Shown piece by piece: positions 1 through 64,000 of a DNA stretch of 64,000 nucleotides. The position numbers were made by a program, and so were the translations under genes. This DNA is from Ancylomarina salipaludis (GTDB taxonomy: Bacteria > Bacteroidota > Bacteroidia > Bacteroidales > Marinifilaceae), in contig NZ_SAXA01000003.1 of assembly GCF_004122035.1 (NCBI RefSeq), positions 248,001-312,000 of the forward strand. Direction: 5' to 3'. The notes under the pieces are model-generated. The model did no database searches, was not told where the DNA came from, and saw nothing but the letters and a program-made list of their open reading frames with translations. Each line of letters begins with the position of its first letter. The first letter of the stretch is position 1.

Positions 1-212
1 TCAATAATTTTTTCGATATTCAGGTAGCTTTCATTTGACGGAGCAGCTCCAATGGAGTAGGCATAGTTGGCATATCTAACGTGCATAGATGTTCTATCAA
101 CGTCCGAATAAACCGCAATGGTTTGTATGCCGATTTCCCTACATGATCTCATAACTCTTAAGGCTATTTCACCTCTATTCGCTACAAGAACTCGTGTTAT
201 TTTTTTGGTCAT
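1..212 (-). CDS. Biotin carboxylase, N-terminal fragment
   Basis: Partial gene running off the left edge; only about 70 N-terminal residues are present. Translated from the ATG at 212 it begins [20 protein letters not shown] and continues with a [16 protein letters not shown]-like stretch. This is the hallmark N-terminal (pre-ATP-grasp) fold of biotin carboxylases. The family carboxylates biotin using ATP and bicarbonate, as a subunit of acetyl-CoA or propionyl-CoA carboxylase or as part of pyruvate carboxylase. The fragment cannot tell these apart, so no symbol is given. The ATG is the only sensible start, because the conserved ANRGEIA motif lies about ten residues in. Confidence 0.9.
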
Positions 213-677
213 AATTAGGGTTTTGATTTTAAAATTATGCTCAGTAAAGAGCCTGTTTTTTTGTAGGCAAGTGTGGTTAACTGATGCGTAATTTTGAATT
301 AAGCAGTCTAAATATAAATAAAAAAAGAGAGCTTACCTTATTTATTCCTGGAATAAAAAGTTGGGGTGACCTAAATATTAAGGAATTTTTGAGATGTTTA
401 TTGTGTTGTAATCTTAATATTACTAGGGCTTTGTGTTTATTTATATTGTATATTGTTTAAATGGATAAAAAGATGATAAAATCGTTAATTTAGAGTTTAG
501 CCATATGAGTCATTTTTGTTTTATTGCCTTAAGGATAGATTAGCGTTTTATTTCGTTAATAATGCAAAATGTATAATAGAACTTTGTTTTTTTATAGGAA
601 TGAAGATTCCCCTTTTCTTTCCTTACATTTGTATGGAAATAATAATGAAGATTGTCGGGACTCAATATTTTAAATAG
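213..677. other. Intergenic region, divergent promoters presumed
   Basis: No gene is supported here. It separates the leftward carboxylase gene from the rightward VF530 gene. An AT-rich odd palindrome, TTTATTCC-T-GGAATAAA, lies at 341-357; its one-base spacer makes it a better protein-binding site than an RNA hairpin. A Bacteroidota -7-like box TACATTTG lies at 624-631, 46 bases before the VF530 ATG, without a clear -33 box. Confidence 0.4.
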
Positions 678-914
678 ATGGAAGAGAATAATAAGATTAT
701 GCAGGAACAGGTAAATAATCCGCTTCATGGGGTTAAATTGCTTGATATCTTAGAATATTTACATGCCGTTTATGGTTGGAAAGAATTGGGGGATAGAATA
801 CAAATTCGTTGTTTCCAGTCTAATCCATCGATTAAATCGAGTTTAAAATTTCTTAGAAAAACCCCTTGGGCCAGAGAGCAGGTTGAACAATTATATTTGG
901 AAACCTATAAATAG
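678..914 (+). CDS. VF530-family small DNA-binding protein (DUF2132)
   Basis: A 78-residue protein matching the VF530/DUF2132 family almost end to end. It has [15 protein letters not shown], then [10 protein letters not shown] and IRCF, then the signature [19 protein letters not shown]. The family is a small helical fold reported to bind DNA, with no established physiological role. Length is normal. It appears monocistronic, with over 400 bases before it and a repressor gene 200 bases after it under a separate promoter. Confidence 0.9.
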
Positions 915-1060
915 GTCATTTTTAATATAGATATTTAGCTTTAATTCAATTGGATATTTTAAATCCAGGTCAGTTGCCATATGCTGATCTGGATTCTTTT
1001 TTTGCTGTTATTCGCTGGTTTTATGACTTGATTTGTGATTTTTTTATTTTTTAACACTTG

Positions 1061-1095
1061 TTAGTTCGGGGATAACCGAACTAATCGTATATTTG
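1061..1095 (+). promoter_or_regulatory. Operator and promoter of the GbsR/MarR regulator
   Basis: A perfect 9-base inverted repeat TTAGTTCGG (1061-1069) / CCGAACTAA (1076-1084) is followed directly by a Bacteroidota -7 box TATATTTG (1088-1095), 20 bases before the ATG. The -33 position, 19 bases upstream of the -7 box, is TTCG and lies inside the repeat. A bound repressor would therefore occlude the promoter. The core AGTTCG-N8-CGAACT recurs upstream of the efflux operon at 1682-1701. Confidence 0.75.
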
Positions 1096-1115
1096 CATCA
1101 TTAAATGTTAAAATT

Positions 1116-1619
1116 ATGAATTCAGATAAGAGTTTGGAAGTACGCAAAAAGGAATTGGTTGAGAAGTTTGGTCTTTTCATGGAACGTCAGGAGAATTTAC
1201 CTCCTATTGCAGCCCGTATTTTTGCCAGCCTGTTTGTTAATAAAGGTGATGGAACGACTTTTGACGAATTAGTCAATTTCCTTTCTGCCAGCAAGAGTAC
1301 GATTTCTACTAATATACAGTTGCTTACAAATAGGGGGATGCTCACTTTTTTTACCAAACCTGGTGATCGTAAGAAGTATTTTATTCTTTCACCTGAATCA
1401 CTTTTGGCGCGTGTTGATGAAGAACTGATTCAATATCGGATGGAGTATCAAATTGTAAAGGAAATTATTGACTTCAGAGAAGAAATTAATGAACTGGATA
1501 CCAATACAATTGAAGTTAAATCTTATCCTTATCTCGATTTTCTTTCAAATTCGTTATCCCTTTTGGAAACCCTTAAAGAAAATGTAAAAGCGAATTGTCG
1601 TATAAACAGACAAGACTAA
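1116..1619 (+). CDS. GbsR/MarR-type transcriptional repressor
   Basis: A 167-residue winged-helix regulator. Residues 25-100 hold the helix-turn-helix, including a recognition helix around LSASKSTISTNIQLLTNRGM and the wing FFTKPGDRKKYF. This is the pattern of GbsR/MarR-like proteins that Bacteroidota often place before RND efflux pumps. The C-terminal helices should dimerise. It is followed after 125 bases by the adaptor, permease and outer membrane factor genes. The operator core at its own promoter also occurs before the adaptor gene, so autoregulation and pump repression are both likely. The inducing ligand cannot be read from sequence. Confidence 0.85.
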   Translation: MNSDKSLEVRKKELVEKFGLFMERQENLPPIAARIFASLFVNKGDGTTFDELVNFLSASKSTISTNIQLLTNRGMLTFFTKPGDRKKYFILSPESLLARVDEELIQYRMEYQIVKEIIDFREEINELDTNTIEVKSYPYLDFLSNSLSLLETLKENVKANCRINRQD

Positions 1620-1664
1620 TCAATTAATTTATGGCACTTTAATCAAATACAGATTTGCTGTATT

Positions 1665-1701
1665 TATTTTTGCGCCCCATGAGTTCGGTGGTTAACGAAC
1701 T
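1665..1701 (+). promoter_or_regulatory. Operator and -7 box of the RND efflux operon
   Basis: A -7-like box TATTTTTG (1665-1672) is followed by the inverted repeat AGTTCG (1682-1687), 8-base spacer, CGAACT (1696-1701). Half-sites and spacer length match the site before the regulator gene exactly, although the spacer sequences differ. The operator would cover the transcription start. No good -33 box was found. Confidence 0.7.
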
Positions 1702-1744
1702 AAACGAACCAGTTAATAAAAACCTATAAAATATTAATGCAATC

Positions 1745-2911
1745 ATGATGAAAGGTAATTTTAAAATAATTATTGGCATGGCTCTATTGGCTTTGTCTTC
1801 CTGTGGTCAGCCAGAAAAAACTCAGATGGCTCATAAGGCAGCACCTTTTCAGGTTCAGACCATCGAGAAGTCGAATGTAACTATTTATAAAAAGTATGCG
1901 GCCAATATCGAAGGTGAACAAAATGTTGAAATTCGTTCAAAAGTAGCTGGCTTTATCGAAAAAATTTACATTGACGAAGGAGCTACAGTAAAAAAAGGAC
2001 AACTGTTATTTAAACTTAGTGCTGAGACATTAAATCAACAGCTTAATGCTGCTAAAGCAAATATTGAGGTTGCCAAATCTCAGGTTGAGGTTGCACAAGT
2101 TGAGTTGGAGAAAATTAGCCCTTTAGTTCAGAAAAATATTGTTAGTTCAATAGAGTTGAAAACGGCAAGCAGTAAGTTGAATGCTGCTAAGGCTCAATTA
2201 AGTGTTGCTAAGGCTAACTATTTAAATGCCAAGGAAAATTTGGAATATACTATAATTACCAGTCCTGTGGATGGAATTGTGGGAAGTATTCCTTATAAAG
2301 TTGGAAGTTTAGTCGGGAGAACTGAAGTACAGCCTTTAACAACTGTTTCTGATATTAAGAATGTGTATGCTTACTTTACGATGAATGAGAAACAATTGCT
2401 TGAATTCATTCGAAGTCTGAATGGTAATAGCATGACAGAGAAAATTAAGCAGATGCCAGCAGTGGAATTGTATTTGGCTGATGGCAGTTTGTATACGAAT
2501 AAAGGAAGAATTGAAACGATCAATGGGATGGTAAACCCCAGAACGGGTAGTGTGAATTACCGTGCTATCTTTCCAAACCCCGACCGATTGTTGCGTAATG
2601 GTAACAGTGGTACAATAAAGTTGCCAACTCAAATTAGCAGTGCAATTTTGCTACCTCAAAAATCAACTTTTGAATTGCAGGGGAAACGCTTTGTTTATGT
2701 GGTTGGAACTGAAGATAAGGTTAGTTCGAAAGAGGTTATTGTTTCGGAAACCGTGGGCGATCAGATTATTGTACAAAGTGGTTTAAAGTCTGGTGAAGTT
2801 ATTGTAAATGATGGCTTGATCAAGCTGAGAGAGGGCATGCAGATTATACCCAATCCTATTGGATTAGCTGTTCAGCAGGGATCGAATAAGGAAGTTTTAT
2901 CTGACAAATAA
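1745..2911 (+). CDS. RND efflux periplasmic adaptor lipoprotein (AcrA/MexA type)
   Basis: A 388-residue membrane fusion protein. The N-terminus has a lipoprotein signal with lipobox LSSC near residue 20, so it should be anchored in the inner membrane. It then shows the first half of a biotinyl-lipoyl domain (VEIRSKVAGFIEKIYIDEGATVKKGQLLF), a long alpha-helical hairpin rich in Ala and Gln (about 90-160), the second lipoyl half (ITSPVDGIVG) and beta-barrel domains. It bridges the permease and the outer membrane factor encoded just downstream. A second ATG three bases later is equally possible as start. Confidence 0.93.
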   Translation: MMKGNFKIIIGMALLALSSCGQPEKTQMAHKAAPFQVQTIEKSNVTIYKKYAANIEGEQNVEIRSKVAGFIEKIYIDEGATVKKGQLLFKLSAETLNQQLNAAKANIEVAKSQVEVAQVELEKISPLVQKNIVSSIELKTASSKLNAAKAQLSVAKANYLNAKENLEYTIITSPVDGIVGSIPYKVGSLVGRTEVQPLTTVSDIKNVYAYFTMNEKQLLEFIRSLNGNSMTEKIKQMPAVELYLADGSLYTNKGRIETINGMVNPRTGSVNYRAIFPNPDRLLRNGNSGTIKLPTQISSAILLPQKSTFELQGKRFVYVVGTEDKVSSKEVIVSETVGDQIIVQSGLKSGEVIVNDGLIKLREGMQIIPNPIGLAVQQGSNKEVLSDK

Positions 2912-2953
2912 TCTAAATTATCAAATGATAATAATTATCTAAAAAGGTATATA

Positions 2954-5900
2954 ATGTTTCAAAAATTTATAGAACGGCCGGTACTATCGACCGTTATTTC
3001 AATATTAATTGTTATTCTGGGAATTTTGGGATTGACGTCTCTTCCTGTTCAGCAATTTCCTGAGATTGCACCGCCAACGGTGAAAATTTCAACTTCTTAT
3101 CCGGGTGCTAATGCCGAAACGGTTTTGAAATCGGTGGTTGTTCCTATCGAAGAGGCAGTGAATGGGGTAGAGGGCATGACTTATATGTCATCGAGTTCGA
3201 GTAATGACGGTTCTGCTACTATTAATGTGTATTTCGAATTGGGTACCGATGCTGATATTGCTGCAGTGAAGGTGCAGAATCGAGTGGCTACGGTAAACAG
3301 CAAATTGCCATCACAGGTAATCAAAAATGGACTCACAACTGAGAAGGTTCAGAATGGTGTTTTGATGTTTTTCTCTCTGTATTCTGAAAATCAGGATTTA
3401 GATGCAACTTTCGTTGAGAATTACGCCCGTATCAATATGATCCCCTTAATCAAACGTATTAATGGTGTGGGTGATGCTAAAGTATTTGGTTCACGTGATT
3501 ATTCGATGAGAATTTGGTTAAATCCCGAGAAGATGGCTGCTTATGGCTTGTCTCCACAGGATATTGCAAATGCATTAAATGAACAAAATATTGAAGCTGC
3601 TCCGGGTAAGTTTGGTGAGAATTCTTCTCAGTCTTTTGAGTATGTGATTCGTTACAAGGGGAAATTTTCTGAAGTTTCTGAATATGAAAATATCATCTTG
3701 CGATCGGAAGGGAATAATAACTTTTTGAGATTAAAGGATGTGGCTAAAATTGAATTGGGTGCCTTTAATTACTCTATAACAAACAAAACGGCTGGCAATC
3801 CTTCGGTGGCCATGGCTGTTTATCAAACGGCAGGATCTAATGCGCAACAAATTGTAAAAGATATTGAGAACGTTTTGGAAGATTCTTCTAAAGATTTTCC
3901 TGCAGGTATTAAGTATGTTATCCCCTTTAATACCAATGAGTTTTTGGATGCTTCTATCCATCATGTAATTATGACTTTGATTGAGGCATTCCTTCTTGTG
4001 TTTTTGGTGGTTTTCTTGTTCCTACAAGATTTTCGTTCGACATTAATTCCGGCTATTGCTGTACCCGTTTCAATTATTGGTACTTTCTTTTGTCTGCAAT
4101 TATTCGGATTTTCAATCAATATGCTGACTCTGTTTGCCTTGGTATTGGCTATTGGTATTGTGGTGGATGATGCCATTGTGGTGGTCGAGGCTGTGCATGC
4201 CAAGCTTGATGCTGGCGCCAAGAGTGGAAAGAAAGCGACACTTTCTGCTATGAATGAAATTACAGGAGCTATTATCTCGATTACGCTTGTTATGGCAGCG
4301 GTTTTTATCCCTGTTTCTTTTCTTGAAGGACCGACAGGAGCTTTTTATCAGCAGTTTGCTATAACGCTTGCAGTAGCAATTGTTATTTCGGCTATTAATG
4401 CATTGACTTTAAGTCCGGCACTTTGTGCCCTATTGTTGAAACCCCATAATCCAAGTGAGGCTCACAAAAAGGGATTAATGAGTCGTTTCTATACTTCATT
4501 CAATACCGGTTTCGATGCTGTGACGGATAGATATACCAATTCGGTTCGTTTCTTGATCAACAGAAAATGGTTGTCGGGTTTAATACTTGTGGTCTTTGTT
4601 GTGTTGGCAGGCTGGATGTTTAAAACCACTCAGACAGGGTTTATTCCCAACGAGGATCAAGGTATTATTTTTTGTGATATCACTTTACCTGCCGGAAGTA
4701 CTTTGGATCGTACGGTTGAAGTCACTGATAAAGTTGATGCCATTATTAAGGAAATGGATGTTGTTGAGACCCGTATGTTTGTAAATGGATTTAGTTTGCT
4801 GAGTGGTACGCGAGGAGGATCAAAGGCATTTGCGGTTATCAAGCTTAAACCATGGGAACAGCGTAAAGAGGCCCACCAGAAGGTAAAAGCTGTGGTTGGA
4901 CAATTGTTTGGTAAAACAGCAGGTATTTCAGAGGCTCGAATTTTATTTTTCACACCGCCAACGGTGAGAGGTTTTGGTAATTCGGACGGTTTTGAAATGC
5001 AGTTACAGGACAAAAGCAACGGGAGTTTTGATGGGTTAATGACCAATACGAATAAGTTTTTGATGGCACTAAATCAGCGTCCTGAAATTAAGTATGCTAT
5101 TACCTCATTCAATACGGGATTTCCTCAATATAAAATGGATGTTAATGTCGAAAAAGTGAAAGAGGCAGGTATCTCTGTTAATGGCCTATTTGCAACTTTG
5201 CAAGGCTATTATGGTAGCTGGTATGCAGCCGATTTTAATCGATTTGGGAAACAATACCGGGTGATGATACAGGCTGATCCTGAGGATAGAGCCACTGTTG
5301 AATCACTTAATAACATTTTTATTAAGAATGGTAAAGGTGAACTGGTTGCTGTCAGTCAGTTTGTGCAAATGACCAAAGTGAATGGTCCTGATGTGGTGAA
5401 TCGTTTCAACTTGTTCAATTCTGCAACTGTAAATGGTAATGTTAATCCCGGTTACAGTACGGGTGATGCCATTCAGGCTGTTAAGGAGGTTGCTGCAGAG
5501 GTCTTACCAGCAAATTATGGGTATGAATTTTCCGGAATGACTCGTGAAGAGCAAAAAGCAGGAAACAAATCGATTATAGTTTTTGCCCTGAGTTTGATCT
5601 TTGTGTATTTCCTTTTGTCGGCTCAGTATGAATCTTATATATTACCTTTTTCAATTCTATTGTCACTACCGATTGGTATTTTTGGAAGTATCTTTTTCAT
5701 CAATATGGTTGGCCTGGATAATAACATTTACTTTCAGGTGGCCCTGATCATGTTAATTGGTCTATTGGCAAAAAATGCGATTTTGATTGTTGAGTTTGCT
5801 TTGCAACGTCGACGTGAAGGCATGACTTTAGTTTTAGCTGCAGTTGAAGGAGCTAAGGCCCGATTGCGTCCAATCTTAATGACTTCATTTGCTTTCATTC

Positions 5901-6136
5901 TTGGCCTAATGCCTTTGATGTTGTCAACGGGTGCCGGTGCAGTCGGAAACCGTTCAATCGGAACGGGTGCTGTGGGAGGTATGCTAATTGGAACCCTGTT
6001 TGGTGTTTTTGTAATTCCTGTCTTTTTTCTTGTATTCCAGCATATTCAGGAGAGAATAACGGGTGCTCCCAAGTCTGAAGAAAATACTCTGGAAGCTGTT
6101 GAATCTTTAAAAGAACATGAAATAAATCATGTTTAA
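2954..6136 (+). CDS. RND multidrug efflux permease (AcrB/MexB, HAE-1 type)
   Basis: A 1060-residue proton-driven inner membrane transporter of full family length. The N-terminus MFQKFIERPVLSTVISILIV is typical of HAE-1 permeases. The proton-relay aspartate pair is present in GIVVDDAIVVVE (D405, D406), marking drug rather than pure metal export. Two sets of transmembrane helices flank two large periplasmic loops, and the conserved FIPNEDQG segment starts the second half. It lies 42 bases after the adaptor gene and forms the pump with it and the factor at 6212. Substrates cannot be predicted. Confidence 0.95.
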   Translation: MFQKFIERPVLSTVISILIVILGILGLTSLPVQQFPEIAPPTVKISTSYPGANAETVLKSVVVPIEEAVNGVEGMTYMSSSSSNDGSATINVYFELGTDADIAAVKVQNRVATVNSKLPSQVIKNGLTTEKVQNGVLMFFSLYSENQDLDATFVENYARINMIPLIKRINGVGDAKVFGSRDYSMRIWLNPEKMAAYGLSPQDIANALNEQNIEAAPGKFGENSSQSFEYVIRYKGKFSEVSEYENIILRSEGNNNFLRLKDVAKIELGAFNYSITNKTAGNPSVAMAVYQTAGSNAQQIVKDIENVLEDSSKDFPAGIKYVIPFNTNEFLDASIHHVIMTLIEAFLLVFLVVFLFLQDFRSTLIPAIAVPVSIIGTFFCLQLFGFSINMLTLFALVLAIGIVVDDAIVVVEAVHAKLDAGAKSGKKATLSAMNEITGAIISITLVMAAVFIPVSFLEGPTGAFYQQFAITLAVAIVISAINALTLSPALCALLLKPHNPSEAHKKGLMSRFYTSFNTGFDAVTDRYTNSVRFLINRKWLSGLILVVFVVLAGWMFKTTQTGFIPNEDQGIIFCDITLPAGSTLDRTVEVTDKVDAIIKEMDVVETRMFVNGFSLLSGTRGGSKAFAVIKLKPWEQRKEAHQKVKAVVGQLFGKTAGISEARILFFTPPTVRGFGNSDGFEMQLQDKSNGSFDGLMTNTNKFLMALNQRPEIKYAITSFNTGFPQYKMDVNVEKVKEAGISVNGLFATLQGYYGSWYAADFNRFGKQYRVMIQADPEDRATVESLNNIFIKNGKGELVAVSQFVQMTKVNGPDVVNRFNLFNSATVNGNVNPGYSTGDAIQAVKEVAAEVLPANYGYEFSGMTREEQKAGNKSIIVFALSLIFVYFLLSAQYESYILPFSILLSLPIGIFGSIFFINMVGLDNNIYFQVALIMLIGLLAKNAILIVEFALQRRREGMTLVLAAVEGAKARLRPILMTSFAFILGLMPLMLSTGAGAVGNRSIGTGAVGGMLIGTLFGVFVIPVFFLVFQHIQERITGAPKSEENTLEAVESLKEHEINHV

Positions 6137-6157
6137 AACGTTTAAGAATGAGAAAAA

Positions 6158-6191
6158 GTTGATGTGGCGACGCTTCAGTAGCTGCATCAAC
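6158..6191 (+). other. Intergenic hairpin between permease and outer membrane factor
   Basis: GTTGATGTGGC (6158-6168) pairs with GCTGCATCAAC (6181-6191) over 11 positions including two G-U pairs, with a 12-base loop. No U-run follows, so it is more likely an RNA-stability or processing element than a terminator. Confidence 0.5.
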
Positions 6192-6211
6192 AAAAATTAA
6201 CTTACAATCAA

Positions 6212-7627
6212 ATGCAAAAGAGAACTATCATATATCGATTAGTGTTGATGCTGGTTGTTGCTGCAAGTCTTCAGTCTTGTTTTGTAGCCAAAAAATATCA
6301 GCGTCCGGAAATAGAAACTGAGGATTTGTATCGAAATGTATCAACGAATGATTCGACGACTCTGGCTCAGATGCCTTGGGAGGATTTATTTACAGATTCG
6401 AAATTGAGAACCCTTATCAAGACAGGATTAAGTGATAATCTTGATTTGATGATGGCTGTAGAGCGTGTTCGGGCTTCAGAGGCTTATTACAAACAAGGAA
6501 AAATGGGCTTTTTACCTAGTTTGAATTTGGGTGCCAATGTAGGAAAATATGAAGCTTCTGATAATGGACTGTCTGGTGTTTCAGCAGGAGGGAATGGTCC
6601 AAGTTATGAGAATTATCAATTAACAGGGAGTCTTTCATGGGAAGCTGATATTTGGGGTAAAATCCGAAGTCAAAAGCGAGCAACACAGGCTTCTTACCTT
6701 AAAAGTGAAGCTTCACGCAGAGCTGTTGAGAGCACATTGGTAGCGAAGATTGCCTCGGCTTATTTTCAGCTGATTGCTTTGGATGCCCAGGTTGAATTAG
6801 CTAAGGAGACTGTGGCCAATCGTACGGAAAGTTTAAAAACCATGCAAAGCTTAAAAGCCGCAGCCCGAGTGACTGAAACTGCGGTGAAACAAACTGAAGC
6901 TCAGCTTTATTCAACTCAGATTTTATTACTTGACTTGGAGCGTAATGTAAAGCTTTTGGAAAATACTTTGAGTTTGCTTTTGGGCAAAGAGTCGGGAAGC
7001 ATTGAGCGAGGAAGATTGGCTGATCAGGTCATCACAGTAGATTTAAAAATGGGTTTTCCGGCTCAGTTATTGAGAAACAGACCGGATGTTATGCGTGCTG
7101 AATATGGACTAATGAATGCTTTCGAGTTGCGTAATGTAGCTTACAGTCGTTTTTATCCTAGCATTAGTCTGAGTGCATCAGCTGGTTTGGAAAGTATTAG
7201 TTTCGATAATTGGTTTAATACCAGTTCGATCTTCAGTAATTTAATTGGAAACCTGACACAGCCGCTTTTTAATAAGCGACAAATTAGAACGCAGTATGAG
7301 GTGTCTAAAGCTCAACAGAAAGAGGCCACTTACAATTTCAAAAGAGCTTTGTTGGTAGCAGGCAAAGAGGTGTCTGATGCCCTTTATACTTATCAGGTAG
7401 AGAAAGAAAAGTATGAAATACGAAAGCAGGAATTACAGGCTTTAACCGAAGCGGTTAGTTTTTCTGAAGAACTATTGAATAGGGGCTATGGCAATACAAC
7501 ATATTTAGAAGTATTGACAGCCCGTTCGAATGCTTTGTCTTCAGAAATCAATACCATTGATTCCAGATTTAAGCAGCTGAATGCAGTTGTTGAATTGTAT
7601 CAGGCCCTAGGAGGAGGATGGAAATAA
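6212..7627 (+). CDS. Outer membrane efflux factor (OprM/NodT family lipoprotein)
   Basis: A 471-residue TolC-like protein with lipoprotein signal and lipobox LQSC (about residues 20-23). Two repeated outer membrane efflux domains follow: the first includes WEDLFTDSKLRTLIKTGLSDNLDL, and the second opens near the conserved LLRNRPDVMRAEYGL. The ending LYQALGGGWK is the classical C-terminus of the NodT/OprM group. It completes the tripartite pump as the last gene of the operon before a terminator. Confidence 0.94.
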   Translation: MQKRTIIYRLVLMLVVAASLQSCFVAKKYQRPEIETEDLYRNVSTNDSTTLAQMPWEDLFTDSKLRTLIKTGLSDNLDLMMAVERVRASEAYYKQGKMGFLPSLNLGANVGKYEASDNGLSGVSAGGNGPSYENYQLTGSLSWEADIWGKIRSQKRATQASYLKSEASRRAVESTLVAKIASAYFQLIALDAQVELAKETVANRTESLKTMQSLKAAARVTETAVKQTEAQLYSTQILLLDLERNVKLLENTLSLLLGKESGSIERGRLADQVITVDLKMGFPAQLLRNRPDVMRAEYGLMNAFELRNVAYSRFYPSISLSASAGLESISFDNWFNTSSIFSNLIGNLTQPLFNKRQIRTQYEVSKAQQKEATYNFKRALLVAGKEVSDALYTYQVEKEKYEIRKQELQALTEAVSFSEELLNRGYGNTTYLEVLTARSNALSSEINTIDSRFKQLNAVVELYQALGGGWK

Positions 7628-7656
7628 TCTATTTACTTACACTACCATATTATAAA

Positions 7657-7688
7657 TAAAAAGACGGCTGCCAGGCCGTCTTTTTTTT
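7657..7688. terminator. Bidirectional intrinsic terminator
   Basis: AAGACGGC (7661-7668) and GCCGTCTT (7675-7682) form a perfect GC-rich stem with a 6-base loop. A T-run follows on the plus strand and an A-rich stretch precedes it, serving the minus strand. It lies between convergent genes and can end both. Confidence 0.88.
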
Positions 7689-7717
7689 GTTTGTACATTT
7701 GGAGTACTGTATGAAAT

Positions 7718-9070
7718 TTAGTTCTCAATAATCCCACCATATTCAAACCCCAGACTTTCAATTTCTTTTTGGATTTGAGATAGGTCAATATGTTTGCCTT
7801 GAATTCGAAGTCGTTTCTGTTCCAGATTAACCTCAGCAGATTTAATATTTGACAGAGCACCTACGTGTTTTTCAACTGAGTTTTTGCAGTGATTACAACT
7901 CATACCCAATACAGCAATTAAATAATCTTCAGTTTCGATTTTTGTTTCGGTAGTAGTTAACTTTTTACGTTTTAAAAGGAATTTTTGTATATACCCATTG
8001 ATGATTAAAAGTGTAAGCGTAATAGAGCTACCCCATTGAAGCCAGATGGGTAAGGAAAAATGACCTTCGTGTGCATCCATGTGGGTGTGTAGTCCGGTTA
8101 GTGTAAACCATTCTCGGGGAAGTACATAGTCGATTAATAAACCAAAAACGAGTGCTCCTAAAATGATTGAGCTTAAATATGCTAAAGTGGTTTTTCGTCC
8201 CAATACCTTATTCAAAACTGTTATTGTAGCCGCATTTGTTGCCGGGCCTGCCATTAGAAAAACTAAAGCTGCTCCGGGTGAAACGCCTTTCATCAGGAGG
8301 ACTGCTGCTACAGGAACCGAAGAAGTGGCACAAATGTAAAGAGGTATAGATGCAAGGAGAATAACCAACATCCCAACGAAATCATTCCCAATAAAGTTTG
8401 CAAAGAAATTATCCGGGATCAGAACTGAAATTAGAGCAGCTAATACCAAACCAATGATCAACCATTTCGAAATGTCTTGAAGAAAATCGACAAAGGCATA
8501 CTTGAACATGGTATGTAGTTTGGAATTTTGTTTGCTTGGTTTGGTTTCGCAAGAATCACCACAGCCACATTCTTGTTTCGATTCGGCCGATTCCTCAGAA
8601 CAGCAGCTTTCTGTTTTTGCAGCTTTAGTTGGTTCGGTTCCACTTTCTTGTTTATCGAAACGATTCGCTAACATGCCACCAGCATAACCGGTAATTAAGG
8701 CAATTATCGGACGAATGATGGCAAACGGAAGGCCTAATAGCGAATAGGTGACTAATATGGAGTCAACCCCGGTTTGAGGAGTTGAGATGAGGAAGGAGAC
8801 TGAAGAGCCCTTACTCGCACCACTTTTGTAAAATGAAATCCCAGTCGGTATAACGCCGCATGAACATAAAGGAAGAGGGATGCCCAATAGTGTGGCATTG
8901 AGGACCGATCGGCCATTTTTCTGACCTAAATATCGATCGATAAATTTTTGAGGGAAAGCTATTTTCAATACCCCTGCAAAGAAAAATCCGAGCATTAAGT
9001 AGGGCGACATTTCATTCAAAATCTGAATGAAATCGTAAGCAAATTGCTGTATGTATGATGTGATATTCAT
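7718..9070 (-). CDS. SO_0444-type Cu/Zn efflux permease with C-terminal HMA domain
   Basis: A 450-residue membrane protein of the ArsP/DUF318 permease superfamily. The first membrane block carries PLPLCSCGVIP (C69, C71), the family signature. Residues 155-175 form a hydrophilic linker with five cysteines (CC, then CGC and C), probably a cytoplasmic metal-binding loop. A second block of helices includes MAGPATNAAT. The C-terminus (about 385-450) is a heavy-metal-associated domain with the metal site GMSCNHC (C392, C395). Together these match SO_0444-type Cu/Zn exporters. The gene is divergent from a porin-like gene, with a palindrome at 9162-9183 between them. Metal specificity is inferred. 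Confidence 0.85.
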   Translation of the reverse strand: MNITSYIQQFAYDFIQILNEMSPYLMLGFFFAGVLKIAFPQKFIDRYLGQKNGRSVLNATLLGIPLPLCSCGVIPTGISFYKSGASKGSSVSFLISTPQTGVDSILVTYSLLGLPFAIIRPIIALITGYAGGMLANRFDKQESGTEPTKAAKTESCCSEESAESKQECGCGDSCETKPSKQNSKLHTMFKYAFVDFLQDISKWLIIGLVLAALISVLIPDNFFANFIGNDFVGMLVILLASIPLYICATSSVPVAAVLLMKGVSPGAALVFLMAGPATNAATITVLNKVLGRKTTLAYLSSIILGALVFGLLIDYVLPREWFTLTGLHTHMDAHEGHFSLPIWLQWGSSITLTLLIINGYIQKFLLKRKKLTTTETKIETEDYLIAVLGMSCNHCKNSVEKHVGALSNIKSAEVNLEQKRLRIQGKHIDLSQIQKEIESLGFEYGGIIEN

Positions 9071-9161
9071 GATTTTTGTTTTGATCTAGTTATATAGGCG
9101 AAAGTATAAAAATATATGGATTTTTGGATATGTTTATGGTGTGATTATTTGGATACATTAA

Positions 9162-9183
9162 AAATACCTACATCTAGGTATTT
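9162..9183. promoter_or_regulatory. Palindrome between divergent permease and porin genes
   Basis: AAATACCTA (9162-9170), CATC, TAGGTATTT (9175-9183): a perfect 9-base inverted repeat with a 4-base spacer, lying 91 bases from the permease ATG and 87 bases from the porin ATG. The setting suggests a regulator site shared by both promoters. No regulator gene is adjacent. Confidence 0.5.
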
Positions 9184-9270
9184 CCCTTTATTAAGATTAG
9201 GTCTAGTTTAGCGGTGTCAAAAGGATGATAATTTCTGTTTAAAAACGATTACAACTAAATAATATAAAAA

Positions 9271-10449
9271 ATGAAAAAAGGATTATTGTTTTTTGCAGCT
9301 GTAGCTGTTGCTTTCGGATTAAAAGCTCAGGAAAATGTTGATCAGTACAAAAGTATTGGAACGACTATTTTGGATAAGGTAAAAGACGAAAAATTGAGTA
9401 TTGGTGGTTACGGTGAAGTGCACTACAACCAACAGGTGAGTGGGCAGACACGTTACAATGGTAACATGGATGTGCATCGTATGGTGATGTTTTTTGGATA
9501 TCAATTTAATGATAAGACATCATTTGTTACTGAGCTTGAGTTTGAGCACGTTAAAGAAGTTTACGTTGAGCAGGCTTTCTTAAATTACAATGTAAGACCA
9601 AATACAAGCTTACGTGCTGGTTTGATGTTGATCCCAATGGGTATTGTTAATGAATACCACGAGCCAACTACATTTAATGGTGTTGAGCGTCCAAGTGTTG
9701 ATAAAAATATTGTTCCAACTACCTGGAGAGAAATAGGTTTTGGAATTAACGGTCGTTTAGCCAATGCGCCATTAAAATACCAAATGTATATCATGAATGG
9801 CTTTAATGGTTTTGACGGATCAAGCAAACTGAGAGCGAAGGATGGTTTACGTAAAGGTCGTCAAAAAGGTGCTGAATCAACTTTTACATCACCTTCGTTG
9901 TCTGCTAAAGTTGATTACTATGGTGTTAAAGGATTAAATATTGGCCTTTCAGGTTATTTGGGTAAAACTCAGTCATCTGCATTCGACGGTTTAGACAAGG
10001 ATGATAGTATCGCTGAAAATTATGCAGACTCAACTCGTATTGGTATCAGCATGATTGGACTGGATTTTCGTTATAAGCTGGATGCACTTCAATTAAAAGG
10101 ACAGTATATTCACTCATTCTTAAATAATGTTGATGAATACAATAAAGTTGCTGATGGTGCTGATTTAGGAAAGCAAATGATGGGATATTATATTGAGGCT
10201 GGTTACGATTTATTGCATGGAAAAGAGCAGGCTTTAGTTCCATTTGTTCGTTACGAAAATTATAACACTCAGCATAAAATGGCTGCAGGTGAAACTGCTA
10301 ATAAAGCAAATGACCGTCAAGATTTGTTTGTTGGTTTGAGCTACCATTTAGCTAAAGGTGCTGTGGTGAAAGCTGATTACCAGAATTCAAAAGATGGAAA
10401 CGATGTTAAATCCCACTTTGTAAACTTTGGAATTGGTGTTTGGTTTTAA
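9271..10449 (+). CDS. Porin-like outer membrane beta-barrel protein
   Basis: A 392-residue protein with a Sec signal peptide (MKKGLLFFAAVAVAFGLKAQ). It then has alternating amphipathic strands and a terminal aromatic residue (FGIGVWF), typical of a beta-barrel handled by the BAM complex. Motifs such as LSIGGYGEVHYN, FEHVKEVYVEQAFLNY and LRAGLMLIPMGIVNEYHEP resemble phosphate-selective porin O/P-like proteins of Bacteroidota. The solute is unknown. It is followed after 88 bases by an FMN-binding protein, with a strong hairpin between them, and is divergent from the metal permease. Confidence 0.75.
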   Translation: MKKGLLFFAAVAVAFGLKAQENVDQYKSIGTTILDKVKDEKLSIGGYGEVHYNQQVSGQTRYNGNMDVHRMVMFFGYQFNDKTSFVTELEFEHVKEVYVEQAFLNYNVRPNTSLRAGLMLIPMGIVNEYHEPTTFNGVERPSVDKNIVPTTWREIGFGINGRLANAPLKYQMYIMNGFNGFDGSSKLRAKDGLRKGRQKGAESTFTSPSLSAKVDYYGVKGLNIGLSGYLGKTQSSAFDGLDKDDSIAENYADSTRIGISMIGLDFRYKLDALQLKGQYIHSFLNNVDEYNKVADGADLGKQMMGYYIEAGYDLLHGKEQALVPFVRYENYNTQHKMAAGETANKANDRQDLFVGLSYHLAKGAVVKADYQNSKDGNDVKSHFVNFGIGVWF

Positions 10450-10481
10450 TTGAATACTGAATTTATATATCACATGTAAGC

Positions 10482-10517
10482 ATTGCGAAGTGAATGGTTT
10501 TCCAATCACTTCGCAAT
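10482..10517 (+). terminator. Strong hairpin between porin and FMN-binding genes
   Basis: ATTGCGAAGTGA (10482-10493) pairs perfectly with TCACTTCGCAAT (10506-10517). Past one A-A mismatch, TGG pairs with CCA, closing a TTTT loop. The sequence after it is only weakly T-rich, so this may be a leaky terminator or a processing hairpin. It could give higher porin than FMN-protein expression. Confidence 0.5.
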
Positions 10518-10537
10518 TTGCAGTTTAATATCTTGTT

Positions 10538-11059
10538 ATGAGAAAATTTGTAATTGTTCTTTGCCTGATGGCTTGTGCTTTTGTTGTAAATGCCGTTCAG
10601 TTTCCAAAATCAGTTCAGAAGAAGATTGATAAAACATTAATAAAGCTTTATCCTAATAGGGTGGTTGAATTAAAGGATATCGATTTATCTGAAGAGTTGG
10701 CAAACCGTTATTCTTCGATAAAAAATGTAAAAATATCTGTCTTAAGATCGGGGGGAGATGAATTAGGTTTTGCTTGTTTTGCTTCTTCCAAAGGGAAAAA
10801 AGATTACTTCGACTATATGGTTATATTCGACACACAACTGCTTATTGAAAAAGTCGTGGTGCTTGTTTACCGATCAACTTATGGTGGTGAAATTATGTCG
10901 CGTTCCTGGCTGAAACAATTTATAGGGAAAACCAAAGGCGAATCGATGGAAATGAATAAGGATATTGATGGTATATCCGGAGCAACGCTTTCAGCACCTT
11001 CAATTACGCAAGGCGTTAAAGATTTGAGTTTATTGATTACCGAAATTCAGACTAATTAG
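10538..11059 (+). CDS. Exported FMN-binding domain protein
   Basis: A 173-residue protein with a signal peptide (MRKFVIVLCLMACAFVVNA) and a C-terminal FMN-binding domain. The segment DGISGAT (D144-T150) is an exact match to the ApbE flavinylation motif Dxx(S/T)GAT, so FMN is expected to be attached covalently to T150 outside the cytoplasm. An ApbE transferase is encoded at 58076-59119. The flavin suggests electron transfer linked to the envelope, but no partner other than the adjacent porin is visible. Its stop codon overlaps the stop of the convergent kinase gene by a few bases. Confidence 0.85.
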   Translation: MRKFVIVLCLMACAFVVNAVQFPKSVQKKIDKTLIKLYPNRVVELKDIDLSEELANRYSSIKNVKISVLRSGGDELGFACFASSKGKKDYFDYMVIFDTQLLIEKVVVLVYRSTYGGEIMSRSWLKQFIGKTKGESMEMNKDIDGISGATLSAPSITQGVKDLSLLITEIQTN

Positions 11060-13191
11060 ATAGATACGTTTGGGGATAAAGGAAGGGTGAATGTGAAAGT
11101 CGAACCCTTTTTTTCCTCACTTTCAATCCAGATTTGTCCACCGTTTGCTTCTACAAATTCTTTGCAGAGGATTAGCCCTAATCCGGTTCCTGTTTCTTGT
11201 TTGGTTCCAAGAGTTGATACATTATTTTCGATACTAAAGAGTTTGCTTTGTTTGTCCATGTTCATCCCAACACCAAAATCCTGCACTGCCAGTTGAATGG
11301 TATCGCCATTAAGTTGTGCAGAAATAATAATCTCAGATTCGGGATATGAAAATTTCAAGGCATTACTAAGAAGGTTCCGAATAATTGTATTCACCATATT
11401 AATATCTGCAAAAACGGGCATATTCGAATTCAACTTCGATATAAAAGTGATGGATTTCTCTTTTGATTTTAGTTTCTGAATTTCAATGTTTTCCTGTACA
11501 ATTTCTGAAAGATCGAAATCGATAGCCTGATACTTCATGTTGCCAAGTTGAGATTTTGACCATTGCAATAAGTTTTCAAGCAGTGAATTCAGGTTGCGAG
11601 CAGATTGATTAAGATAAGTATTGTATTCGTTTATAAGACTAATTTCCTGAGATGAATTGCTTTCGTCGTGAATCAGGTTCGAGAAACTGAGTATGGCTCC
11701 AAGAGGTGATCTGAGATCATGGGCAATAATTGAAAAGAATTTATCTTTGGTTTTGTTGATAATTTTAAGTTGCTCATTCGAATCTTCAAGCTTAAGGTTG
11801 ATGTTTTTAATTGTTTTGTTGGCTTTTGTCATATTACGCAAGAGTATAATGATGACAAGCAATAAGGCCAGTGTCAGAACAAGACCAATAATGACTTGAT
11901 CTTTACGTTGGATTTCTTTTTCAAGATTGAGTTTTGATAATTGATTTTGTGTCTTTAGGAGAGCATTCTCTTTTTCTTTCTTTTCGGTTTCATAAAGAGT
12001 TTGCATTCTTATGATTTGTTCCGTTTTTTCATTTTTGATAAAATCTTCCTTTAATGAATCATAACTGAAAAATGCTTTTTTTGCCTGATTTATTTTTCCT
12101 GTTTCAAGATAGTATTCTGTTTGTACTTTGGCTAAGTCAAGTTTCTTGTTTATTAAGCCAAGTTCATCAGCTAGTTTAATGGCTTTTTTTAGAAAGTCAG
12201 AAGCTTTGTCAAATTTTTTTGTTTTAATATAGACTTTTGCCAAGTATTCATAATTGTAAATAAAATCAACTTTTAAGTTGTTTTCTTTTGCAATGGCTAA
12301 GGATTTATGGAGAAAGTAAATAGCTTGTTCATAATCTCCCAGCTCATAGTTTACAGATCCCAGATTGTGATAATTAGATGAAAGTTCCGGACTTCCTTCT
12401 TCAGATTTGCGTAGTTCCAGAGCTTTTAGGTAGTAGATCAGTGCTTTTGTATAATCTTTTTGAGATTCATATATAGTTCCAATATTGTTATTAGCGATTG
12501 CTTGATTGGCAATATTATTACTTTCTTTTGATAGTTCTAAAACTTCGTTTAGTTTGGCAAGTGCTTTTTCATACTGATTATCAGCGATGTATATATTGGC
12601 AATATTTACAAGTGTATTTGTTTTTAATGATTCAATATTATTTTTTTCAATAATGGTGTTGGCGTTTAAGAATGCCTGAAGGGCTTTTTGTATATAACCT
12701 TGTTCCCAATAAGCATTGCCTAATTCGTTATATGAGATTGCTTCATACTTTAGGGCATGATGTTGTTGGGCCAAATCTAGAGCTGTTTGGTACTGCTCAA
12801 TGGCTTTTCTGTAATCAGATTGGGTGATATAGTAATATCCCAATATTATATGTGATCTGATCGAAAGTTTAGGAAATTCATGTAATTCCGAATTGATAAG
12901 GGCAATATTTAAATAATAGATGGCAGAATCCAACTGGTTACGATCGAGGTGCAGCCATCCCAGGTTTTGTTGTGTTCTGATCATCAAACTATCCTGATGA
13001 TTTAATTCTGTATGTTTGATCAGACGGCGGGCATAAATTACAGCAGAATCAAAATTATTTTCTTGATGTTTTTGATATTGTTTTGATAAATAATTAGAAA
13101 TCGAGTCTGTGTTTTCTGTAGGACTTGTAAAGGACAAGCTTATTATAGAAATTAAAAAAAGGAGTAGTAAGGGTGTAAAATATTTAGACAT
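11056..13191 (-). CDS. TPR-containing sensor histidine kinase
   Basis: A 711-residue two-component sensor. It has a signal peptide, then about six to eight tetratricopeptide repeats (residues about 40-400) with typical YNELGNAYWEQGYIQKALQAF units. A coiled coil and a single transmembrane helix (about 430-450, VIIGLVLTLALLLVIIILL) follow. The HisKA domain has H491 in IIAHDLRSPLG, and the HATPase domain has GVGMN and TGTGLGL motifs. There is no receiver or DNA-binding domain and no response regulator nearby, so it is an orphan kinase. The periplasmic TPRs probably sense a protein or peptide; the signal is unknown. Confidence 0.92.
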   Translation of the reverse strand: MSKYFTPLLLLFLISIISLSFTSPTENTDSISNYLSKQYQKHQENNFDSAVIYARRLIKHTELNHQDSLMIRTQQNLGWLHLDRNQLDSAIYYLNIALINSELHEFPKLSIRSHIILGYYYITQSDYRKAIEQYQTALDLAQQHHALKYEAISYNELGNAYWEQGYIQKALQAFLNANTIIEKNNIESLKTNTLVNIANIYIADNQYEKALAKLNEVLELSKESNNIANQAIANNNIGTIYESQKDYTKALIYYLKALELRKSEEGSPELSSNYHNLGSVNYELGDYEQAIYFLHKSLAIAKENNLKVDFIYNYEYLAKVYIKTKKFDKASDFLKKAIKLADELGLINKKLDLAKVQTEYYLETGKINQAKKAFFSYDSLKEDFIKNEKTEQIIRMQTLYETEKKEKENALLKTQNQLSKLNLEKEIQRKDQVIIGLVLTLALLLVIIILLRNMTKANKTIKNINLKLEDSNEQLKIINKTKDKFFSIIAHDLRSPLGAILSFSNLIHDESNSSQEISLINEYNTYLNQSARNLNSLLENLLQWSKSQLGNMKYQAIDFDLSEIVQENIEIQKLKSKEKSITFISKLNSNMPVFADINMVNTIIRNLLSNALKFSYPESEIIISAQLNGDTIQLAVQDFGVGMNMDKQSKLFSIENNVSTLGTKQETGTGLGLILCKEFVEANGGQIWIESEEKKGSTFTFTLPLSPNVSI

Positions 13192-13364
13192 AAATTAGTC
13201 TTGAATGTGGTTAGCTAATAAAGTGGTTAATTGAGAAAAAATGTAGAAATAATAAGGCAACATTTTTAAATAGCAAATAAAGGTATCATTTTCTAACTAT
13301 TTTCATTCGAGTTCATCTTAAGAATAGATCTAAATAATAATACTTAGTCGAAGATTTTTAGCAT

Positions 13365-13396
13365 AAAAAAAAGCCTTGTCAAATTTAACAAGGCTT
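13365..13396 (-). terminator. Terminator of the nadBCA operon
   Basis: AAGCCTTGT (13371-13379) and ACAAGGCTT (13388-13396) form a perfect 9-base stem with an 8-base loop. On the minus strand it is followed by a run of seven U. It lies 8 bases past the nadA stop. Confidence 0.9.
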
Positions 13397-13403
13397 AATG
13401 AAT

Positions 13404-14330
13404 TTATCCTATATCCAACATTCTGTTTATAGAAAGTTGAGCTTTTTTTGTGATTTCTGGATCGACCACAACTTGATATTGTTCATGAAGCAAGGCTTCG
13501 TAAAGGCTTTGCAAAGTTACTTTTTTCATCGAACCACAAATAACTTTGGGGTGAACCAAAATGAATTCCTTTTCAGGATTTTCTTTTTGAAGTTGGTGAA
13601 GTGTTCCTTTTTCAGTTGCAATAATAAATTGTTTCTTATCTGATTCCTTAGCGTGTTTTATAATTCCCGCCGTTGAATAAAAGAATGTTTTAGGATGAGC
13701 TAAAATCATATCGTCACCTGAACAATTACTTTCAGGATGAATTAAGATATCAGCCTCCGGGTATTGTTGGTGCATGTCCAAAACCATATCCGAAGATATT
13801 CTCTCATGAACACAACAGTCTCCATCCCAGAGTTCCATATTAAAACCTGTTTTCTTATTTAAATAAGCGCCCAGGTTTTTATCCGGAGTAAAGAATATTT
13901 TTTGATCTTTACCTAAGTGTTCAATCACCTGCAATGCATTGGATGACGTGCAGCAATAATCAGTTTCTGCTTTAACTTCGGCTGTGGTATTGACATAGGA
14001 AACAATTAAGCCATCAGGATTAGCAGCCTTCCATTTTCGTAGATCTTCACCTGTAATACTTTCAGCTAAGGAGCAACCACAACGTTGAGCCGGAATTAGA
14101 ACCTTTTTCTCAGGTGAGGTAATCGCAGCTGTTTCAGCCATGAAATGAACTCCGCAAAATACAATGATGTCTGCAGTTGTGTTTGCAGCTTGTCGAGCCA
14201 ATCCCAATGAATCCCCGATATAGTCAGCTAAATCCTGAATATCGGTGTCTGTATAATAATGTGCAAGAATAACCGCATTCTTCTTTGCCTTCAAGTCTTC
14301 AATTTGCTTGATTATTTCTTGTTTTTCCAT
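13404..14330 (-). CDS. nadA: Quinolinate synthase A
   Basis: A 308-residue enzyme that condenses iminoaspartate with dihydroxyacetone phosphate to quinolinate in de novo NAD synthesis. Family motifs are clear: NAVILAHYYTD near the N-terminus, the cysteine-containing VFCGVHFMAETA, TDYCCTSSNA, HPESNC and VICGSMKK. The conserved cysteines ligate a [4Fe-4S] cluster. Length is normal. It is the last gene of a nadB-nadC-nadA operon, 12 bases after nadC, and is closed by a strong terminator. Confidence 0.97.
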   Translation of the reverse strand: MEKQEIIKQIEDLKAKKNAVILAHYYTDTDIQDLADYIGDSLGLARQAANTTADIIVFCGVHFMAETAAITSPEKKVLIPAQRCGCSLAESITGEDLRKWKAANPDGLIVSYVNTTAEVKAETDYCCTSSNALQVIEHLGKDQKIFFTPDKNLGAYLNKKTGFNMELWDGDCCVHERISSDMVLDMHQQYPEADILIHPESNCSGDDMILAHPKTFFYSTAGIIKHAKESDKKQFIIATEKGTLHQLQKENPEKEFILVHPKVICGSMKKVTLQSLYEALLHEQYQVVVDPEITKKAQLSINRMLDIG

Positions 14331-14342
14331 CTTTAATGTCGA

Positions 14343-15194
14343 TTATATTTGGCAAATATTCTGACTGATATCTAAAGCAATAACAGAATGTGTAAGAGCA
14401 CCAACAGAGATCACGTCAATTCCGGTTGCAGCGACTCCCTTTAGGCGAGCAATATTCATATTTCCTGAAGCTTCGACAAGACATCTGCCATTAATCAGTT
14501 TAACAGCTTCAGTCATCATCTCGTTGCTCATATTGTCCAGCATGATAATGTCTGCACCCGCATCAGCAGCTTGTGCAACCTCTTCAAGTGTTGTTGTTTC
14601 AACTTCTATTTTAATATCGGCAGGAATTGCTTGACGAACCTGAAGAACTGCCTTGGAGATACCACCTGCAATTTTAATGTGGTTGTCTTTTATCATAGCC
14701 AGATCAAATAAGCCAATTCGGTGATTGGTTCCACCACCCATTTTTACAGCATACTTATCGAATGTGCGAAGTCCGGGTACGGTTTTGCGGGTATCTAATA
14801 TCTTAACCTTGGTGCCTTCAACTTCTTTCACATATTTCGCCGTTTCTGTGGCAATACCTGACAGACGTTGCAATAAATTCAAAGCAAGACGCTCGCCTGT
14901 AAGCAAGGCTCTAAAGCTGGCTTCAATTTCAACAATTAAATCACCTTTTTTAACTCTGTCACCATCTTTAACAATTGGCTTCCAAATTAGGTTTGAATCT
15001 AATTTTTCGAATACTTTTCTTGCAATGGGCAATCCTGCAATCACACCATCGGCTTTTGCAGTCATACTTGCTTTTGCAGTTGTACTTTCAGGAATTAAGC
15101 TGTTGCTTGTTATGTCGCCACTTCCGATATCCTCTCGAAAGGCGTGATCTATAATGAAATCGACTTCCTTTAAATTTAGTCCGGTTTCTTCCAT
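14343..15194 (-). CDS. nadC: Nicotinate-nucleotide pyrophosphorylase (carboxylating)
   Basis: A 283-residue quinolinate phosphoribosyltransferase that converts quinolinate and PRPP to nicotinate mononucleotide, CO2 and pyrophosphate. Recognised by DIGSGDITS near the N-terminus, LLQRLSGIATET, KILDTRKTVPGLR (PRPP/quinolinate site), KMGGGTNHRIGL, IKDNHI, VEVETTTLEE and VEASGNMN, in the usual order. It sits between nadB (17 bases upstream) and nadA (12 bases downstream). Confidence 0.97.
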   Translation of the reverse strand: MEETGLNLKEVDFIIDHAFREDIGSGDITSNSLIPESTTAKASMTAKADGVIAGLPIARKVFEKLDSNLIWKPIVKDGDRVKKGDLIVEIEASFRALLTGERLALNLLQRLSGIATETAKYVKEVEGTKVKILDTRKTVPGLRTFDKYAVKMGGGTNHRIGLFDLAMIKDNHIKIAGGISKAVLQVRQAIPADIKIEVETTTLEEVAQAADAGADIIMLDNMSNEMMTEAVKLINGRCLVEASGNMNIARLKGVAATGIDVISVGALTHSVIALDISQNICQI

Positions 15195-15211
15195 TTTTAT
15201 ATTTATGTTAT

Positions 15212-16786
15212 TTATTTTTCGATAGGAACAAAGCGCAAGTCTTTGTTTATTGTTTGTATTGAATGGGCTATATAAGCGCTGTTTTCACCTTCAAAATCTG
15301 TTCTGATATGTCCACCACGACTTTCTTTTCTTTCAAGAGCAGCTTGAGTCATGAGTTGGCAAACCTGCAATAGGTTTTGCAGGCGGATGCTGTAATATTC
15401 ATTTTTTTCGAAAGGGAAATCTTGTTTAATAAATTCGATTGTTTCGATGAGCTGATACATACCTGTTTCGTTACGAACGATACCCAGATTTGTATTCATG
15501 ATATTTGCCATATCATTGACTTTACTCAAAAAGTTTTCTTCAAGTTTAGAATTACAATACAATTCTTCTAGCTTGAAATTCGGGCTGTTTATTGATGTTG
15601 TTTGTGTAGCGGCATGTTTAATCGCTCGTTTACCAAAAACTAAACATTCTAAAAGTGAATTTGATGCTAAGCGATTTGCACCCATCACACCCGATGAAGC
15701 GAGTTCGCCAAAGCAATATAGGTTTGCAATATTTGTTTCGCCATTTAAGCCGGTTTTTATGCCTCCCACCATATAATGTGCAGCAGGAGCAATTGGGACT
15801 TGGGTACACATATCTACACCAAAATCAGCACATTTTTTGTAAAGTGTGGGGAAACGATCTTTAATCTTATCAGCATCAAGATGATCTAATTTTAAGTAGA
15901 CGAATTTATCCTTATTGGTTTGCATTTGTTCAAAGATTGAACGCGCAACGACATCCCTGGGGGCTAGCTCTGCCAGCTCATGTTTGTCGACCATAAAACG
16001 TTCACCCTTTAGGTTATATAGCTGGGCACCTTCGCCACGAACTGCTTCACTGATTAAAAAGGTATTACCATCTTCAGAGTAGAAAGCACTTGGGTGAAAT
16101 TGAACAAATTCCATATCTGCAATTTCAATACCCTCGGCGTAAGCCAGGGCAATACCATCGCCAACCGTTGTATTGGGGTTGGTGGTTCGTTGATAAATTG
16201 CAGAAGCTCCCCCCATTGCTAAGAATGTATGTTTGGCTATAATTTTAAGATTGCTGCCATCATTGGGTTTATAAGTAAGTGCACCAAAGCATTGGTTGTT
16301 CTGGCACAATAATTTGTAAACCATTTGATTTTCCAAGACCTCAATGTTTTTGTTGTTGAGGATCTTTTCAGTCAGGAATTTAACCAGTTCTTTTCCTGTA
16401 GAATCGCCACCGGCATGCAAAACCCTTCTTCTAAGATGACCACCTTCAAGACCTCTGGATAGTTCACCTTCCAGTGTGTCAAATTGCATACCCATTTCGA
16501 TGAGATCTTTAATTCGATCAGGTCCTTCGTTGACGAGTATATTTACCGGAGAATAATCACATAGGCCTCGTCCGGCTTCAAATGTATCTTTTAAATGCAG
16601 ATCAGGCGAATCGTCTGAATTTGTCACAGCAGCAATACCGCCCTGTGCATAATAGGAGTTGCTAACATTGAGATCAGCTTTGGTTACAAGAACCACGCGT
16701 CCCAAATCAGCTGCGCAACTAGCTGCATAGAGTCCAGCTAATCCGCTACCAATAATCAAGAAATCAAACTCTTTTTCTGTAAACAT
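15212..16786 (-). CDS. nadB: L-aspartate oxidase
   Basis: A 524-residue flavoenzyme oxidising L-aspartate to iminoaspartate, the first step of NAD synthesis. The FAD-binding site is at the N-terminus (FLIIGSGLAGLYAA). Further family motifs are SYYAQGGIAAV, GHLRRRVLHAGGDSTG, MEFVQFHPSAF, HYMVGGIKT and GANRLASNSLLE, followed by the helical C-terminal domain. It is the first gene of nadBCA. The homologous succinate dehydrogenase flavoprotein is ruled out by the operon and by the overall motif pattern. Confidence 0.96.
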   Translation of the reverse strand: MFTEKEFDFLIIGSGLAGLYAASCAADLGRVVLVTKADLNVSNSYYAQGGIAAVTNSDDSPDLHLKDTFEAGRGLCDYSPVNILVNEGPDRIKDLIEMGMQFDTLEGELSRGLEGGHLRRRVLHAGGDSTGKELVKFLTEKILNNKNIEVLENQMVYKLLCQNNQCFGALTYKPNDGSNLKIIAKHTFLAMGGASAIYQRTTNPNTTVGDGIALAYAEGIEIADMEFVQFHPSAFYSEDGNTFLISEAVRGEGAQLYNLKGERFMVDKHELAELAPRDVVARSIFEQMQTNKDKFVYLKLDHLDADKIKDRFPTLYKKCADFGVDMCTQVPIAPAAHYMVGGIKTGLNGETNIANLYCFGELASSGVMGANRLASNSLLECLVFGKRAIKHAATQTTSINSPNFKLEELYCNSKLEENFLSKVNDMANIMNTNLGIVRNETGMYQLIETIEFIKQDFPFEKNEYYSIRLQNLLQVCQLMTQAALERKESRGGHIRTDFEGENSAYIAHSIQTINKDLRFVPIEK

Positions 16787-17192
16787 TTTTTTTAAGAAAT
16801 CGTTTTTATCCCGTTCAAATGAAGACTTTTTAATCTTGCTGCGAAAATAGGACTTTTTAACGGTTTAGTTCACAAAAAAATAAGCTAAAATTAAGATTGG
16901 AGCTTGCTTTGGCTACAAAAATGGGCTGTAAATGCGATATTTTAAACCTTTTGACTTATTTCTATTTTGTTTTCAGTCTACTTATTAATTGAAATTTAGT
17001 CTTGTGGAATTCACTCGCTTGTTGGAAAGAATTTTCTGTGTTTTTTTATGAAATAAAGGGAGAGATTTTTCTGCGAAACAGCTCTTGTATTTGGGAATTG
17101 ATCTAACTTGCGTACTAAAATATTATGAATTCAACGAACAACAAGAGCTCCTATGTTATTGGAGTGTTCGGCAAAAGATTTAAATCGGGATT
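16787..17192. other. Divergent intergenic region
   Basis: No gene is supported. It should contain the nadB promoter (minus) and the TSUP permease promoter (plus). AGCTCTTGT at 17080-17088 and ACAAGAGCT at 17141-17149 form a 9-base inverted repeat separated by 52 bases, upstream of the permease ATG. Nothing else stands out. Confidence 0.35.
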
Positions 17193-17990
17193 ATGGCTGA
17201 AATGATGCAGTATTTGCAGGATTTGGATATCTATTCCTGGCCCATTATTATTTTATTAATAGGAGCGGGTTTTATGGTCGGGTTTATAAATACTTTGGCC
17301 GGAAGTGGTACGGTTATATCATATTCCTTGTTTATGTTTTTAGGTTTATCAGCGCCATTTGCTAACGGAACCATTCGTTTAGGGGTGATTATGCAGACCC
17401 TATCTGCTAGTTTAAGCTTCAGACGACAAGCTGTTCTTGATGTTAGAAGAGGTTTGTTTTTAGCTTTGCCAACTGTTTTGGGGTCAGTTTTAGGAGCTCA
17501 GATTGCTGTTAAGATTGATAAGGATATATTTGAAACAGTTATAGCTGTTGTGATGCTGATTATGGGCGTTTTTATTTTTCTAAAACCTCAAAGATGGCTT
17601 AAAGGAGTAGATGGTCTTCAAAAGAAACGTTTGGGTATAAAATCATTTTTTCTTTTTTTTCTCATTGGCATATATGGTGGTTTTATTCATATTGGTGTCG
17701 GTATTTTTCTTTTGGCTGCCTTGGTATTACAAGGGGGCTACGATTTGGTTAAAGCCAATGCATTGAAAGTATTTATCGTCTTCCTGTACAGTCCTTTTGC
17801 ATTATTGGTTTTTATGCTTAATGGTCAGGTGCATTATGGTATGGGATTGATTGCATCAGTTGGAAATATTATCGGTGGGCTCATAGCTTCGTATTTTGCT
17901 GTAAGTTGGGGAGCAAATTTTGTGAGGTGGTTATTGATCCTGATTATTTTACTTTTCTCTCTGCGTCTATTAGGCTTTATTGATTTGTAA
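17193..17990 (+). CDS. TSUP (TauE/SafE) family membrane permease
   Basis: A 265-residue protein with about seven to eight transmembrane segments. It has the two-repeat layout of TauE/SafE transporters, each repeat opening with a glycine-rich helix: VGFINTLAGSGTVISYSLFMFLGL near residues 28-50, and FFLIGIYGGFIHIGVG near residues 150-165. The family exports or imports sulfite, sulfoacetate, other organosulfur anions and similar compounds. The substrate cannot be predicted here. No sulfur-metabolism gene is adjacent. Confidence 0.85.
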   Translation: MAEMMQYLQDLDIYSWPIIILLIGAGFMVGFINTLAGSGTVISYSLFMFLGLSAPFANGTIRLGVIMQTLSASLSFRRQAVLDVRRGLFLALPTVLGSVLGAQIAVKIDKDIFETVIAVVMLIMGVFIFLKPQRWLKGVDGLQKKRLGIKSFFLFFLIGIYGGFIHIGVGIFLLAALVLQGGYDLVKANALKVFIVFLYSPFALLVFMLNGQVHYGMGLIASVGNIIGGLIASYFAVSWGANFVRWLLILIILLFSLRLLGFIDL

Positions 17991-18093
17991 TTATCTGGTA
18001 GTCATGAGTGTGTGTCGTGATTTTTTATGTTGAAAATGAAATCATCAAGCATCGGTTCAAAATTCTTTTGGATTTTGAGGAAAAGCTGTAGAT

Positions 18094-18900
18094 TTGCAGC
18101 AATTATCAAATAAATTTAAAGTGATAGAAGAATCCTATAATAAGATTAATTCTTGGTATGAAGCATACGCTTCAGAGTTTTCCAGTGAAGACAATGAAAT
18201 TCAGATCAATATTGATCTGGTAAAAGCACATACTGCCCGTGTCGTTGAAAATGTGAATGAGTTAGGAAGTAGTATAGATATTGAAGAATCCGACTTGTTT
18301 CTAATTCGAATTGCAGCTCTTCTTCACGATATTGGAAGATTTGTGCAGTTGGTAGAACATGACACTTATGCAGATACTCCCGATTCGAATCATATTCAAA
18401 TTGGTTTAAGGGTAATTGAGGAGCATGAAGTGTTAAATGGTTTGGAAGACGCTGAAAAGGCTTTGATTATTGATTGTGTGAAAATGCACGATTTAAATAT
18501 CTTACCTAAGATTTCTGATGAGCGTTCGTTTACTTTAATTCATTTACTTCGCGATGCGGATCGAATTGATGTGTTACGAATTGTTTCTGATTATTACACA
18601 CACAAAAAGGTTCATCCAAACAGACATTTGGATATGGAACTAAAAGATTTGCCGGGAATAGCTAAGAAAATTTCTAAAGATATTATGGCAGAAAAAGTTG
18701 CTAATCGGGAGGATGTTGAAACATTAAACGATTTGAAATTATTTCAGATGTCCTGGATTTTTGACATAAAATATAAGCGAAGTTTTAAAATGGTGAGTGA
18801 AAAAAGCTATATAAAAGCCATTTTTGAAACCTTGCCTAAAAGTGATGTTGTCATTGATATGTATCGAAACATGAAGATTTTCATGGAAAATCAATTGTAA
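18094..18900 (+). CDS. HD-domain phosphohydrolase
   Basis: A 268-residue HD superfamily protein. The metal-binding motif series is visible: a first histidine in VKAHTARVVENV, the HD pair in ALLHDIGRF, a histidine in KMHD and an aspartate in LLRDADRIDVLRI. Such proteins hydrolyse phosphate esters of nucleotides or cyclic nucleotides; the substrate is unknown. A TTG at 18094 preceded by GAGGAAAA is the longest plausible start. An in-frame GTG at 18121 is the alternative, and no ATG precedes the conserved region. Confidence 0.8.
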   Translation: MQQLSNKFKVIEESYNKINSWYEAYASEFSSEDNEIQINIDLVKAHTARVVENVNELGSSIDIEESDLFLIRIAALLHDIGRFVQLVEHDTYADTPDSNHIQIGLRVIEEHEVLNGLEDAEKALIIDCVKMHDLNILPKISDERSFTLIHLLRDADRIDVLRIVSDYYTHKKVHPNRHLDMELKDLPGIAKKISKDIMAEKVANREDVETLNDLKLFQMSWIFDIKYKRSFKMVSEKSYIKAIFETLPKSDVVIDMYRNMKIFMENQL

Positions 18901-18931
18901 GTTTCAATCCATAGATCAATAATATTTATAT

Positions 18932-18962
18932 AGACTCGTTAAAAATAGCGAGTCTTTTTTTA
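18932..18962 (+). terminator. Intrinsic terminator after the HD gene
   Basis: AGACTCG (18932-18938) and CGAGTCT (18949-18955) flank a 10-base loop and are followed by a T-run. Confidence 0.85.
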
Positions 18963-18970
18963 TATCTTTG
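18963..18970 (+). promoter_or_regulatory. -7 box candidate for the BFD-like gene
   Basis: TATCTTTG matches the Bacteroidota -7 consensus TANNTTTG, 88 bases before the BFD-like ATG and directly after the preceding terminator. No clear -33 box was found. Confidence 0.4.
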
Positions 18971-19058
18971 TCTCAATAAGGAAAGCATAAGAGACCATAA
19001 GAATCAAAAGATATTGCTTTCCCAATCAAAGTCTAATTTTTGAATATAAAGATATATA

Positions 19059-19280
19059 ATGAGAGATATTGTTTGCAACTGTCAGATGGTTGACAGAGAG
19101 ACTATAGATAAAGCAATTCATGAGAAAAATGCTACAACAATTGAAGAAATTCGCCGATATACCGGTGCCAATACAGGCTGTGGTAAATGCATGAGTTATA
19201 TTAATTCTATTTTGGATACAGAAGTACCCAAGCTTGTTGCTAAGAAACCTGCAGCTCAAAGTAAGTTTAAGCTTTGGTAA
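19059..19280 (+). CDS. BFD-like [2Fe-2S]-binding protein
   Basis: A 73-residue protein of the bacterioferritin-associated ferredoxin-like [2Fe-2S] family. The four cluster cysteines are in VCNCQMV (residues about 6-8) and TGCGKCMSYI (about 45-48), the standard C-x-C ... C-x2-C pattern of the fold. Similar domains occur in nitrite reductases, in NifU and in Bfd, which helps release iron from bacterioferritin. No bacterioferritin is adjacent, so the role is open. The short Lys/Ala tail looks unstructured. Confidence 0.88.
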   Translation: MRDIVCNCQMVDRETIDKAIHEKNATTIEEIRRYTGANTGCGKCMSYINSILDTEVPKLVAKKPAAQSKFKLW

Positions 19281-19308
19281 TTTTCAATAAATAGGTGAAA
19301 AATTTATA

Positions 19309-19334
19309 AACGTCCTTTATTAGGGCGTTTTTTT
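19309..19334 (+). terminator. Terminator of the BFD-like gene
   Basis: AACGTCCT (19309-19316) and AGGGCGTT (19322-19329) form an 8-base stem with one G-U pair, followed by a T-run. Confidence 0.85.
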
Positions 19335-19359
19335 ATGTCCAATATTTGCGTCTGTTTTA

Positions 19360-19395
19360 AAAAGAAAACGCTATCAAAGTCAATTGATAGCGTTT
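19360..19395 (-). terminator. Terminator of trxB
   Basis: AAACGCTATCAA (19366-19377) and TTGATAGCGTTT (19384-19395) form a perfect 12-base stem with a 6-base loop. The minus-strand transcript continues with a U-rich stretch. Confidence 0.85.
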
Positions 19396-19419
19396 AAATT
19401 CTTTAAATACCGATGTAGA

Positions 19420-20415
19420 TTACTCGCGTTCTGCAAGAAATTTTTCAGCATCCATTGCCGCCATACAACCTGAACCTGCAGATGTAATAGCCTGACGGTA
19501 TACTGAATCTTTAAGATCGCCACAAGCAAATACACCAGGAACATTAGTTCGGGTAGAATCCGGCTCTGTGATAACATAGCCGTTTGCGTCTGTTGTAACA
19601 TATTGCTTAAAGAAATCAGAATTTGGCGTGTGACCAATTGCAAGGAAGAAACCATCAACATTGATCTTAACTTCTTGCTCATCTTCTTCACCAAGACGCT
19701 TGATTAGAGTAGCACCTTGAACAACACCATCACCGGTAATTTCTTTTGTATTGTGTTCGTAAAGAACTTCGATATTCTTTGTGCGATTTACTCGGTCTTG
19801 CATTGCTTTAGATGCACGTAAATACGGCTTACGAACAATTAAATATACTTTATTACACAAACCTGCAAGATATGTGGCTTCTTCAGCAGCAGTATCACCA
19901 CCACCAACAACAGCCACATCTTTACCACGGTAGAAGAAACCATCGCAAGTTGCACAGGCAGAAACACCTGATCCTGCATACTTGCTTTCTGATTCTAGAC
20001 CCAAATATTTGGCTGTAGCACCAGTTCCCAGAATGACAGTTTCAGCTTCAATTGTTTTGTTGCCATCAACCACAACCTTGTGTGGATATGAAGAGAAATC
20101 AACATCAGTTACAATGCCCCAACGGCAATCAGTACCAAATCGTTCGGCTTGCTTTTTCAAGTCTGCCATCATTTCAACACCTGTAATTCCATCAGGATAT
20201 CCAGGGAAGTTGTCAATTTCAGTTGTCGTCGTCAATTGTCCACCAGGTTGCAAGCCTTCAATAAGGACAGGGCTAAGGTTTGCTCTTGCAGCATAAATTG
20301 CAGCAGTATAACCCGCAGGACCCGATCCAATAATTAGACATTTTACTTTTTCTATATCACCTTCAGGTGTAGTCGATTTTTTTTCCTCTAAGTTCATAGG
20401 CTTAAAAAGATCCAT
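19420..20415 (-). CDS. trxB: Thioredoxin reductase
   Basis: A 331-residue NADPH-dependent flavoprotein that reduces thioredoxin. The N-terminal FAD site is IIGSGPAGYTAAIYAARA. The redox-active disulfide is CATC (C154, C157). The NADPH site VVGGGDTAAEEATYL follows directly, and the C-terminal FAD contact is VFACGDL. This order and spacing are those of bacterial TrxB rather than ferredoxin-NADP reductases, which lack the CxxC. The first 20 residues (lysine- and glutamate-rich) precede the usual family start. It faces the BFD-like gene, each having its own terminator. Confidence 0.95.
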   Translation of the reverse strand: MDLFKPMNLEEKKSTTPEGDIEKVKCLIIGSGPAGYTAAIYAARANLSPVLIEGLQPGGQLTTTTEIDNFPGYPDGITGVEMMADLKKQAERFGTDCRWGIVTDVDFSSYPHKVVVDGNKTIEAETVILGTGATAKYLGLESESKYAGSGVSACATCDGFFYRGKDVAVVGGGDTAAEEATYLAGLCNKVYLIVRKPYLRASKAMQDRVNRTKNIEVLYEHNTKEITGDGVVQGATLIKRLGEEDEQEVKINVDGFFLAIGHTPNSDFFKQYVTTDANGYVITEPDSTRTNVPGVFACGDLKDSVYRQAITSAGSGCMAAMDAEKFLAERE

Positions 20416-20923
20416 TTTATGTTTTTTTGTTCTAATTCTAAATAGTTTTGAGTGAGCAAATCTATAAAATATCTATATAAGTTCATGTATTCAGTCTCTT
20501 AAAAAGCATTATTTATCAATAAGATGTTTAGTTTGTTTTCGATTTCTGGCTGCTCTACTTGAAATTCTAAATTCTGTATTTGAATTATGCTATTTCATGT
20601 GATGCCCATTTCTACTCACTTAGGGCTTTATGTCAGGTTTTATAGTCCCGTTCTGGAATACAATTTCGGAATAAAATTTTTATGCCAGACTAATCGTTTT
20701 AGGCTTTTTTTAGAATAGCTTTTTTTTCAGTTTGAAACTCGTATTCTCTAAGAAGAGACTACTGATCTATTTGTCTGTTTTTATAAGAGTGGAAAAGCGG
20801 GTTAAATGATTAAGTCTTAGACGTTGAATAACTTATTATCGAATTGGTGATCTTGCTTAAATCAAATTTTGATATCTTTGGTAGTAGTAGTGTTAATATA
20901 AAGGTCTTTCAAATTGGTTCAAT
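20416..20923. other. Divergent intergenic region
   Basis: No gene is supported in these 508 bases. A minus-strand -7 box TAGATTTG (plus coordinates 20457-20464), 41 bases before the trxB ATG, probably drives trxB. A plus-strand promoter for the HAD gene is listed separately. The middle part is AT-rich and holds nothing I recognise. Confidence 0.4.
20853..20880 (+). promoter_or_regulatory. Promoter of the HAD phosphatase gene
   Basis: TTG (20853-20855), 17-base spacer, TATCTTTG (20873-20880), 43 bases before the ATG. The -7 box matches the Bacteroidota consensus fully; the -33 box is partial. Confidence 0.55.
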
Positions 20924-21340
20924 ATGATTATAGCTGTAGATTTTGATGGTACCATAGTCGAGCATAAATACCCCAATATTGGTGCTGAGATTCCTTTTGC
21001 ATTTGAAACTCTGAAAATGTTGCAGGAAAAAGGGCATCAGCTTATTTTATGGACTTACCGGAGTGGAACAGAATTGGATGAAGCTGTAGCATATTGTAAA
21101 AAGAACGATCTTGAATTTTATGCTATTAATAAGAACTATCCTGAAGAGATTTTTGATGATACTATCAGCAGAAAGATCATTGCCGATATTTATATTGACG
21201 ATCGAAATATTGGTGGTTTACCCGACTGGGGTGAAATTTATGCCCGGATAATAGGTGTAGAAGAAAATCCATATCTACAAGATTCTCAGAATAAAGCTAA
21301 AGGCATCAATAAACTACTGAAAAAATATTTTTCGATATAG
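20924..21340 (+). CDS. BT_0820-family HAD-type phosphatase
   Basis: A 138-residue HAD superfamily hydrolase. Motif I is at the very N-terminus (VDFDGTIVEH, nucleophile and acid aspartates), the motif II threonine is in LILWTYRSG, and motif III/IV is in KIIADIYIDDRNIGG. The compact, cap-poor form with the NYPEEIF segment matches the Bacteroidota family named after BT_0820, whose substrate is not established. It is monocistronic with its own promoter. Confidence 0.85.
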   Translation: MIIAVDFDGTIVEHKYPNIGAEIPFAFETLKMLQEKGHQLILWTYRSGTELDEAVAYCKKNDLEFYAINKNYPEEIFDDTISRKIIADIYIDDRNIGGLPDWGEIYARIIGVEENPYLQDSQNKAKGINKLLKKYFSI

Positions 21341-21508
21341 TGCAGTTTTCAGAAGGGAGAATTCAATATTAAATTCCCCCGATGATGGTGCGAGCGTCTT
21401 TCTCACGGATCCATTTTATAGAAAATGATCAAATACGTTTGCAGGGTAGCAATTCTTATCTCGTATCTGAGTTTTTTATTGTACAACCTTAGTAGGCTAC
21501 GGCTCATC

Positions 21509-21958
21509 TTAATTCAGCCTTAAGGATTCTCCCAATTCCTTCAAATAAAACGATTGACTAGCCAAAACTTTTCCGTCATGGATAATCTCAAAAATCCACT
21601 CCCCAAACTGAATCTCCCAGTCAAACTCTAAAGTATAGAAATCAAATCCCAGCTCATCACTCCATTCATCTTTAGCCTCTACGATTTCAGTAAATACTTC
21701 ATTGGTTGTAGGATTGATCATCTTAGGATGCTTGATTCTACATTCATATTCAATAATATCTGCGACCTCTGTGTCAGTTTTAAATTGGTAGCTAATACCA
21801 AAACTCAAACCAAGCTTCGGATAAATGACATTTGTTCTTTCCAGGAACGCCATATCATCAGAATGCAAAAAATACCCTGTCGGACTATCTGGAACAATAT
21901 CTTTGGTTGTATTTCCAATCGCTTGGCAAATACCATAATCAACAATCTCTATATTCAT
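21509..21958 (-). CDS. DUF3859-like protein
   Basis: A 149-residue, probably cytoplasmic, beta-rich protein with no signal peptide or membrane segment. MNIEIVDYGIC at the start, LGLSFGISYQF and the C-terminal GEWIFEIIHDGKVLASQSFYL resemble DUF3859, a family without known function that often reads as an immunoglobulin-like sandwich. Convergent with the HAD gene. I assign the family from remembered pattern only. Confidence 0.6.
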   Translation of the reverse strand: MNIEIVDYGICQAIGNTTKDIVPDSPTGYFLHSDDMAFLERTNVIYPKLGLSFGISYQFKTDTEVADIIEYECRIKHPKMINPTTNEVFTEIVEAKDEWSDELGFDFYTLEFDWEIQFGEWIFEIIHDGKVLASQSFYLKELGESLRLN

Positions 21959-22397
21959 GATTTACTTTATTAATGCTTGAAACTCTCACGAAGAGAGAAC
22001 GATAGATACATCTGCAATCTATCCTATATCTTTCGTAAGATTTGTAAAATAGGCTAGATGAGGTGTAATTAAAAGATCTCAAAGCTACTTCTTTTAGATA
22101 AAAATTAGGAGCTTTACTTAGCCTATTTGAAAAATAAAATAATTGAATAGTCTATACTGCCGCATGATTTCAGTTACCTGATTTGCCAGGCGATATTGTA
22201 TTTCGGGGTCTTACTTCAGTTGAGGCTCCGAGTAAGTTTTGAGCTCAGTTCTATTAACGCAACCCTGTCATACTTTTCGCCCTTCGCCCTTTGTCGTTCA
22301 CAGCAATTCCCGGCCCTTTTGTCTCGTGCCTGTTTTTAAAGAGGTTTCAATGTAAATAAAAAAAGGAAAACACTTTCGTATTTTCCTTAATAATTCG
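21959..22397. other. Intergenic region upstream of DUF3859 and downstream of tRNA-Pro
   Basis: Besides the tRNA terminator at 22356-22388 I see no gene. A small direct repeat, CGCCCTTCGCCCTTTG, near 22280-22295 is more GC-rich than its surroundings. An apparent reading frame across the tRNA is an artefact. Confidence 0.35.
22356..22388 (-). terminator. Terminator of tRNA-Pro
   Basis: AAGGAAAA (22363-22370) and TTTTCCTT (22381-22388) pair around a 10-base loop. The minus-strand transcript continues with a run of U. It begins 9 bases past the tRNA 3' end. Confidence 0.75.
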
Positions 22398-22471
22398 TCG
22401 GGATGACAGGATTTGAACCTGCGACCCCTGGTCCCCCAGACCAGTACGCTACCGGACTGCGCCACATCCCG
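22398..22471 (-). tRNA. tRNA-Pro (anticodon GGG)
   Basis: A 74-base cloverleaf on the minus strand. The acceptor stem CGGGATG pairs with CATCCCG (C1-G72), with discriminator A. The D-arm is GGCGCAGTCCGGTAGCG. The anticodon stem-loop CTGGT-CTGGGGG-ACCAG places GGG at positions 34-36. The T-arm is AGGTTCAAATCCT. C1-G72 and A73 are typical of proline tRNA. CCA is not encoded. Confidence 0.95.
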
Positions 22472-22587
22472 AATTGTTAGTACAAATATAGTTTCAGAAT
22501 CATAAATCGCAAATAAAATAGAAAGATAAATAACAGGCATTGCTGAATTACTTATTTATTTTATTGATTCATATCAGTTTATCGGGC

Positions 22588-22616
22588 AAATAAAAGCCAC
22601 CTTTTTGAGGTGGCTT
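22588..22616 (-). terminator. Terminator of the aspartate aminotransferase gene
   Basis: AAGCCACCT (22594-22602) and AGGTGGCTT (22608-22616) form a perfect 9-base stem with a 5-base loop. A short U-rich stretch follows on the minus strand. Confidence 0.8.
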
Positions 22617-22637
22617 GGTATATTCAATATTTAGGGA

Positions 22638-23831
22638 TTAATTTAATTGTTCTATTGCTTTTTTAATTCTTGAAATTGCGGTAGTCATAATTTCTTCGCT
22701 GGTTGCATATGACAATCTTAAGCAATCAGGCGCACCAAACGCTTCGCCTGTAACTGTCGCAACTTTAGCTTCTTCAAGAAGATAGAGGCTTAAGTCAGTT
22801 GGGTTATTAATGGTTTGTCCATTCCATTTTTTACCAAAAAGTTTTGAAACTTCAGGAAAAAAGTAGAAGGCTCCATCGGGTTTTTTAATTACAAACCCAG
22901 TGATTTCGGAGAGTAGTTTAAAAGCAGTTTCTCTTCGTTGTTTGAAAGCTGTTTTCATCTCTTGTGTGCACATCTGATCCCCATTGAAAGCTTCAACCGA
23001 TGCCATTTGTGCGATAGTCGATGCACCCGATGTCATTTGTCCCTGAAGTTTAGTACAAGCCTGAGCAATCCAAAGCGGAGCTGCAATATAGCCAATACGC
23101 CATCCGGTCATGGCATAGCCTTTTGACACGCCATTGATAATGACCACACGATCTTTTATTTCGTCAAATTGGGCCAAACTTTCGTGTGAACCGATATAAT
23201 TAATGTGTTCGTATATTTCATCTGAAATAATAACAATTTCAGGATATTTTTCGAAAACCTGTGCAAGCGCTTTTAATTCTTCTTTGGAGTAGACACTTCC
23301 TGTCGGATTATTAGGCGAACTAAATAAAAAGGCTTTGGTCTTAGGTGTTATTGCAGCCTCAAGTTGTTCAGGAGTGATTTTGAAGTCTTGGTCGATACCT
23401 GCAGGAACAAAGACGTTGATACCTTCTGCTAATTTTACGATCTCAACATAACTCACCCAATATGGACTAGGAATAATAACTTCATCACCAGGATTAACAA
23501 CTGACATGATGACGTTTAGAATGGATTGCTTAGCCCCATTTGAAACGACAATTTGCTCTGGTGTATATTGCAGATGATTGTCTCGTTTCAGTTTGGTACA
23601 AATCGCTTTCCTTAATTCTAAAAAGCCTGGAATTGGGGAATAGTATGAATAGTTGTTAATAATGGCATTATGAGCAGCCTCTTTAATATGATCCGGAGTT
23701 TTAAAATCGGGTTCTCCTACACTTAAATTAATCACATCAATTCCTTGATCTTTAAGTTCTCTGCTTTTTTGAGACATGCCAAGTGTTGGAGATAACTCCA
23801 TTGAAGCGATGCGATTTGAAACCTTTAACAT
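22638..23831 (-). CDS. Aspartate aminotransferase-type PLP enzyme (class I)
   Basis: A 397-residue fold-type I aminotransferase. Substrate and cofactor motifs are in order: SVGEPDFKTPDHI, NGAKQSILNVIMS, PSPYWVSY, SSPNNPTGSVY, ISDEIYEHI, the PLP lysine in GVSKGYAMTGWRIGY (K237) and LRLSYATS. It fits the Ib (thermophile-type) aspartate/prephenate aminotransferase group, which transfers amino groups between aspartate or prephenate and 2-oxoglutarate. Precise acceptor preference cannot be read. It lies upstream of the tRNA on the same strand, with its own terminator. Confidence 0.9.
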   Translation of the reverse strand: MLKVSNRIASMELSPTLGMSQKSRELKDQGIDVINLSVGEPDFKTPDHIKEAAHNAIINNYSYYSPIPGFLELRKAICTKLKRDNHLQYTPEQIVVSNGAKQSILNVIMSVVNPGDEVIIPSPYWVSYVEIVKLAEGINVFVPAGIDQDFKITPEQLEAAITPKTKAFLFSSPNNPTGSVYSKEELKALAQVFEKYPEIVIISDEIYEHINYIGSHESLAQFDEIKDRVVIINGVSKGYAMTGWRIGYIAAPLWIAQACTKLQGQMTSGASTIAQMASVEAFNGDQMCTQEMKTAFKQRRETAFKLLSEITGFVIKKPDGAFYFFPEVSKLFGKKWNGQTINNPTDLSLYLLEEAKVATVTGEAFGAPDCLRLSYATSEEIMTTAISRIKKAIEQLN

Positions 23832-24008
23832 TCTTGGTTAATTTTAGGGATTTATAAAATTGCTTGATACTTTTGTGGTTGTCAAATTTACATTTGAACT
23901 ACAAATGTAATGTTTTTAAACACATTTCATATGTTGGGACGCATGTTTTCATATTTGATAATGTAAGTTGAAATTGATTCTATTTTACTCATCTACTTAA
24001 TTAATACT

Positions 24009-24521
24009 ATGCTTGAATTATTAAAGTACACATTACCTGCCCTTGTTGTTTTTGCAACAGCTTTTTTTCTGATAAAAGCATTGCTTGGGAAAGAAGAAAA
24101 GAAAATGAAATTAGACGTTTTCTTAAATAATCAAAAGGCAATTACTCCAATTCGACTGCAGGCATACGAAAGGCTCATTATTTTATTGGAAAGAATACAT
24201 CCTGAATCTTTGGTTATTCGCGAAAATCAGCCTGATATGACCAATCAGCAACTTCATCAGGTTTTGCTAGGCATGATTAGAGGTGAATTTGAGCATAACT
24301 TATCTCAGCAGTTGTATGTGACACCACAAGCCTGGATGCTGATTAAGGCGGCTAAGGAAAGTTTGGTGCAATTGGTAAATTCTGAAGCTCTTCAATTAGT
24401 TCCAACGGATAGTTCTATAAATCTGAGCAAAGCCATCATCGAGGCACATATGCAGGATAAGCAATCGGGCCATGCTAAAGCGATTGCATTTTTAAAAGAA
24501 GAAGTTCAAAGCTTATTTTAG
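24009..24521 (+). CDS. Conserved membrane-anchored protein of unknown function
   Basis: A 170-residue protein: one N-terminal transmembrane helix (about residues 5-27, LLKYTLPALVVFATAFFLIKAL), then a helical cytoplasmic domain with RLQAYERLIILLERIHPESL and GEFEHNLSQQLYV. I recognise this as a protein common in Bacteroidota (possibly the family called DUF7935) but know no function. It precedes the DEAD-box gene by 100 bases. A -7 box lies in that gap, so the two are probably separate transcripts. Confidence 0.7.
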   Translation: MLELLKYTLPALVVFATAFFLIKALLGKEEKKMKLDVFLNNQKAITPIRLQAYERLIILLERIHPESLVIRENQPDMTNQQLHQVLLGMIRGEFEHNLSQQLYVTPQAWMLIKAAKESLVQLVNSEALQLVPTDSSINLSKAIIEAHMQDKQSGHAKAIAFLKEEVQSLF

Positions 24522-24584
24522 ATTTGAAATCTGCGTTTTTGATTATAAAGTCTGTCTATATTAAACTACTCGGAATAAAATGAC

Positions 24585-24592
24585 TACTTTTG
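24585..24592 (+). promoter_or_regulatory. -7 box candidate for the DEAD-box helicase gene
   Basis: TACTTTTG matches TANNTTTG, 28 bases before the helicase ATG. No convincing -33 box was seen. Confidence 0.45.
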
Positions 24593-24620
24593 CGCAAATT
24601 TCTACAAACAAAAAAAGAGT

Positions 24621-25949
24621 ATGAGTTCATTTGACGACATCAAATTAAGTAAGCCAATTTTAAATGCCCTTATCGATGCAGGTTTCGATAAACCCACTTC
24701 GATTCAGCAAGAGGTTTTTTCGCCTGTTCGTTCGGGTAGAGACGTAATCGGTATAGCCCAAACCGGTACGGGAAAAACTTTGGCTTATCTGATGCCAATT
24801 CTGATGAAATTAGGTTATGCTCAGGGAATGGATCCCAGGGCTTTGATTGTGGTGCCCACCCGTGAGTTGGTTGTTCAGGTTTGTGAAACCATAGAACTTT
24901 TAACTCCTTATATGGATATTAGGGCTTTAGGGCTTTATGGTGGCGTTAATATCAATACGCAAAAGGAGAAGGTATACGAAGGTGTGGATATTCTTGTTGC
25001 GACTCCGGGGCGTCTGATGGACATCTATATGACCCGAATTCTGAAGTTTACAAATATTAGAACTTTAGTGATTGATGAGGCTGATAAAATGATGGATTTG
25101 GGATTTATGCCTCAACTAAAGGCAATTTTTGAGATTCTTCCCGAAAAACATCAGAATCTATTGTTTTCTGCCACTTTCTCAGATATTGTAGCTAAACTAT
25201 CCGATGATTTTTTATTGTTGCCTCATCGAATTGAGGTGGCTCCTCAGGCAAGTACAGTTAAAAATATCCATCAGAAACAATATCATGTTAAGAATATTCT
25301 GAGTAAGGTAAACCTTTTGAAATTTCTTTTGGAAGATAAAGAGGTTTTCAATAAAGTGATGATTTTTACTGAAACCAAGAAAAACGCAGATCGTATTGTT
25401 GATCGATTAGAGGAAATGTTGGGTGATGATATGAGTGTTATTCACTCGAATAAAGCTCAGAATACTCGTTTGAATGCCTTGAATTCTTTTAGAGAAGGAA
25501 GAGCCAGAGTTCTTGTTTCATCTGATGTTGCCGCTCGTGGTATCGATATCGAAAATGTGAGTCATGTGATCAATTTTGATATGCCAAGCAACTATGTAGA
25601 GTATGTTCACCGTGTTGGTCGTACGGGGCGTGCTGATAAAGAAGGTATTGCTATTAGTTTTGTGAATGAGAAGGAAGAGGAGTTGATGGAAAAGGTTGAG
25701 GCATTAATTGGTCAGCCTGTAGCATTGGAAGAAATTCCTGAAGGTGTTGAATTAACATCTCAGCTTTTGGAAGACGAAAAGATTCAAACCCGAAACGTAA
25801 GAATCAAGTTAGCAGCGAAGAAGGGGAGTGGTTTCCACGAAAAATCAGCTAAAAATTCTAAAACGCCATCCGGATCGAAGGGACTAATGAAGCAACGTGA
25901 GAATAGAAAGAGAAATGCTAAGAGAAATGCTAAAAGGAAAAAGAAATAA
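24621..25949 (+). CDS. DEAD-box ATP-dependent RNA helicase (RhlE-like)
   Basis: A 442-residue helicase with all core motifs: Q motif (FDKPTSIQQEV), motif I AQTGTGKT, Ia PTRELV, II DEAD (VIDEADKMMDLGF), III SAT, IV IFTETK, V ARGIDI and VI HRVGRTGRA. The C-terminus is a basic tail (RKRNAKRNAKRKKK) encoded by short imperfect repeats, likely for RNA binding. The compact core plus basic tail resembles RhlE-type helicases used in ribosome assembly and RNA turnover. It is followed by a strong terminator. Confidence 0.93.
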   Translation: MSSFDDIKLSKPILNALIDAGFDKPTSIQQEVFSPVRSGRDVIGIAQTGTGKTLAYLMPILMKLGYAQGMDPRALIVVPTRELVVQVCETIELLTPYMDIRALGLYGGVNINTQKEKVYEGVDILVATPGRLMDIYMTRILKFTNIRTLVIDEADKMMDLGFMPQLKAIFEILPEKHQNLLFSATFSDIVAKLSDDFLLLPHRIEVAPQASTVKNIHQKQYHVKNILSKVNLLKFLLEDKEVFNKVMIFTETKKNADRIVDRLEEMLGDDMSVIHSNKAQNTRLNALNSFREGRARVLVSSDVAARGIDIENVSHVINFDMPSNYVEYVHRVGRTGRADKEGIAISFVNEKEEELMEKVEALIGQPVALEEIPEGVELTSQLLEDEKIQTRNVRIKLAAKKGSGFHEKSAKNSKTPSGSKGLMKQRENRKRNAKRNAKRKKK

Positions 25950-26013
25950 TATTTCTTTAAAATATAAATCTTGTTATTACTATGCTTTGTAGTTTGTAAT
26001 CAGGATATCATCT

Positions 26014-26048
26014 AAAAAACGCTCAATTCAACTGAGCGTTTTTTTTTG
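26014..26048 (+). terminator. Terminator of the DEAD-box gene
   Basis: AACGCTCA (26018-26025) and TGAGCGTT (26033-26040), extended by flanking A/T pairs, form the stem; a T-run follows. The stem and T-run overlap a spurious TTG upstream of the CPBP gene. Confidence 0.9.
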
Positions 26049-26108
26049 CTTTATGTTATTTTTACTAGGTTTGGAATTCAAAATAAACAATCTATTAAAT
26101 CGTATTAT

Positions 26109-27035
26109 ATGAAATTTCTGGAGCGCGCCCTAAAAGGACCCAATGAGTGGTGGAAGTATCTTCTGCTTCCCATTATTGCATTTTTAATTGCTAATACTCT
26201 TGGCGCTATTCCCTTGGGCATAGCTGCAATTTTTGGTGCGGCTACAGGGGGAACGCTTAATCCGGACAATCCGGGTGATCTGACTGGACTGGGGCTTGAT
26301 CCTAACTTGAGTTTATTTCTGTTGATGTTTCCATTTCTTGTTGGGCTGATAGGTTTTATTTTGATTTTAAAACCTTTTCATAAACGAAATGTGAAGGAGG
26401 TTATTAATGGTACGCAGCGTATTCGTTGGAACCGTTTTTTCTATTCGGCGGCAATTTGGGCAATGATTTCCGGTTTGATGTTGGTCGTTGATTATTCTAT
26501 GAATGGACAGTATTATGAGCTGAATTTAAATTGGTCTTTATTTCTTCCTTTAATCCTCGTTTCTCTTTTAATTATTCCTTTTCAAACTACCTTTGAAGAG
26601 CTTATTTTTAGAGGTTATTTGGCTCAGGGGGTAGCCCGATGGACACGCAGCCGATGGCTAGCAGCCTTATTACCAGCTGTGGCTTTTGGTTTGTTGCATA
26701 TTATGAATCCTGAGGTTAAGGAATATGGCTTTTGGATTACCATGCCTCAGTATATTATATTTGGTTTAGTCTTTGGACTGATGTCCGTACTTGACGATGG
26801 GATTGAAACGGCCATGGGAGCTCATGCGGCCAACAATATTTTTATCTCAATATTTGTGACAGCTAAGGCATCTGTTCTGCAAACACCAGCTTTGTTTATC
26901 AACAATCATGTTGATCCGGTGAAAGATTTGATTATTATGGTACTTGCAGCAGTTATTATGATTGGGATACTTGCTAAAAAGTACAATTGGAATTTTGCTA
27001 TCTTGAATCAGAGAGTAGAAGGAGAAAAGGAGTAA
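26109..27035 (+). CDS. CPBP-family intramembrane metalloprotease
   Basis: A 308-residue polytopic membrane protein of the CAAX protease/bacteriocin-processing (Abi) family. The catalytic motifs lie within the membrane: TFEELIFRGYLAQ (EExxxR type), FGLLHIMNPE and AHAANNIF (HxxxN type). These supply the glutamates, histidines and asparagine for metal binding. The ATG at 26109 is chosen because a longer frame from TTG at 26046 would begin inside the preceding terminator. Bacterial members cleave unknown membrane substrates or confer bacteriocin self-immunity; no bacteriocin gene is nearby. Confidence 0.88.
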   Translation: MKFLERALKGPNEWWKYLLLPIIAFLIANTLGAIPLGIAAIFGAATGGTLNPDNPGDLTGLGLDPNLSLFLLMFPFLVGLIGFILILKPFHKRNVKEVINGTQRIRWNRFFYSAAIWAMISGLMLVVDYSMNGQYYELNLNWSLFLPLILVSLLIIPFQTTFEELIFRGYLAQGVARWTRSRWLAALLPAVAFGLLHIMNPEVKEYGFWITMPQYIIFGLVFGLMSVLDDGIETAMGAHAANNIFISIFVTAKASVLQTPALFINNHVDPVKDLIIMVLAAVIMIGILAKKYNWNFAILNQRVEGEKE

Positions 27036-27137
27036 GGATAAAGGATACAGTTTATAGGAGAAAGTTCATCAGTTAAGATAGAAACTTTCTCCATTAACGA
27101 CTAACCAAAAACCATTTTTACTTATCCTAAATCCTTA
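27033..27137. terminator. Nested inverted repeats between convergent genes
   Basis: The inner stem GGAGAAAGTT (27057-27066) / AACTTTCTCC (27083-27092) is perfect over 10 bases. An outer pair of 15-base arms (27033-27047 and 27123-27137) matches at 12 positions and begins at the CPBP stop codon. There is no clear T-run. The position between convergent CPBP and manA suggests a bidirectional terminator or RNA-end stabiliser. Confidence 0.5.
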
Positions 27138-27162
27138 GTCCAAAATTGTTTGTTTATCAGTT

Positions 27163-28146
27163 TTAAATGTATACTTCAAGACAACTAGCCTGAGTTTTAG
27201 GTTTAAGACTTAAATTATTTAGTTCAGCTGGAATTAAAAAACTTTCTCCTTTTTTTACTAGTGTTCTATCAAGATTATTATAGCAGATTTCAAACTCCCC
27301 TTCCAAACAGATATAAATGATAAAGGAATCTAAAAGGGAGTAATCTCGCATAATTTCTAAATCAAATACCAGATGATTGGTAGTGAAGTAATCGCATTGT
27401 GCCAGGCTTGTTGTTTTATTTATCTCAGAGGTATATGGTGTTGCATATTCTTCTTCCAAGCTATAATCAATAGCATCCACAGCCATTTCGGTGTGTAGTT
27501 CTCTCGATTTCCCTTGTTGATCAACTCTGTTCCAGTCGTACATGCGGTAGGTGATATCAGAATTCTGCTGTATTTCAGCTAAAAGAATCCCTTTCCCGAT
27601 GGCATGAACGCGACCAGCAGGAATGAAGTAGCAAGAGCCATTTTTAACTTGTTCCGTATTTAGAATATCTTCCAGATTACCTTCTTTTAGCTTTTGCTGA
27701 TAGAGTTTCTGGTCTACTCTTTGATTGAAGCCGACAATCAAATTGGCATCTTTTTCTGCATCGATAACATACCACATTTCGGTTTTTCCAAATGAATTAT
27801 GACGTTTTTTCGCCAGTTTATCATCGGGATGTACTTGTATGGAAAGGGCATCGTCAGCATCAATAAATTTAATGAGTAAAGGAAATTCATTTCCGAATTT
27901 TTCATACAATTTATGACCTAATAGCCGACTTCCGAATTTGTCAATTAGTTTATTTAAGGATTCTCCTTTTAAATGACCGTTGGCTACAAGTGAGATATTA
28001 TCTTTCACCCCAGATATTTCCCAACTTTCACCTATTTTTTTGTTTGTAGGAAAGTCTTTTGATAGTAAACTTTCTAACTTGTTTCCACCCCATATTGTTT
28101 CTTTAGGAATGGGGACGAATTTAATTGGATATAAATGCATACTCAA
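27163..28146 (-). CDS. manA: Mannose-6-phosphate isomerase, class I
   Basis: A 327-residue zinc enzyme interconverting mannose-6-P and fructose-6-P. Key motifs: KETIWGGNKL at the N-terminus, LIKFIDADDALSIQVHPDD (zinc histidine), GKTEMWYVI, SCYFIPAGRVHAIGKGILLAEIQQNSD and YDWNR. The shortened C-terminal cupin is typical of the ManA form in Firmicutes and Bacteroidota. It is the last gene of the mannan locus, 106 bases after the third GH92 gene. This completes entry of mannose into glycolysis after the ROK kinase encoded at the other end. Confidence 0.93.
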   Translation of the reverse strand: MSMHLYPIKFVPIPKETIWGGNKLESLLSKDFPTNKKIGESWEISGVKDNISLVANGHLKGESLNKLIDKFGSRLLGHKLYEKFGNEFPLLIKFIDADDALSIQVHPDDKLAKKRHNSFGKTEMWYVIDAEKDANLIVGFNQRVDQKLYQQKLKEGNLEDILNTEQVKNGSCYFIPAGRVHAIGKGILLAEIQQNSDITYRMYDWNRVDQQGKSRELHTEMAVDAIDYSLEEEYATPYTSEINKTTSLAQCDYFTTNHLVFDLEIMRDYSLLDSFIIYICLEGEFEICYNNLDRTLVKKGESFLIPAELNNLSLKPKTQASCLEVYI

Positions 28147-28186
28147 TAGTTTAGAAATTAAACCGCCATTTGCGTTTTAATTTAAA

Positions 28187-28226
28187 CCTTACTCCCCAGT
28201 TATGTTTTAACTTTATGGGAGTAAGG
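28187..28226 (-). other. Intergenic hairpin between GH92 and manA
   Basis: CCTTACTCCC (28187-28196) pairs perfectly with GGGAGTAAGG (28217-28226). A nested AGTTA/TAACT stem lies inside. A modest U-rich stretch follows on the minus strand, so partial termination before manA is possible. Confidence 0.55.
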
Positions 28227-28252
28227 TAGTTGTTGTTTGTTGTTGAGTTTTA

Positions 28253-31180
28253 CTATTTTGAATGATAAAAGACGTTTGCCGGAATATTTTGTCTTTTTAT
28301 ATTTGGGCCTTCCCAATCTACAATTAGGTCAATATTATCTGAACATTGGTAGAAATCGAACTCGATTTTGTGATAGCCCTTTGACAATTTAATACTAGAT
28401 TTTTGACCAAATGCATGTGATTTTCGACCGTCGCTTTCAAATTGTTCTTCACCATTAATAGTCAATTTACAACCATCGTTAGCTGACATGTAAAATGTAT
28501 ATTCTCCAGAATGAGAAATTTTTATATAACCGTTAAAATTTAGACCTATCCATTCATTTCTATTACATACTTCAAGGCTTGGTACTGCAACAATTCCGGT
28601 TTTAACTGGTGTATCCAGTGAATAATCGTAAACCGATCGGTAAATGCCTTCATAATATGAATAGCGAAGGCCTGTTTTAATTTCAGAAGCCTTTAAATTT
28701 AATGCCTCCTGTTTTTTGATTTGTCTGTGTACTACATATCCTGGCAGACAGCCTTTTTTGTACGATCTCATTCTTAAATCGGTACTTTCTTTAAGGATGA
28801 AGGCATCTTTGAATTGCTTACTTGTTTGGTTTGGTGTAGAGCCATCAAGTGTATAGTAGATTTTAGCATCCGGATCATTACATTTAATATCTACAATAAA
28901 TTGATCGATAAAAACATCTGTGGGTTCTGACAGATAAACTATCGGTGATGATGGATAAGTCGATGTTGAATTGGCAGTTTCAATGCCCCAGTTTCTGTTT
29001 GCTTCTTTACTCATATTGAGTATTAATTCTCCACCTTTTGTTATCTCAGAATGAGATAAGATGGTACGACTCCATTCTTTCCCATTTAAATGAGCAGATT
29101 TGATATATGGTTGTTTTTTACCATTGTTTTTAGCATTTATTATGAAGGTTTTATCATTGTCAAGGTGCAATGTCACCTTGTCGAATATTGGAGATCCAAT
29201 TGAATAGGTAGGAGATCCAGGACAATCGGAATATAATCCCATAGCACTTAAAACATACCAAGCAGACATTTGACCGCAATCTTCATTACCACAAAGCCCA
29301 TCTGGTGTATCGTTGTACTGAGTTTCCATAATATGGCGAACCATGTGTTGTGTTTTCCATGAGGCATTGGCATAATTGTACAGATAGGCCATATGATGGC
29401 TTGGTTCGTTACCATGAGCGTACTGACCAATTAAACCACTCACATCGGTTAGTTCCTCAAGTTCATGTTCCATTTCGGTTGTGAAAAGGCGGTCGAGCCA
29501 ATTTTCAAGTTCTTTTTTACCTCCCAGTAAATTGGTGATACCTGCAATATCGTGTGGAACAAACAGACTGTATTGAAATGAATTTCCTTCGGTATAGTTG
29601 TAACCAACAGCTGTAGGATCAAAATTTTTCACCCATGTATGATCATCGTTTTTTCCTCGCATGAATCCCACTGAAGGGTCATAAATATTTTTGTAGTTTG
29701 AAGCACGATTCATGAAATAATCGTAATCCTCATGTTTGTTTAGAGCTTTAGCAACTTGAGCAATACACCAATCGTTATAGGCATATTCCAAAGTTTTAGA
29801 TACACCTTGACTACTTTTATTAGAAGGGACATAGCCTAAAGTTTTGTAGGCTTTTAAGCCTCGCTTATTGAGCATAGCCGTTTTTTTCATCTCAATGTAG
29901 GCCTCCTCAAGATTAAAATTAGTGATGCCCTTAACATACGCATCAGTAATAAGTGATACGGCATGATAACCGATCATGCAACGGGTATCATTTGAGGCAA
30001 GTTCCCACATTGGTAATTCACCAAACTCTTTACTTTTTTGTACCAGACATTTTACAAAATCACCTGTTCGTTCAGGTTCTACAATGCTAAGTAACGGGTG
30101 TAAGGCTCTGAAGGTATCCCATAAAGAGAATACAGTATAGTTGGTAAAGCCAGTAGCTTGATGTACCATGCCATCCATACCTCGGTATTGGCCATCTACA
30201 TCCTGAGAGATATTTGGTGTTAAAAGGCTGTGATAAAGAGCTGAATAGAATATTCTTTTTTCTTTTATTGACCCACCTTCAACTTCAATTTTGCTCAGGC
30301 TTTTATTCCATTTGGTACTTGCTAATTGTCTGGCTTTGTCAAAATCGAGCTTTGCAGATTCATGTTCTAAATTCTTTCTTGCTCCTTCAGCACTTACTGC
30401 TGATAGTGCGACTTTTATTTCAAGTTGTTCACCTTCTTTAACTGAGAAAAGTGCGGTTGCTTGCAATTTTTTTCCTTTGATACTTTGAGAAGATGCCGTT
30501 TCGTTTTGATTGTCAAATATTTTTGTTGCATTGAAGGGTTTCGAAAATTCAATGGCAAAGAATAAGTGTTGATCCCCTGCCCAATATTTTGATCTTCTTT
30601 TTCCTTGTATGGTTTTTGGGCCAGTAATTTCAATTTCGGAATCAATTACTGGATCTCTATGTATTAGGTCAAGCAGAATATTGATATCACCTGTTTGGGT
30701 GAATGTGTAGCGGTGAAAACCAACTCTTTCGGTAGCTGTTAGTTCAGCTTTTACCTGATAGTCATCTAAAAATACGGAGTAGTAGCCTGGGGTAGCAGTT
30801 TCGTTTTCGTGAGAAAAACGTGAGCGATATCCAGAATCGGGTTTTTGACTTGTTCCGGAATTCAAATCGACCTTACCAGTAATTGGCATTAACAAAATAT
30901 CTCCATAATCAGAAACTCCGGTACCTGACAGGTGAGTATGGCTAAAACCGATTATAGAAGAGTCAGAATAGTGATAACCACCGCAGCCATCCCAGGATTC
31001 ATCATTTCGGGTATCAGGACTTAGTTGAACCATACCAAATGGGACTTGTGCACCAGGATAGGTATGTCCGTGTCCTCCGGTTCCGATAAAGGGATCAACC
31101 CATTGCGTATAGTCTTTAGCTGTGTGGCAAGAATAGATACTGAGACTTAAGGCTAAAAAAATGAGAATATTTTTAATCAT
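28253..31180 (-). CDS. GH92 alpha-mannosidase lipoprotein with chitobiase-like and PA14 domains
   Basis: A 975-residue surface or periplasmic lipoprotein (lipobox IYSC near residue 18). Residues about 25-740 form the GH92 enzyme: YTQWVDPFIGTGGHGHTYPGAQVPFGMVQLSPD, GFSHTHLSGTG, FSLWDTFRALHPL, GNEPSHH and GNEDCGQMSAWY. GH92 enzymes are calcium-dependent exo-acting alpha-mannosidases. A chitobiase-like C-terminal module follows (about 775-830, YYTLDGSTPN). A PA14 domain (about 845-975) with YTFYMSANDGCKLTINGE is probably carbohydrate-binding. Neither of the other two GH92 proteins has these extra domains, so this one may act on larger or surface-bound substrate. Confidence 0.93.
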   Translation of the reverse strand: MIKNILIFLALSLSIYSCHTAKDYTQWVDPFIGTGGHGHTYPGAQVPFGMVQLSPDTRNDESWDGCGGYHYSDSSIIGFSHTHLSGTGVSDYGDILLMPITGKVDLNSGTSQKPDSGYRSRFSHENETATPGYYSVFLDDYQVKAELTATERVGFHRYTFTQTGDINILLDLIHRDPVIDSEIEITGPKTIQGKRRSKYWAGDQHLFFAIEFSKPFNATKIFDNQNETASSQSIKGKKLQATALFSVKEGEQLEIKVALSAVSAEGARKNLEHESAKLDFDKARQLASTKWNKSLSKIEVEGGSIKEKRIFYSALYHSLLTPNISQDVDGQYRGMDGMVHQATGFTNYTVFSLWDTFRALHPLLSIVEPERTGDFVKCLVQKSKEFGELPMWELASNDTRCMIGYHAVSLITDAYVKGITNFNLEEAYIEMKKTAMLNKRGLKAYKTLGYVPSNKSSQGVSKTLEYAYNDWCIAQVAKALNKHEDYDYFMNRASNYKNIYDPSVGFMRGKNDDHTWVKNFDPTAVGYNYTEGNSFQYSLFVPHDIAGITNLLGGKKELENWLDRLFTTEMEHELEELTDVSGLIGQYAHGNEPSHHMAYLYNYANASWKTQHMVRHIMETQYNDTPDGLCGNEDCGQMSAWYVLSAMGLYSDCPGSPTYSIGSPIFDKVTLHLDNDKTFIINAKNNGKKQPYIKSAHLNGKEWSRTILSHSEITKGGELILNMSKEANRNWGIETANSTSTYPSSPIVYLSEPTDVFIDQFIVDIKCNDPDAKIYYTLDGSTPNQTSKQFKDAFILKESTDLRMRSYKKGCLPGYVVHRQIKKQEALNLKASEIKTGLRYSYYEGIYRSVYDYSLDTPVKTGIVAVPSLEVCNRNEWIGLNFNGYIKISHSGEYTFYMSANDGCKLTINGEEQFESDGRKSHAFGQKSSIKLSKGYHKIEFDFYQCSDNIDLIVDWEGPNIKRQNIPANVFYHSK

Positions 31181-31203
31181 GACACTTTTGTGTTGTCTTA
31201 TTT

Positions 31204-31234
31204 AAAGACCACTATCTAAGCAATAGTGGTCTTT
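31204..31234 (-). other. Intergenic hairpin in the mannan locus
   Basis: AAAGACCACTAT (31204-31215) pairs perfectly over 12 bases with ATAGTGGTCTTT (31223-31234), loop 7 bases. The minus-strand transcript has only three U after the stem, so an RNA-stability or partial-termination role is likelier than full termination. Confidence 0.6.
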
Positions 31235-31259
31235 TTATAGTTGGTTGAGTTTAATTTTA

Positions 31260-33284
31260 TTATTCTGCAGTTCCGAACAATTCCATTTCTCCAATCATTA
31301 TTCTTTTGTTATCTCCCTCTTCAATTTCGGCAGACAATGTGATTTTATGGAATTTATAGTATTCAGAATTCTCGAAAGCAAATTCTTTTCTTTCTTCAAA
31401 TGCAATAATGCCAGTTTCTGCAACGGTGGTAATCTCGGTCCAGTTTTGGCCATCATTAGAGCCTAACAAAATAAATTCATCAGGTGTAAACACGAACTCA
31501 ATTCCGAAAAGATTAGCTGTTGCACTAATTGAAAGTCTGTTGACATTGTATTTTTTTTCTGTTTCAAATACAAACCAGGTATTGTTATTCATATTGAAAA
31601 AGGAGCTTCCAGGATTATTATCATATGCAAATTCTGGTAGTCCCCAATCAAAAAAGGCGAAATCTTCAGCTTGAACGGCAGCTGAAATAATTTTCTCTGT
31701 GATGTCAACTTCACCTTCGTCCTCTTCTTCTTTATCTTCTTTTACAGGAATACCATTAAATAATTCAACTTCGGAAAGCTGGAATATATCACCTTCAGTA
31801 TTTTCAAACTCGAATTTGAAGAACTTATAAGCATTTGTGTTTTCAAATTCAAATTGTCTTGTTTCCATTCTGGCAGAAAAGGATTCGCCAGAACGAGAAT
31901 CAATCTCCGCCCAGTTAGTACCGTCATTTGATCCTAATAATGTCCAATTTTTTGGATCTCTGCCAGGAGCATCATTACCTGAAGTAAGAGTGTAAGCTTT
32001 AAGAACTGAAGCTTTTTCACAGTCAAATCTAACCCAGGTGTTGTTTGTGAAAATTAGATATTTAGAAGCAAAATTGTTATCAATTAGTTTTTCAACGCTT
32101 TCGTTTTCAGGAGAATCAGCAGACATATCCCTGCTTATGGTACATCCCGATTCTGTAATGTCAACAACTTCTCCAGAATCACTTGGATAGTCAACATCTT
32201 CTCTGTTTTCTCTCATCTCTTTTAGCTCAGCATCTATCTGAGTAATTTTACCAGATGTAAGATCACTTTGATACTCGCTCCATAGTTCTGCAACAGAAGT
32301 GTCTGAACCTAATATCTTTTTTATTGCGGCTTCCCATGACCAAGGATTAATGGTTTTTGCTGATTGGTTTAGTTTGTACGCAAAATAATTATCCTTTGTA
32401 TGCAACCAGTCGATAAAGAAAGCTGAGGTGTTGTAACCATCTTTCCAGTTTCCACCTGTTGAACGGCGAGAAGTAGGTGTGAAGCCTTCAACGTATCTTA
32501 CGTAATCAGCAATACCTTCGATAAAACCAAAGAAATCAGTTCCCTGAGCATAATTACCAGCACCCTTAGGTTCATATTGGTATCCATGAGTAATTTCGTG
32601 AACCAATACACCTTCAATTTCTTTAATCAATTCTTCATCAGACAAGCCTTCATTTTTTTTCTGCATTAAATAACTTGAGCTGAAACTGATGTTAATATGT
32701 GGGGGAGTTCCACCTTTTGCAGATAAAACGTCAGTATCTTCAACGGTATAAGTGATGTCTGTAATGGTGTTTACTTCATCAACGCTTTTAAATAACTCTA
32801 CACATACTTGTAAACAGACCTTTTTGATAAACTCTTGTTCGTTAGGGATCAAATCGGCATATAAACTACCATTTCCGTTGATTGTTTTATTTGTGAAATG
32901 GATATTTGGGAATTGAAAATTTGCCCAACCAGCATCGTCAGTAACTTTTATGTAAGAGTCTTGAGTGTTTGTGTTTTCACCATACTCATTGGTTATTTTT
33001 AGGCTTACCTTATAGTCGCCTAATTCGGAATAGGTTACTATTGGGTCTTTGTCAGTACTTGTTGCAGGTTCACCGCCTTCAAAAGTCCACTCATAGGTGT
33101 TTCCATAAACCGTTCGATTCGTAAACTGTACGCTTGTTCCAACAAAAATAGTTTGTTTGTCCGCTACAAATTCAGCCTTTACTTTGCTTTCAATCTGCGA
33201 AAGATTAAGACTTTCATCTTTATCACAGTTTGTGAATAAAATTACAGCTAGAAAAACTAAGCTGAGGTTTAGTAATTTTCTCAT
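31260..33284 (-). CDS. Secreted BSP-family metallopeptidase with PKD and two discoidin domains
   Basis: A 674-residue lipoprotein (lipobox FTNC near residue 20). Order: PKD domain (about 40-120; FTNRTVYGNTYEWTFEGGEP), basic-secretory-protein-like peptidase domain (about 130-370) with zinc motif HEITH (H229-H233) and a likely third ligand in EGIADY (E256), then two F5/8 type C (discoidin) domains (about 380-520 and 530-674), each with a WTLLGSNDGTNW-type motif. Discoidin domains bind glycans. The start at 33284 is chosen because the signal peptide begins there; an upstream ATG at 33356 would overlap the preceding gene. Placement in a mannan locus suggests attack on mannosylated proteins; this is inference. 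Confidence 0.82.
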   Translation of the reverse strand: MRKLLNLSLVFLAVILFTNCDKDESLNLSQIESKVKAEFVADKQTIFVGTSVQFTNRTVYGNTYEWTFEGGEPATSTDKDPIVTYSELGDYKVSLKITNEYGENTNTQDSYIKVTDDAGWANFQFPNIHFTNKTINGNGSLYADLIPNEQEFIKKVCLQVCVELFKSVDEVNTITDITYTVEDTDVLSAKGGTPPHINISFSSSYLMQKKNEGLSDEELIKEIEGVLVHEITHGYQYEPKGAGNYAQGTDFFGFIEGIADYVRYVEGFTPTSRRSTGGNWKDGYNTSAFFIDWLHTKDNYFAYKLNQSAKTINPWSWEAAIKKILGSDTSVAELWSEYQSDLTSGKITQIDAELKEMRENREDVDYPSDSGEVVDITESGCTISRDMSADSPENESVEKLIDNNFASKYLIFTNNTWVRFDCEKASVLKAYTLTSGNDAPGRDPKNWTLLGSNDGTNWAEIDSRSGESFSARMETRQFEFENTNAYKFFKFEFENTEGDIFQLSEVELFNGIPVKEDKEEEDEGEVDITEKIISAAVQAEDFAFFDWGLPEFAYDNNPGSSFFNMNNNTWFVFETEKKYNVNRLSISATANLFGIEFVFTPDEFILLGSNDGQNWTEITTVAETGIIAFEERKEFAFENSEYYKFHKITLSAEIEEGDNKRIMIGEMELFGTAE

Positions 33285-33324
33285 AATTTGATTGTTTTTA
33301 GTATAGATATTAATATGAATTGGA

Positions 33325-34794
33325 TTAGACATTTTGTTTTTCATCGGACTGGGCATATGATTTTAGATATTCTTGATATTCATTCCATAAATCAGAAACT
33401 GAAGCCGAAAGAATTTCCTGAGTTGCTTTTTCCCATGACCATGGAATAATCGTTAAAGCAGTTTGATTGAGCTTATAAACAAAGTCTGAATCTTTGGTAT
33501 GGAGCCAATCGATAAAAAATGCGGATGTTTTATAACCATCATTCCAATGACCTCCGGGTTTTCTGTAGCTAAGGTTTGAGTAGCCAGCTTTGTATCTCAC
33601 ATAGTCAGCTGTACCTTCTAAAAATCCGAAAAAGTCAGTGCCTTGTTTATAACTCCCAGCACCCTTAGGTGAGTATTGATACCCATGTGTTAGCTCGTGA
33701 TAAAGAACGCCTACGATTTCAGATATAAGTTCATCATTACTCATATCATTCTTCTTTTTAACCAGGTAGCTTGAGCTAAAAAAGATGTTAATATGCGGAG
33801 GATTTCCACCTTTTGCAGAGATCGTTTCGATATCCTCAATGGAGTAATCCAGTATATCAAGAGTGTTTATTTCGTCAACACTGCGGTAAAGAATTTTACA
33901 TACATCCAGACAGACTTCGTTAATTAAATTGATTGGTTGTGGAACAAGCTCCTTGTAAAAATCACCATTGCCTCCTAGGGTTGTGTTTACAAAATTTGTT
34001 TTAGGGTATTGAAATTGATCCCAAGCACCTTCTCGTTTCACAACAACATAGTCATCGAGTGTAATTGTGTCTTTAAGTTCATTATTGCCAGCAATCAATT
34101 GAACTGTATATTTGCCGTGAGATTTATAGTTGACTACAGGATTAGCTTCCTGACTTGATTCTGGTGATCCCCCCTCAAAATACCATTGGTGGCTATCTGA
34201 TTTCTCAGAAAGGTTGGTGAAACTTACTTCTCCTTTATTGAAGAATGATTGTTTATTGGATGAAAATAAAGCAATTGGGTTTTTGTCTGATGAATCCCAA
34301 TGCCCCCAAAGTTCAACTTCGGAAACTTGAAGAATATCACTAGCCTTGGTTGAAAGATTTAAACGGAAGAATTTATAGGAGTCAGCGTCCGTTATTTTAA
34401 ATTCTAAGTTTTGATTTCTTTCAGAAAATTCTATGTTTTCTTGTGTATCAATCAGTGTCCATGATATACGATCATTACTTGCTTCAAGAGTCCATGTATA
34501 CGGATCTCGAGATTCTTCATCGCCACCTGAAACAATAGAATAACGACTTAGTGTACACTTTTTCAATATTTGAAATTCAACAACGCTGTTATTGCTAAAT
34601 GTTAAGAATTTTGAATAAGGATCATTGTCTGTTAGTTTACTAATGTCTTCACCCACAGGAGAATTTTCAGAGTTTGATTCGGTGATACATTTGTAATTTG
34701 TAACATCAACAGGAGCCTTTCTTTCATTTGAACAAGATATAGTGATGGCTGTTATACATGCTAGAAGCATGCATTTAGATATTATTTGTGTCAT
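33325..34794 (-). CDS. Secreted BSP-family metallopeptidase with discoidin and PKD domains
   Basis: A 489-residue lipoprotein (lipobox TISC) paralogous to the next gene but with its domains in another order. A discoidin domain comes first (about 35-170; YTWTLEASNDRISW), then PKD (about 170-255; SHQWYFEGGSPES), then the peptidase domain (about 260-480) with HELTH (H366-H370) and EGTADY (E393). The 27-residue spacing from the first zinc histidine to this glutamate equals that in the paralog, and the stretch TSAFFIDWLHTKD is shared. Both copies keep the catalytic residues and are probably active. Confidence 0.82.
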   Translation of the reverse strand: MTQIISKCMLLACITAITISCSNERKAPVDVTNYKCITESNSENSPVGEDISKLTDNDPYSKFLTFSNNSVVEFQILKKCTLSRYSIVSGGDEESRDPYTWTLEASNDRISWTLIDTQENIEFSERNQNLEFKITDADSYKFFRLNLSTKASDILQVSEVELWGHWDSSDKNPIALFSSNKQSFFNKGEVSFTNLSEKSDSHQWYFEGGSPESSQEANPVVNYKSHGKYTVQLIAGNNELKDTITLDDYVVVKREGAWDQFQYPKTNFVNTTLGGNGDFYKELVPQPINLINEVCLDVCKILYRSVDEINTLDILDYSIEDIETISAKGGNPPHINIFFSSSYLVKKKNDMSNDELISEIVGVLYHELTHGYQYSPKGAGSYKQGTDFFGFLEGTADYVRYKAGYSNLSYRKPGGHWNDGYKTSAFFIDWLHTKDSDFVYKLNQTALTIIPWSWEKATQEILSASVSDLWNEYQEYLKSYAQSDEKQNV

Positions 34795-34836
34795 GTTATT
34801 TTAGTGAGTTTTTCTCAGAAAGATTGATTGTTCTAA

Positions 34837-34868
34837 TGAAAACAGAGGCATAATAGTCCCTGTTTTCA
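34837..34868 (-). other. Intergenic hairpin in the mannan locus
   Basis: TGAAAACAG (34837-34845) pairs with CTGTTTTCA (34860-34868). Two further GG/CC pairs lie past a bulge. No U-run follows on the minus strand. Confidence 0.45.
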
Positions 34869-34884
34869 GTGAAATATGGCTTAT

Positions 34885-37227
34885 TTAATTTTTAGTGTTT
34901 GAGTAAGGGAACGTATCCTCAGAATTACCCCACTTTTTGTTAGGGCGATGAGTCATTTTGAAAACAAGTTCACCACCGTTTACAATATCTTTGTGGTTGA
35001 TAAAATTATATTTCCATGGTTTTCCGTTAAGAGTAACTGACTTGATGTATATATTCTTATCAGAGAAATTTGGAGCTTTTATCACAAAGGTTTTTCCATT
35101 TTCCAAATTTAGTTTGGCTTCCTTAACCGATGGCGCTCCAATAACATATTGCCCCGAACCCGGACATACAGGATAGAAACCTAAAGATGAGAAAATATAC
35201 CAGGCTGACATTTGTCCGCAATCATCATTCCCACATAAACCATCAGGTTTATTCAGGTACTTTGTTTTCATGATCTTGTGAATGCGCTCTTGTGTTTTCC
35301 AGGGTTTCCCAGCCCAGTTGTACATATATGCCACATGATGACTAGGCTCGTTTCCATGAACATAGCCCCCCATAATACCTTCTCTGGTAATATCTTCAGT
35401 ATGAGCGAAGTATTTGTCCGGGATGTGCATGGTAAAAAGCGAATCCAGATGTGCTGCAAAACGCTCCTTACCACCCATCTTATTAGCCAAACCACTTACA
35501 TTCTGCGGAACATATAAGGAGTAGTTCCAAGAATTTCCTTCAATAAATCCTGCGCCATGAGTATCCAGAGGATCGAAAGGTGAAACCCATTCACCAGCTT
35601 TAGTTTTTGCTCTGACGTATCCTGATTCGTCATCGAATAAATTTCTCCAGCTTTCAGAACGTTTTAGATACTCTTTTTCGATATCAGATTTTCCCAATGA
35701 CTTAGCAAATTGGGCAATGGTATAATCATCGTAAGCGTACTCAAGTGTTATAGAAGCACCAACTTTACTGGTTTCGTGTGGCACATATTTGTATTTTTTG
35801 TAATCACCGATTCCATCATACATATTGTAATTAGCACTGGCTAAACATGCTTCCAAAGCTTTTTCAGGATCAAAGCCACGTAGGCCATTTATCCAGGCAT
35901 CTGCAATAACAGGTACAGCGTGATAACCAATCATACACCAATTTTCATTTCCAAAGTGACTCCAAACAGGTAAGACTTTATGCACAGATTGCTCATAATG
36001 TGCAAGCATCGAATTAATCATATCAGATGAACGCTTGGGTTGAATAAGTGAAAGCAAAGGGTGTTGTGCTCTGTAGGTATCCCATAGTGAGAATACGGTG
36101 TAGTTTGTAAAACCTTCAGCCTGATGAATATTGTGATCTAAACCTCTGTATTTTCCGTCCACATCCATATATTCTACTGGATTGATAAATGAATGATACA
36201 GAGATGTGTAGAATGTTGTTTTCTTTTCGTTTGACGCTGTTACATTAATCTTGCTTAATTCGTTATTCCATGCTGCTTTTGTTTCCGCTCTTGTACGATC
36301 AAAATCGAAATGCGGAACTTCTGCTTTTAGATTTTTTAGTGCACCTTCGGTACTAACTGCTGACAGAGCAAATTTGATTTTTACTTGTTCATTTTCTTCT
36401 GTTGAAAAATCGAAATTGGCTGTCAAAGCTTTACCTGCCATTTCCGGGAAGTTCTTGGTTTCGTCGAACTTTCTCCAGAAACCATTATAAATGACTTTTT
36501 CATTATTCTGACAACCGTAATTTTTAATTGGTTTAGAAAAGCTAATTGCAAAATACAGGTAGTTGGTTCTTGCCCAGCCGCGAGTAATTCTATAACCTGT
36601 AACCAGAGTGTCGTTTTCAACTCGAATCGTCGACCATAATACTTTACCATCGTAATTATAGATACCATGATTAAGGTCTAAAATAATATGGGCATCATCT
36701 GTTTTAGGGAATGTGTATTGATGAAAGCCGACACGTTGTGTTGCTGTTAATTCAGCTTTAATTTTGTAATCATCCAGTTCAACGGTATAGTATCCGGGCT
36801 CTGCTTTTTCAGTCTCTTTACGATACATCGAACGGTAGCCATTTTTTGTGTTTTCGATTGTGCCAGGATTGTAATTGACTTGACCAATGGTTGGCATAAT
36901 TAAAAAGTCACCCAGATCAGAATGACCGGTGCCACTTAAGTGTGTATGACTAAAACCAACAATAGATTTATCTGTGTACTGGTAACCTGCACAGTAACGG
37001 TATACGTCTTTATTGTATTTTCCGTTAGTAGAGAATAAGATACTATCGGTATCAGGACTTAGTTGAACCATTCCAAATGGAGCACAAGCCCCAGGGAAGG
37101 TATGTCCCATTTCCTGAGTACCTATAAAAGGATCGACGTATTGGGTCAGATCTTTATCTTGGGCACTTAAGTTGGTATAACTTAAAATGCCTAATGTCGC
37201 AATAAGTAAATAAGTCAGTGACTTCAT
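34885..37227 (-). CDS. GH92 alpha-mannosidase, exported
   Basis: A 780-residue exo-alpha-mannosidase with a Sec signal peptide ending in LSAQ; there is no lipobox, unlike the other two GH92 proteins here. Family motifs: YVDPFIGTQEMGHTFPGACAPFGMVQLSPD, GFSHTHLSGTGHSDLGD, FSLWDTYRAQHPL, GNEPSHH and GNDDCGQMSAWYIFSSLGFYPVCPG. The start at 37227 is taken because the signal peptide begins there; an extra 13 residues from an upstream ATG lack signal character. Linkage specificity (alpha-1,2, -1,3 or other) cannot be read by eye. Confidence 0.93.
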   Translation of the reverse strand: MKSLTYLLIATLGILSYTNLSAQDKDLTQYVDPFIGTQEMGHTFPGACAPFGMVQLSPDTDSILFSTNGKYNKDVYRYCAGYQYTDKSIVGFSHTHLSGTGHSDLGDFLIMPTIGQVNYNPGTIENTKNGYRSMYRKETEKAEPGYYTVELDDYKIKAELTATQRVGFHQYTFPKTDDAHIILDLNHGIYNYDGKVLWSTIRVENDTLVTGYRITRGWARTNYLYFAISFSKPIKNYGCQNNEKVIYNGFWRKFDETKNFPEMAGKALTANFDFSTEENEQVKIKFALSAVSTEGALKNLKAEVPHFDFDRTRAETKAAWNNELSKINVTASNEKKTTFYTSLYHSFINPVEYMDVDGKYRGLDHNIHQAEGFTNYTVFSLWDTYRAQHPLLSLIQPKRSSDMINSMLAHYEQSVHKVLPVWSHFGNENWCMIGYHAVPVIADAWINGLRGFDPEKALEACLASANYNMYDGIGDYKKYKYVPHETSKVGASITLEYAYDDYTIAQFAKSLGKSDIEKEYLKRSESWRNLFDDESGYVRAKTKAGEWVSPFDPLDTHGAGFIEGNSWNYSLYVPQNVSGLANKMGGKERFAAHLDSLFTMHIPDKYFAHTEDITREGIMGGYVHGNEPSHHVAYMYNWAGKPWKTQERIHKIMKTKYLNKPDGLCGNDDCGQMSAWYIFSSLGFYPVCPGSGQYVIGAPSVKEAKLNLENGKTFVIKAPNFSDKNIYIKSVTLNGKPWKYNFINHKDIVNGGELVFKMTHRPNKKWGNSEDTFPYSNTKN

Positions 37228-37257
37228 ATTAGTTGATTTTTGAATTTGCTTTTTTAT

Positions 37258-37292
37258 ATCCCACATTTTTTATTTTATGAAAAACATGGGAT
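37258..37292 (-). other. Intergenic hairpin between two GH92 genes
   Basis: ATCCCA (37258-37263) pairs with TGGGAT (37287-37292). After two mismatches a T5/A5 pairing continues the stem. It is weaker than the other hairpins of the locus. Confidence 0.35.
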
Positions 37293-37302
37293 AACTGGTT
37301 GT

Positions 37303-39609
37303 TTATTTTTTATCTGAGAACGAAGGTGGTGATACCTTTTCAGAAGAGCCCCATTTTTTGTTTGGATGATCTCCCAGTACGAATTCCATTTTACCTCCGT
37401 CTTTTATATCATTGTAAGATAACCATGTTTTATTCCATTCTTTGCCATTAATTTTTAAAGATTGGATATAAACATTTGTTTCTGAATAGTTTTCTGCAAT
37501 AATTTCAAGGCTGTTACCATTACTCATATTCATTTTTACTGAAGGAACAGCTGGCGATGTAATGATGTACTCATCGCTTCCTGGACAAACGGGATAAAAT
37601 CCCATGGCATTAAAAATATACCAAGCTGACATTTGTCCGCAGTCGTCATTGCCGCATAAAGAGCCAGGGGTGTTGCCATATTGTGTTGCAATAATTTTTC
37701 GAGTTAACTCTTGTGTTTTCCATGCTTGTCCTGCGTAACTATACAGGTGACTGATGTGGTGACTAGGTTCGTTTCCGTGCCAATACTCACCAATTCTACC
37801 ATGTATATCATCCACACCCAAATAGTCTTTATCGTTACTGCTAGCAAAAACGGAATCCAATTTATTCGTGAAATTTTCATTCCCACCATAAATGTCAATT
37901 AAGCCTTGAACATCGTGAGGAACTGTCCATGTATACTGCCATGTCGTTCCTTCAGTAAAAGCACCCATGTGTTTGAAAAAGTGAGTATCAAAGTTTGGCA
38001 TCCATTCCCCTTTGCTGTTTTTGGGACGCATCAATCCAATTTTAGGATCGAAAAGATTTTTATATGACATGGCACGTTTCGAAAACCGTTTATAATCTTC
38101 GGTTTTACCTAATGCTTTAGCCATTCGAGCAATACAGTAATCGTCATAGGCATATTCCAGTGTTTTGGAAACTGATTCGTTCTCGATATCGTAGGGTACG
38201 TAACCTAGTTTTTCGAATTCTTTCGTAGCATCATATTGAGGGTGTGTTGCTGCACGAACGCAAGCTTCGTAGGCTAATTCCCAATTCACACCTTTAACAC
38301 CTTTGAAATAGGCATCAACAATTACAGGAACAGCATGATAGCCAATCATACACCAGGTTTCATTGTTCCAGAACGACCAAATAGGAAGTAACTTATCCGG
38401 GCTTTGTTTATAGTGTTCCAACATTGAATTAATCATGTTGGCATTTCTATTTGCCTGAGTCAGGCAAAATAGGGGATGAGTTGCTCTATAGGTATCCCAT
38501 AGAGAGAATACGGTATAATTATCGAAGTTTTCTGCTTTGTGAATATTTTGGTCAAATCCACGGTAGGAGCGATCAACGTCGAAATAATTTGTTGGTGACA
38601 TAAAAGCGTGATAGGCAGCTGTATAAAAAGTTTCCTTTTGTTTTTTTGTACCTGTTACTTCAAATTTAGCAAGTTCTTTATTCCATAATGTTTTGCCATT
38701 TTCTTTCACTTGATCGAAATCCCAATTTGCGATTTCTGTATCCAGATTTTTCATGGCGTTAGCTGTGCTAATGGCAGATATCCCAACTTTTACAAGTATT
38801 TGTTCCGAATCGTCAGTTTTGTAGTCAGCTACAAATTGAATATCGGGTCCAGCAGCTTCAATGCTACTTTTAAATCGGTAGGTTTTATATGAATCGTATT
38901 TTTCCTCTTTTTTATTGGAGAAAATACGGGTATTATCGAATGGACGTGAGAATTTTGCCGCAAAATACACATAGCGCTCTTTTGCCCATCCTTTTACTTG
39001 GTGCATTCCTGTTATGGTTGATTCATCTTCAACTCGAATATTTGACCAAATCACTTTGTGGCGTAATACATGACTCAAATCCAGTACGATATGAGCACTA
39101 TCTGATTTTGGATAAGTAAAACGCATCAATCCAGCTCTGTTAGTGGCTGTTAGTTCTGCTTTGATATTATAATTATCTAATAATACAGAATAATAATTGG
39201 CTTCTGAGGTTTCATTTTTGTGAGAAAAACGAGATAAATAGCCAGGTTCTGAGAGATCTTTACTCCCACTATTTATATAAAGTTTACCCTCTGTTGGCAT
39301 AAATAAAATATCACCAAGATCTGGAATACCAGTACCATGTAAATGTGTCATAGAGAAGCCATAAATGGTGCTGTCAGAATATTCATAACCCGAAGCAGCT
39401 CCCCAATTCCATCTTTCTGTGTCAGGACTTAATTGTACCATACCGAAAGGCACTTGTGCACCAGGGTAGGTATTTCCTTCTCCTAGAGTCCCAACAAGTG
39501 GTTTTACATATGGAGTATAGTCAGCAGATTCTTTTTGTGTTTCATTTTGTTTGCATGCAGTTAGAAACAGACAGAAAAGAACAATTTGAGTGATAATAAT
39601 TTTATGCAT
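37303..39609 (-). CDS. GH92 alpha-mannosidase lipoprotein
   Basis: A 768-residue lipoprotein (lipobox LTAC near residue 18). GH92 motifs: YVKPLVGTLGEGNTYPGAQVPFGMVQLSPD, GFSMTHLHGTGIPDLGD, FSLWDTYRATHPLF, GNEPSHH and GNDDCGQMSAWYIFNAMGFYPVCPG. The first motif reads VKPLVGT where the other two GH92 proteins read VDPFIGT, and SHTHLSGTG is replaced by SMTHLHGTG. It may therefore differ in specificity. The ATG at 39609 starts the signal peptide; the 51 residues upstream in frame are derived from a terminator and intergenic sequence. Confidence 0.92.
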   Translation of the reverse strand: MHKIIITQIVLFCLFLTACKQNETQKESADYTPYVKPLVGTLGEGNTYPGAQVPFGMVQLSPDTERWNWGAASGYEYSDSTIYGFSMTHLHGTGIPDLGDILFMPTEGKLYINSGSKDLSEPGYLSRFSHKNETSEANYYSVLLDNYNIKAELTATNRAGLMRFTYPKSDSAHIVLDLSHVLRHKVIWSNIRVEDESTITGMHQVKGWAKERYVYFAAKFSRPFDNTRIFSNKKEEKYDSYKTYRFKSSIEAAGPDIQFVADYKTDDSEQILVKVGISAISTANAMKNLDTEIANWDFDQVKENGKTLWNKELAKFEVTGTKKQKETFYTAAYHAFMSPTNYFDVDRSYRGFDQNIHKAENFDNYTVFSLWDTYRATHPLFCLTQANRNANMINSMLEHYKQSPDKLLPIWSFWNNETWCMIGYHAVPVIVDAYFKGVKGVNWELAYEACVRAATHPQYDATKEFEKLGYVPYDIENESVSKTLEYAYDDYCIARMAKALGKTEDYKRFSKRAMSYKNLFDPKIGLMRPKNSKGEWMPNFDTHFFKHMGAFTEGTTWQYTWTVPHDVQGLIDIYGGNENFTNKLDSVFASSNDKDYLGVDDIHGRIGEYWHGNEPSHHISHLYSYAGQAWKTQELTRKIIATQYGNTPGSLCGNDDCGQMSAWYIFNAMGFYPVCPGSDEYIITSPAVPSVKMNMSNGNSLEIIAENYSETNVYIQSLKINGKEWNKTWLSYNDIKDGGKMEFVLGDHPNKKWGSSEKVSPPSFSDKK

Positions 39610-39633
39610 TGATAAACATTTAAAGCTGATGGT

Positions 39634-39670
39634 GAAAAAAACAACTTGCCTGCCAAAACAGACAAGTTGT
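39634..39670 (-). terminator. Terminator or attenuator between susD and the GH92 genes
   Basis: ACAACTTG (39641-39648) pairs with CAAGTTGT (39663-39670). After a C-A mismatch, CTG pairs with CAG around the loop. On the minus strand a run of seven U follows. It lies 9 bases past the susD stop and 30 bases before the GH92 ATG. Partial termination would make susCD transcripts exceed those of the enzymes. Confidence 0.75.
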
Positions 39671-39679
39671 ATTGGTTGT

Positions 39680-41194
39680 TTAATAGCCCAAGTTCTGGTC
39701 AAGATTTGGATTAAGATTGGTTTGTTTAAGAGGAATAGGGAAAAGAGTTCTGTAATCTTCACTTACATTATCTTTAGCCCATCTGGTTCCAGTAAACTTT
39801 CCAAAACGGATAAGATCAGTTCTTCTTTGTCCTTCATAGGCAAACTCTCTACCTCGCTCAGCCAACAATTCATCCATTGTAAGATTTGTTGTTGTGTATT
39901 TATTAGCTTCGTAATTTGTTCCAAATGCTCTTTTTCTGATTTGATTAACTAAATCAACAGCTTCTTGAGTGGCAATACCATTATTAATACGCATAAGAGC
40001 TTCAGCTTTCATAAGAATTACATCGGCAAATCTTAATACAACTAAATCTGTTTCATGAATATGACCTTGAGAATTCTCTCCAAACACATACTTGTAGTTT
40101 CGTGCACCTTCGTCAAGTCCAGCATTATTGATACTAGAAATATGTTTATCTATAGTAACCAGAGGCGTGTTGGGATCAGAACCATATTGAGGACCTACTA
40201 AATATTGTTCTTTTCGTTTGTCAGAATCATTATAACTGTCGTAAAATTCTTCAACAGTGTACATTTCGTTAAATGGATCGAATTGTAAACCAAATTTATT
40301 TTTTAGTACATTGGGTAATGTAAATGCACTAATATTATATGACCATCCTGTTACACCATCAAGAGCAAATGCAAATATATTTTCCTTAGAAAATTCATTT
40401 GTTGGTAAAAATGGACCTTGCCAGTTTTCATCTAATTCATAGTTTCCAGCTGAAATCACCTGATTACACATATCTATACATTCTGTATAATATTCTTCAT
40501 TAGTGTATACCTTTGAATTCAGATAAAGTCTGGCAAGAAGTGTTTTAGCTCCTGCTTTTGTAAAATAACCATAGGTTTCAGCATGTTTTTTCACCGGAAG
40601 ATCATCAATAGTTGCCAGTAGTTCTGTTTCGATGAATTTATAAACCTCTTTACGCGTATTAGTTGCTGGGTATGCAGGATCAGAAACTTTTGTTGTAATA
40701 GGTACATTACCCCATAAGTCACATGCTATAAGATGCCAGTATGCACGTAAACATCTTAGTTCTGCGATCATTTCAGCTTTACTAATTGGGACTTGTTTTT
40801 CTTCGAAGTCTACAGGATCAATCCCTTGAAGAACACCATTAACAAAGCCAATACCTTCCCATGTAATAGCCCATGCTTCATCAATAGTAGGATGCTCAGA
40901 AGTCCATTTGTGCTGATGAAAAGCAATGTTTTTTCCATCTGAATAATGACTACCATCTGATTTGGTAGGAGTGACAACGGCATCGGCAGATAACTCGCTT
41001 AATTGAAAAATTGTTAATGGTAACACCCATTGTGTATGTGCCCATGGGCGAGTATAGGCCCCAATTATTTCTTCTTTATTATTATAGAAATTTTCGACTA
41101 CAGTTTCGCTGTAAATTTCTTCCTCCAAGTCAGAACAAGACACAAAAAGTGTGCTTATAAGGCTGAAAGCTAATAATGTATATATGTATTTCAT
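39680..41194 (-). CDS. SusD/RagB-family surface glycan-binding lipoprotein
   Basis: A 504-residue lipoprotein (lipobox FVSC near residue 20, followed by SDLEEE). SusD features include the TPR-type helices around AEMIAELRCLRAYWHLIACDLWGNVPI, the GAKTLLARLYLNSK helix, and the C-terminal DLVVLRFADVILMKAEALMRIN and LLAERGREFAYEGQRRTDLIRFGKF motifs. It caps the SusC transporter and captures glycan at the cell surface. The substrate is inferred to be alpha-mannan fragments from the GH92 genes downstream. Confidence 0.95.
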   Translation of the reverse strand: MKYIYTLLAFSLISTLFVSCSDLEEEIYSETVVENFYNNKEEIIGAYTRPWAHTQWVLPLTIFQLSELSADAVVTPTKSDGSHYSDGKNIAFHQHKWTSEHPTIDEAWAITWEGIGFVNGVLQGIDPVDFEEKQVPISKAEMIAELRCLRAYWHLIACDLWGNVPITTKVSDPAYPATNTRKEVYKFIETELLATIDDLPVKKHAETYGYFTKAGAKTLLARLYLNSKVYTNEEYYTECIDMCNQVISAGNYELDENWQGPFLPTNEFSKENIFAFALDGVTGWSYNISAFTLPNVLKNKFGLQFDPFNEMYTVEEFYDSYNDSDKRKEQYLVGPQYGSDPNTPLVTIDKHISSINNAGLDEGARNYKYVFGENSQGHIHETDLVVLRFADVILMKAEALMRINNGIATQEAVDLVNQIRKRAFGTNYEANKYTTTNLTMDELLAERGREFAYEGQRRTDLIRFGKFTGTRWAKDNVSEDYRTLFPIPLKQTNLNPNLDQNLGY

Positions 41195-41226
41195 TTTGAT
41201 TAATTTTAAAATTGAATTTCAAATGC

Positions 41227-41258
41227 CATGGGTGTTTGTTTATTGAATAACACTCATG
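41227..41258 (-). other. Intergenic hairpin between susC and susD
   Basis: CATGGGTGTT (41227-41236) pairs with AACACTCATG (41249-41258) over 10 positions with one G-U pair; the loop is 12 bases. No U-run follows. Confidence 0.5.
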
Positions 41259-41274
41259 TCTTATATCAATTTAA

Positions 41275-44250
41275 TTAAAACTTGATAGATGCTCCAATGG
41301 TAAATGTTCTTGAAACAGGATAAAAGTTTAAGCGATCAGCACCTGGCGTTAGACCACCTGCCTCAAGATCGGGAGTAAGGCCTGAGTACTTAGTAATTGT
41401 AAATACATTTGAGCAGGAAACATACAATCTTGCTGATGATATATAGTTGATATTCTTGACATCAAAATTGTATGACAGAGAAATGTTTTCAAGTTTGATA
41501 TAATCTCCTTTTTCAAGATAATAATCTGAATATTGAGGTGCATCTTTTAAACCATTCTGTCCCGTTGTCGCATAAATGTTTGAATTAGGAAATTTATTAA
41601 TGTTCTCATAAAACATTTTTCCATGGTTAAGAATGTCAAAATCAAGAGCACTACGGAAGAAGATGTCCAGATTAAAGTTTTTATATCTTAAACTGTTGGT
41701 TAAGCCAATATGATATTTAGGAGCTCCGTTTCCTATAATTTCTTTATCACCTTCGCCTTCATCCATTTCTCCGTTGTTGTTTAAATCTTTGAAAACCCAA
41801 TTCCCATTTTCATCAATTCTATCGAAACGTTTTCCATAAAAGTTACCTAATGGTTCTCCTGTTTCAACTTTATAAATGGAACCTAAACTTGTTTCTTCAA
41901 CATGGAAAAATGCACTGCCTGACGAAAGATCTAATTTTTCAACTTTCCCTTGATTGTAAGAAGCGTTAAAGGAAGTTGTCCAGCTAAAATCTTCAGATAC
42001 GATATTTTTGGTATTTATGCTTAACTCAATACCTTCACTATAAAGATCTCCGATATTTGTTAATAATTTATCATTTACAGCAGAAGGTAGGGCTGCAGGT
42101 AGTAAATAAAGCAAATCACTGGTTTTTCTTTGATATACATCCAGACTACCATCAATTTTATTGTCAAGGATAGCGAAATCTAAACCAAAGTTTATTTCAG
42201 CTTTTTTCTCCCAACCTAAATTTGGGTTAGGGTTATTTGTTAAACCATAGGCAACAATAGGTTTTCCTCTAAAGTTATATGATAAAAATTCCTGACCAAT
42301 TCTTGCTAAAGATGAATATGGGCTAGCTCCAGCATTTCCTGTTTCACCATATCCAATACGTAGTTTAAGATAATCTATTTCTGGAATAGTCTGCATGAAA
42401 CTCTCCTCTGAGATAGTCCATCCACCAGATACACCGAAGAATGTTCCCCATTTATTGTTCTTACCAAACACTGATGAACCTTCACGATTGATACTTCCAG
42501 TTAACATATACTTATTGTCATATGAGTAAACCAAACGAGCGCGGTAGGATTCTAATTCTACTTTTTGCTTGTATGTATCCATTTTATAATCGGATTGATC
42601 CGGGTCTTTCAAAAATGAACCAGACTCAATACTGTTATAAAGGAAAGCATCAGTAGCGAAACCTCTGTTTTCCATTAACATTGTTTCGTAGATGTCTTTC
42701 TCATAGGTCCAATTCACCATACCGCTCAATTCATGTTTACCAATTTGTTTGCGATAGTTGGCATTTAACTCGTAGTTGTCTCTATAACTAAATTTTGCTT
42801 CTCTTTTAGCAAAACCTTCTTGACTATTTTCTATACTTCTTTCAGATAAACGAGATTCATATTCTCCAATATTCCAATCCTCAATTTTCCAAGCTAATCG
42901 ACCACCTAGTTTTAACCCTTCGATAATTTTGAAGTCAGCATAAATACTTGATAATAGGATTTTATGTGCATTATCGCTGGTTCTGTTTTTTATAGAAGCA
43001 ATCGGATTATCTCTGAATCGTTCACTAAAATATTGATAAGTCCCATCTTCGTTATAAATAGAATGAGTCGGATTCATTGTAACAGCCGTGCTAAAAGCTC
43101 CATAATCAGGTGCACGATATCTTGTTTGACTTGCAGAAAGATCTGCTTTTACATTTAGTCTGTCGTTTATAGCTTTGTGGTTAATGTTAATTCTACCATT
43201 AAGTCTTTTCTTAAATGATTCTAAAACAATACCTGTAACATCGCTGTGCTCGATAGATGCACGATATTTTGTTTTAGAAGAGCCACCACTTATTGCAATG
43301 TTGTGCGTGTAATTTCGTGATGTTTGAAGTAATTCGTCATACCAGTCTGTTGAAGCATCACCGGTTTCTTTACTCAGCTTATTTCCTAATGCTCTAAACT
43401 CGTCAGCTGTCAACATATCAGGCTTATTGTACACTTGTTCAAAGGATGCATAACCAGAATACTCGACAGTAGCTCTATCTTCTTTCCCTTCTTTGGTTGT
43501 AATAATGATAACACCATTAGTTCCTCTGGATCCATAAATAGCAGCAGCAGAACCATCTTTCAGCACTGAGAATGTTTCAATATCTTCTGGTGATATAATA
43601 TCTAGAGAAGAAACTTCAACACCATTTACAATGATCAAAGGAGAAGCGTAACCTCTAAGAGATGTATTTCCTCGGATCATTATTGATGGACTAGCAGTAG
43701 GGTCTGAGCCACTAGGTCTACTAATGGTTAAACCAGCAACTTTACCTTGTAATAACTGCATTGGAGTCGTTGTTGCTTTCTTTTGCAAGCTTTCAGAATC
43801 AACAGTTGATACAGAACTGGTAATTTGTTTTCTCTGCATCGAACCATATCCTACAACAACAACCTCTTCAAGTCCTTGAGCATCATCCAACATAACAATG
43901 TCGAAACTTGTTGCTGTGGAAGGATCTAACTCTTGAGAAACCATTCCAATAAAAGAAAAGATTAGAGTTTGTCCTTTTTCTAATTGATTAATGGTGTATC
44001 TTCCGTCGATGTCGGTAGATGTTCCTTGTGTTGTTCCACTGATTCTTACACTAACTCCAGGTAATGAAAGTCCTTGAGAATCGGTTACTACACCTGTAAT
44101 TGTGTGATCTTGATCTTTTTGATTAGCGCTTGCAGCTGATACATCAGACTGACTGGATAGTACAATCATAAGGCTTAAAAAGAAAACGATTGCACTCTGT
44201 TTAAAACCTTCACGGAAAAGGGAAGATTTATTTAATGATTTTTTTTTCAT
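41275..44250 (-). CDS. SusC/RagA-family TonB-dependent outer membrane transporter
   Basis: A 991-residue outer membrane importer. A signal peptide ends near residue 40. A carboxypeptidase-regulatory-like domain follows (about 48-125; GVVTDSQGLSLPGVSVRISGTTQGTSTDIDG). The TonB-box region is EEVVVVGYGSMQRKQITSSVSTV. The plug includes LQGKVAGLTISRPSG and SAAAIYGSRGTNGVIIITTKEG, and a 22-stranded barrel follows, ending TFTIGASIKF. It is the transport half of the SusC-SusD pair. The gene has its own upstream region with the LacI-type operator at 44418-44431 and a leader hairpin. Confidence 0.96.
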   Translation of the reverse strand: MKKKSLNKSSLFREGFKQSAIVFFLSLMIVLSSQSDVSAASANQKDQDHTITGVVTDSQGLSLPGVSVRISGTTQGTSTDIDGRYTINQLEKGQTLIFSFIGMVSQELDPSTATSFDIVMLDDAQGLEEVVVVGYGSMQRKQITSSVSTVDSESLQKKATTTPMQLLQGKVAGLTISRPSGSDPTASPSIMIRGNTSLRGYASPLIIVNGVEVSSLDIISPEDIETFSVLKDGSAAAIYGSRGTNGVIIITTKEGKEDRATVEYSGYASFEQVYNKPDMLTADEFRALGNKLSKETGDASTDWYDELLQTSRNYTHNIAISGGSSKTKYRASIEHSDVTGIVLESFKKRLNGRININHKAINDRLNVKADLSASQTRYRAPDYGAFSTAVTMNPTHSIYNEDGTYQYFSERFRDNPIASIKNRTSDNAHKILLSSIYADFKIIEGLKLGGRLAWKIEDWNIGEYESRLSERSIENSQEGFAKREAKFSYRDNYELNANYRKQIGKHELSGMVNWTYEKDIYETMLMENRGFATDAFLYNSIESGSFLKDPDQSDYKMDTYKQKVELESYRARLVYSYDNKYMLTGSINREGSSVFGKNNKWGTFFGVSGGWTISEESFMQTIPEIDYLKLRIGYGETGNAGASPYSSLARIGQEFLSYNFRGKPIVAYGLTNNPNPNLGWEKKAEINFGLDFAILDNKIDGSLDVYQRKTSDLLYLLPAALPSAVNDKLLTNIGDLYSEGIELSINTKNIVSEDFSWTTSFNASYNQGKVEKLDLSSGSAFFHVEETSLGSIYKVETGEPLGNFYGKRFDRIDENGNWVFKDLNNNGEMDEGEGDKEIIGNGAPKYHIGLTNSLRYKNFNLDIFFRSALDFDILNHGKMFYENINKFPNSNIYATTGQNGLKDAPQYSDYYLEKGDYIKLENISLSYNFDVKNINYISSARLYVSCSNVFTITKYSGLTPDLEAGGLTPGADRLNFYPVSRTFTIGASIKF

Positions 44251-44304
44251 AAATTTGAGTGGTTATGATTATTAACTTAATGTTTTGATGAACATTATTT
44301 GCTT

Positions 44305-44326
44305 GGGAAATGTTAGCGCATTTCCC
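44305..44326 (-). promoter_or_regulatory. Leader palindrome upstream of susC
   Basis: GGGAAATG (44305-44312), 6-base spacer, CATTTCCC (44319-44326): a perfect 8-base inverted repeat, 55 bases before the susC ATG. It could be an RNA hairpin in the susC leader. The enclosed ATGTTAGCGC also resembles half of a classical LacI-family operator, so a protein site is possible. Confidence 0.45.
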
Positions 44327-44417
44327 TTTTTTAGTTTAGGTTAGTTTTGAGTCATTGGCATTTTATTTTGGATTTAGTTTTCCTATTTTAGTTTTATTAT
44401 TATTTCATAGATGTTAA

Positions 44418-44431
44418 CTAAACCGATTTAG
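44418..44431 (-). promoter_or_regulatory. LacI-type operator upstream of susC
   Basis: CTAAACCGATTTAG is a near-palindrome with central CG, as expected for LacI-family sites. Its complement contains CTAAATCGGTTTA, identical over 13 bases to the first site before the lacI gene. It lies 168 bases before susC and 47 bases past the ROK stop. Confidence 0.7.
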
Positions 44432-44477
44432 CAACTTTGTGAAAAAAATAGAATACTAGGGGTTATTATTTAATTTA

Positions 44478-45599
44478 TTAGTTTTTAAAATTTTCAATTT
44501 GATTGACCTCATTTATAGCAAAAGCATAGGCACCAATTCCAATGGCTCTGCTTGCTCCCAATTTACTCGAGCATATAGCTAAACGAGGTTCCGGATCATA
44601 TTTTAAACATTTATTCGTTCCAGGTATCATAATTTCTTTGGAACGATCTTTAATAAATTCATTAAACTCGAGTTCGTTATCAATATTATAAACTTTCTGA
44701 ACCAATCGGGGGATACTTTCACCCTGAGCCGTTTGCAACTGTCCATTTATTTCATCCATCACTGCTGGCATATATAGGTCACTGGCTCCGGAAAGTCCTC
44801 CACCAATGACGGCAATTCCATCTGTAATCGTCAGTAGATTGGCTAAACTATCTCCTAAGCAATTCCCGAATTGTTTAAAAGCAATTTTTGCTGCTTTATT
44901 ATTAGGATGGTTCTCATCTTTAGCAATCGCATAAATATCAATCGGCATTAAATCCGGATTTAATTCATTTTGAGCATTCTTCTGATAGACTCTCTGAATC
45001 GCTCGGGTACTTATCCCTTCTTCAGCAAATTGCTCTGGGAACAGCCTTGAACTTGTTAACCAAACTTCACTAGCGATTGAATTATCGCCAATAAAAAGTT
45101 CATTATTTTGTACCAAACCTCCTCCAAACCCAGTTCCCAGAGTTATACCAATTAGATTATTATAGCGTTTAGGACTATTGACAGCTTCCAGTTTTTGATT
45201 TATTTCGGGTAAGATGCCTCCTAATGCTTCTCCATATGCAAATAGATCACCATCATTATTGATGTAGACAGGAATCTTAAAGTATTTTTCCAACATTGGC
45301 CCCAATGCTATGCCACCACGAAATGCCGGTAAGTTTGTTAAATCTCCAATAATACCTCTTTTGTAATCGGCTGGCCCGGGGAATGCAAAACTAATGGCAA
45401 CAGGTTCTTCTTCAAGTAAGTTTCTTACTTCCTGAAATCCGTCAACTATTGTTTTTAAACAAAGCTCTAATTGATCAGCGTTTGATGGTTTTTGAATAGG
45501 ATCTATAATTTCATTACCACCTTTAATTGCTGAAAAAACAAAGTTTGTTCCACCTGCATCAAGGGTTAATACGACTCTTTCGTCACTCCATATATTCAT
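44478..45599 (-). CDS. ROK-family sugar kinase, probable mannokinase
   Basis: A 373-residue ROK kinase. The ATP phosphate motif is LTLDAGGTNFVFSAI at the N-terminus, followed by ISFAFPGPADY, the sugar-binding INNDGDLFAYGEAL, GITLGTGFGGG and the adenosine-site AVIGGGLSG. The zinc-binding CxCGxxGCxE motif of many ROK proteins is missing, and the C-terminus is longer than usual. Between a sugar transporter gene and susC, and with manA at the end of the locus, phosphorylation of mannose to mannose-6-P is the best inference. The ATG at 45599 is preferred to an in-frame TTG three codons upstream. Confidence 0.82.
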   Translation of the reverse strand: MNIWSDERVVLTLDAGGTNFVFSAIKGGNEIIDPIQKPSNADQLELCLKTIVDGFQEVRNLLEEEPVAISFAFPGPADYKRGIIGDLTNLPAFRGGIALGPMLEKYFKIPVYINNDGDLFAYGEALGGILPEINQKLEAVNSPKRYNNLIGITLGTGFGGGLVQNNELFIGDNSIASEVWLTSSRLFPEQFAEEGISTRAIQRVYQKNAQNELNPDLMPIDIYAIAKDENHPNNKAAKIAFKQFGNCLGDSLANLLTITDGIAVIGGGLSGASDLYMPAVMDEINGQLQTAQGESIPRLVQKVYNIDNELEFNEFIKDRSKEIMIPGTNKCLKYDPEPRLAICSSKLGASRAIGIGAYAFAINEVNQIENFKN

Positions 45600-45608
45600 G
45601 TTCGTCAA

Positions 45609-46763
45609 TTACTTTCTTTTATAAAATGATAAGACTAAAATATAGCCTATACAAACTAGTGTTACAATAAAACCTGCCATCAATGAAAAAATATCAGCAA
45701 CTGCTCCAAATATTACCGGAACAATAGCTCCTCCAATTATGGCGGTTACCATTAGTCCTGATATTTCATTACTACGCTCAGGCATTGCATCAATAGTAAT
45801 TGAAAATACCAAAGGAAAGATATTGGCAAAACCTAAGCCGATAACCAGAATAGCTGCAAATCCGATAATTGAATTACTTGCTATAAACAGGCCTAAAATT
45901 CCAATTATAGCAACAAGAGATGTTATTTTTAAGAATCTTTGAGGTGACATCCAGTTTAAAATAATACCGCCTAGAAATCGTCCTGTCATCAATGCCAGAA
46001 AGAAGAAAAGTGTTCCCCAAAGACCTAATTCTTTAATATCAAAATTGAATTTGTGTTCCAGAAAATTTGGAAGCTTTGCACTCATACTTACTTCAGCTCC
46101 AACGTATAGAAATATGGACAGAACCATAAAAAAAACGTAGGGGTTTTTTAATAGAGATAATACCGATTTGAAGGATGCTGGAGTTTCAGACTCATTTTTC
46201 TTTTCTTCGATTTTGACAAACCATAAATAGATAATGGCAACTAAAAGAATGCTTGAATAAATTGGGAAAAGTATTTTCCAGTCTAGGCCCCAGTATTTTG
46301 CTGCAAGCAGTGGGAGTAAGGCTCCTGATAATGACCCGATTGCTTTGGTGAATTGTCCGAATGATAGGTTTCTTGAATATTTACCCTCTGGTGATACATC
46401 TCTCATGATTGGATTTCCGGCAACTTGTAAAATTGTAGCTCCTGTGCCAAGAAGTAAGAGAGAGCCTAATAATAGGCCAAATGAAGAGAAATCACCCAGG
46501 ATAGGAAGAGTTAGCCCGGCAAGGGCTGCTATCATCCCCAATATCAAGACTGTTTTTTTACCTTTTCTATCCTGATAGAGTCCCATTGGTACAGAGAGTA
46601 ATCCAAACATGATAAACCCCATGAAAGTTACCAAGCCTGCCATGAAATTTGATAGCTGATATTCAGCTTGTAATTGGCTTGTTAAAGGGCCCACAACATC
46701 GCCAAATCCCATACAAAGGAAGGCTAAGAAAATTGGACCAGATTTTAAGTAATTATTTTTCAT
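45609..46763 (-). CDS. MFS sugar transporter (FHS/FucP-like)
   Basis: A 384-residue inner membrane protein with about twelve transmembrane helices. The loop after helix 2 has the MFS motif MGLYQDRKGKKT. ILQVAGNPIMRDVSPEGKYSRNLSFGQ corresponds to the conserved region of the fucose/glucose/mannose:H+ symporter (FHS) group. It lies 3 bases after lacI and 9 bases before the ROK kinase ATG, so the three are one operon. The likely cargo is free mannose released in the periplasm. Confidence 0.85.
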   Translation of the reverse strand: MKNNYLKSGPIFLAFLCMGFGDVVGPLTSQLQAEYQLSNFMAGLVTFMGFIMFGLLSVPMGLYQDRKGKKTVLILGMIAALAGLTLPILGDFSSFGLLLGSLLLLGTGATILQVAGNPIMRDVSPEGKYSRNLSFGQFTKAIGSLSGALLPLLAAKYWGLDWKILFPIYSSILLVAIIYLWFVKIEEKKNESETPASFKSVLSLLKNPYVFFMVLSIFLYVGAEVSMSAKLPNFLEHKFNFDIKELGLWGTLFFFLALMTGRFLGGIILNWMSPQRFLKITSLVAIIGILGLFIASNSIIGFAAILVIGLGFANIFPLVFSITIDAMPERSNEISGLMVTAIIGGAIVPVIFGAVADIFSLMAGFIVTLVCIGYILVLSFYKRK

Positions 46764-46766
46764 TTG

Positions 46767-47765
46767 TTATTTTCGTTCGATTAGTTTAGGTGTTAATTCA
46801 ATTCTTTTGTTTTCACTTTTTTTAGATCTTAATATTTCTTCAATTATATCAGTGGTGTGCATTGCTATTTTTTCAATAGGTTGCGCCACAGAAATTACTT
46901 TGGGCATTGAATAATCGAACAGATCGACATTATCAAAACTGACGAATTTGATTGCATTAACCTTATCCTTGTAATAAGTATTCATCAGCCAAATGGCAAT
47001 GACAGCAATCTGGTTATTCGTAAATACAACTGTATCAACACCCGATTCAATTAAAAATTTAAGTTCTTTTTCGGTTCCCTTCTTTAAATTATTGTTGTCA
47101 ACAATTCTTATTAATTCTTTGTCAAAATCGATCTTGTTGTTTTCCAAGGCCATCTTATAACCTTCGATACGATTTTTCAAGGAATACACATCGGGTGTTA
47201 ATGATATCAAGCCAAGTTTTTGCGACTTGGAATCGATTGCACTTTCAACTGCGTTTTTCATCGAAATTTTATTTTCAACTAAAATGTAGTTGGCTTCGAT
47301 TTCCGGATCTTCTCTATCAAAAAATACGAGAGGAAAATCTTGTGACAATAATGACTTGATAGCATCACTTTGTATAAAACAAGAGGCGACTATTAAGGCA
47401 TCGACCTGACGATTTACAAACATGTTAAGAACCTGCGTTTCTTTATCTTTATTCTCATCAGTACTACCTATAAGCAAGTGATAGCCTTTTTCCCAAAAAT
47501 GATCTTCAAGCAAACGACCTATTTTAGCAAAAAAGGGGTTGGAAATATCGGGAACCAGATAGCCTATTGTGTTTGTTTTGCCTTTTTTTAAACTTTTAGC
47601 TATTTGATTGGGTTGATAGTCCACCTCCCTAACATAATCCAATATCTTTTTTTGCGTTTTTTTACTAATATTTTTCTCATCTCCTTTGTTGTTGAGAACA
47701 AAAGAAACAGTCGTTTTTGATAGACCTAAGTCTTGGGCGATATCTTTAATTGACTTCTTCTTCAA
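46767..47765 (-). CDS. LacI-family transcriptional regulator
   Basis: A 332-residue repressor. The N-terminal helix-turn-helix and hinge read KSIKDIAQDLGLSKTTVSFVL and YQPNQIAKSLKKGKTNTIGYLVPDISNPFF, followed by the periplasmic-binding-like effector domain. It heads the lacI-MFS-ROK operon of the mannan locus. The two tandem sites before it overlap its own transcription start, and a 13-base identical site lies before susC. It should therefore repress itself and susC until a sugar, probably mannose or a mannoside or their phosphate, binds. Confidence 0.93.
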   Translation of the reverse strand: MKKKSIKDIAQDLGLSKTTVSFVLNNKGDEKNISKKTQKKILDYVREVDYQPNQIAKSLKKGKTNTIGYLVPDISNPFFAKIGRLLEDHFWEKGYHLLIGSTDENKDKETQVLNMFVNRQVDALIVASCFIQSDAIKSLLSQDFPLVFFDREDPEIEANYILVENKISMKNAVESAIDSKSQKLGLISLTPDVYSLKNRIEGYKMALENNKIDFDKELIRIVDNNNLKKGTEKELKFLIESGVDTVVFTNNQIAVIAIWLMNTYYKDKVNAIKFVSFDNVDLFDYSMPKVISVAQPIEKIAMHTTDIIEEILRSKKSENKRIELTPKLIERK

Positions 47766-47778
47766 TGTGTAAATTTTA

Positions 47779-47805
47779 CTAAATCGGTTTACTAAATCGG
47801 TTAAT
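47779..47805 (-). promoter_or_regulatory. Tandem LacI-type operators of lacI
   Basis: Two adjoining copies spaced 13 bases apart: CTAAATCGGTTTAC (47779-47792) and CTAAATCGGTTAAT (47792-47805). Both contain the CG-centred core CTAAATCGGTT. They lie directly downstream of the -7 box, over the expected start site, 14-40 bases before the lacI ATG. Confidence 0.75.
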
Positions 47806-47836
47806 CAAAAGTATGTCAATTTTTTTATTTGGCAAA
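47806..47836 (-). promoter_or_regulatory. Bacteroidota consensus promoter of lacI
   Basis: On the minus strand, TTTG (47836-47833), exactly 19 bases, then TACTTTTG (47813-47806). This is a full match to the Bacteroidota primary sigma consensus TTTG-N19-TANNTTTG. Confidence 0.75.
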
Positions 47837-47912
47837 ACACATTGCTTTATTTTTTTTTAATCTAAATGATTTGTTGAATTTTATAGCGGGAAGAGTTTCG
47901 TTTTGGCTTTTT

Positions 47913-49058
47913 TTAGTTTAGTATTTTAGAAGCCTTTTGACGGGTAAACACCCAACTTCCAATTATTGCTGTAAAAGGCGCAACTAGAACCAAACCAAAA
48001 CTACCGACTAGGGTGTGTAACAATTCGCCCGAAACGTAATTGAGATTTAAAATATTGGTCATAGGGGTGCCCTGAGCGATGAAAACCATTAGAAGTGCCG
48101 AAAAACCGCCCGAATAGGCGAGTAACAGAGTGGTCGTCATGGTTCCCACGACAACTTTACCAACTTCGAATCCTGATTGGCGTAATTTTTTTGCACCAAT
48201 TGCAGGGTTGTGATTGATGATTTCGGCTTGAGAGGCTGCAATATCCATTGAGATGTCCATAACCGCACCTGAGGAGGAAATAAAAATTCCGGCAAGGAAT
48301 ATATCTGTGAGATTTAAATGGGCATAACCCGAATAGAGTAAGGTTTCAGAAAAGGGTTTAATTGCTCCGTGTATATTGAACTCTGCACCAAAAATAATGG
48401 CCATAATGCAGGTAATAATAATTCCACTCATTGCTCCTAAAAATGCTACCAAGCCCTTTCGGTTTGTTCCGGCAACAAGGAAAATAATGACTGAAGTTAG
48501 TAGTGCAACAATTCCTAAAGAAAGAGGGATAGGGGAGAATCCTTTTAAAAAACCAGGTAGGAGTAATTTCCAAATGGTTAAACCTGCAAACATAAAGGAT
48601 AGGATGGCTTTTAGACCAATCCAGCCTGCAAAGCTAACCAGGAGAATAATGAAGAGAATTAATAACCACAGTTCCATATTTATCCTGTAATGATCAATTA
48701 CATTGGCACTTTTAATAGTAGTGTGATCCTGATTTAAATTTAAGACTGTTAATGTTTTATCTCCCGGTACAAAAAATTTGTCAAACTCCATACGTCCAAC
48801 CAACTGATTGAATGCCTGGATTTCGGCATTCTTAAATTTTCCGTTTAATATTTTGATTTGAAGTCTCTGTGTGCCCGTTTTCAATATTCCTGTTTCTACC
48901 ATCAGATCGTTGTTGGTAGATAAAACCAGTGCTTTTACTCGCAGTGTATTAGATTCTTGTTCCTTATTAAACTCATTCGGTACAACAATTAAACTAAAGC
49001 AGGCAATAATTAATAAGACAACTAAAACAAAATCTGATTTTTTAGGAATTTTGATCAT
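47913..49058 (-). CDS. YibE/F-family membrane protein
   Basis: A 381-residue membrane protein: one N-terminal helix, a soluble beta-rich domain of about 110 residues (GILKTGTQRLQIKILNGKFKN), then about seven helices. The second half carries the YibE/F signature region DIFLAGIFISSSGAVMDISMDIAASQAEI and YSGGFSALLMVF. The family's function is unknown; a transport role is often supposed. Its own promoter probably lies between it and the terminator at 49090-49139. Confidence 0.88.
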   Translation of the reverse strand: MIKIPKKSDFVLVVLLIIACFSLIVVPNEFNKEQESNTLRVKALVLSTNNDLMVETGILKTGTQRLQIKILNGKFKNAEIQAFNQLVGRMEFDKFFVPGDKTLTVLNLNQDHTTIKSANVIDHYRINMELWLLILFIILLVSFAGWIGLKAILSFMFAGLTIWKLLLPGFLKGFSPIPLSLGIVALLTSVIIFLVAGTNRKGLVAFLGAMSGIIITCIMAIIFGAEFNIHGAIKPFSETLLYSGYAHLNLTDIFLAGIFISSSGAVMDISMDIAASQAEIINHNPAIGAKKLRQSGFEVGKVVVGTMTTTLLLAYSGGFSALLMVFIAQGTPMTNILNLNYVSGELLHTLVGSFGLVLVAPFTAIIGSWVFTRQKASKILN

Positions 49059-49089
49059 GTCGATTGGATTCGGAAGGTGTTTTGAAAAG

Positions 49090-49139
49090 GAAAAAAGGTG
49101 AGTCTTTAAGTTCTGTTAAGACTTAAAAAACTCACCTTA
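49090..49139 (-). terminator. Terminator of the alkaline phosphatase gene
   Basis: AAGGTGAGT (49095-49103) pairs with ACTCACCTT (49130-49138). TTTAAGT/ACTTAAA continues the stem past a small internal loop. A U-run follows on the minus strand. Confidence 0.8.
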
Positions 49140-49157
49140 TAAAAAAGTTTCAATTGC

Positions 49158-50690
49158 TTAATTTAATTCTAAGAGTCTGAATATGTTTTTTGCCATATCA
49201 GTATTGTCGAAATAGCCTGAAAACAGTTCCGATCCGACACCAATTGCTTTTACCGGGATTGGTGTTGCAGTATGCGAAAAGGAAGTCCAGCCAATTCCTG
49301 CTTTTTGAGATAAAATATGGCAAGCTGTTACTGCTAATGGGTTGTAGCTTCCATACAGTAGATAGAATTGGTCATCTTTTTTGATTTCCTTATTGTCTTT
49401 CATACTTTGTTCAAAAGCATTCTTAAGTTGCTTTTTTTCAAGAGCTGAGAGCTCTAGTTCTTTAGTCTTATTGCCAAGACCAAAGTGTTTTTCAATTAGG
49501 GCCATTCCATCTTCAAGTTTGTAATTACCCATATTGTTTTTTTTGTACTCATTGACAAGTTCAGTGAAACCATCGTTTGAGATATTCTGATATTGTAACA
49601 GTTTAAAAGCTGAATGGTAATGACTTCCGGAAAACCCAAGAGACATACCACCTGTTTCATGATCACCTCCCACTACAATTAGAGTTTCTTTGGGATGCTT
49701 ATTATAGAAATCAACGGCAACCTTAATTGCTGCGTCAAAATTCATAACTTCTTTGATTGCAGTAGCCGCATCATTGGCATGACAAGTCCAGTCAATTTTT
49801 CCACCTTCTACCATCATGAAAAAACCTTTATTGTTGTTTAAAAGCTCGATTCCTTTTTTTGTAAATTCGCTTAAAGGGATATCATTTTCATTTTGATCGA
49901 TAGCGTAGGGTAGAGCTTTTCCACCAACCAAACGCGGAGCAATAGCAATGATTTTATCATCTCCTTTTTTCAGATTATTAAATTCTGCTTTGGTGTTTAA
50001 AACACGATAGCCTCGTTCTTTAGCCAAGTCAATAGAATTAGGCTGTTTGTTTTCAATTTGTTTATCACCACCCATGCCAAAGTTGGCCAAAATATTATTC
50101 TTTTCCTCTTTGCCATCGCCCACAGGATGGTTGATACCACCACCTGCAAAATAGTTGAAGTTGGATTGACTCAATTCCAAACTAATATCGTAGTACATAC
50201 TACGAGATGGTTGATGTGCATAGAAAGATGCGGGTGTCGCATGGTCGATAGACACTGATGAAACGATCCCCACTTTATAACCTAAATCTCTGGCTTTTTC
50301 AGCTACAGACTGAAGGGGCTTTTGTTTTGAAGCATCCATCCCGATAGTATTGATGCTGGTTTTATGACCTGTTGCCAGAGCTGTTCCTGCAGCGGCAGAC
50401 CCTGTTATAAATCGATTGGTAGCATTTGTGGTATAAAAACCATGGTGTGGAAACTTATTCATTTCAAGTTTTTGGATACCATCCTGCCCGTTAACGGCTG
50501 CCATATAGGCTTCAGCTGCATTAGCTTGTGATAAGCCCATACCATCGCCTATGAAATAGAAAATGTATTTTGGAGCTTTACCTTTGTAATTGTTTCGTTG
50601 TTTATCAGCTGCTGAGTCTTTTGCACTGACGCTGATTGATAACAGGAGTAGTGCAAAAAACAGGTTGATTATTTTTGAATTAAACTTCAT
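49158..50690 (-). CDS. Alkaline phosphatase (PhoA family), exported
   Basis: A 510-residue phosphomonoesterase with a Sec signal peptide (NLFFALLLLSISVSA). Metal and active-site motifs: YFIGDGMGLSQ (zinc/Mg aspartate), the nucleophile serine S98 in ITGSAAAGTALATGHKT, SVSIDHATPASFYAH, MVEGGKIDWTCHANDA and VVGGDHETGG. The residue before the nucleophile is Gly97 where E. coli PhoA has Asp. The start at 50690 begins the signal peptide; the 51 in-frame residues upstream overlap the acyl-CoA ligase gene and were rejected. It would release phosphate from organic esters outside the cytoplasm. Confidence 0.9.
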   Translation of the reverse strand: MKFNSKIINLFFALLLLSISVSAKDSAADKQRNNYKGKAPKYIFYFIGDGMGLSQANAAEAYMAAVNGQDGIQKLEMNKFPHHGFYTTNATNRFITGSAAAGTALATGHKTSINTIGMDASKQKPLQSVAEKARDLGYKVGIVSSVSIDHATPASFYAHQPSRSMYYDISLELSQSNFNYFAGGGINHPVGDGKEEKNNILANFGMGGDKQIENKQPNSIDLAKERGYRVLNTKAEFNNLKKGDDKIIAIAPRLVGGKALPYAIDQNENDIPLSEFTKKGIELLNNNKGFFMMVEGGKIDWTCHANDAATAIKEVMNFDAAIKVAVDFYNKHPKETLIVVGGDHETGGMSLGFSGSHYHSAFKLLQYQNISNDGFTELVNEYKKNNMGNYKLEDGMALIEKHFGLGNKTKELELSALEKKQLKNAFEQSMKDNKEIKKDDQFYLLYGSYNPLAVTACHILSQKAGIGWTSFSHTATPIPVKAIGVGSELFSGYFDNTDMAKNIFRLLELN

Positions 50691-50736
50691 GCTTGAATTG
50701 TGTGTTGATAGTGTCGAGTTATTTTTAAGGAATCTC

Positions 50737-52638
50737 TTAAAAATTCCTAATGGTTTCTTTATTTTTTGTATTGATGAAGTTCTTCCCATCTGGTGTATAG
50801 AGGTAATCGACATAGTCTTTAAAATAGTGAATGACTTTGTCACGAACGACTTTCATTGTTGAATTTACCAGCTTATTTTCTTCAGAGAAAGCTTCAGGAA
50901 GAATAGCGATTGCAGTTGGGATCCATCTTTGTGGGAATATATCCTGATAGATTCCTCCTGTTTTATAGGCAGTAAATTCTGCTTGTAAGAGCTTCAGTGC
51001 TTCAACTTGACCTTCTTCGGTGTTTGAACTTAAACCGCAAGATTTCAAATAAGTTTGAATAGCCATTTTGTTAGGAACAACTAAAGCAATGGTATAGGGA
51101 TCCTGATTGTTGTACAAAAGACATTGATCAATATAGGGTGAGTTATGCACAAAGGCTTCTTCAATGCCTTCGGGACTATATTTTTCACCATCGTTGGCAA
51201 TCAATAAGGATTTAAACCGACCGCAAACGTAGAGAAAGCCTTCTTCATCGATATGACCCATATCGCCCGTGTGCAGCCAATCATTTTTTAGTGTTTCAGC
51301 ACTGGCTTTATCATTTTTCCAGTAGCCTTTCATAACATTGCCTCCTTTGATAACAATTTCACCTTTTTCACCGGCAGGTAATGGATTACCCTGATCATCA
51401 CAAATTTTGAAGTCCATATTATTGACAAGGAAGCCCGATGATCCAAGTTTATGACGATGGTGTGCATTGGACGATATGATTGGTGAGGCTTCAGATAAGC
51501 CATATCCCTGATACATAGGGAGACCAATTGCATAGAAAAAACGTTGCAATTCAATATCAAGCAGGGCACCGCCTCCCACAAAGAATTTTAAGTTACCTCC
51601 AAAGTTGTCTCTGATTTTTGAAAAAAGAATCTTATCGTAAAACTTATATATGGGTTTAAGAAATTTGCGTGAACCTTTTCCTTTATCAATTCCCACTCCG
51701 TTGTAACGGTATGCGACATCAAGTGCTTTGTTGAACATACGCTCTACTTTGGGACCTTTTGCTTTGATGCTTTTTTCAATGTTTTTTTTGAAATTTTTAG
51801 CCAGAGCAGGAACGCTCAATAGAATATCAGGCTGTATCTCTTTGATGTTGTTTGGAATGTTCTTCAGGGCTTCCATGGGAGAATTTCCTTGCTGAACAGC
51901 AGCGATTGAAGCTCCTTTTAACATGAAACTGTAAATACCAGCCGTGTGAGCAAATGAATGATCCCAAGGCAGAATAAGCAGGGTTTTGTAGCTGGGAGGA
52001 ATATCCATTAAACTGGATGCCTGTTTTACATTAGAGGTGTAGTTGTTGTGCGACAAAATAATGCCTTTGGGGTCGGCAGTCGTTCCTGAGGTGTAGGATA
52101 TGTTTGCATTATCGTTTGCCTCAATTGTCAACCAGAGGGTTTCCAACTGCATTCTATCGTCATCACTTAAGTTTTGACCAAAGTCTAAAAGGGAAGAAAG
52201 GTAAATTTCGTTCGGTTTCAGTTCAACATCTTCATCTATTACGATAATTTGTTCCAGAAAATCGAGTTCATCTTTAATTTCTCTGATTTTGGAGAGATGA
52301 TTTTTTGAAACGATAAGGAGTCGTGCTTCGGAATGTTGAAGTCGAAACTTTAATTCATTTTGAGCATCTAATTTTACTGAAAGGGGAACATTTACAGCTC
52401 CAGCGTAGAGTATGCCCAGTTCAGAAAGAACCCAGGCATTTCTGCCTTCTGATAGTAAGCCAATTCGATCGCCTTTTTTGATGCCTATTGCAAAAAGTCC
52501 TGCTGCTAATAGGTGCACTTCAGTTTGAAGTTCTTTATATGATTGAGGAATATATGCGCCATCATTCTTTTCCCATAAAAAAGGATTGTTTGGATACTGT
52601 TCTACACTCTTTTCGAAGAGTTGAATAATTGTCTCCAT
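50737..52638 (-). CDS. Long-chain acyl-CoA ligase (AMP-binding)
   Basis: A 633-residue adenylate-forming enzyme that activates fatty acids to acyl-CoA. The P-loop-like AMP motif is ISYTSGTTADPKGIILSHNN, followed by YQGYGLSEASPIIS, WLHTGDMGHIDEEGFLYVCGR and KYSPEGIEEAF. The position of the A5 and hinge motifs fits the bacterial long-chain group that includes the FadD15-like enzymes. The C-terminal lysine segment is STMKVVRDKV. The gene is 46 bases upstream of the phosphatase gene on the same strand. Confidence 0.9.
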   Translation of the reverse strand: METIIQLFEKSVEQYPNNPFLWEKNDGAYIPQSYKELQTEVHLLAAGLFAIGIKKGDRIGLLSEGRNAWVLSELGILYAGAVNVPLSVKLDAQNELKFRLQHSEARLLIVSKNHLSKIREIKDELDFLEQIIVIDEDVELKPNEIYLSSLLDFGQNLSDDDRMQLETLWLTIEANDNANISYTSGTTADPKGIILSHNNYTSNVKQASSLMDIPPSYKTLLILPWDHSFAHTAGIYSFMLKGASIAAVQQGNSPMEALKNIPNNIKEIQPDILLSVPALAKNFKKNIEKSIKAKGPKVERMFNKALDVAYRYNGVGIDKGKGSRKFLKPIYKFYDKILFSKIRDNFGGNLKFFVGGGALLDIELQRFFYAIGLPMYQGYGLSEASPIISSNAHHRHKLGSSGFLVNNMDFKICDDQGNPLPAGEKGEIVIKGGNVMKGYWKNDKASAETLKNDWLHTGDMGHIDEEGFLYVCGRFKSLLIANDGEKYSPEGIEEAFVHNSPYIDQCLLYNNQDPYTIALVVPNKMAIQTYLKSCGLSSNTEEGQVEALKLLQAEFTAYKTGGIYQDIFPQRWIPTAIAILPEAFSEENKLVNSTMKVVRDKVIHYFKDYVDYLYTPDGKNFINTKNKETIRNF

Positions 52639-53027
52639 ATATTTGAAAATCTTCTGTAAATACTAGTTGTTTTGTAAAGGGTATTTTTTTATTGAAGGCA
52701 AATTTAGTGTTTTCCCCTCATATTCTTTTATTCTTCATAAATATGCTCCATTCTAAATAAGAGCTGGAATTGTTTATTGTTAACTTGTATGAGTATTTTC
52801 TTAATAATTAGTGTTTGTAATCAGTGTTGTATGTATATTATTTAGAAATTTATGTGGATACAAATAGACTAGTTTCTGGGAATATATCCTATTGCTATTT
52901 GTATTCCTTTTTCAGAATATATAAATTTACGACCGTTCTTAAATCAGATGAAACAGTCTGAATATTAATTGATTTGAGACATTCAAAATCTAAACAAACA
53001 ACAAAACACATAAAACTAATCTAACTA
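52639..53027. other. Divergent intergenic region
   Basis: 389 AT-rich bases between the acyl-CoA ligase (minus) and the class V aminotransferase (plus). I see no gene, no strong inverted repeat and no full promoter match, though promoters for both must lie here. Confidence 0.35.
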
Positions 53028-54503
53028 ATGAGCAATTTGGAGAACCATTTCAAAAAGTTCCGAAAGAATACGGTGGGAAACGAAGCCCGATTTTATTCTC
53101 CCTTTGGTAAGCAAACTATCGTTTACGGCGATTGGATTGCGAGCGGACGTTTATATAAGCCTCTTGAAAAGAGAATGCTGAAGGAATTTGGGCCCTATGT
53201 GGCAAATACACATACAGAGACCAATGTTACCGGTACTTTAATGACTCAAAGTTACCATGAAGCTCAAAATCTAATTAAGAAGCATTGTAACGCAGGTCCC
53301 AATGATGTATTGATACATGCGGGGTATGGAATGACTGCTGTTGTGAATAAGCTTCAGCGAATTTTAGGACTAAAAGGGTGCGGGTATATGAACGCTACAG
53401 TTTGTCAGAAAGAAAGACAAAAGCCTGTTGTTTTTATCACCCATATGGAGCATCATTCCAATCAAACCTCATGGTACGAAACCAATGTTGATGTGGTGGT
53501 GGTGCCTCCCGGAGAAGGTTTGAAAGTTGACTTGAATGAGTTGGAAAAACAGTTGGAAAAATATGCTGATCGTAAAATGAAAATTGGTTCATTTAGTGCC
53601 TGTTCAAATGTGACAGGGATTATTACCCCTTATCACGAAATGGCCAGGTTGATGCATAAACATGGTGGAATTTGTTTTGTTGATTTTGCAGCTTCAGCCC
53701 CTTATGTTGATATTGACATGCATCCTGCTGATGAGGCTTGCAAGCTGGACGGCATTTTCTTCTCACCACATAAATTCCTTGGCGGCCCAGGTTCGTCAGG
53801 TGTTATGATTTTCGATTCGGCACTTTATAATCCCGAAGCTGCTCCGGATAATCCGGGTGGAGGAACTGTTGATTGGACAAATCCCTGGGGTGAGTACAAG
53901 TATGTGAATAGTATTGAAGCGCGTGAAGATGGTGGAACACCGGGTTTCCTGCAATCGATAAGAACGGCTTTAGCTATTGATGTGAAAAATCAGATGGGAA
54001 CTGACAAAATGGAAGCACGTGAGGAAGAATTGCTCGATTTAGCTTTTAGCTTGATGCGTGAAGTCAAGGATGTGACGATTCTTGCTGATGATGGTCAAAA
54101 GCGTATTGGTGTGATGTCATTTTATATTGAGTACATTCATTTTAATTTGTTGGTGAAATTATTGAATGACCATTTTGGTATTCAGGTTCGTGGCGGCTGT
54201 GCCTGTGCTGGTACTTATGGTCATTATATGCTGAATGTTACTCCTGAGAAATCACAAGCTATTACCTGTGAGATTAGTGCTGGTGATTTAACACATAAGC
54301 CCGGATGGGTGCGTTGGTCGTTGCATCCAACAACCACAAACAAAGAGGTTATTTATTTTGTTGACTCCATTAAACAGATCATTGCCAACTTTGATGAATG
54401 GAAGAATGACTACAAGTATTGTAGTAAAACCAACGAATTTACATACGTTGGTCCTAACCAAGTGAAAAAAGAAGTATGTATTTCTAAATTGTTTAAGCTT
54501 TAG
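53028..54503 (+). CDS. Class V aminotransferase-fold PLP enzyme (cysteine desulfurase-like)
   Basis: A 491-residue PLP enzyme. The cofactor lysine is K249 in FFSPHKFLGGPGSSGV, and the cofactor aspartate is in GICFVDFAASAPYVDIDMHP. A HMEHHSNQTSW segment is as in SufS/Csd-like enzymes. The C-terminal part has RGGCACAGTYGHYMLN, a cysteine cluster in the place where desulfurases carry the catalytic cysteine loop. The protein is about 80 residues longer than SufS or IscS, and no Fe-S assembly gene is nearby, so the substrate is uncertain. The ending KEVCISKLFKL is unusual. It has its own terminator. Confidence 0.85.
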   Translation: MSNLENHFKKFRKNTVGNEARFYSPFGKQTIVYGDWIASGRLYKPLEKRMLKEFGPYVANTHTETNVTGTLMTQSYHEAQNLIKKHCNAGPNDVLIHAGYGMTAVVNKLQRILGLKGCGYMNATVCQKERQKPVVFITHMEHHSNQTSWYETNVDVVVVPPGEGLKVDLNELEKQLEKYADRKMKIGSFSACSNVTGIITPYHEMARLMHKHGGICFVDFAASAPYVDIDMHPADEACKLDGIFFSPHKFLGGPGSSGVMIFDSALYNPEAAPDNPGGGTVDWTNPWGEYKYVNSIEAREDGGTPGFLQSIRTALAIDVKNQMGTDKMEAREEELLDLAFSLMREVKDVTILADDGQKRIGVMSFYIEYIHFNLLVKLLNDHFGIQVRGGCACAGTYGHYMLNVTPEKSQAITCEISAGDLTHKPGWVRWSLHPTTTNKEVIYFVDSIKQIIANFDEWKNDYKYCSKTNEFTYVGPNQVKKEVCISKLFKL

Positions 54504-54542
54504 CTGCTGATTGATTCGAAGTATTAATTCGATTTAAAATAT

Positions 54543-54581
54543 AAACTCTTCTTATTGTTTGACAATAGGGAGAGTTTTTTT
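54543..54581 (+). terminator. Terminator of the class V aminotransferase gene
   Basis: The 15-base arm 54543-54557 pairs with 54563-54577 throughout with two G-U pairs, around loop TTTGA, followed by a T-run. Confidence 0.88.
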
Positions 54582-54663
54582 GTTTTTATATCTTTGATAA
54601 AAGAGAATTTTGAGTCTTTAGGGGCTTATTACAATTTATTATTCATAATTAAAGGAAAACACA

Positions 54664-55575
54664 TTGTACGATATAATTGGAGATATACACGGGGAATTTG
54701 AGAGCCTTGAAGAAATGCTTCAAACTCTAGGGTATAAAAAGGAAGCTGGTGTTTATGCACATTCTGAGCGCAAAGCTGTTTTTGTAGGTGATTTTGTCGA
54801 TAGAGGATTTCGTGTGATTGATAGTCTTTGCCTGATAAAAAATATGGTTGATTATGGATCTGCCTATGCCATCGTTGGTAATCACGAACTTAATGTTTTG
54901 GCTTATTACACAAAGGATGAAGAAGGATTTCCTTTGCGGGAGCACAGTTTGAAGAATAAGGCTCAAATTAGAAGAACTTATCTTGAGTTTCAGGCCAATA
55001 AACAGGCTAAAAAAGTTTACTTGAAATGGTTACGATCATTGCCTATGTTTTTGGAATTTGATGATTTTAGGGTTGTTCATGCCTGTTGGGATCAGGAAGC
55101 TGTTGATTTAATGCGTGAAAAACATCCCCAAAATAGATTAAGTAAGAATTTTCTACGAAAGATCCATGCTAAGAAAGGCAAGCTTTATGAGGCTTGTATG
55201 CTTTTGTTGAAAGGAAGAGAATTTGCTTTACCCAATGATATGATTATCAAGGATAGTTATGGGATTAAACGCAGCATGTTTCGCATAAAGTGGTGGAATA
55301 AAATGGAGGGGGAGAGTTTTAGTTCTTTGGCGTTTGGTAATCGTTTCAAGCTGCCACATTATACGATTCCTCCTGAACTTTGTGTGGAAATACCTCCCTA
55401 TTCGGTAGAAAACCCACCTGTCTTTTTTGGACATTATTGTTTGAATGGTCAGGCTGGTGTTATTCGTGATAACCTGTGTTGTGTAGATGCTTGTGTGGCT
55501 AATGGGGGACATCTGATTGCATACCGTTGGGATGGAAATCGAAAATTGAACCCCAATAATATTGTTAAAGTGTAA
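54664..55575 (+). CDS. Calcineurin-like metallophosphoesterase
   Basis: A 303-residue phosphoesterase related to PrpA/ApaH-type phosphatases. The metal site motifs are GDIHG (residues 6-10), GDFVDRG (about 42-48), GNHE (about 72-75), VVHACW and the C-terminal FFGHYCLNG. The start codon is TTG. The first motif begins six residues in, so no later start can be right, and AAAGGAAAA supplies a ribosome site. Substrates may be phosphoproteins or dinucleotides. Family members in Bacteroidota are uncharacterised as far as I know. Confidence 0.88.
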   Translation: MYDIIGDIHGEFESLEEMLQTLGYKKEAGVYAHSERKAVFVGDFVDRGFRVIDSLCLIKNMVDYGSAYAIVGNHELNVLAYYTKDEEGFPLREHSLKNKAQIRRTYLEFQANKQAKKVYLKWLRSLPMFLEFDDFRVVHACWDQEAVDLMREKHPQNRLSKNFLRKIHAKKGKLYEACMLLLKGREFALPNDMIIKDSYGIKRSMFRIKWWNKMEGESFSSLAFGNRFKLPHYTIPPELCVEIPPYSVENPPVFFGHYCLNGQAGVIRDNLCCVDACVANGGHLIAYRWDGNRKLNPNNIVKV

Positions 55576-55632
55576 ATCTGTTGTAACCAGCCCTTTTGAA
55601 TTTTCAATATCAATTAAGTTATTCTTAACTTT

Positions 55633-55665
55633 TTTGAATGATTATGTTTTCGTAAAATATTTTTG
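55633..55665 (+). promoter_or_regulatory. Promoter candidate of the lipoprotein gene at 55772
   Basis: TTTG (55633-55636), 21-base spacer, TATTTTTG (55658-55665). Both boxes match the Bacteroidota consensus. It would leave a leader of about 100 bases. Confidence 0.5.
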
Positions 55666-55771
55666 TAGTTTCGGGTTTTGTGTAAAATCATTTAAGATCT
55701 TTTAATCTGTTTTTATTGAAAGAAGAGTTAAATGAGTATTATTTTATTTATAAACCTGATGTAATTTTAGT

Positions 55772-56509
55772 ATGAAAATTTTTAAACAAACGTTATTGAT
55801 TCTTTTAGCCTTTATCAGTTTGGTCGCCTGTGATAAAAACGATGGTGATTCGACCAATGAAATTGAAATAAAGGCAAGTATAAATGCGAAATGGGTTGTA
55901 GAAGGAACCAGCGAATTTAAATCATTTGAGTTTAACGAAAGTGGTAATTATATCGTGGTGATGGACAATACGGTGAAGTCAACAGCCGGTCCTTCAATTT
56001 TATTTGGTACCTACGAATACGATAATAATCAAACGGTAATTCTTTCTGATTTTGGAACTTTAAAGCTTAGTGATTTGGGGGCAGAGAACATGACTTTTAT
56101 TGTTGAGCTCGCCGATGGAACGGTTAGTGATATCATTCTGAAGGCCAGTAAGAAAGAGGAAATGGAGAGCTCTGAGAAAACGGATCTGTTATGCAGAAGT
56201 TGGAATTTGATTAGTGTGAATGGTGCTAGTGTTGAGGGAACAGAGGAGGAATTAACGGTTCTTTTTTCAAAGGGAGGGACTTATTTTGTTGAGTTTGTTA
56301 ATCCTGCAGCTGAAGCAGAAGGAGGTTTGTCCGAGTGGAACTGGAGTACCAGTAATCAAACCAACATTGATTATTTATGGAATGCTTATGGGGAAGAAGG
56401 ACGAGGAACTTTTGAAATTGTTGAATTAACAGATCGTTCGTTGAAAATATTAGAAGATTTTGGGGATGGAGAAAGTGAGTTATCGGTTCTAATTCCCTTG
56501 AAGAATTAA
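55772..56509 (+). CDS. Lipoprotein of unknown function, possibly lipocalin-like
   Basis: A 245-residue lipoprotein (lipobox LVAC near residue 20). Two similar halves are visible: residues about 30-125 (AKWVVEGTSEFKSFEFNESGNYIV ... GTYEYDNNQTVIL) and about 140-245 (CRSWNLISVNGASV ... LFSKGGTYFVEF ... LSEWNWSTSNQTNI). Each resembles the lipocalin-like strand pattern of a W-containing start followed by a GxY motif and a W/Y-containing strand. I do not recognise a specific family. It appears monocistronic, with its own promoter and terminator. Confidence 0.7.
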   Translation: MKIFKQTLLILLAFISLVACDKNDGDSTNEIEIKASINAKWVVEGTSEFKSFEFNESGNYIVVMDNTVKSTAGPSILFGTYEYDNNQTVILSDFGTLKLSDLGAENMTFIVELADGTVSDIILKASKKEEMESSEKTDLLCRSWNLISVNGASVEGTEEELTVLFSKGGTYFVEFVNPAAEAEGGLSEWNWSTSNQTNIDYLWNAYGEEGRGTFEIVELTDRSLKILEDFGDGESELSVLIPLKN

Positions 56510-56534
56510 ATTTAAACAGTTGTTTTTTTAGTGT

Positions 56535-56575
56535 AATGAGTAAAGAGGTACACGACCTCTTTACTCATTTTTATT
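56535..56575. terminator. Terminator between convergent genes
   Basis: A perfect 15-base stem (56535-56549 with 56555-56569) closes a 5-base loop. A T-rich stretch follows on the plus strand, ending the lipoprotein gene. The minus-strand side lacks an immediate U-run. Confidence 0.85.
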
Positions 56576-57868
56576 TTAGAATGTAAATGCAAAATCGAGG
56601 CTAACTAACCAGGCGTTTAAACCATCACTTCTATCGTAGAAGGCAGTTCTTAAACCAATACTTTTAAACTGAACCTGTTTGTTTTTTACAAATGGAGACT
56701 TAAATCTTCCAACTCCCAATAAGGGTGAATATTGCAAACCTAAACCTATTTTTGTGCTACTCAAATCTGACAAATCGTAATCAGAAGTATAAAATTGAGT
56801 TTCTTTAGCATCCACCATGGCTTTACTCACCTGACCAAATTCATAGAAATAATCGGCTGATGTTTGCGTGTGATACCTGAAGAATGGCGAAGCAATTAAG
56901 GATGGTGTGATTTGTATTGGCAATTCAATACTGGCTGTATGAGCTGTAATTCCCCAACTATCGGTATAAAAGCGATAGAAGGTTCTCAGTCTCATAAAAT
57001 CGTTTAAATAATAATTCAAACGCATTGAGACTGGAATCTTAAGGCGATTATCGTCCAACATCTCAACATGACTGAAACTTCTTAAATTATCATAAGGAAT
57101 TCCATTAACATCATCGAAAAAGACCCTATGAAATGGTGTACTTAAGAGACCTGTTTGAGAAACAACTTCTGCTGAAAATAAGGCTTGCAAACGCTTGTTG
57201 ATGACTTGTGAGTACGATAAGCCAAATTTCATTGTTGTACGCTTATCGTCTTTAAGCCAGTTTGTACCATCACTTCTTCTTTCATAGGGATATAATAACT
57301 TCCAGCTGTCGTTCATATACAGGGCATCAAGACTTAGCGAGCGGTTTTTATCTTTTGAATTAATGGTGTAAGAGCCACCAAAATTGAATGATGTGACATC
57401 AAATTCGGCTGAAAAACCTGCCATTAAGCTATAAGCATTTCCAGAATTCCTCAAATCTCTGCTGTAAGCTGCATTGATATGAGAGCGAACATCTTTTCCT
57501 GAAGCTCCTGTTTTACGCCCTTCGAAATAATCGATGTTATTGGTAGACGCCGATGTATAGAAATCAATTCCGAAATTCAAATCCAGATTTGAGACTGTGT
57601 CCAAAGGAATGTGCACCACAAATGTAGGGGCTACATTTTCCAGTTTTTCTGTTCCCCGTCCACCCGTTACTGGCGAATGATCGCCGTCTTGTTCATAATA
57701 GTTCAACAAGAAGTTGGCTTCAGCATCTTTAAGTTGGGTTTTAGATTTTTTGATTTTTTTCTGACTTTCATTTTGTTTGTCGTCAATACTGTTTTTATCA
57801 GTTTGAGCCATTAGAGTATAAGACCCGGCTAAAACTGTTACGAGTAAGATTAATTTCTTTAGTTGCAT
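56576..57868 (-). CDS. DUF3570 outer membrane beta-barrel protein
   Basis: A 430-residue protein with a signal peptide ending MAQ. A lysine-rich stretch follows (about 30-50), then many amphipathic strands ending in LDFAFTF, typical of a barrel; the pattern is DUF3570. Residues 102-108 read DFYTSAS, close to the ApbE flavinylation motif Dxx(S/T)GA(T/S) with Ser for Gly. This is notable because apbE is two genes upstream. The ATG at 57868 overlaps the end of the DUF4266 gene by 10 bases, implying translational coupling. An in-frame TTG two codons upstream is less likely. Function unknown. Confidence 0.85.
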   Translation of the reverse strand: MQLKKLILLVTVLAGSYTLMAQTDKNSIDDKQNESQKKIKKSKTQLKDAEANFLLNYYEQDGDHSPVTGGRGTEKLENVAPTFVVHIPLDTVSNLDLNFGIDFYTSASTNNIDYFEGRKTGASGKDVRSHINAAYSRDLRNSGNAYSLMAGFSAEFDVTSFNFGGSYTINSKDKNRSLSLDALYMNDSWKLLYPYERRSDGTNWLKDDKRTTMKFGLSYSQVINKRLQALFSAEVVSQTGLLSTPFHRVFFDDVNGIPYDNLRSFSHVEMLDDNRLKIPVSMRLNYYLNDFMRLRTFYRFYTDSWGITAHTASIELPIQITPSLIASPFFRYHTQTSADYFYEFGQVSKAMVDAKETQFYTSDYDLSDLSSTKIGLGLQYSPLLGVGRFKSPFVKNKQVQFKSIGLRTAFYDRSDGLNAWLVSLDFAFTF

Positions 57869-58086
57869 CCACAACCTCCTCCTGATTTACCGCCATTTGC
57901 TCCGGCGGCACCTTCACGGTATGATTGAAAATTTGATTCATAGCTTTCAAGCTTTTTAGCTCTTAGAGCCATTGCCTCGTCGTTTAGATAGGCTTTTTGA
58001 TAGGCAGCAACTGATACGCAGGAGTTGAGCCCGAACAATAAGCATAAACTGAAAAGAAGCAGCTTTGTCTTATTTTTATTGCGCAT
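57859..58086 (-). CDS. DUF4266 small lipoprotein with C-terminal Cys-x-Cys
   Basis: A 75-residue lipoprotein. The signal is LLLFSLCLLFGLNSC, giving a mature protein of about 55 residues. A short helix includes KAYLNDEAMALRAKKLESYESNFQSYREGA, then a glycine-rich tail ends GGGCGCN. The pattern is DUF4266. The two terminal cysteines could bind metal, form a disulfide or be a substrate of the thioredoxin-like protein of the same operon. There is no Thr/Ser in an ApbE-type motif, so it is not an obvious flavinylation target. The ATG at 58086 overlaps the end of apbE by 11 bases. Confidence 0.88.
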   Translation of the reverse strand: MRNKNKTKLLLFSLCLLFGLNSCVSVAAYQKAYLNDEAMALRAKKLESYESNFQSYREGAAGANGGKSGGGCGCN

Positions 58087-59119
58087 GTTTATCTCCAATT
58101 TTAATTTGGTATTTGTGATTAGTAATCGGTTTCTTAATATAGTCTAAATGTAAATTTTCTGAGGTGAAAAGTTCTTGTTTGTCGGTAATAAGCAGACATT
58201 CTATTCCATTTATTTGATTAATCAATTCGAGGCCTTTATCTTTCCCCAACACAAAAACTGAGGTGGCTAAGGCATCAGCAAGCTCAGCATTAGGACAAAT
58301 AATACTGACACTGCATAATCCTCTGACCGGATATCCCGTTCTGGGATCGATGATATGCGAATAGGTTTGACCATTTATGGTGACAAATTTTTCGTAATTT
58401 CCTGAGGTAACAACAGCTGTTTCGTTGATGTTGAGCCATGAAAAGATTTTATCTTTTTCTTTAGGATTGACAATACCTATTTTCCAGTCTTTCCCACCTT
58501 CATCTTTACCCCAACTGATTAAATCGCCAGAGGCATTAACTAGTGCTCCGGTCAGGCCCATTTTCGACATAATGTCCAAAGCTTTATTGGCAGCATAACC
58601 TTTACCTATGGCACCAAAGCCAATTTTCATTCCTTTATCTTTCAGAAATACAGTTCTTTTTTCAGGATCAAGGATGATATTTTTGTAATTGATTTTTGAT
58701 ACTGAAGCCGCAACTGTGGTGGAATCGGGGAGTTCTGTCATTTCTCCGTCAAAATGCCAGATTTTATCAAGTGAGGCATAGCTGATATCGAAAGCTCCTT
58801 GTGTTAAGTTCGATATTTTTATCGAACGACGAATTAAGTTGAATAACTCCTGATCAACAGCAACTGGTTTTATCCCTGCATTTCGGATGATTTCCGAGGT
58901 TTGCGAATTAGGGTCCCATGAGGAAATTAATTTTTCAATTCGTTTGATCTCAGAAATACCTGCTTCTATAGCATTTAGCGCTTTCCCCTGATCAGGACTA
59001 ACCGCTGTAATATCAAACCGGGATCCCATTAAAAGGAGAACCTTAGTGTGAGATTCTTTTTGACCAAACGAATTTAGTGCGAAAATCAGAAACAATAATG
59101 TGATAATATTTCGGATCAT
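58076..59119 (-). CDS. apbE: FAD:protein FMN transferase (ApbE)
   Basis: A 347-residue exported enzyme (signal peptide MIRNIITLLFLIFALNSFG). It cleaves FAD and attaches FMN to a Thr/Ser of target proteins in the periplasm. Family motifs: LMGSRFDITAV near the N-terminus, FDISYASLDKIWHFDG, KIGFGAIGKGYAAN, ALVNASGDLISWG, VVTSGNYEKF, HIIDPRTGYPVRG and ALATSVFVLGKDKG. These include the FAD and Mg-binding residues. It is second in the thioredoxin-apbE-DUF4266-DUF3570 operon. A perfect target motif is present in the FMN-binding protein at 10538-11059. Confidence 0.95.
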   Translation of the reverse strand: MIRNIITLLFLIFALNSFGQKESHTKVLLLMGSRFDITAVSPDQGKALNAIEAGISEIKRIEKLISSWDPNSQTSEIIRNAGIKPVAVDQELFNLIRRSIKISNLTQGAFDISYASLDKIWHFDGEMTELPDSTTVAASVSKINYKNIILDPEKRTVFLKDKGMKIGFGAIGKGYAANKALDIMSKMGLTGALVNASGDLISWGKDEGGKDWKIGIVNPKEKDKIFSWLNINETAVVTSGNYEKFVTINGQTYSHIIDPRTGYPVRGLCSVSIICPNAELADALATSVFVLGKDKGLELINQINGIECLLITDKQELFTSENLHLDYIKKPITNHKYQIKIGDKHAQ

Positions 59120-59123
59120 ATGA

Positions 59124-59564
59124 TTAGTTAATCAGGCTTTTAATGTGATCAACATACTGACTTGGACTCAGGTTTTTATAGCCCGTTTTCGCAACAATAT
59201 TCATGTCAGAATCCAAAATGATAATTGTAGGGAATTGACCATCCTTATTGTATTTTTCAGCTAGTTTTTCGTTATAATTAGTCTGTTCTGCAGTTAGTTG
59301 ATTCTTTTTTTTTCTTGGAAAATCAATATCCACAAGGACCAGATTTTTATTTGCAAAAGTTTTAAATTCCGGACTTTCCAGAATTGTCTTTTTAAGAATC
59401 ATACAGGATCGGCACCAATCTGAGCCTGAAAAATTCATAAAAATGAGTTTTCCTTCTGTTTTAGCTTTTATTTGTGCATCTTCTAATTGATTTCCCTTTG
59501 CGAAACTAGATGAAAGACCTGTAATTACAAGGAAAAAAACGATTAATACAGTTTTGTAATTCAT
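59124..59564 (-). CDS. Exported thioredoxin-fold protein
   Basis: A 146-residue protein with a signal peptide (VLIVFFLVITGLSSSFA) and a thioredoxin-like domain. The redox motif is CRSC (C51, C54) within FMNFSGSDWCRSCMILKKTI, and the cis-proline loop is QFPTIIILDSD. The WCxxC context with a preceding SGSD is that of DUF255/DsbD-gamma-like thioredoxins. It heads the four-gene operon, 4 bases before apbE, and may reduce the DUF4266 cysteines or assist in metal or flavin protein maturation. An ATG start at 59564 is preferred over an in-frame TTG at 59579. Confidence 0.85.
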   Translation of the reverse strand: MNYKTVLIVFFLVITGLSSSFAKGNQLEDAQIKAKTEGKLIFMNFSGSDWCRSCMILKKTILESPEFKTFANKNLVLVDIDFPRKKKNQLTAEQTNYNEKLAEKYNKDGQFPTIIILDSDMNIVAKTGYKNLSPSQYVDHIKSLIN

Positions 59565-59692
59565 AATGCTTTTGTTCAAAATTTAAAAAAAGTATTGCCA
59601 AATATAGTGAATATAGTATTGATATATCTAGATAGGTTGTTAAAAAGTATAAATATATTGAGATTTGATTATCTTAAAATGTGGGCGGAAAG

Positions 59693-59725
59693 AAAAAATC
59701 CCACTCAGGTGTGCTGAGTGGGATT
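59693..59725 (-). terminator. Terminator of the amylase gene
   Basis: AATCCCACTCAG (59697-59708) and CTGAGTGGGATT (59714-59725) form a perfect 12-base stem with a 5-base loop and a U-run on the minus strand. Confidence 0.92.
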
Positions 59726-59743
59726 ATCATGAATAAGAAACAC

Positions 59744-62700
59744 TTATTCTTTTATAACTTTTCTCGACAGTCGGCTATTGTCTTGAAAATCAAAAACGAT
59801 AATATAAACACCCTGATTTAGATGACTGAGATCAAGTATTTCGTTGCTATTCGGGTTATTCTTATAAAGAATGGTTTTTCCTGTAAGGCTGTAAAGACTG
59901 ACACGTTTAACCTGGGTCAAATTATCCAGATGCAGCATGTCTTGTACAGGATTTGGATAGATATTTAGTTCTTCATCCACAATATCATCAATTCCTGTTG
60001 AATAGTCGATTTCGTCAGAATAGTCAGAATAGACTTGTGTTCCAATCAAATACTCTCCACTTATGGCTTTAGGTGTTACAGAGAAACGTAAATAGCGTCC
60101 TACATCTTTACGAGCAATTGTGTATTCAAGTGCATTAGCTCCCTGAATAGCTGACTCATTAGTTCCGGATTGATCATCAGCCCGATACCATTGGATAATA
60201 GAGTTTCCTTCAGTATCCCCCTCTCCATCGGTATAAGTATATGAAGCTGTTATAACTGCGTCTTGTATGAATTCACCACTGATAGCTAAATTACTAGCAA
60301 CAGGAGGATTCATAAGGGAAACTATTTTGTCTGAGTAAGTACTATAGACAATATCTCCCTGAAATAATTCCCCAGTTTGTGCTACAGGTGTAACTGAAAA
60401 GCGAATGAATTTATAACGATCATCAGCACCAGGGGTGTAAGTTATATTTGTTGCCCCCGTAATACCTATTTCATTAGTGCCATTGACATCATCTGCCCGG
60501 TACCACCTGTAAATTGATGTTCCTTCTGCATCACCATTTATATCGGAGTAGGAGTAAGAGGCAGTTAGTGTTTCGTTTTCTTTGGCTGTTCCGGTTATAA
60601 GAATATTTGATGCTACAGGAGCAGAAATTATATTAGGAGTAGTTAATTGTTTTGTTGTATAGATATGATATTCTCCAGGAGCAAGTTCGATGTTGACATT
60701 AATGTCTGTTACGCTAATTTCTGAGCCAGAGAAGTAATCATACCATGTACCAGTTTTACTAAATTTTGGAGAGATATTACCCGTTTTAACATCGAAGTTA
60801 CCAATGATGCGTATATCCATATCGGCGTGGTTAATCTCAATTTGCTTTAAAGGTTGGTTGGTATTCAGGCTGAAATCGCTAGATTCGAAGGCAATTTCTT
60901 CCTTTTTGATTTTAGCAAGTGCTGCGAATACCTGGTAAACTCTTTTTCGGTTTGGATCATCTTGATATTCCCAGTGAATTGGCTTTTTGCTCGTTCTCCC
61001 CCCCTGATCAATTGAGATATCATATCCCAATTCGCCAAACTGCCAGATCATCTTTGGTCCAGGAATGGGTAAGAAGAATGTAGTAGCGGTTTCTATTCTT
61101 GAAAGGGCAGTTTTCAGATTTCTTACATTATAACCATCTAAAGAAGAACCTTCTGTTAGATTTCGGTACATCATGCGTTCTTCGTCGTGACTTTCCATAT
61201 AGCTAACCACTTTGGGGCCATCCCAACCTCTGTTTTTCCAGGAAGTCCAACTAAAATTTGAACTATAACCTTTAGTAGCTTCGTTATAATCATGATTGGC
61301 ATTTCCCCAAAGCATAATTCCATGAGCCGCCAGTTCTTTTTCTTCGGAATTTTCTGATAAGTGTTCAAAAATAACGAGGGCATCTGATTTTACGTTCCAG
61401 ATTTCAGTAGCCATCCTTTCTAATATATCAATTCTTTGTTGATCGTATTGACTTCCCCATGGATCTGTTGAATTACTATGTGGCGTATTTGAAAAACCCT
61501 TCGTGAAATCGAATCGAAAACCATCAATGTGATATTCAGTCATCCAATAGGCATTAATTCGATCAACTAGATCTTTGGTAGCCTGACTGGTATGATTGAA
61601 ATCGTATCCCCAGTGTGCATCCGGGTTTTCGAAATTATTTTCCACATTATACCAAGGACTTTCAGCAGTAGGCTTTGTTCCATCGAAATACATGCGAAGG
61701 AACGGAGATTGACCAAAAGAATGGTTCAATACCATATCCATCAAAACGGCTATTCCTCGTTTGTGACATTCATTGACAAAGGCTTTGTAATCCTCTTTTG
61801 TACCATAAGCTTTGTCAGGAGCAAAGTAAAAGGATGGGTTATATCCCCATGAATCATTGCCTTCGAATTCGTTGAAAGGCATCAGTTCAATTGCATTAAC
61901 ACCCAATCGTTCCAAATAATCTAAGGTATCTTTTACGGTTTTAATATTACCTGTAGAAACAAAGTCGCGAACATGCAATTCATAAATAACAAGATCTTTT
62001 TTATCAGGAACAGTGAAGCCTGAATCGGTCCAGCTGTAGCTTGTTTGAGCGGTTTGGAATACACTCGCAATTTCACTTGTTTTATCACTAGGGTATGCAA
62101 TTAAATTAGGATAGGTTGTATTGGATATGTATTGATCGTTCCATGGATCAAGTAATTTATCTGCATACGGATCTGCAATTTTTATATCGCCATCAATTAC
62201 GTATTGGTATATATACTCTTTGCCTGCTGTTAGGTTATCAATTGTTAACCAAAAATAATCCCCATCCTTTTTCATTTGGTAGGTATTGTTGAATTTCCAG
62301 TTTGTGAAGTCTCCAATTACATAAATGTATTCCTTTTTAGGAGCATATAAAGCCAGAGTAAGAGTATTGTCATCAATATAGTTTATTCCTGGAATAACCC
62401 CGGTAGGTATTGTTGCTGAGACTACATCTTCACGCACAAAGAAATGTAAAGTATCTCTTATTTCATCTAATCCTTTTGTTGCCACGGCAACCAACTCATG
62501 ATTTCCAGCCATAGCAGTTGAAACTGAAGTTGTGATTGTTGTTTCATTGGTTGTGCTGTTTTGTATACCATCAAAATATAAAGTCAGGTTGTCACTTGCA
62601 TTTGATTGCACTTCAATTTGTAAGTCTTCGTTTTTGGTTATGATTTTATTGTCAGTGGGAGCGATGAAACTCACGTTTAATCCACCTTCACTAACCTCAA

Positions 62701-63127
62701 CGTAAATGTCTTTTCCCCCCTCATCCTTACCTTCTAAAGAATTGTCTGCAGAACGAAAGACGAAGGCCATTTTTAATATTTTTTCACCCTCGGCTACGCC
62801 ATAATATTCACGTACGCTAGGTGTGATTGTAAGTTGCCACTTATTGTTTCCGAGTGATGTTAATTTGTATTTTGCGCTGTTATCACCCCAGGTTGGTGCA
62901 TATTTCCAGTCGGTATCTGAGGTACTTTTATCGGTAATTACACCAGTGTGAGCATAAACATCTCCAGTGTAGTCCTTCAAACCTCCGGTTCCTAATGTAG
63001 CGTCATAAGTGATGGTTACTTCATTACTTTCAGTAGGAAAGGTGGGAGAGGTTGTGATAATCTGAGCCTGACTAATGAATGATATTAGCAGGAAAAGTAA
63101 GGTGAAATATGTGTAAAGTTTCTTCAT
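59744..63127 (-). CDS. GH13 alpha-amylase with T9SS sorting domain
   Basis: An 1127-residue secreted glycosidase. Order: signal peptide; N-terminal beta-domains (about 22-240); an early-set/CBM48-like domain (about 250-340; YVIGDFTNWKFNNTYQM); GH13 catalytic barrel (about 375-760); a C-terminal beta-domain; two homologous immunoglobulin-like repeats (about 855-955 and 960-1050, both with PVASNxxIxG and YRWYRADD/IQWYRADD); and a type IX secretion sorting domain (LNIYPNPVQDML ... LSRKVIKE). Catalytic residues are visible: D540 in DGFRFDF, E588 in VIFEHLSE and D648 in ESHDEE. It should hydrolyse alpha-glucans outside the cell. It lies next to a SusE/F-like gene. Confidence 0.93.
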   Translation of the reverse strand: MKKLYTYFTLLFLLISFISQAQIITTSPTFPTESNEVTITYDATLGTGGLKDYTGDVYAHTGVITDKSTSDTDWKYAPTWGDNSAKYKLTSLGNNKWQLTITPSVREYYGVAEGEKILKMAFVFRSADNSLEGKDEGGKDIYVEVSEGGLNVSFIAPTDNKIITKNEDLQIEVQSNASDNLTLYFDGIQNSTTNETTITTSVSTAMAGNHELVAVATKGLDEIRDTLHFFVREDVVSATIPTGVIPGINYIDDNTLTLALYAPKKEYIYVIGDFTNWKFNNTYQMKKDGDYFWLTIDNLTAGKEYIYQYVIDGDIKIADPYADKLLDPWNDQYISNTTYPNLIAYPSDKTSEIASVFQTAQTSYSWTDSGFTVPDKKDLVIYELHVRDFVSTGNIKTVKDTLDYLERLGVNAIELMPFNEFEGNDSWGYNPSFYFAPDKAYGTKEDYKAFVNECHKRGIAVLMDMVLNHSFGQSPFLRMYFDGTKPTAESPWYNVENNFENPDAHWGYDFNHTSQATKDLVDRINAYWMTEYHIDGFRFDFTKGFSNTPHSNSTDPWGSQYDQQRIDILERMATEIWNVKSDALVIFEHLSENSEEKELAAHGIMLWGNANHDYNEATKGYSSNFSWTSWKNRGWDGPKVVSYMESHDEERMMYRNLTEGSSLDGYNVRNLKTALSRIETATTFFLPIPGPKMIWQFGELGYDISIDQGGRTSKKPIHWEYQDDPNRKRVYQVFAALAKIKKEEIAFESSDFSLNTNQPLKQIEINHADMDIRIIGNFDVKTGNISPKFSKTGTWYDYFSGSEISVTDINVNIELAPGEYHIYTTKQLTTPNIISAPVASNILITGTAKENETLTASYSYSDINGDAEGTSIYRWYRADDVNGTNEIGITGATNITYTPGADDRYKFIRFSVTPVAQTGELFQGDIVYSTYSDKIVSLMNPPVASNLAISGEFIQDAVITASYTYTDGEGDTEGNSIIQWYRADDQSGTNESAIQGANALEYTIARKDVGRYLRFSVTPKAISGEYLIGTQVYSDYSDEIDYSTGIDDIVDEELNIYPNPVQDMLHLDNLTQVKRVSLYSLTGKTILYKNNPNSNEILDLSHLNQGVYIIVFDFQDNSRLSRKVIKE

Positions 63128-63170
63128 AGCAAGCTTCTTCTGTTGATTGAATCCTCTTATTATTTTAGAT

Positions 63171-63213
63171 TAAAAAATGCAATCAGCAACCAGATTAGTT
63201 ACTAATTGCATTT
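63171..63213 (-). terminator. Terminator candidate between starch genes
   Basis: AAATGCAAT (63175-63183) and ATTGCATTT (63205-63213) pair around a 21-base loop that includes a second small palindrome. A U-run follows on the minus strand, 44 bases before the amylase ATG. Confidence 0.6.
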
Positions 63214-63224
63214 AGTTATTTGAG

Positions 63225-63250
63225 ATAAGGTAGCCATATGGCTACCTTAT
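63225..63250. repeat. Perfect 26-base palindrome
   Basis: The arms ATAAGGTAGCC (63225-63235) and GGCTACCTTAT (63240-63250) flank ATAT, so the whole 26 bases are self-complementary. It lies 16 bases past the stop of the SusE/F-like gene. There is no U-run. It may be an RNA hairpin limiting decay or a protein site. Confidence 0.55.
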
Positions 63251-63266
63251 ATGCTTGTTATTTTTA

Positions 63267-64000
63267 TTACGGAGTTGTGATAGAACCAGCACCTGTTAAA
63301 AAGTTAAGAGAGATATTGTCACCTGCGGTAACATTTACTCTTGTCTGATCCCCTCCAGTTCCTCTAAATTCAATCATGCCATCAAGAACGATGAATTCAG
63401 CTTGCCACCAGTCACAGTTCAAGGTTGGAGCATCAACATACATTCTTAATTCTCCATCGTTAGGAACACCATCAAATTTGATCACTTTGTTGGCATTGTC
63501 AACTGTGAATAGATCGGCAGGATCTCCACCATCCCATCCACCGAATACATTACCCATCCCATAAACCTTAGGTTCGGCAATTTCGATAGTGTTATTTTCC
63601 AAATCAACAACAACCATGTAATAGCCTTCAGTTGAAGGAACAGGAATGTCGGTTCCTCCTTTAGTGTAGACACCATTGACAGCATCACCTTCTCTACCAA
63701 AGTCATTTGACCATGCTGGTTGAGGTGCACATTTAAAGTTACCACTACCTTTCATCCACACAATTTTCCAGAATAATTCAGGATGACTGTGAACAGGAAC
63801 AAATTGCAGTTTGTTTTTCCAATCCCAGTTCTCATCATCCGGACCAACACCATTACCTGTCATGTAGAGTTCTGTTGGGTAAACAGGTTTAGCTTCAATG
63901 GTATAAGTACCAGCATTAAGGTTGACTGTAATGTTGTAAACAGCATCAGCACCATCAAAAGTGATGTTATCATTCTTTCCTTTAGGAGCTAAGATACCTG
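63267..64000 (-). CDS. SusE/SusF-like starch-binding protein, C-terminal part
   Basis: Partial: the reading frame is open to the right edge (no stop from 64000 to 63267), giving about 244 C-terminal residues. Two related beta-sandwich modules are visible, opening with PTELYMTGNGVG and PKVYGMGNVFGGW. Each is rich in exposed Trp, in the style of SusE/SusF starch-binding modules; GTYTIEAKPV and GYYMVVVDLENNTIEIAEPKV link them. These proteins are surface lipoproteins that hold starch near the SusC transporter. An adjacent GH13 amylase supports the role. An internal ATG at 63863 is not the start. Confidence 0.82.
   Translation of the reverse strand, partial: GILAPKGKNDNITFDGADAVYNITVNLNAGTYTIEAKPVYPTELYMTGNGVGPDDENWDWKNKLQFVPVHSHPELFWKIVWMKGSGNFKCAPQPAWSNDFGREGDAVNGVYTKGGTDIPVPSTEGYYMVVVDLENNTIEIAEPKVYGMGNVFGGWDGGDPADLFTVDNANKVIKFDGVPNDGELRMYVDAPTLNCDWWQAEFIVLDGMIEFRGTGGDQTRVNVTAGDNISLNFLTGAGSITTP

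Follow-up and report, generated by a model that had tools for sequence, protein, structure and literature searches.

We found that four closely packed genes in the window, i.e., the whole analyzed stretch of 64,000 nucleotides from Ancylomarina salipaludis, encode a thioredoxin-like protein, ApbE, DUF4266 and DUF3570, and that this operon is a member of a gene set published in 2021 rather than a novel type of system. Meheust et al. (2021; PMC8238504) described ApbE-DUF3570-thioredoxin-DUF4266 clusters, including 316 without DsbD, and proposed a DsbD/thioredoxin/flavin system ("DsbD systems"). An earlier, sequence-only reading had inferred one process from the coupling of the four genes; that the coupling is undescribed we rejected, as the gene set was already in print. 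Literature searches by domain names and accessions returned only this paper on the gene set, and broader listings, covering titles and the beginnings of abstracts, gave no other. To the published set our analysis adds the topology of the barrel, the [S/T]SAS form of motif 1, the nesting of the families across 395 genomes, Rieske-like and VIT1 neighbors and the carriage of the cluster by Labilibaculum. As for its function, we see an even chance that the operon specifies a heme-free envelope electron relay running, in the order and direction and to the acceptor that we infer, from DsbD through the thioredoxin and the CGC-tailed lipoprotein to covalent FMN on the barrel and on to an outer acceptor.

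All four open reading frames lie on the minus strand. The gene of the thioredoxin-like protein (59124..59564, 146 aa) is separated by a gap of 4 bases (59120-59123) from apbE (58076..59119, 347 aa), which shares 11 bases (58076-58086) with the duf4266 gene (57859..58086, 75 aa); the latter in turn overlaps duf3570 (56576..57868, 430 aa) by 10 bases (57859-57868). Coordinates and translations thus agree with the initial description of four minus-strand genes, their spacing and a lipoprotein ending in GGGCGCN. A terminator-like hairpin on the minus strand (59697..59725), situated in the spacer that separates the operon from the alpha-amylase-like gene upstream, is weak, as such sites number 3 against a mean of 2.8 in shuffled sequences. 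The hairpin at 56535-56569 was discarded as the operon terminator at the same background level; the T-rich tail belongs to the plus strand, which fits the convergent gene. Promoter scanning likewise remained at the shuffle level (13 matches versus 12.1).

The association of the families extends far beyond this operon. Among 395 Bacteroidota genomes (as delimited by GTDB, with the green sulfur bacteria), 118 encode DUF3570 and 113 encode DUF4266, every one of the latter being among the former (Fisher 8e-94, relatedness among the genomes being ignored); counted per genus, each family occurs in 26 of 171. We retrieved 40 regions, chosen by hand and in most cases a single one for each genus, from the 113 DUF4266-positive genomes. 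Restricting the count to loci of more than 9 kb and to genes lying over 1 kb from either locus end reduced 95 DUF4266 genes to 64. In 63 of these 64 cases duf3570 was located at most 400 bases away; ApbE and a thioredoxin domain were each encoded in 58, no more than 3.5 kb distant and in the same orientation; in one locus (L096) the counted thioredoxin domain is that of DsbD. Because every locus was located by way of DUF4266 or DUF3570, their linkage is partly built in for those found through DUF3570, a bias from which the 395-genome survey is free. Searches of plasmids gave 2 and 5 records. The check named by the sequence-only reading, co-occurrence of the families, came out far above chance in these Bacteroidota genomes.

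The first protein possesses a Thioredoxin_7 domain (Pfam 4.7e-11), a CRSC motif at residues 51-54 (59403-59414) and an N-terminus that, by eye, is signal peptide-like. Its only match among solved structures is 2ju5 (E 2e-17). Since its score against DisulfRedDsbH (NCBIfam NF043050; E 7.7e-29, 100.9 bits) stays below the curated cut-off of 190, the protein was not filed as DsbH, yet its sequence resembles the DsbH-type thioredoxins. A gene for DsbD (DsbD_N, DsbD_TM and thioredoxin domains) adjoins the cluster in three loci of a green sulfur family (f19) and on one Vibrio plasmid. In contrast to the strict "DsbD system", where DsbD is encoded in the same cluster (PMC8238504), the DsbD-like gene of A. 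salipaludis is unlinked to the operon and sits on another contig (C4); we therefore rejected this assignment and placed the operon with the DsbD-less clusters.

The operon ApbE (PF02424, 1e-83), whose N-terminus also appears signal peptide-like by eye, aligns with structure 7esa (1.7e-46), which we take to be FmnB; the chain and the published FmnB numbering seem to be offset by 20. In this alignment S239, H255 and D282 coincide with the FmnB catalytic triad (PMC12052999). Homology and the retained Ser-His-Asp residues classify the protein as an FAD:protein FMN transferase. A regular-expression check of the catalytic residues in 60 ApbE proteins, 30 of which matched all three patterns, was too crude and was not used. 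Besides this ApbE the genome encodes another, which shares 29% identity with it, as well as proteins of the NqrC/RnfG/FMN_bind and NqrB/RnfD types; one of the genome's other ApbE substrates has Ala at the Gly position of the motif.

DUF4266 (PF14086, 6.2e-19) is predicted to be lipidated at Cys23 and terminates in GGGCGCN, with the CGC codons at 57865-57873. Tail and lipobox-like site agree with the published description, secretion being judged by eye. A lipobox-like site was present in 72 of 73 DUF4266 proteins and a C-terminal CxC in 69 of 70 distinct sequences. The suggestion that this protein is a carrier is compatible with the published proposal, while the other suggestion, a modified peptide, found no support and was dismissed. 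DUF4266 is indeed short, rich in glycine and cysteine and nearly invariant at its C-terminus, and Peptidase_S9 proteins were encountered in 2 of 117 neighbors. It is nevertheless extremely unlikely that DUF4266 is the precursor of such a peptide, given its lipobox and a tail that is conserved rather than variable. No peptide-modifying enzyme was recognized among the 25 most frequent of 179 neighbor families or in 20 neighbors scanned singly, and within such clusters the demonstrated target of ApbE is DUF3570 (PMC8238504).

DUF3570 belongs to PF12094 (9.6e-30; 104.1 bits against a cut-off of 25) and ends in Phe. The statement that two of the four families lack a known function is outdated in its case, as the DUF3570 of Chlorobium (C. 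luteolum) is flavinylated by its ApbE at two motifs (PMC8238504). The AF2 model of the A. salipaludis protein (pLDDT 76, pTM 0.75) displays about 16 strands, or 17 if a short strand at 365-369 is counted, with long loops at one end and short turns at the opposite end, where both termini are located if that strand is not counted; a second model, of the Flavobacterium rivuli protein, was poor (pLDDT 63.5). The former matches outer-membrane porins and exporters with Z up to 21.7, but low TM-scores in Foldseek (0.29-0.52 of the query) mean that the match is to barrels in general. We predict an outer-membrane β-barrel, whose modeled fold resembles solved outer-membrane barrels.

Two serines of this barrel are predicted to be ApbE flavin acceptors: Ser108 in motif 1 (TSAS, residues 105-108, 57545..57556, minus strand), at the end of strand 3 and with Asp102 at -6, and Ser123 in motif 2 (TGAS, residues 120-123, 57500..57511, minus strand), just before strand 4. 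In the model they border the one loop that joins strands 3 and 4, on the face with the long loops, which is presumably the outer one, although residues 87-102 of the flavin loop have a pLDDT below 50. Motif 1 differs from the tested [S/T]GA[S/T]. We compared 90 DUF3570 proteins after dropping reading frames below 350 aa, including both pieces of a split gene (L098), duplicate loci (L001, L035, L037) and identical sequences (94 reduced to 90); 87 could be aligned at the motifs. Of these 87, 86 retain the serine acceptor of motif 1, 45 show the [S/T]SAS form found here, and 80 have Ser or Thr as the motif 2 acceptor. The strict [ST]GA[ST] pattern gave 86 matches in the 90 proteins, all on the long-loop side, and was missing altogether from 40. 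That the three motif-bearing loops are all outer is not significant alone, as outer loops hold 126 of the 174 loop residues (0.72 cubed, ~0.38). If [S/T]SAS sites are flavinylated, strict searches for ApbE motifs miss many real substrates.

In the proposed relay, electrons would cross the inner membrane via the DsbD-type protein encoded elsewhere in the genome, which would reduce the periplasmic thioredoxin at its CRSC motif. The thioredoxin would pass them to DUF4266, whose glycine-rich tail, ending in the CGC dithiol/disulfide, could reach and reduce one or two FMN groups that the operon ApbE would have attached covalently to Ser108 and Ser123 of DUF3570. Because the loop bearing these serines is on the presumed extracellular side, the flavins may hand electrons to an acceptor on or beyond the cell surface, for which oxidized iron in ferric chelates or minerals is the likeliest candidate. 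The same proteins might instead serve thiol housekeeping, the thioredoxin and DUF4266 reducing or repairing outer-membrane disulfides and the flavinylated barrel acting as a periplasmic electron sink or source. The DsbH-like thioredoxin and the DsbD linked in other loci are consistent with this role, but the flavin motifs map to the long-loop side, which would not face the periplasm given periplasmic termini, and we hold it to be distinctly unlikely. Electrons could also flow the opposite way, taken by the barrel flavins from an extracellular donor and passed inward through the lipoprotein, which we judge very unlikely. Green sulfur bacteria, which oxidize external donors, have as many as 9 matches to DUF3570 in a genome (FMO protein was found in 6 of 6 genomes examined from families f17 and f19), yet many carriers are commonly known as heterotrophs. 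Moreover, DsbD, which shares clusters with DUF3570, normally exports electrons (PMC8238504).

The gene neighborhood bears on the acceptor. VIT1, a metal-ion transporter, is encoded beside the cluster in 6 of 61 loci, with a fragment in one more, and in 25 published clusters (PMC8238504), which points to iron; a Rieske-like protein is added in some loci. A survey of neighbors took in 117 of the 141 selected, those of up to 900 aa, drawn from 37 of the 38 loci chosen. No family occurred in more than 6 of them; among the 25 most frequent of the 179 families, Plug was present in 4 neighbors and the TonB barrel in 3; the upstream 182-aa gene of Marinifilum (L042) gave no match in a Pfam scan. The TonB-receptor domains, VIT1 and the aerobic hosts would also suit iron assimilation or metal handling, with the barrel passing metal ions or chelates, flavins reducing them and the CGC tail binding or escorting the metal. 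We regard this as unlikely, since VIT1 is missing from most loci, the operon has no metal transporter, and for a system partnered by a thioredoxin and linked to DsbD thiol redox is a better match than metal binding. A single process, envelope flavin redox and an outer-membrane barrel survive from the sequence-only reading, in line with the published proposal (PMC8238504), whereas metal or cofactor transport across the envelope found no support.

Carriers of the cluster include Hymenobacter, Flavobacterium and Chitinophagaceae; these are aerobes, and mineral respiration therefore cannot be its general role. Two Fe(III) reducers, Labilibaculum manganireducens and L. filiforme, have the cluster as well. 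For metal reduction by Labilibaculum, one study names a cytochrome c with the annotation NrfHA together with a predicted ferric reductase (PMC5760507), and another points to a cytochrome c gene (PMC9765461). MtrB/PioB (PF11854) was found at E 0.001 in none of three genomes (the two Labilibaculum and A. salipaludis), with no control genome over the cut-off. A bolder form of the relay, in which the CGC tail would enter the 16-strand barrel and reduce paired FMNs at its outer rim, which then reduce external Fe(III)/Mn(IV), strikes us as improbable. If true, it would explain metal reduction by Labilibaculum and its relatives, where no MtrB-type porin was found, through a thiol- and flavin-based electron pathway of the outer membrane. 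Should the flavins face outward, the cluster would be a candidate heme-free electron route out of Gram-negative cells, for which the Labilibaculum isolates offer a direct test.

MtrCAB and PioAB are porin-cytochrome conduits, in which a barrel lets electrons cross the outer membrane. The likeness is one of functional analogy only, in that electrons would be moved across the same membrane via a barrel; in contrast, the operon is without a heme protein and its predicted barrel is smaller. With the clusters of Meheust et al. (2021) it shares all four co-encoded families, while that paper does not appear to discuss barrel topology, and its main text does not contain the word Rieske (PMC8238504). 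Unlike the DUF3570 of C. luteolum, with two strict [S/T]GA[S/T] motifs, the present protein has one strict and one relaxed motif, both with the acceptor serine. Finally, in NqrC/RnfG/FMN_bind and NqrB/RnfD proteins ApbE places FMN on Ser/Thr of a D-x-x-[S/T]-G-A-[S/T] motif (PMC12052999), the same kind of attachment as predicted here, but these are soluble domains or inner-membrane subunits (PMC11334425), whereas DUF3570 is a predicted outer-membrane barrel.

The operon comprises four minus-strand genes encoding a thioredoxin-like protein (59564-59124), ApbE (59119-58076), DUF4266 (58086-57859) and DUF3570 (57868-56576), each with a Pfam family match above the cut-off and, by eye, a signal-peptide-like N-terminus. 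The 4-base gap and the overlaps of 11 and 10 bases described in the sequence-only reading agree exactly with these coordinates. The DUF4266 product carries a lipobox-like LNSC (Cys23) and ends in GGGCGCN. The host genome (GCF_004122035.1; 4.15 Mb, 55 contigs) encodes one DUF4266, one DUF3570 and two ApbE proteins, the second ApbE sharing 29% identity with that of the operon and being encoded on contig C12, with an FMN_bind gene ~3 kb away. In a named collection, 16 of 18 DUF3570 relatives come from Ancylomarina, Marinifilum, Labilibaculum or other Marinifilaceae (66-82% identity), the best of the 18 being from Ancylomarina euxinus.

Among 395 surveyed Bacteroidota genomes (GTDB sense, green sulfur bacteria included), DUF4266 was detected in 113 and DUF3570 in 118, and all 113 DUF4266 genomes also encode DUF3570. 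Within the host's family, DUF4266 occurs in 22 of 56 genomes and 6 of 17 genera. For 64 DUF4266 genes, taken from loci over 9 kb, DUF3570 is found within 400 bases in 63. ApbE lies that close in 49 and no more than 3.5 kb away in 58, and 58 likewise have a thioredoxin domain within 3.5 kb. The coupling of the four genes is very probably functional. Two gene orders are common: thioredoxin-ApbE-DUF4266-DUF3570, seen in the window operon and the majority of Bacteroidia loci, and thioredoxin-DUF4266-DUF3570-ApbE-DsbD, as in loci L085 and L086 of family f19 genomes. The FMO protein, a mark of green sulfur bacteria, is present in all six f17 and f19 genomes tested. A Vibrio plasmid locus (L096) has the order DUF4266-DUF3570-ApbE-DsbD, while L025 and L064 show yet other orders; the DsbD identity of the L085, L086, L089 and L096 proteins was confirmed with Pfam. 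Exceptions include L081 (DUF4266 and DUF3570 with no ApbE or thioredoxin nearby), L076 (DUF3570 ~41 kb from DUF4266), five loci missing thioredoxin (L058, L069, L073, L082, L083), and L084, L088, L089 and one of two L087 copies, where ApbE is not within 3.5 kb. Two Labilibaculum MAGs carry a tandem second DUF3570 gene (L043:9314-10558, L055:9051-10349), 51-55% identical to that of the window, and f19 green-sulfur-type genomes, e.g., G197, G327 and G264, have up to 8-9 DUF3570 matches per genome, counts that may include several pieces of one gene.

In 6 of 61 loci (L061, L063, L066, L071, L077, L091), the gene immediately upstream of that for thioredoxin encodes a small Rieske-like protein, judged by eye to be exported. 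Five of the six proteins retain the C-x-H and C-x-x-H ligand pattern; that of L061 lacks the full pattern and, judging by its sequence, may have lost the iron-sulfur cluster. Six of the 61 loci have VIT1 no more than 0.8 kb from the cluster, and there is one further VIT1 fragment; neither the Rieske-like gene nor VIT1 is found near the window operon. VIT1 was previously reported in 25 clusters, and a word search of the main text of the same study did not find "Rieske" (Meheust et al., 2021, eLife; PMC8238504). In 12 Labilibaculum and Marinifilum loci (L042-L051, L054, L055), thioredoxin is preceded on the same strand by a conserved ~182-aa protein with no apparent signal peptide, no Pfam match (L042 copy) and no match in Ancylomarina loci L038-L040. 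In f17 and f36 genomes, a ~220-aa protein is encoded between ApbE and DUF3570 (L079:6059-6787, minus; L080:9424-10077, plus; L082:6216-6884, minus); NusG domain II was found in the L079 copy and in 3 of 117 neighbors overall.

The DUF4266 tail is strongly conserved, with GGCGCN at the C-terminus of 64 of 70 distinct sequences and CxC within four residues of it in 69, the lone exception (L097) looking frameshifted. CGC dithiols are redox-active. A lipobox-like site is present in 72 of 73 DUF4266 proteins. Bacteroidota lipoproteins use an acidic signal for surface export; as the five positions following the lipobox Cys hold at most one acidic residue in all 72, this signal is absent from DUF4266, and on sequence grounds a periplasm-facing anchor seems likelier. 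In the Vibrio plasmid locus (L096:7130-7615, plus), DUF4266 lies at the end of a longer frame, which measures 154 aa when counted from its first Met and has no lipobox-like site near the domain. The WCxxC motif is kept in all 79 small thioredoxins of the compared loci, as CGPC (38), CAPC (13), CRSC (11) and others. The CxC of DUF4266 had already been noted (PMC8238504).

Mature window DUF3570 was modeled with 20 relatives in AlphaFold2 (pLDDT 76, pTM 0.75) as a barrel of 16 strands, if a short strand (365-369) is left out. Loops on one side measure 14, 17, 2, 19, 33, 4, 33 and 4 residues, and on the opposite side 4, 6, 5, 4, 4, 8 and 17; counted this way, both termini are on the side with the short turns. 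The last residue is Phe. In known outer-membrane barrels both ends and the short turns are periplasmic, and the side with the long loops is accordingly assigned to the cell exterior; the C-terminal residue of such barrels is often aromatic. The structural matches are outer-membrane barrels (Z: BamA 21.7, PelB 20.8, polysaccharide secretin 4y25 20.5, BcsC 18.8, CymA 18.0, OmpG 17.4), yet Foldseek TM-scores are low; thus, DUF3570 resembles barrels in general.

In sequence and model, predicted flavin motif 1 (TSAS, residues 105-108) is at the end of strand 3 and motif 2 (TGAS, 120-123) immediately before strand 4, so that both predicted acceptor serines flank one loop, itself of low model confidence. 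A poor model (pLDDT 63.5) of a distant relative (39% identity to the window protein) reproduces this strand-loop-strand arrangement, though its loop is longer. Of 86 strict [ST]GA[ST] motifs in 90 DUF3570 proteins, 79 fall in the strand 3-4 loop, six in the strand 1-2 loop (five f19 copies) and one in the strand 9-10 loop; none is on the short-turn side, with independent placements too few for significance. In some f19 copies (L007, L087, L088), the loop between strands 1 and 2 holds a motif of the SGAS type.

The known ApbE target is D-x-x-[S/T]-G-A-[S/T], and fumarate reductase flavinylation falls to about half when its Gly is replaced by Ala (PMC12052999). No strict motif was found in 40 of 90 DUF3570 proteins. 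Motif 1 (n = 87) reads SSAS (23), TSAS (22), SGAS (19), TGAS (16), ASAS (4), TAAS (2) or TVPA (1). Either ApbE tolerates such changes or these sites are not flavinylated. Asp is at -6 in 79 of 87, the acceptor Ser is kept in 86 of 87, and at the second acceptor position 80 of 87 have Ser or Thr; we infer that acceptor conservation favors tolerance by ApbE. Nor is the Gly strict elsewhere in the host genome: the FMN_bind protein beside an RnfD-like protein in an Rnf-like operon (L099, contig C23 near 79 kb) has DAITAAT at its predicted flavin site, with Ala for Gly. The RnfD-like protein, named by eye, has DAATGAT. Another predicted ApbE substrate is a small FMN_bind protein in the window (10538-11059, plus; DGISGAT; signal peptide by eye), encoded ~46 kb from the operon and directly 3' of a porin-like outer-membrane protein (9271-10449, plus; by eye); two Labilibaculum genomes have FMN_bind frames of similar size.

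Motif positions and barrel model point to predicted flavins at the outer face of DUF3570, which would be reduced from the periplasmic dithiol lipoprotein DUF4266. Labilibaculum manganireducens and L. filiforme reduce Fe(III) oxides during glucose fermentation, with Mn(IV) reduced as well by one of the strains studied; for this the authors point to cytochrome c or ferric reductase genes (PMC5760507, PMC9765461). Both species have the four genes (L047, L051), and a search run with no positive control gave no MtrB/PioB match in either. The cluster is also borne by two Hymenobacter plasmids with disrupted genes (L097, L098) and by Flavobacterium rivuli and a Chitinophagaceae genome (L052, L053). 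As these hosts are aerobes, metal respiration cannot be its sole role. At L097 the reading frame looks broken both in ApbE and in the tail of DUF4266, and the annotation of L098 splits DUF3570 in two.

Our contribution is to sharpen the question of where the electrons go. Structural models of other flavinylated domains are available, and a text search of that 2024 study found no mention of DUF3570 (PMC11334425); in the one literature collection searched, these domain names gave no match beyond Meheust et al. (2021; PMC8238504). That study names the domains and reports DsbD-linked clusters in which ApbE occurs with DUF3570 (227), thioredoxin PF13899 (183) and DUF4266 (221), along with 316 further clusters of the four families without DsbD, and Chlorobium luteolum DUF3570 flavinylated by its ApbE at two [S/T]GA[S/T] motifs. 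The gene set of the window is real and conserved, but a member of this published kind, and belongs with the 316 DsbD-less clusters.
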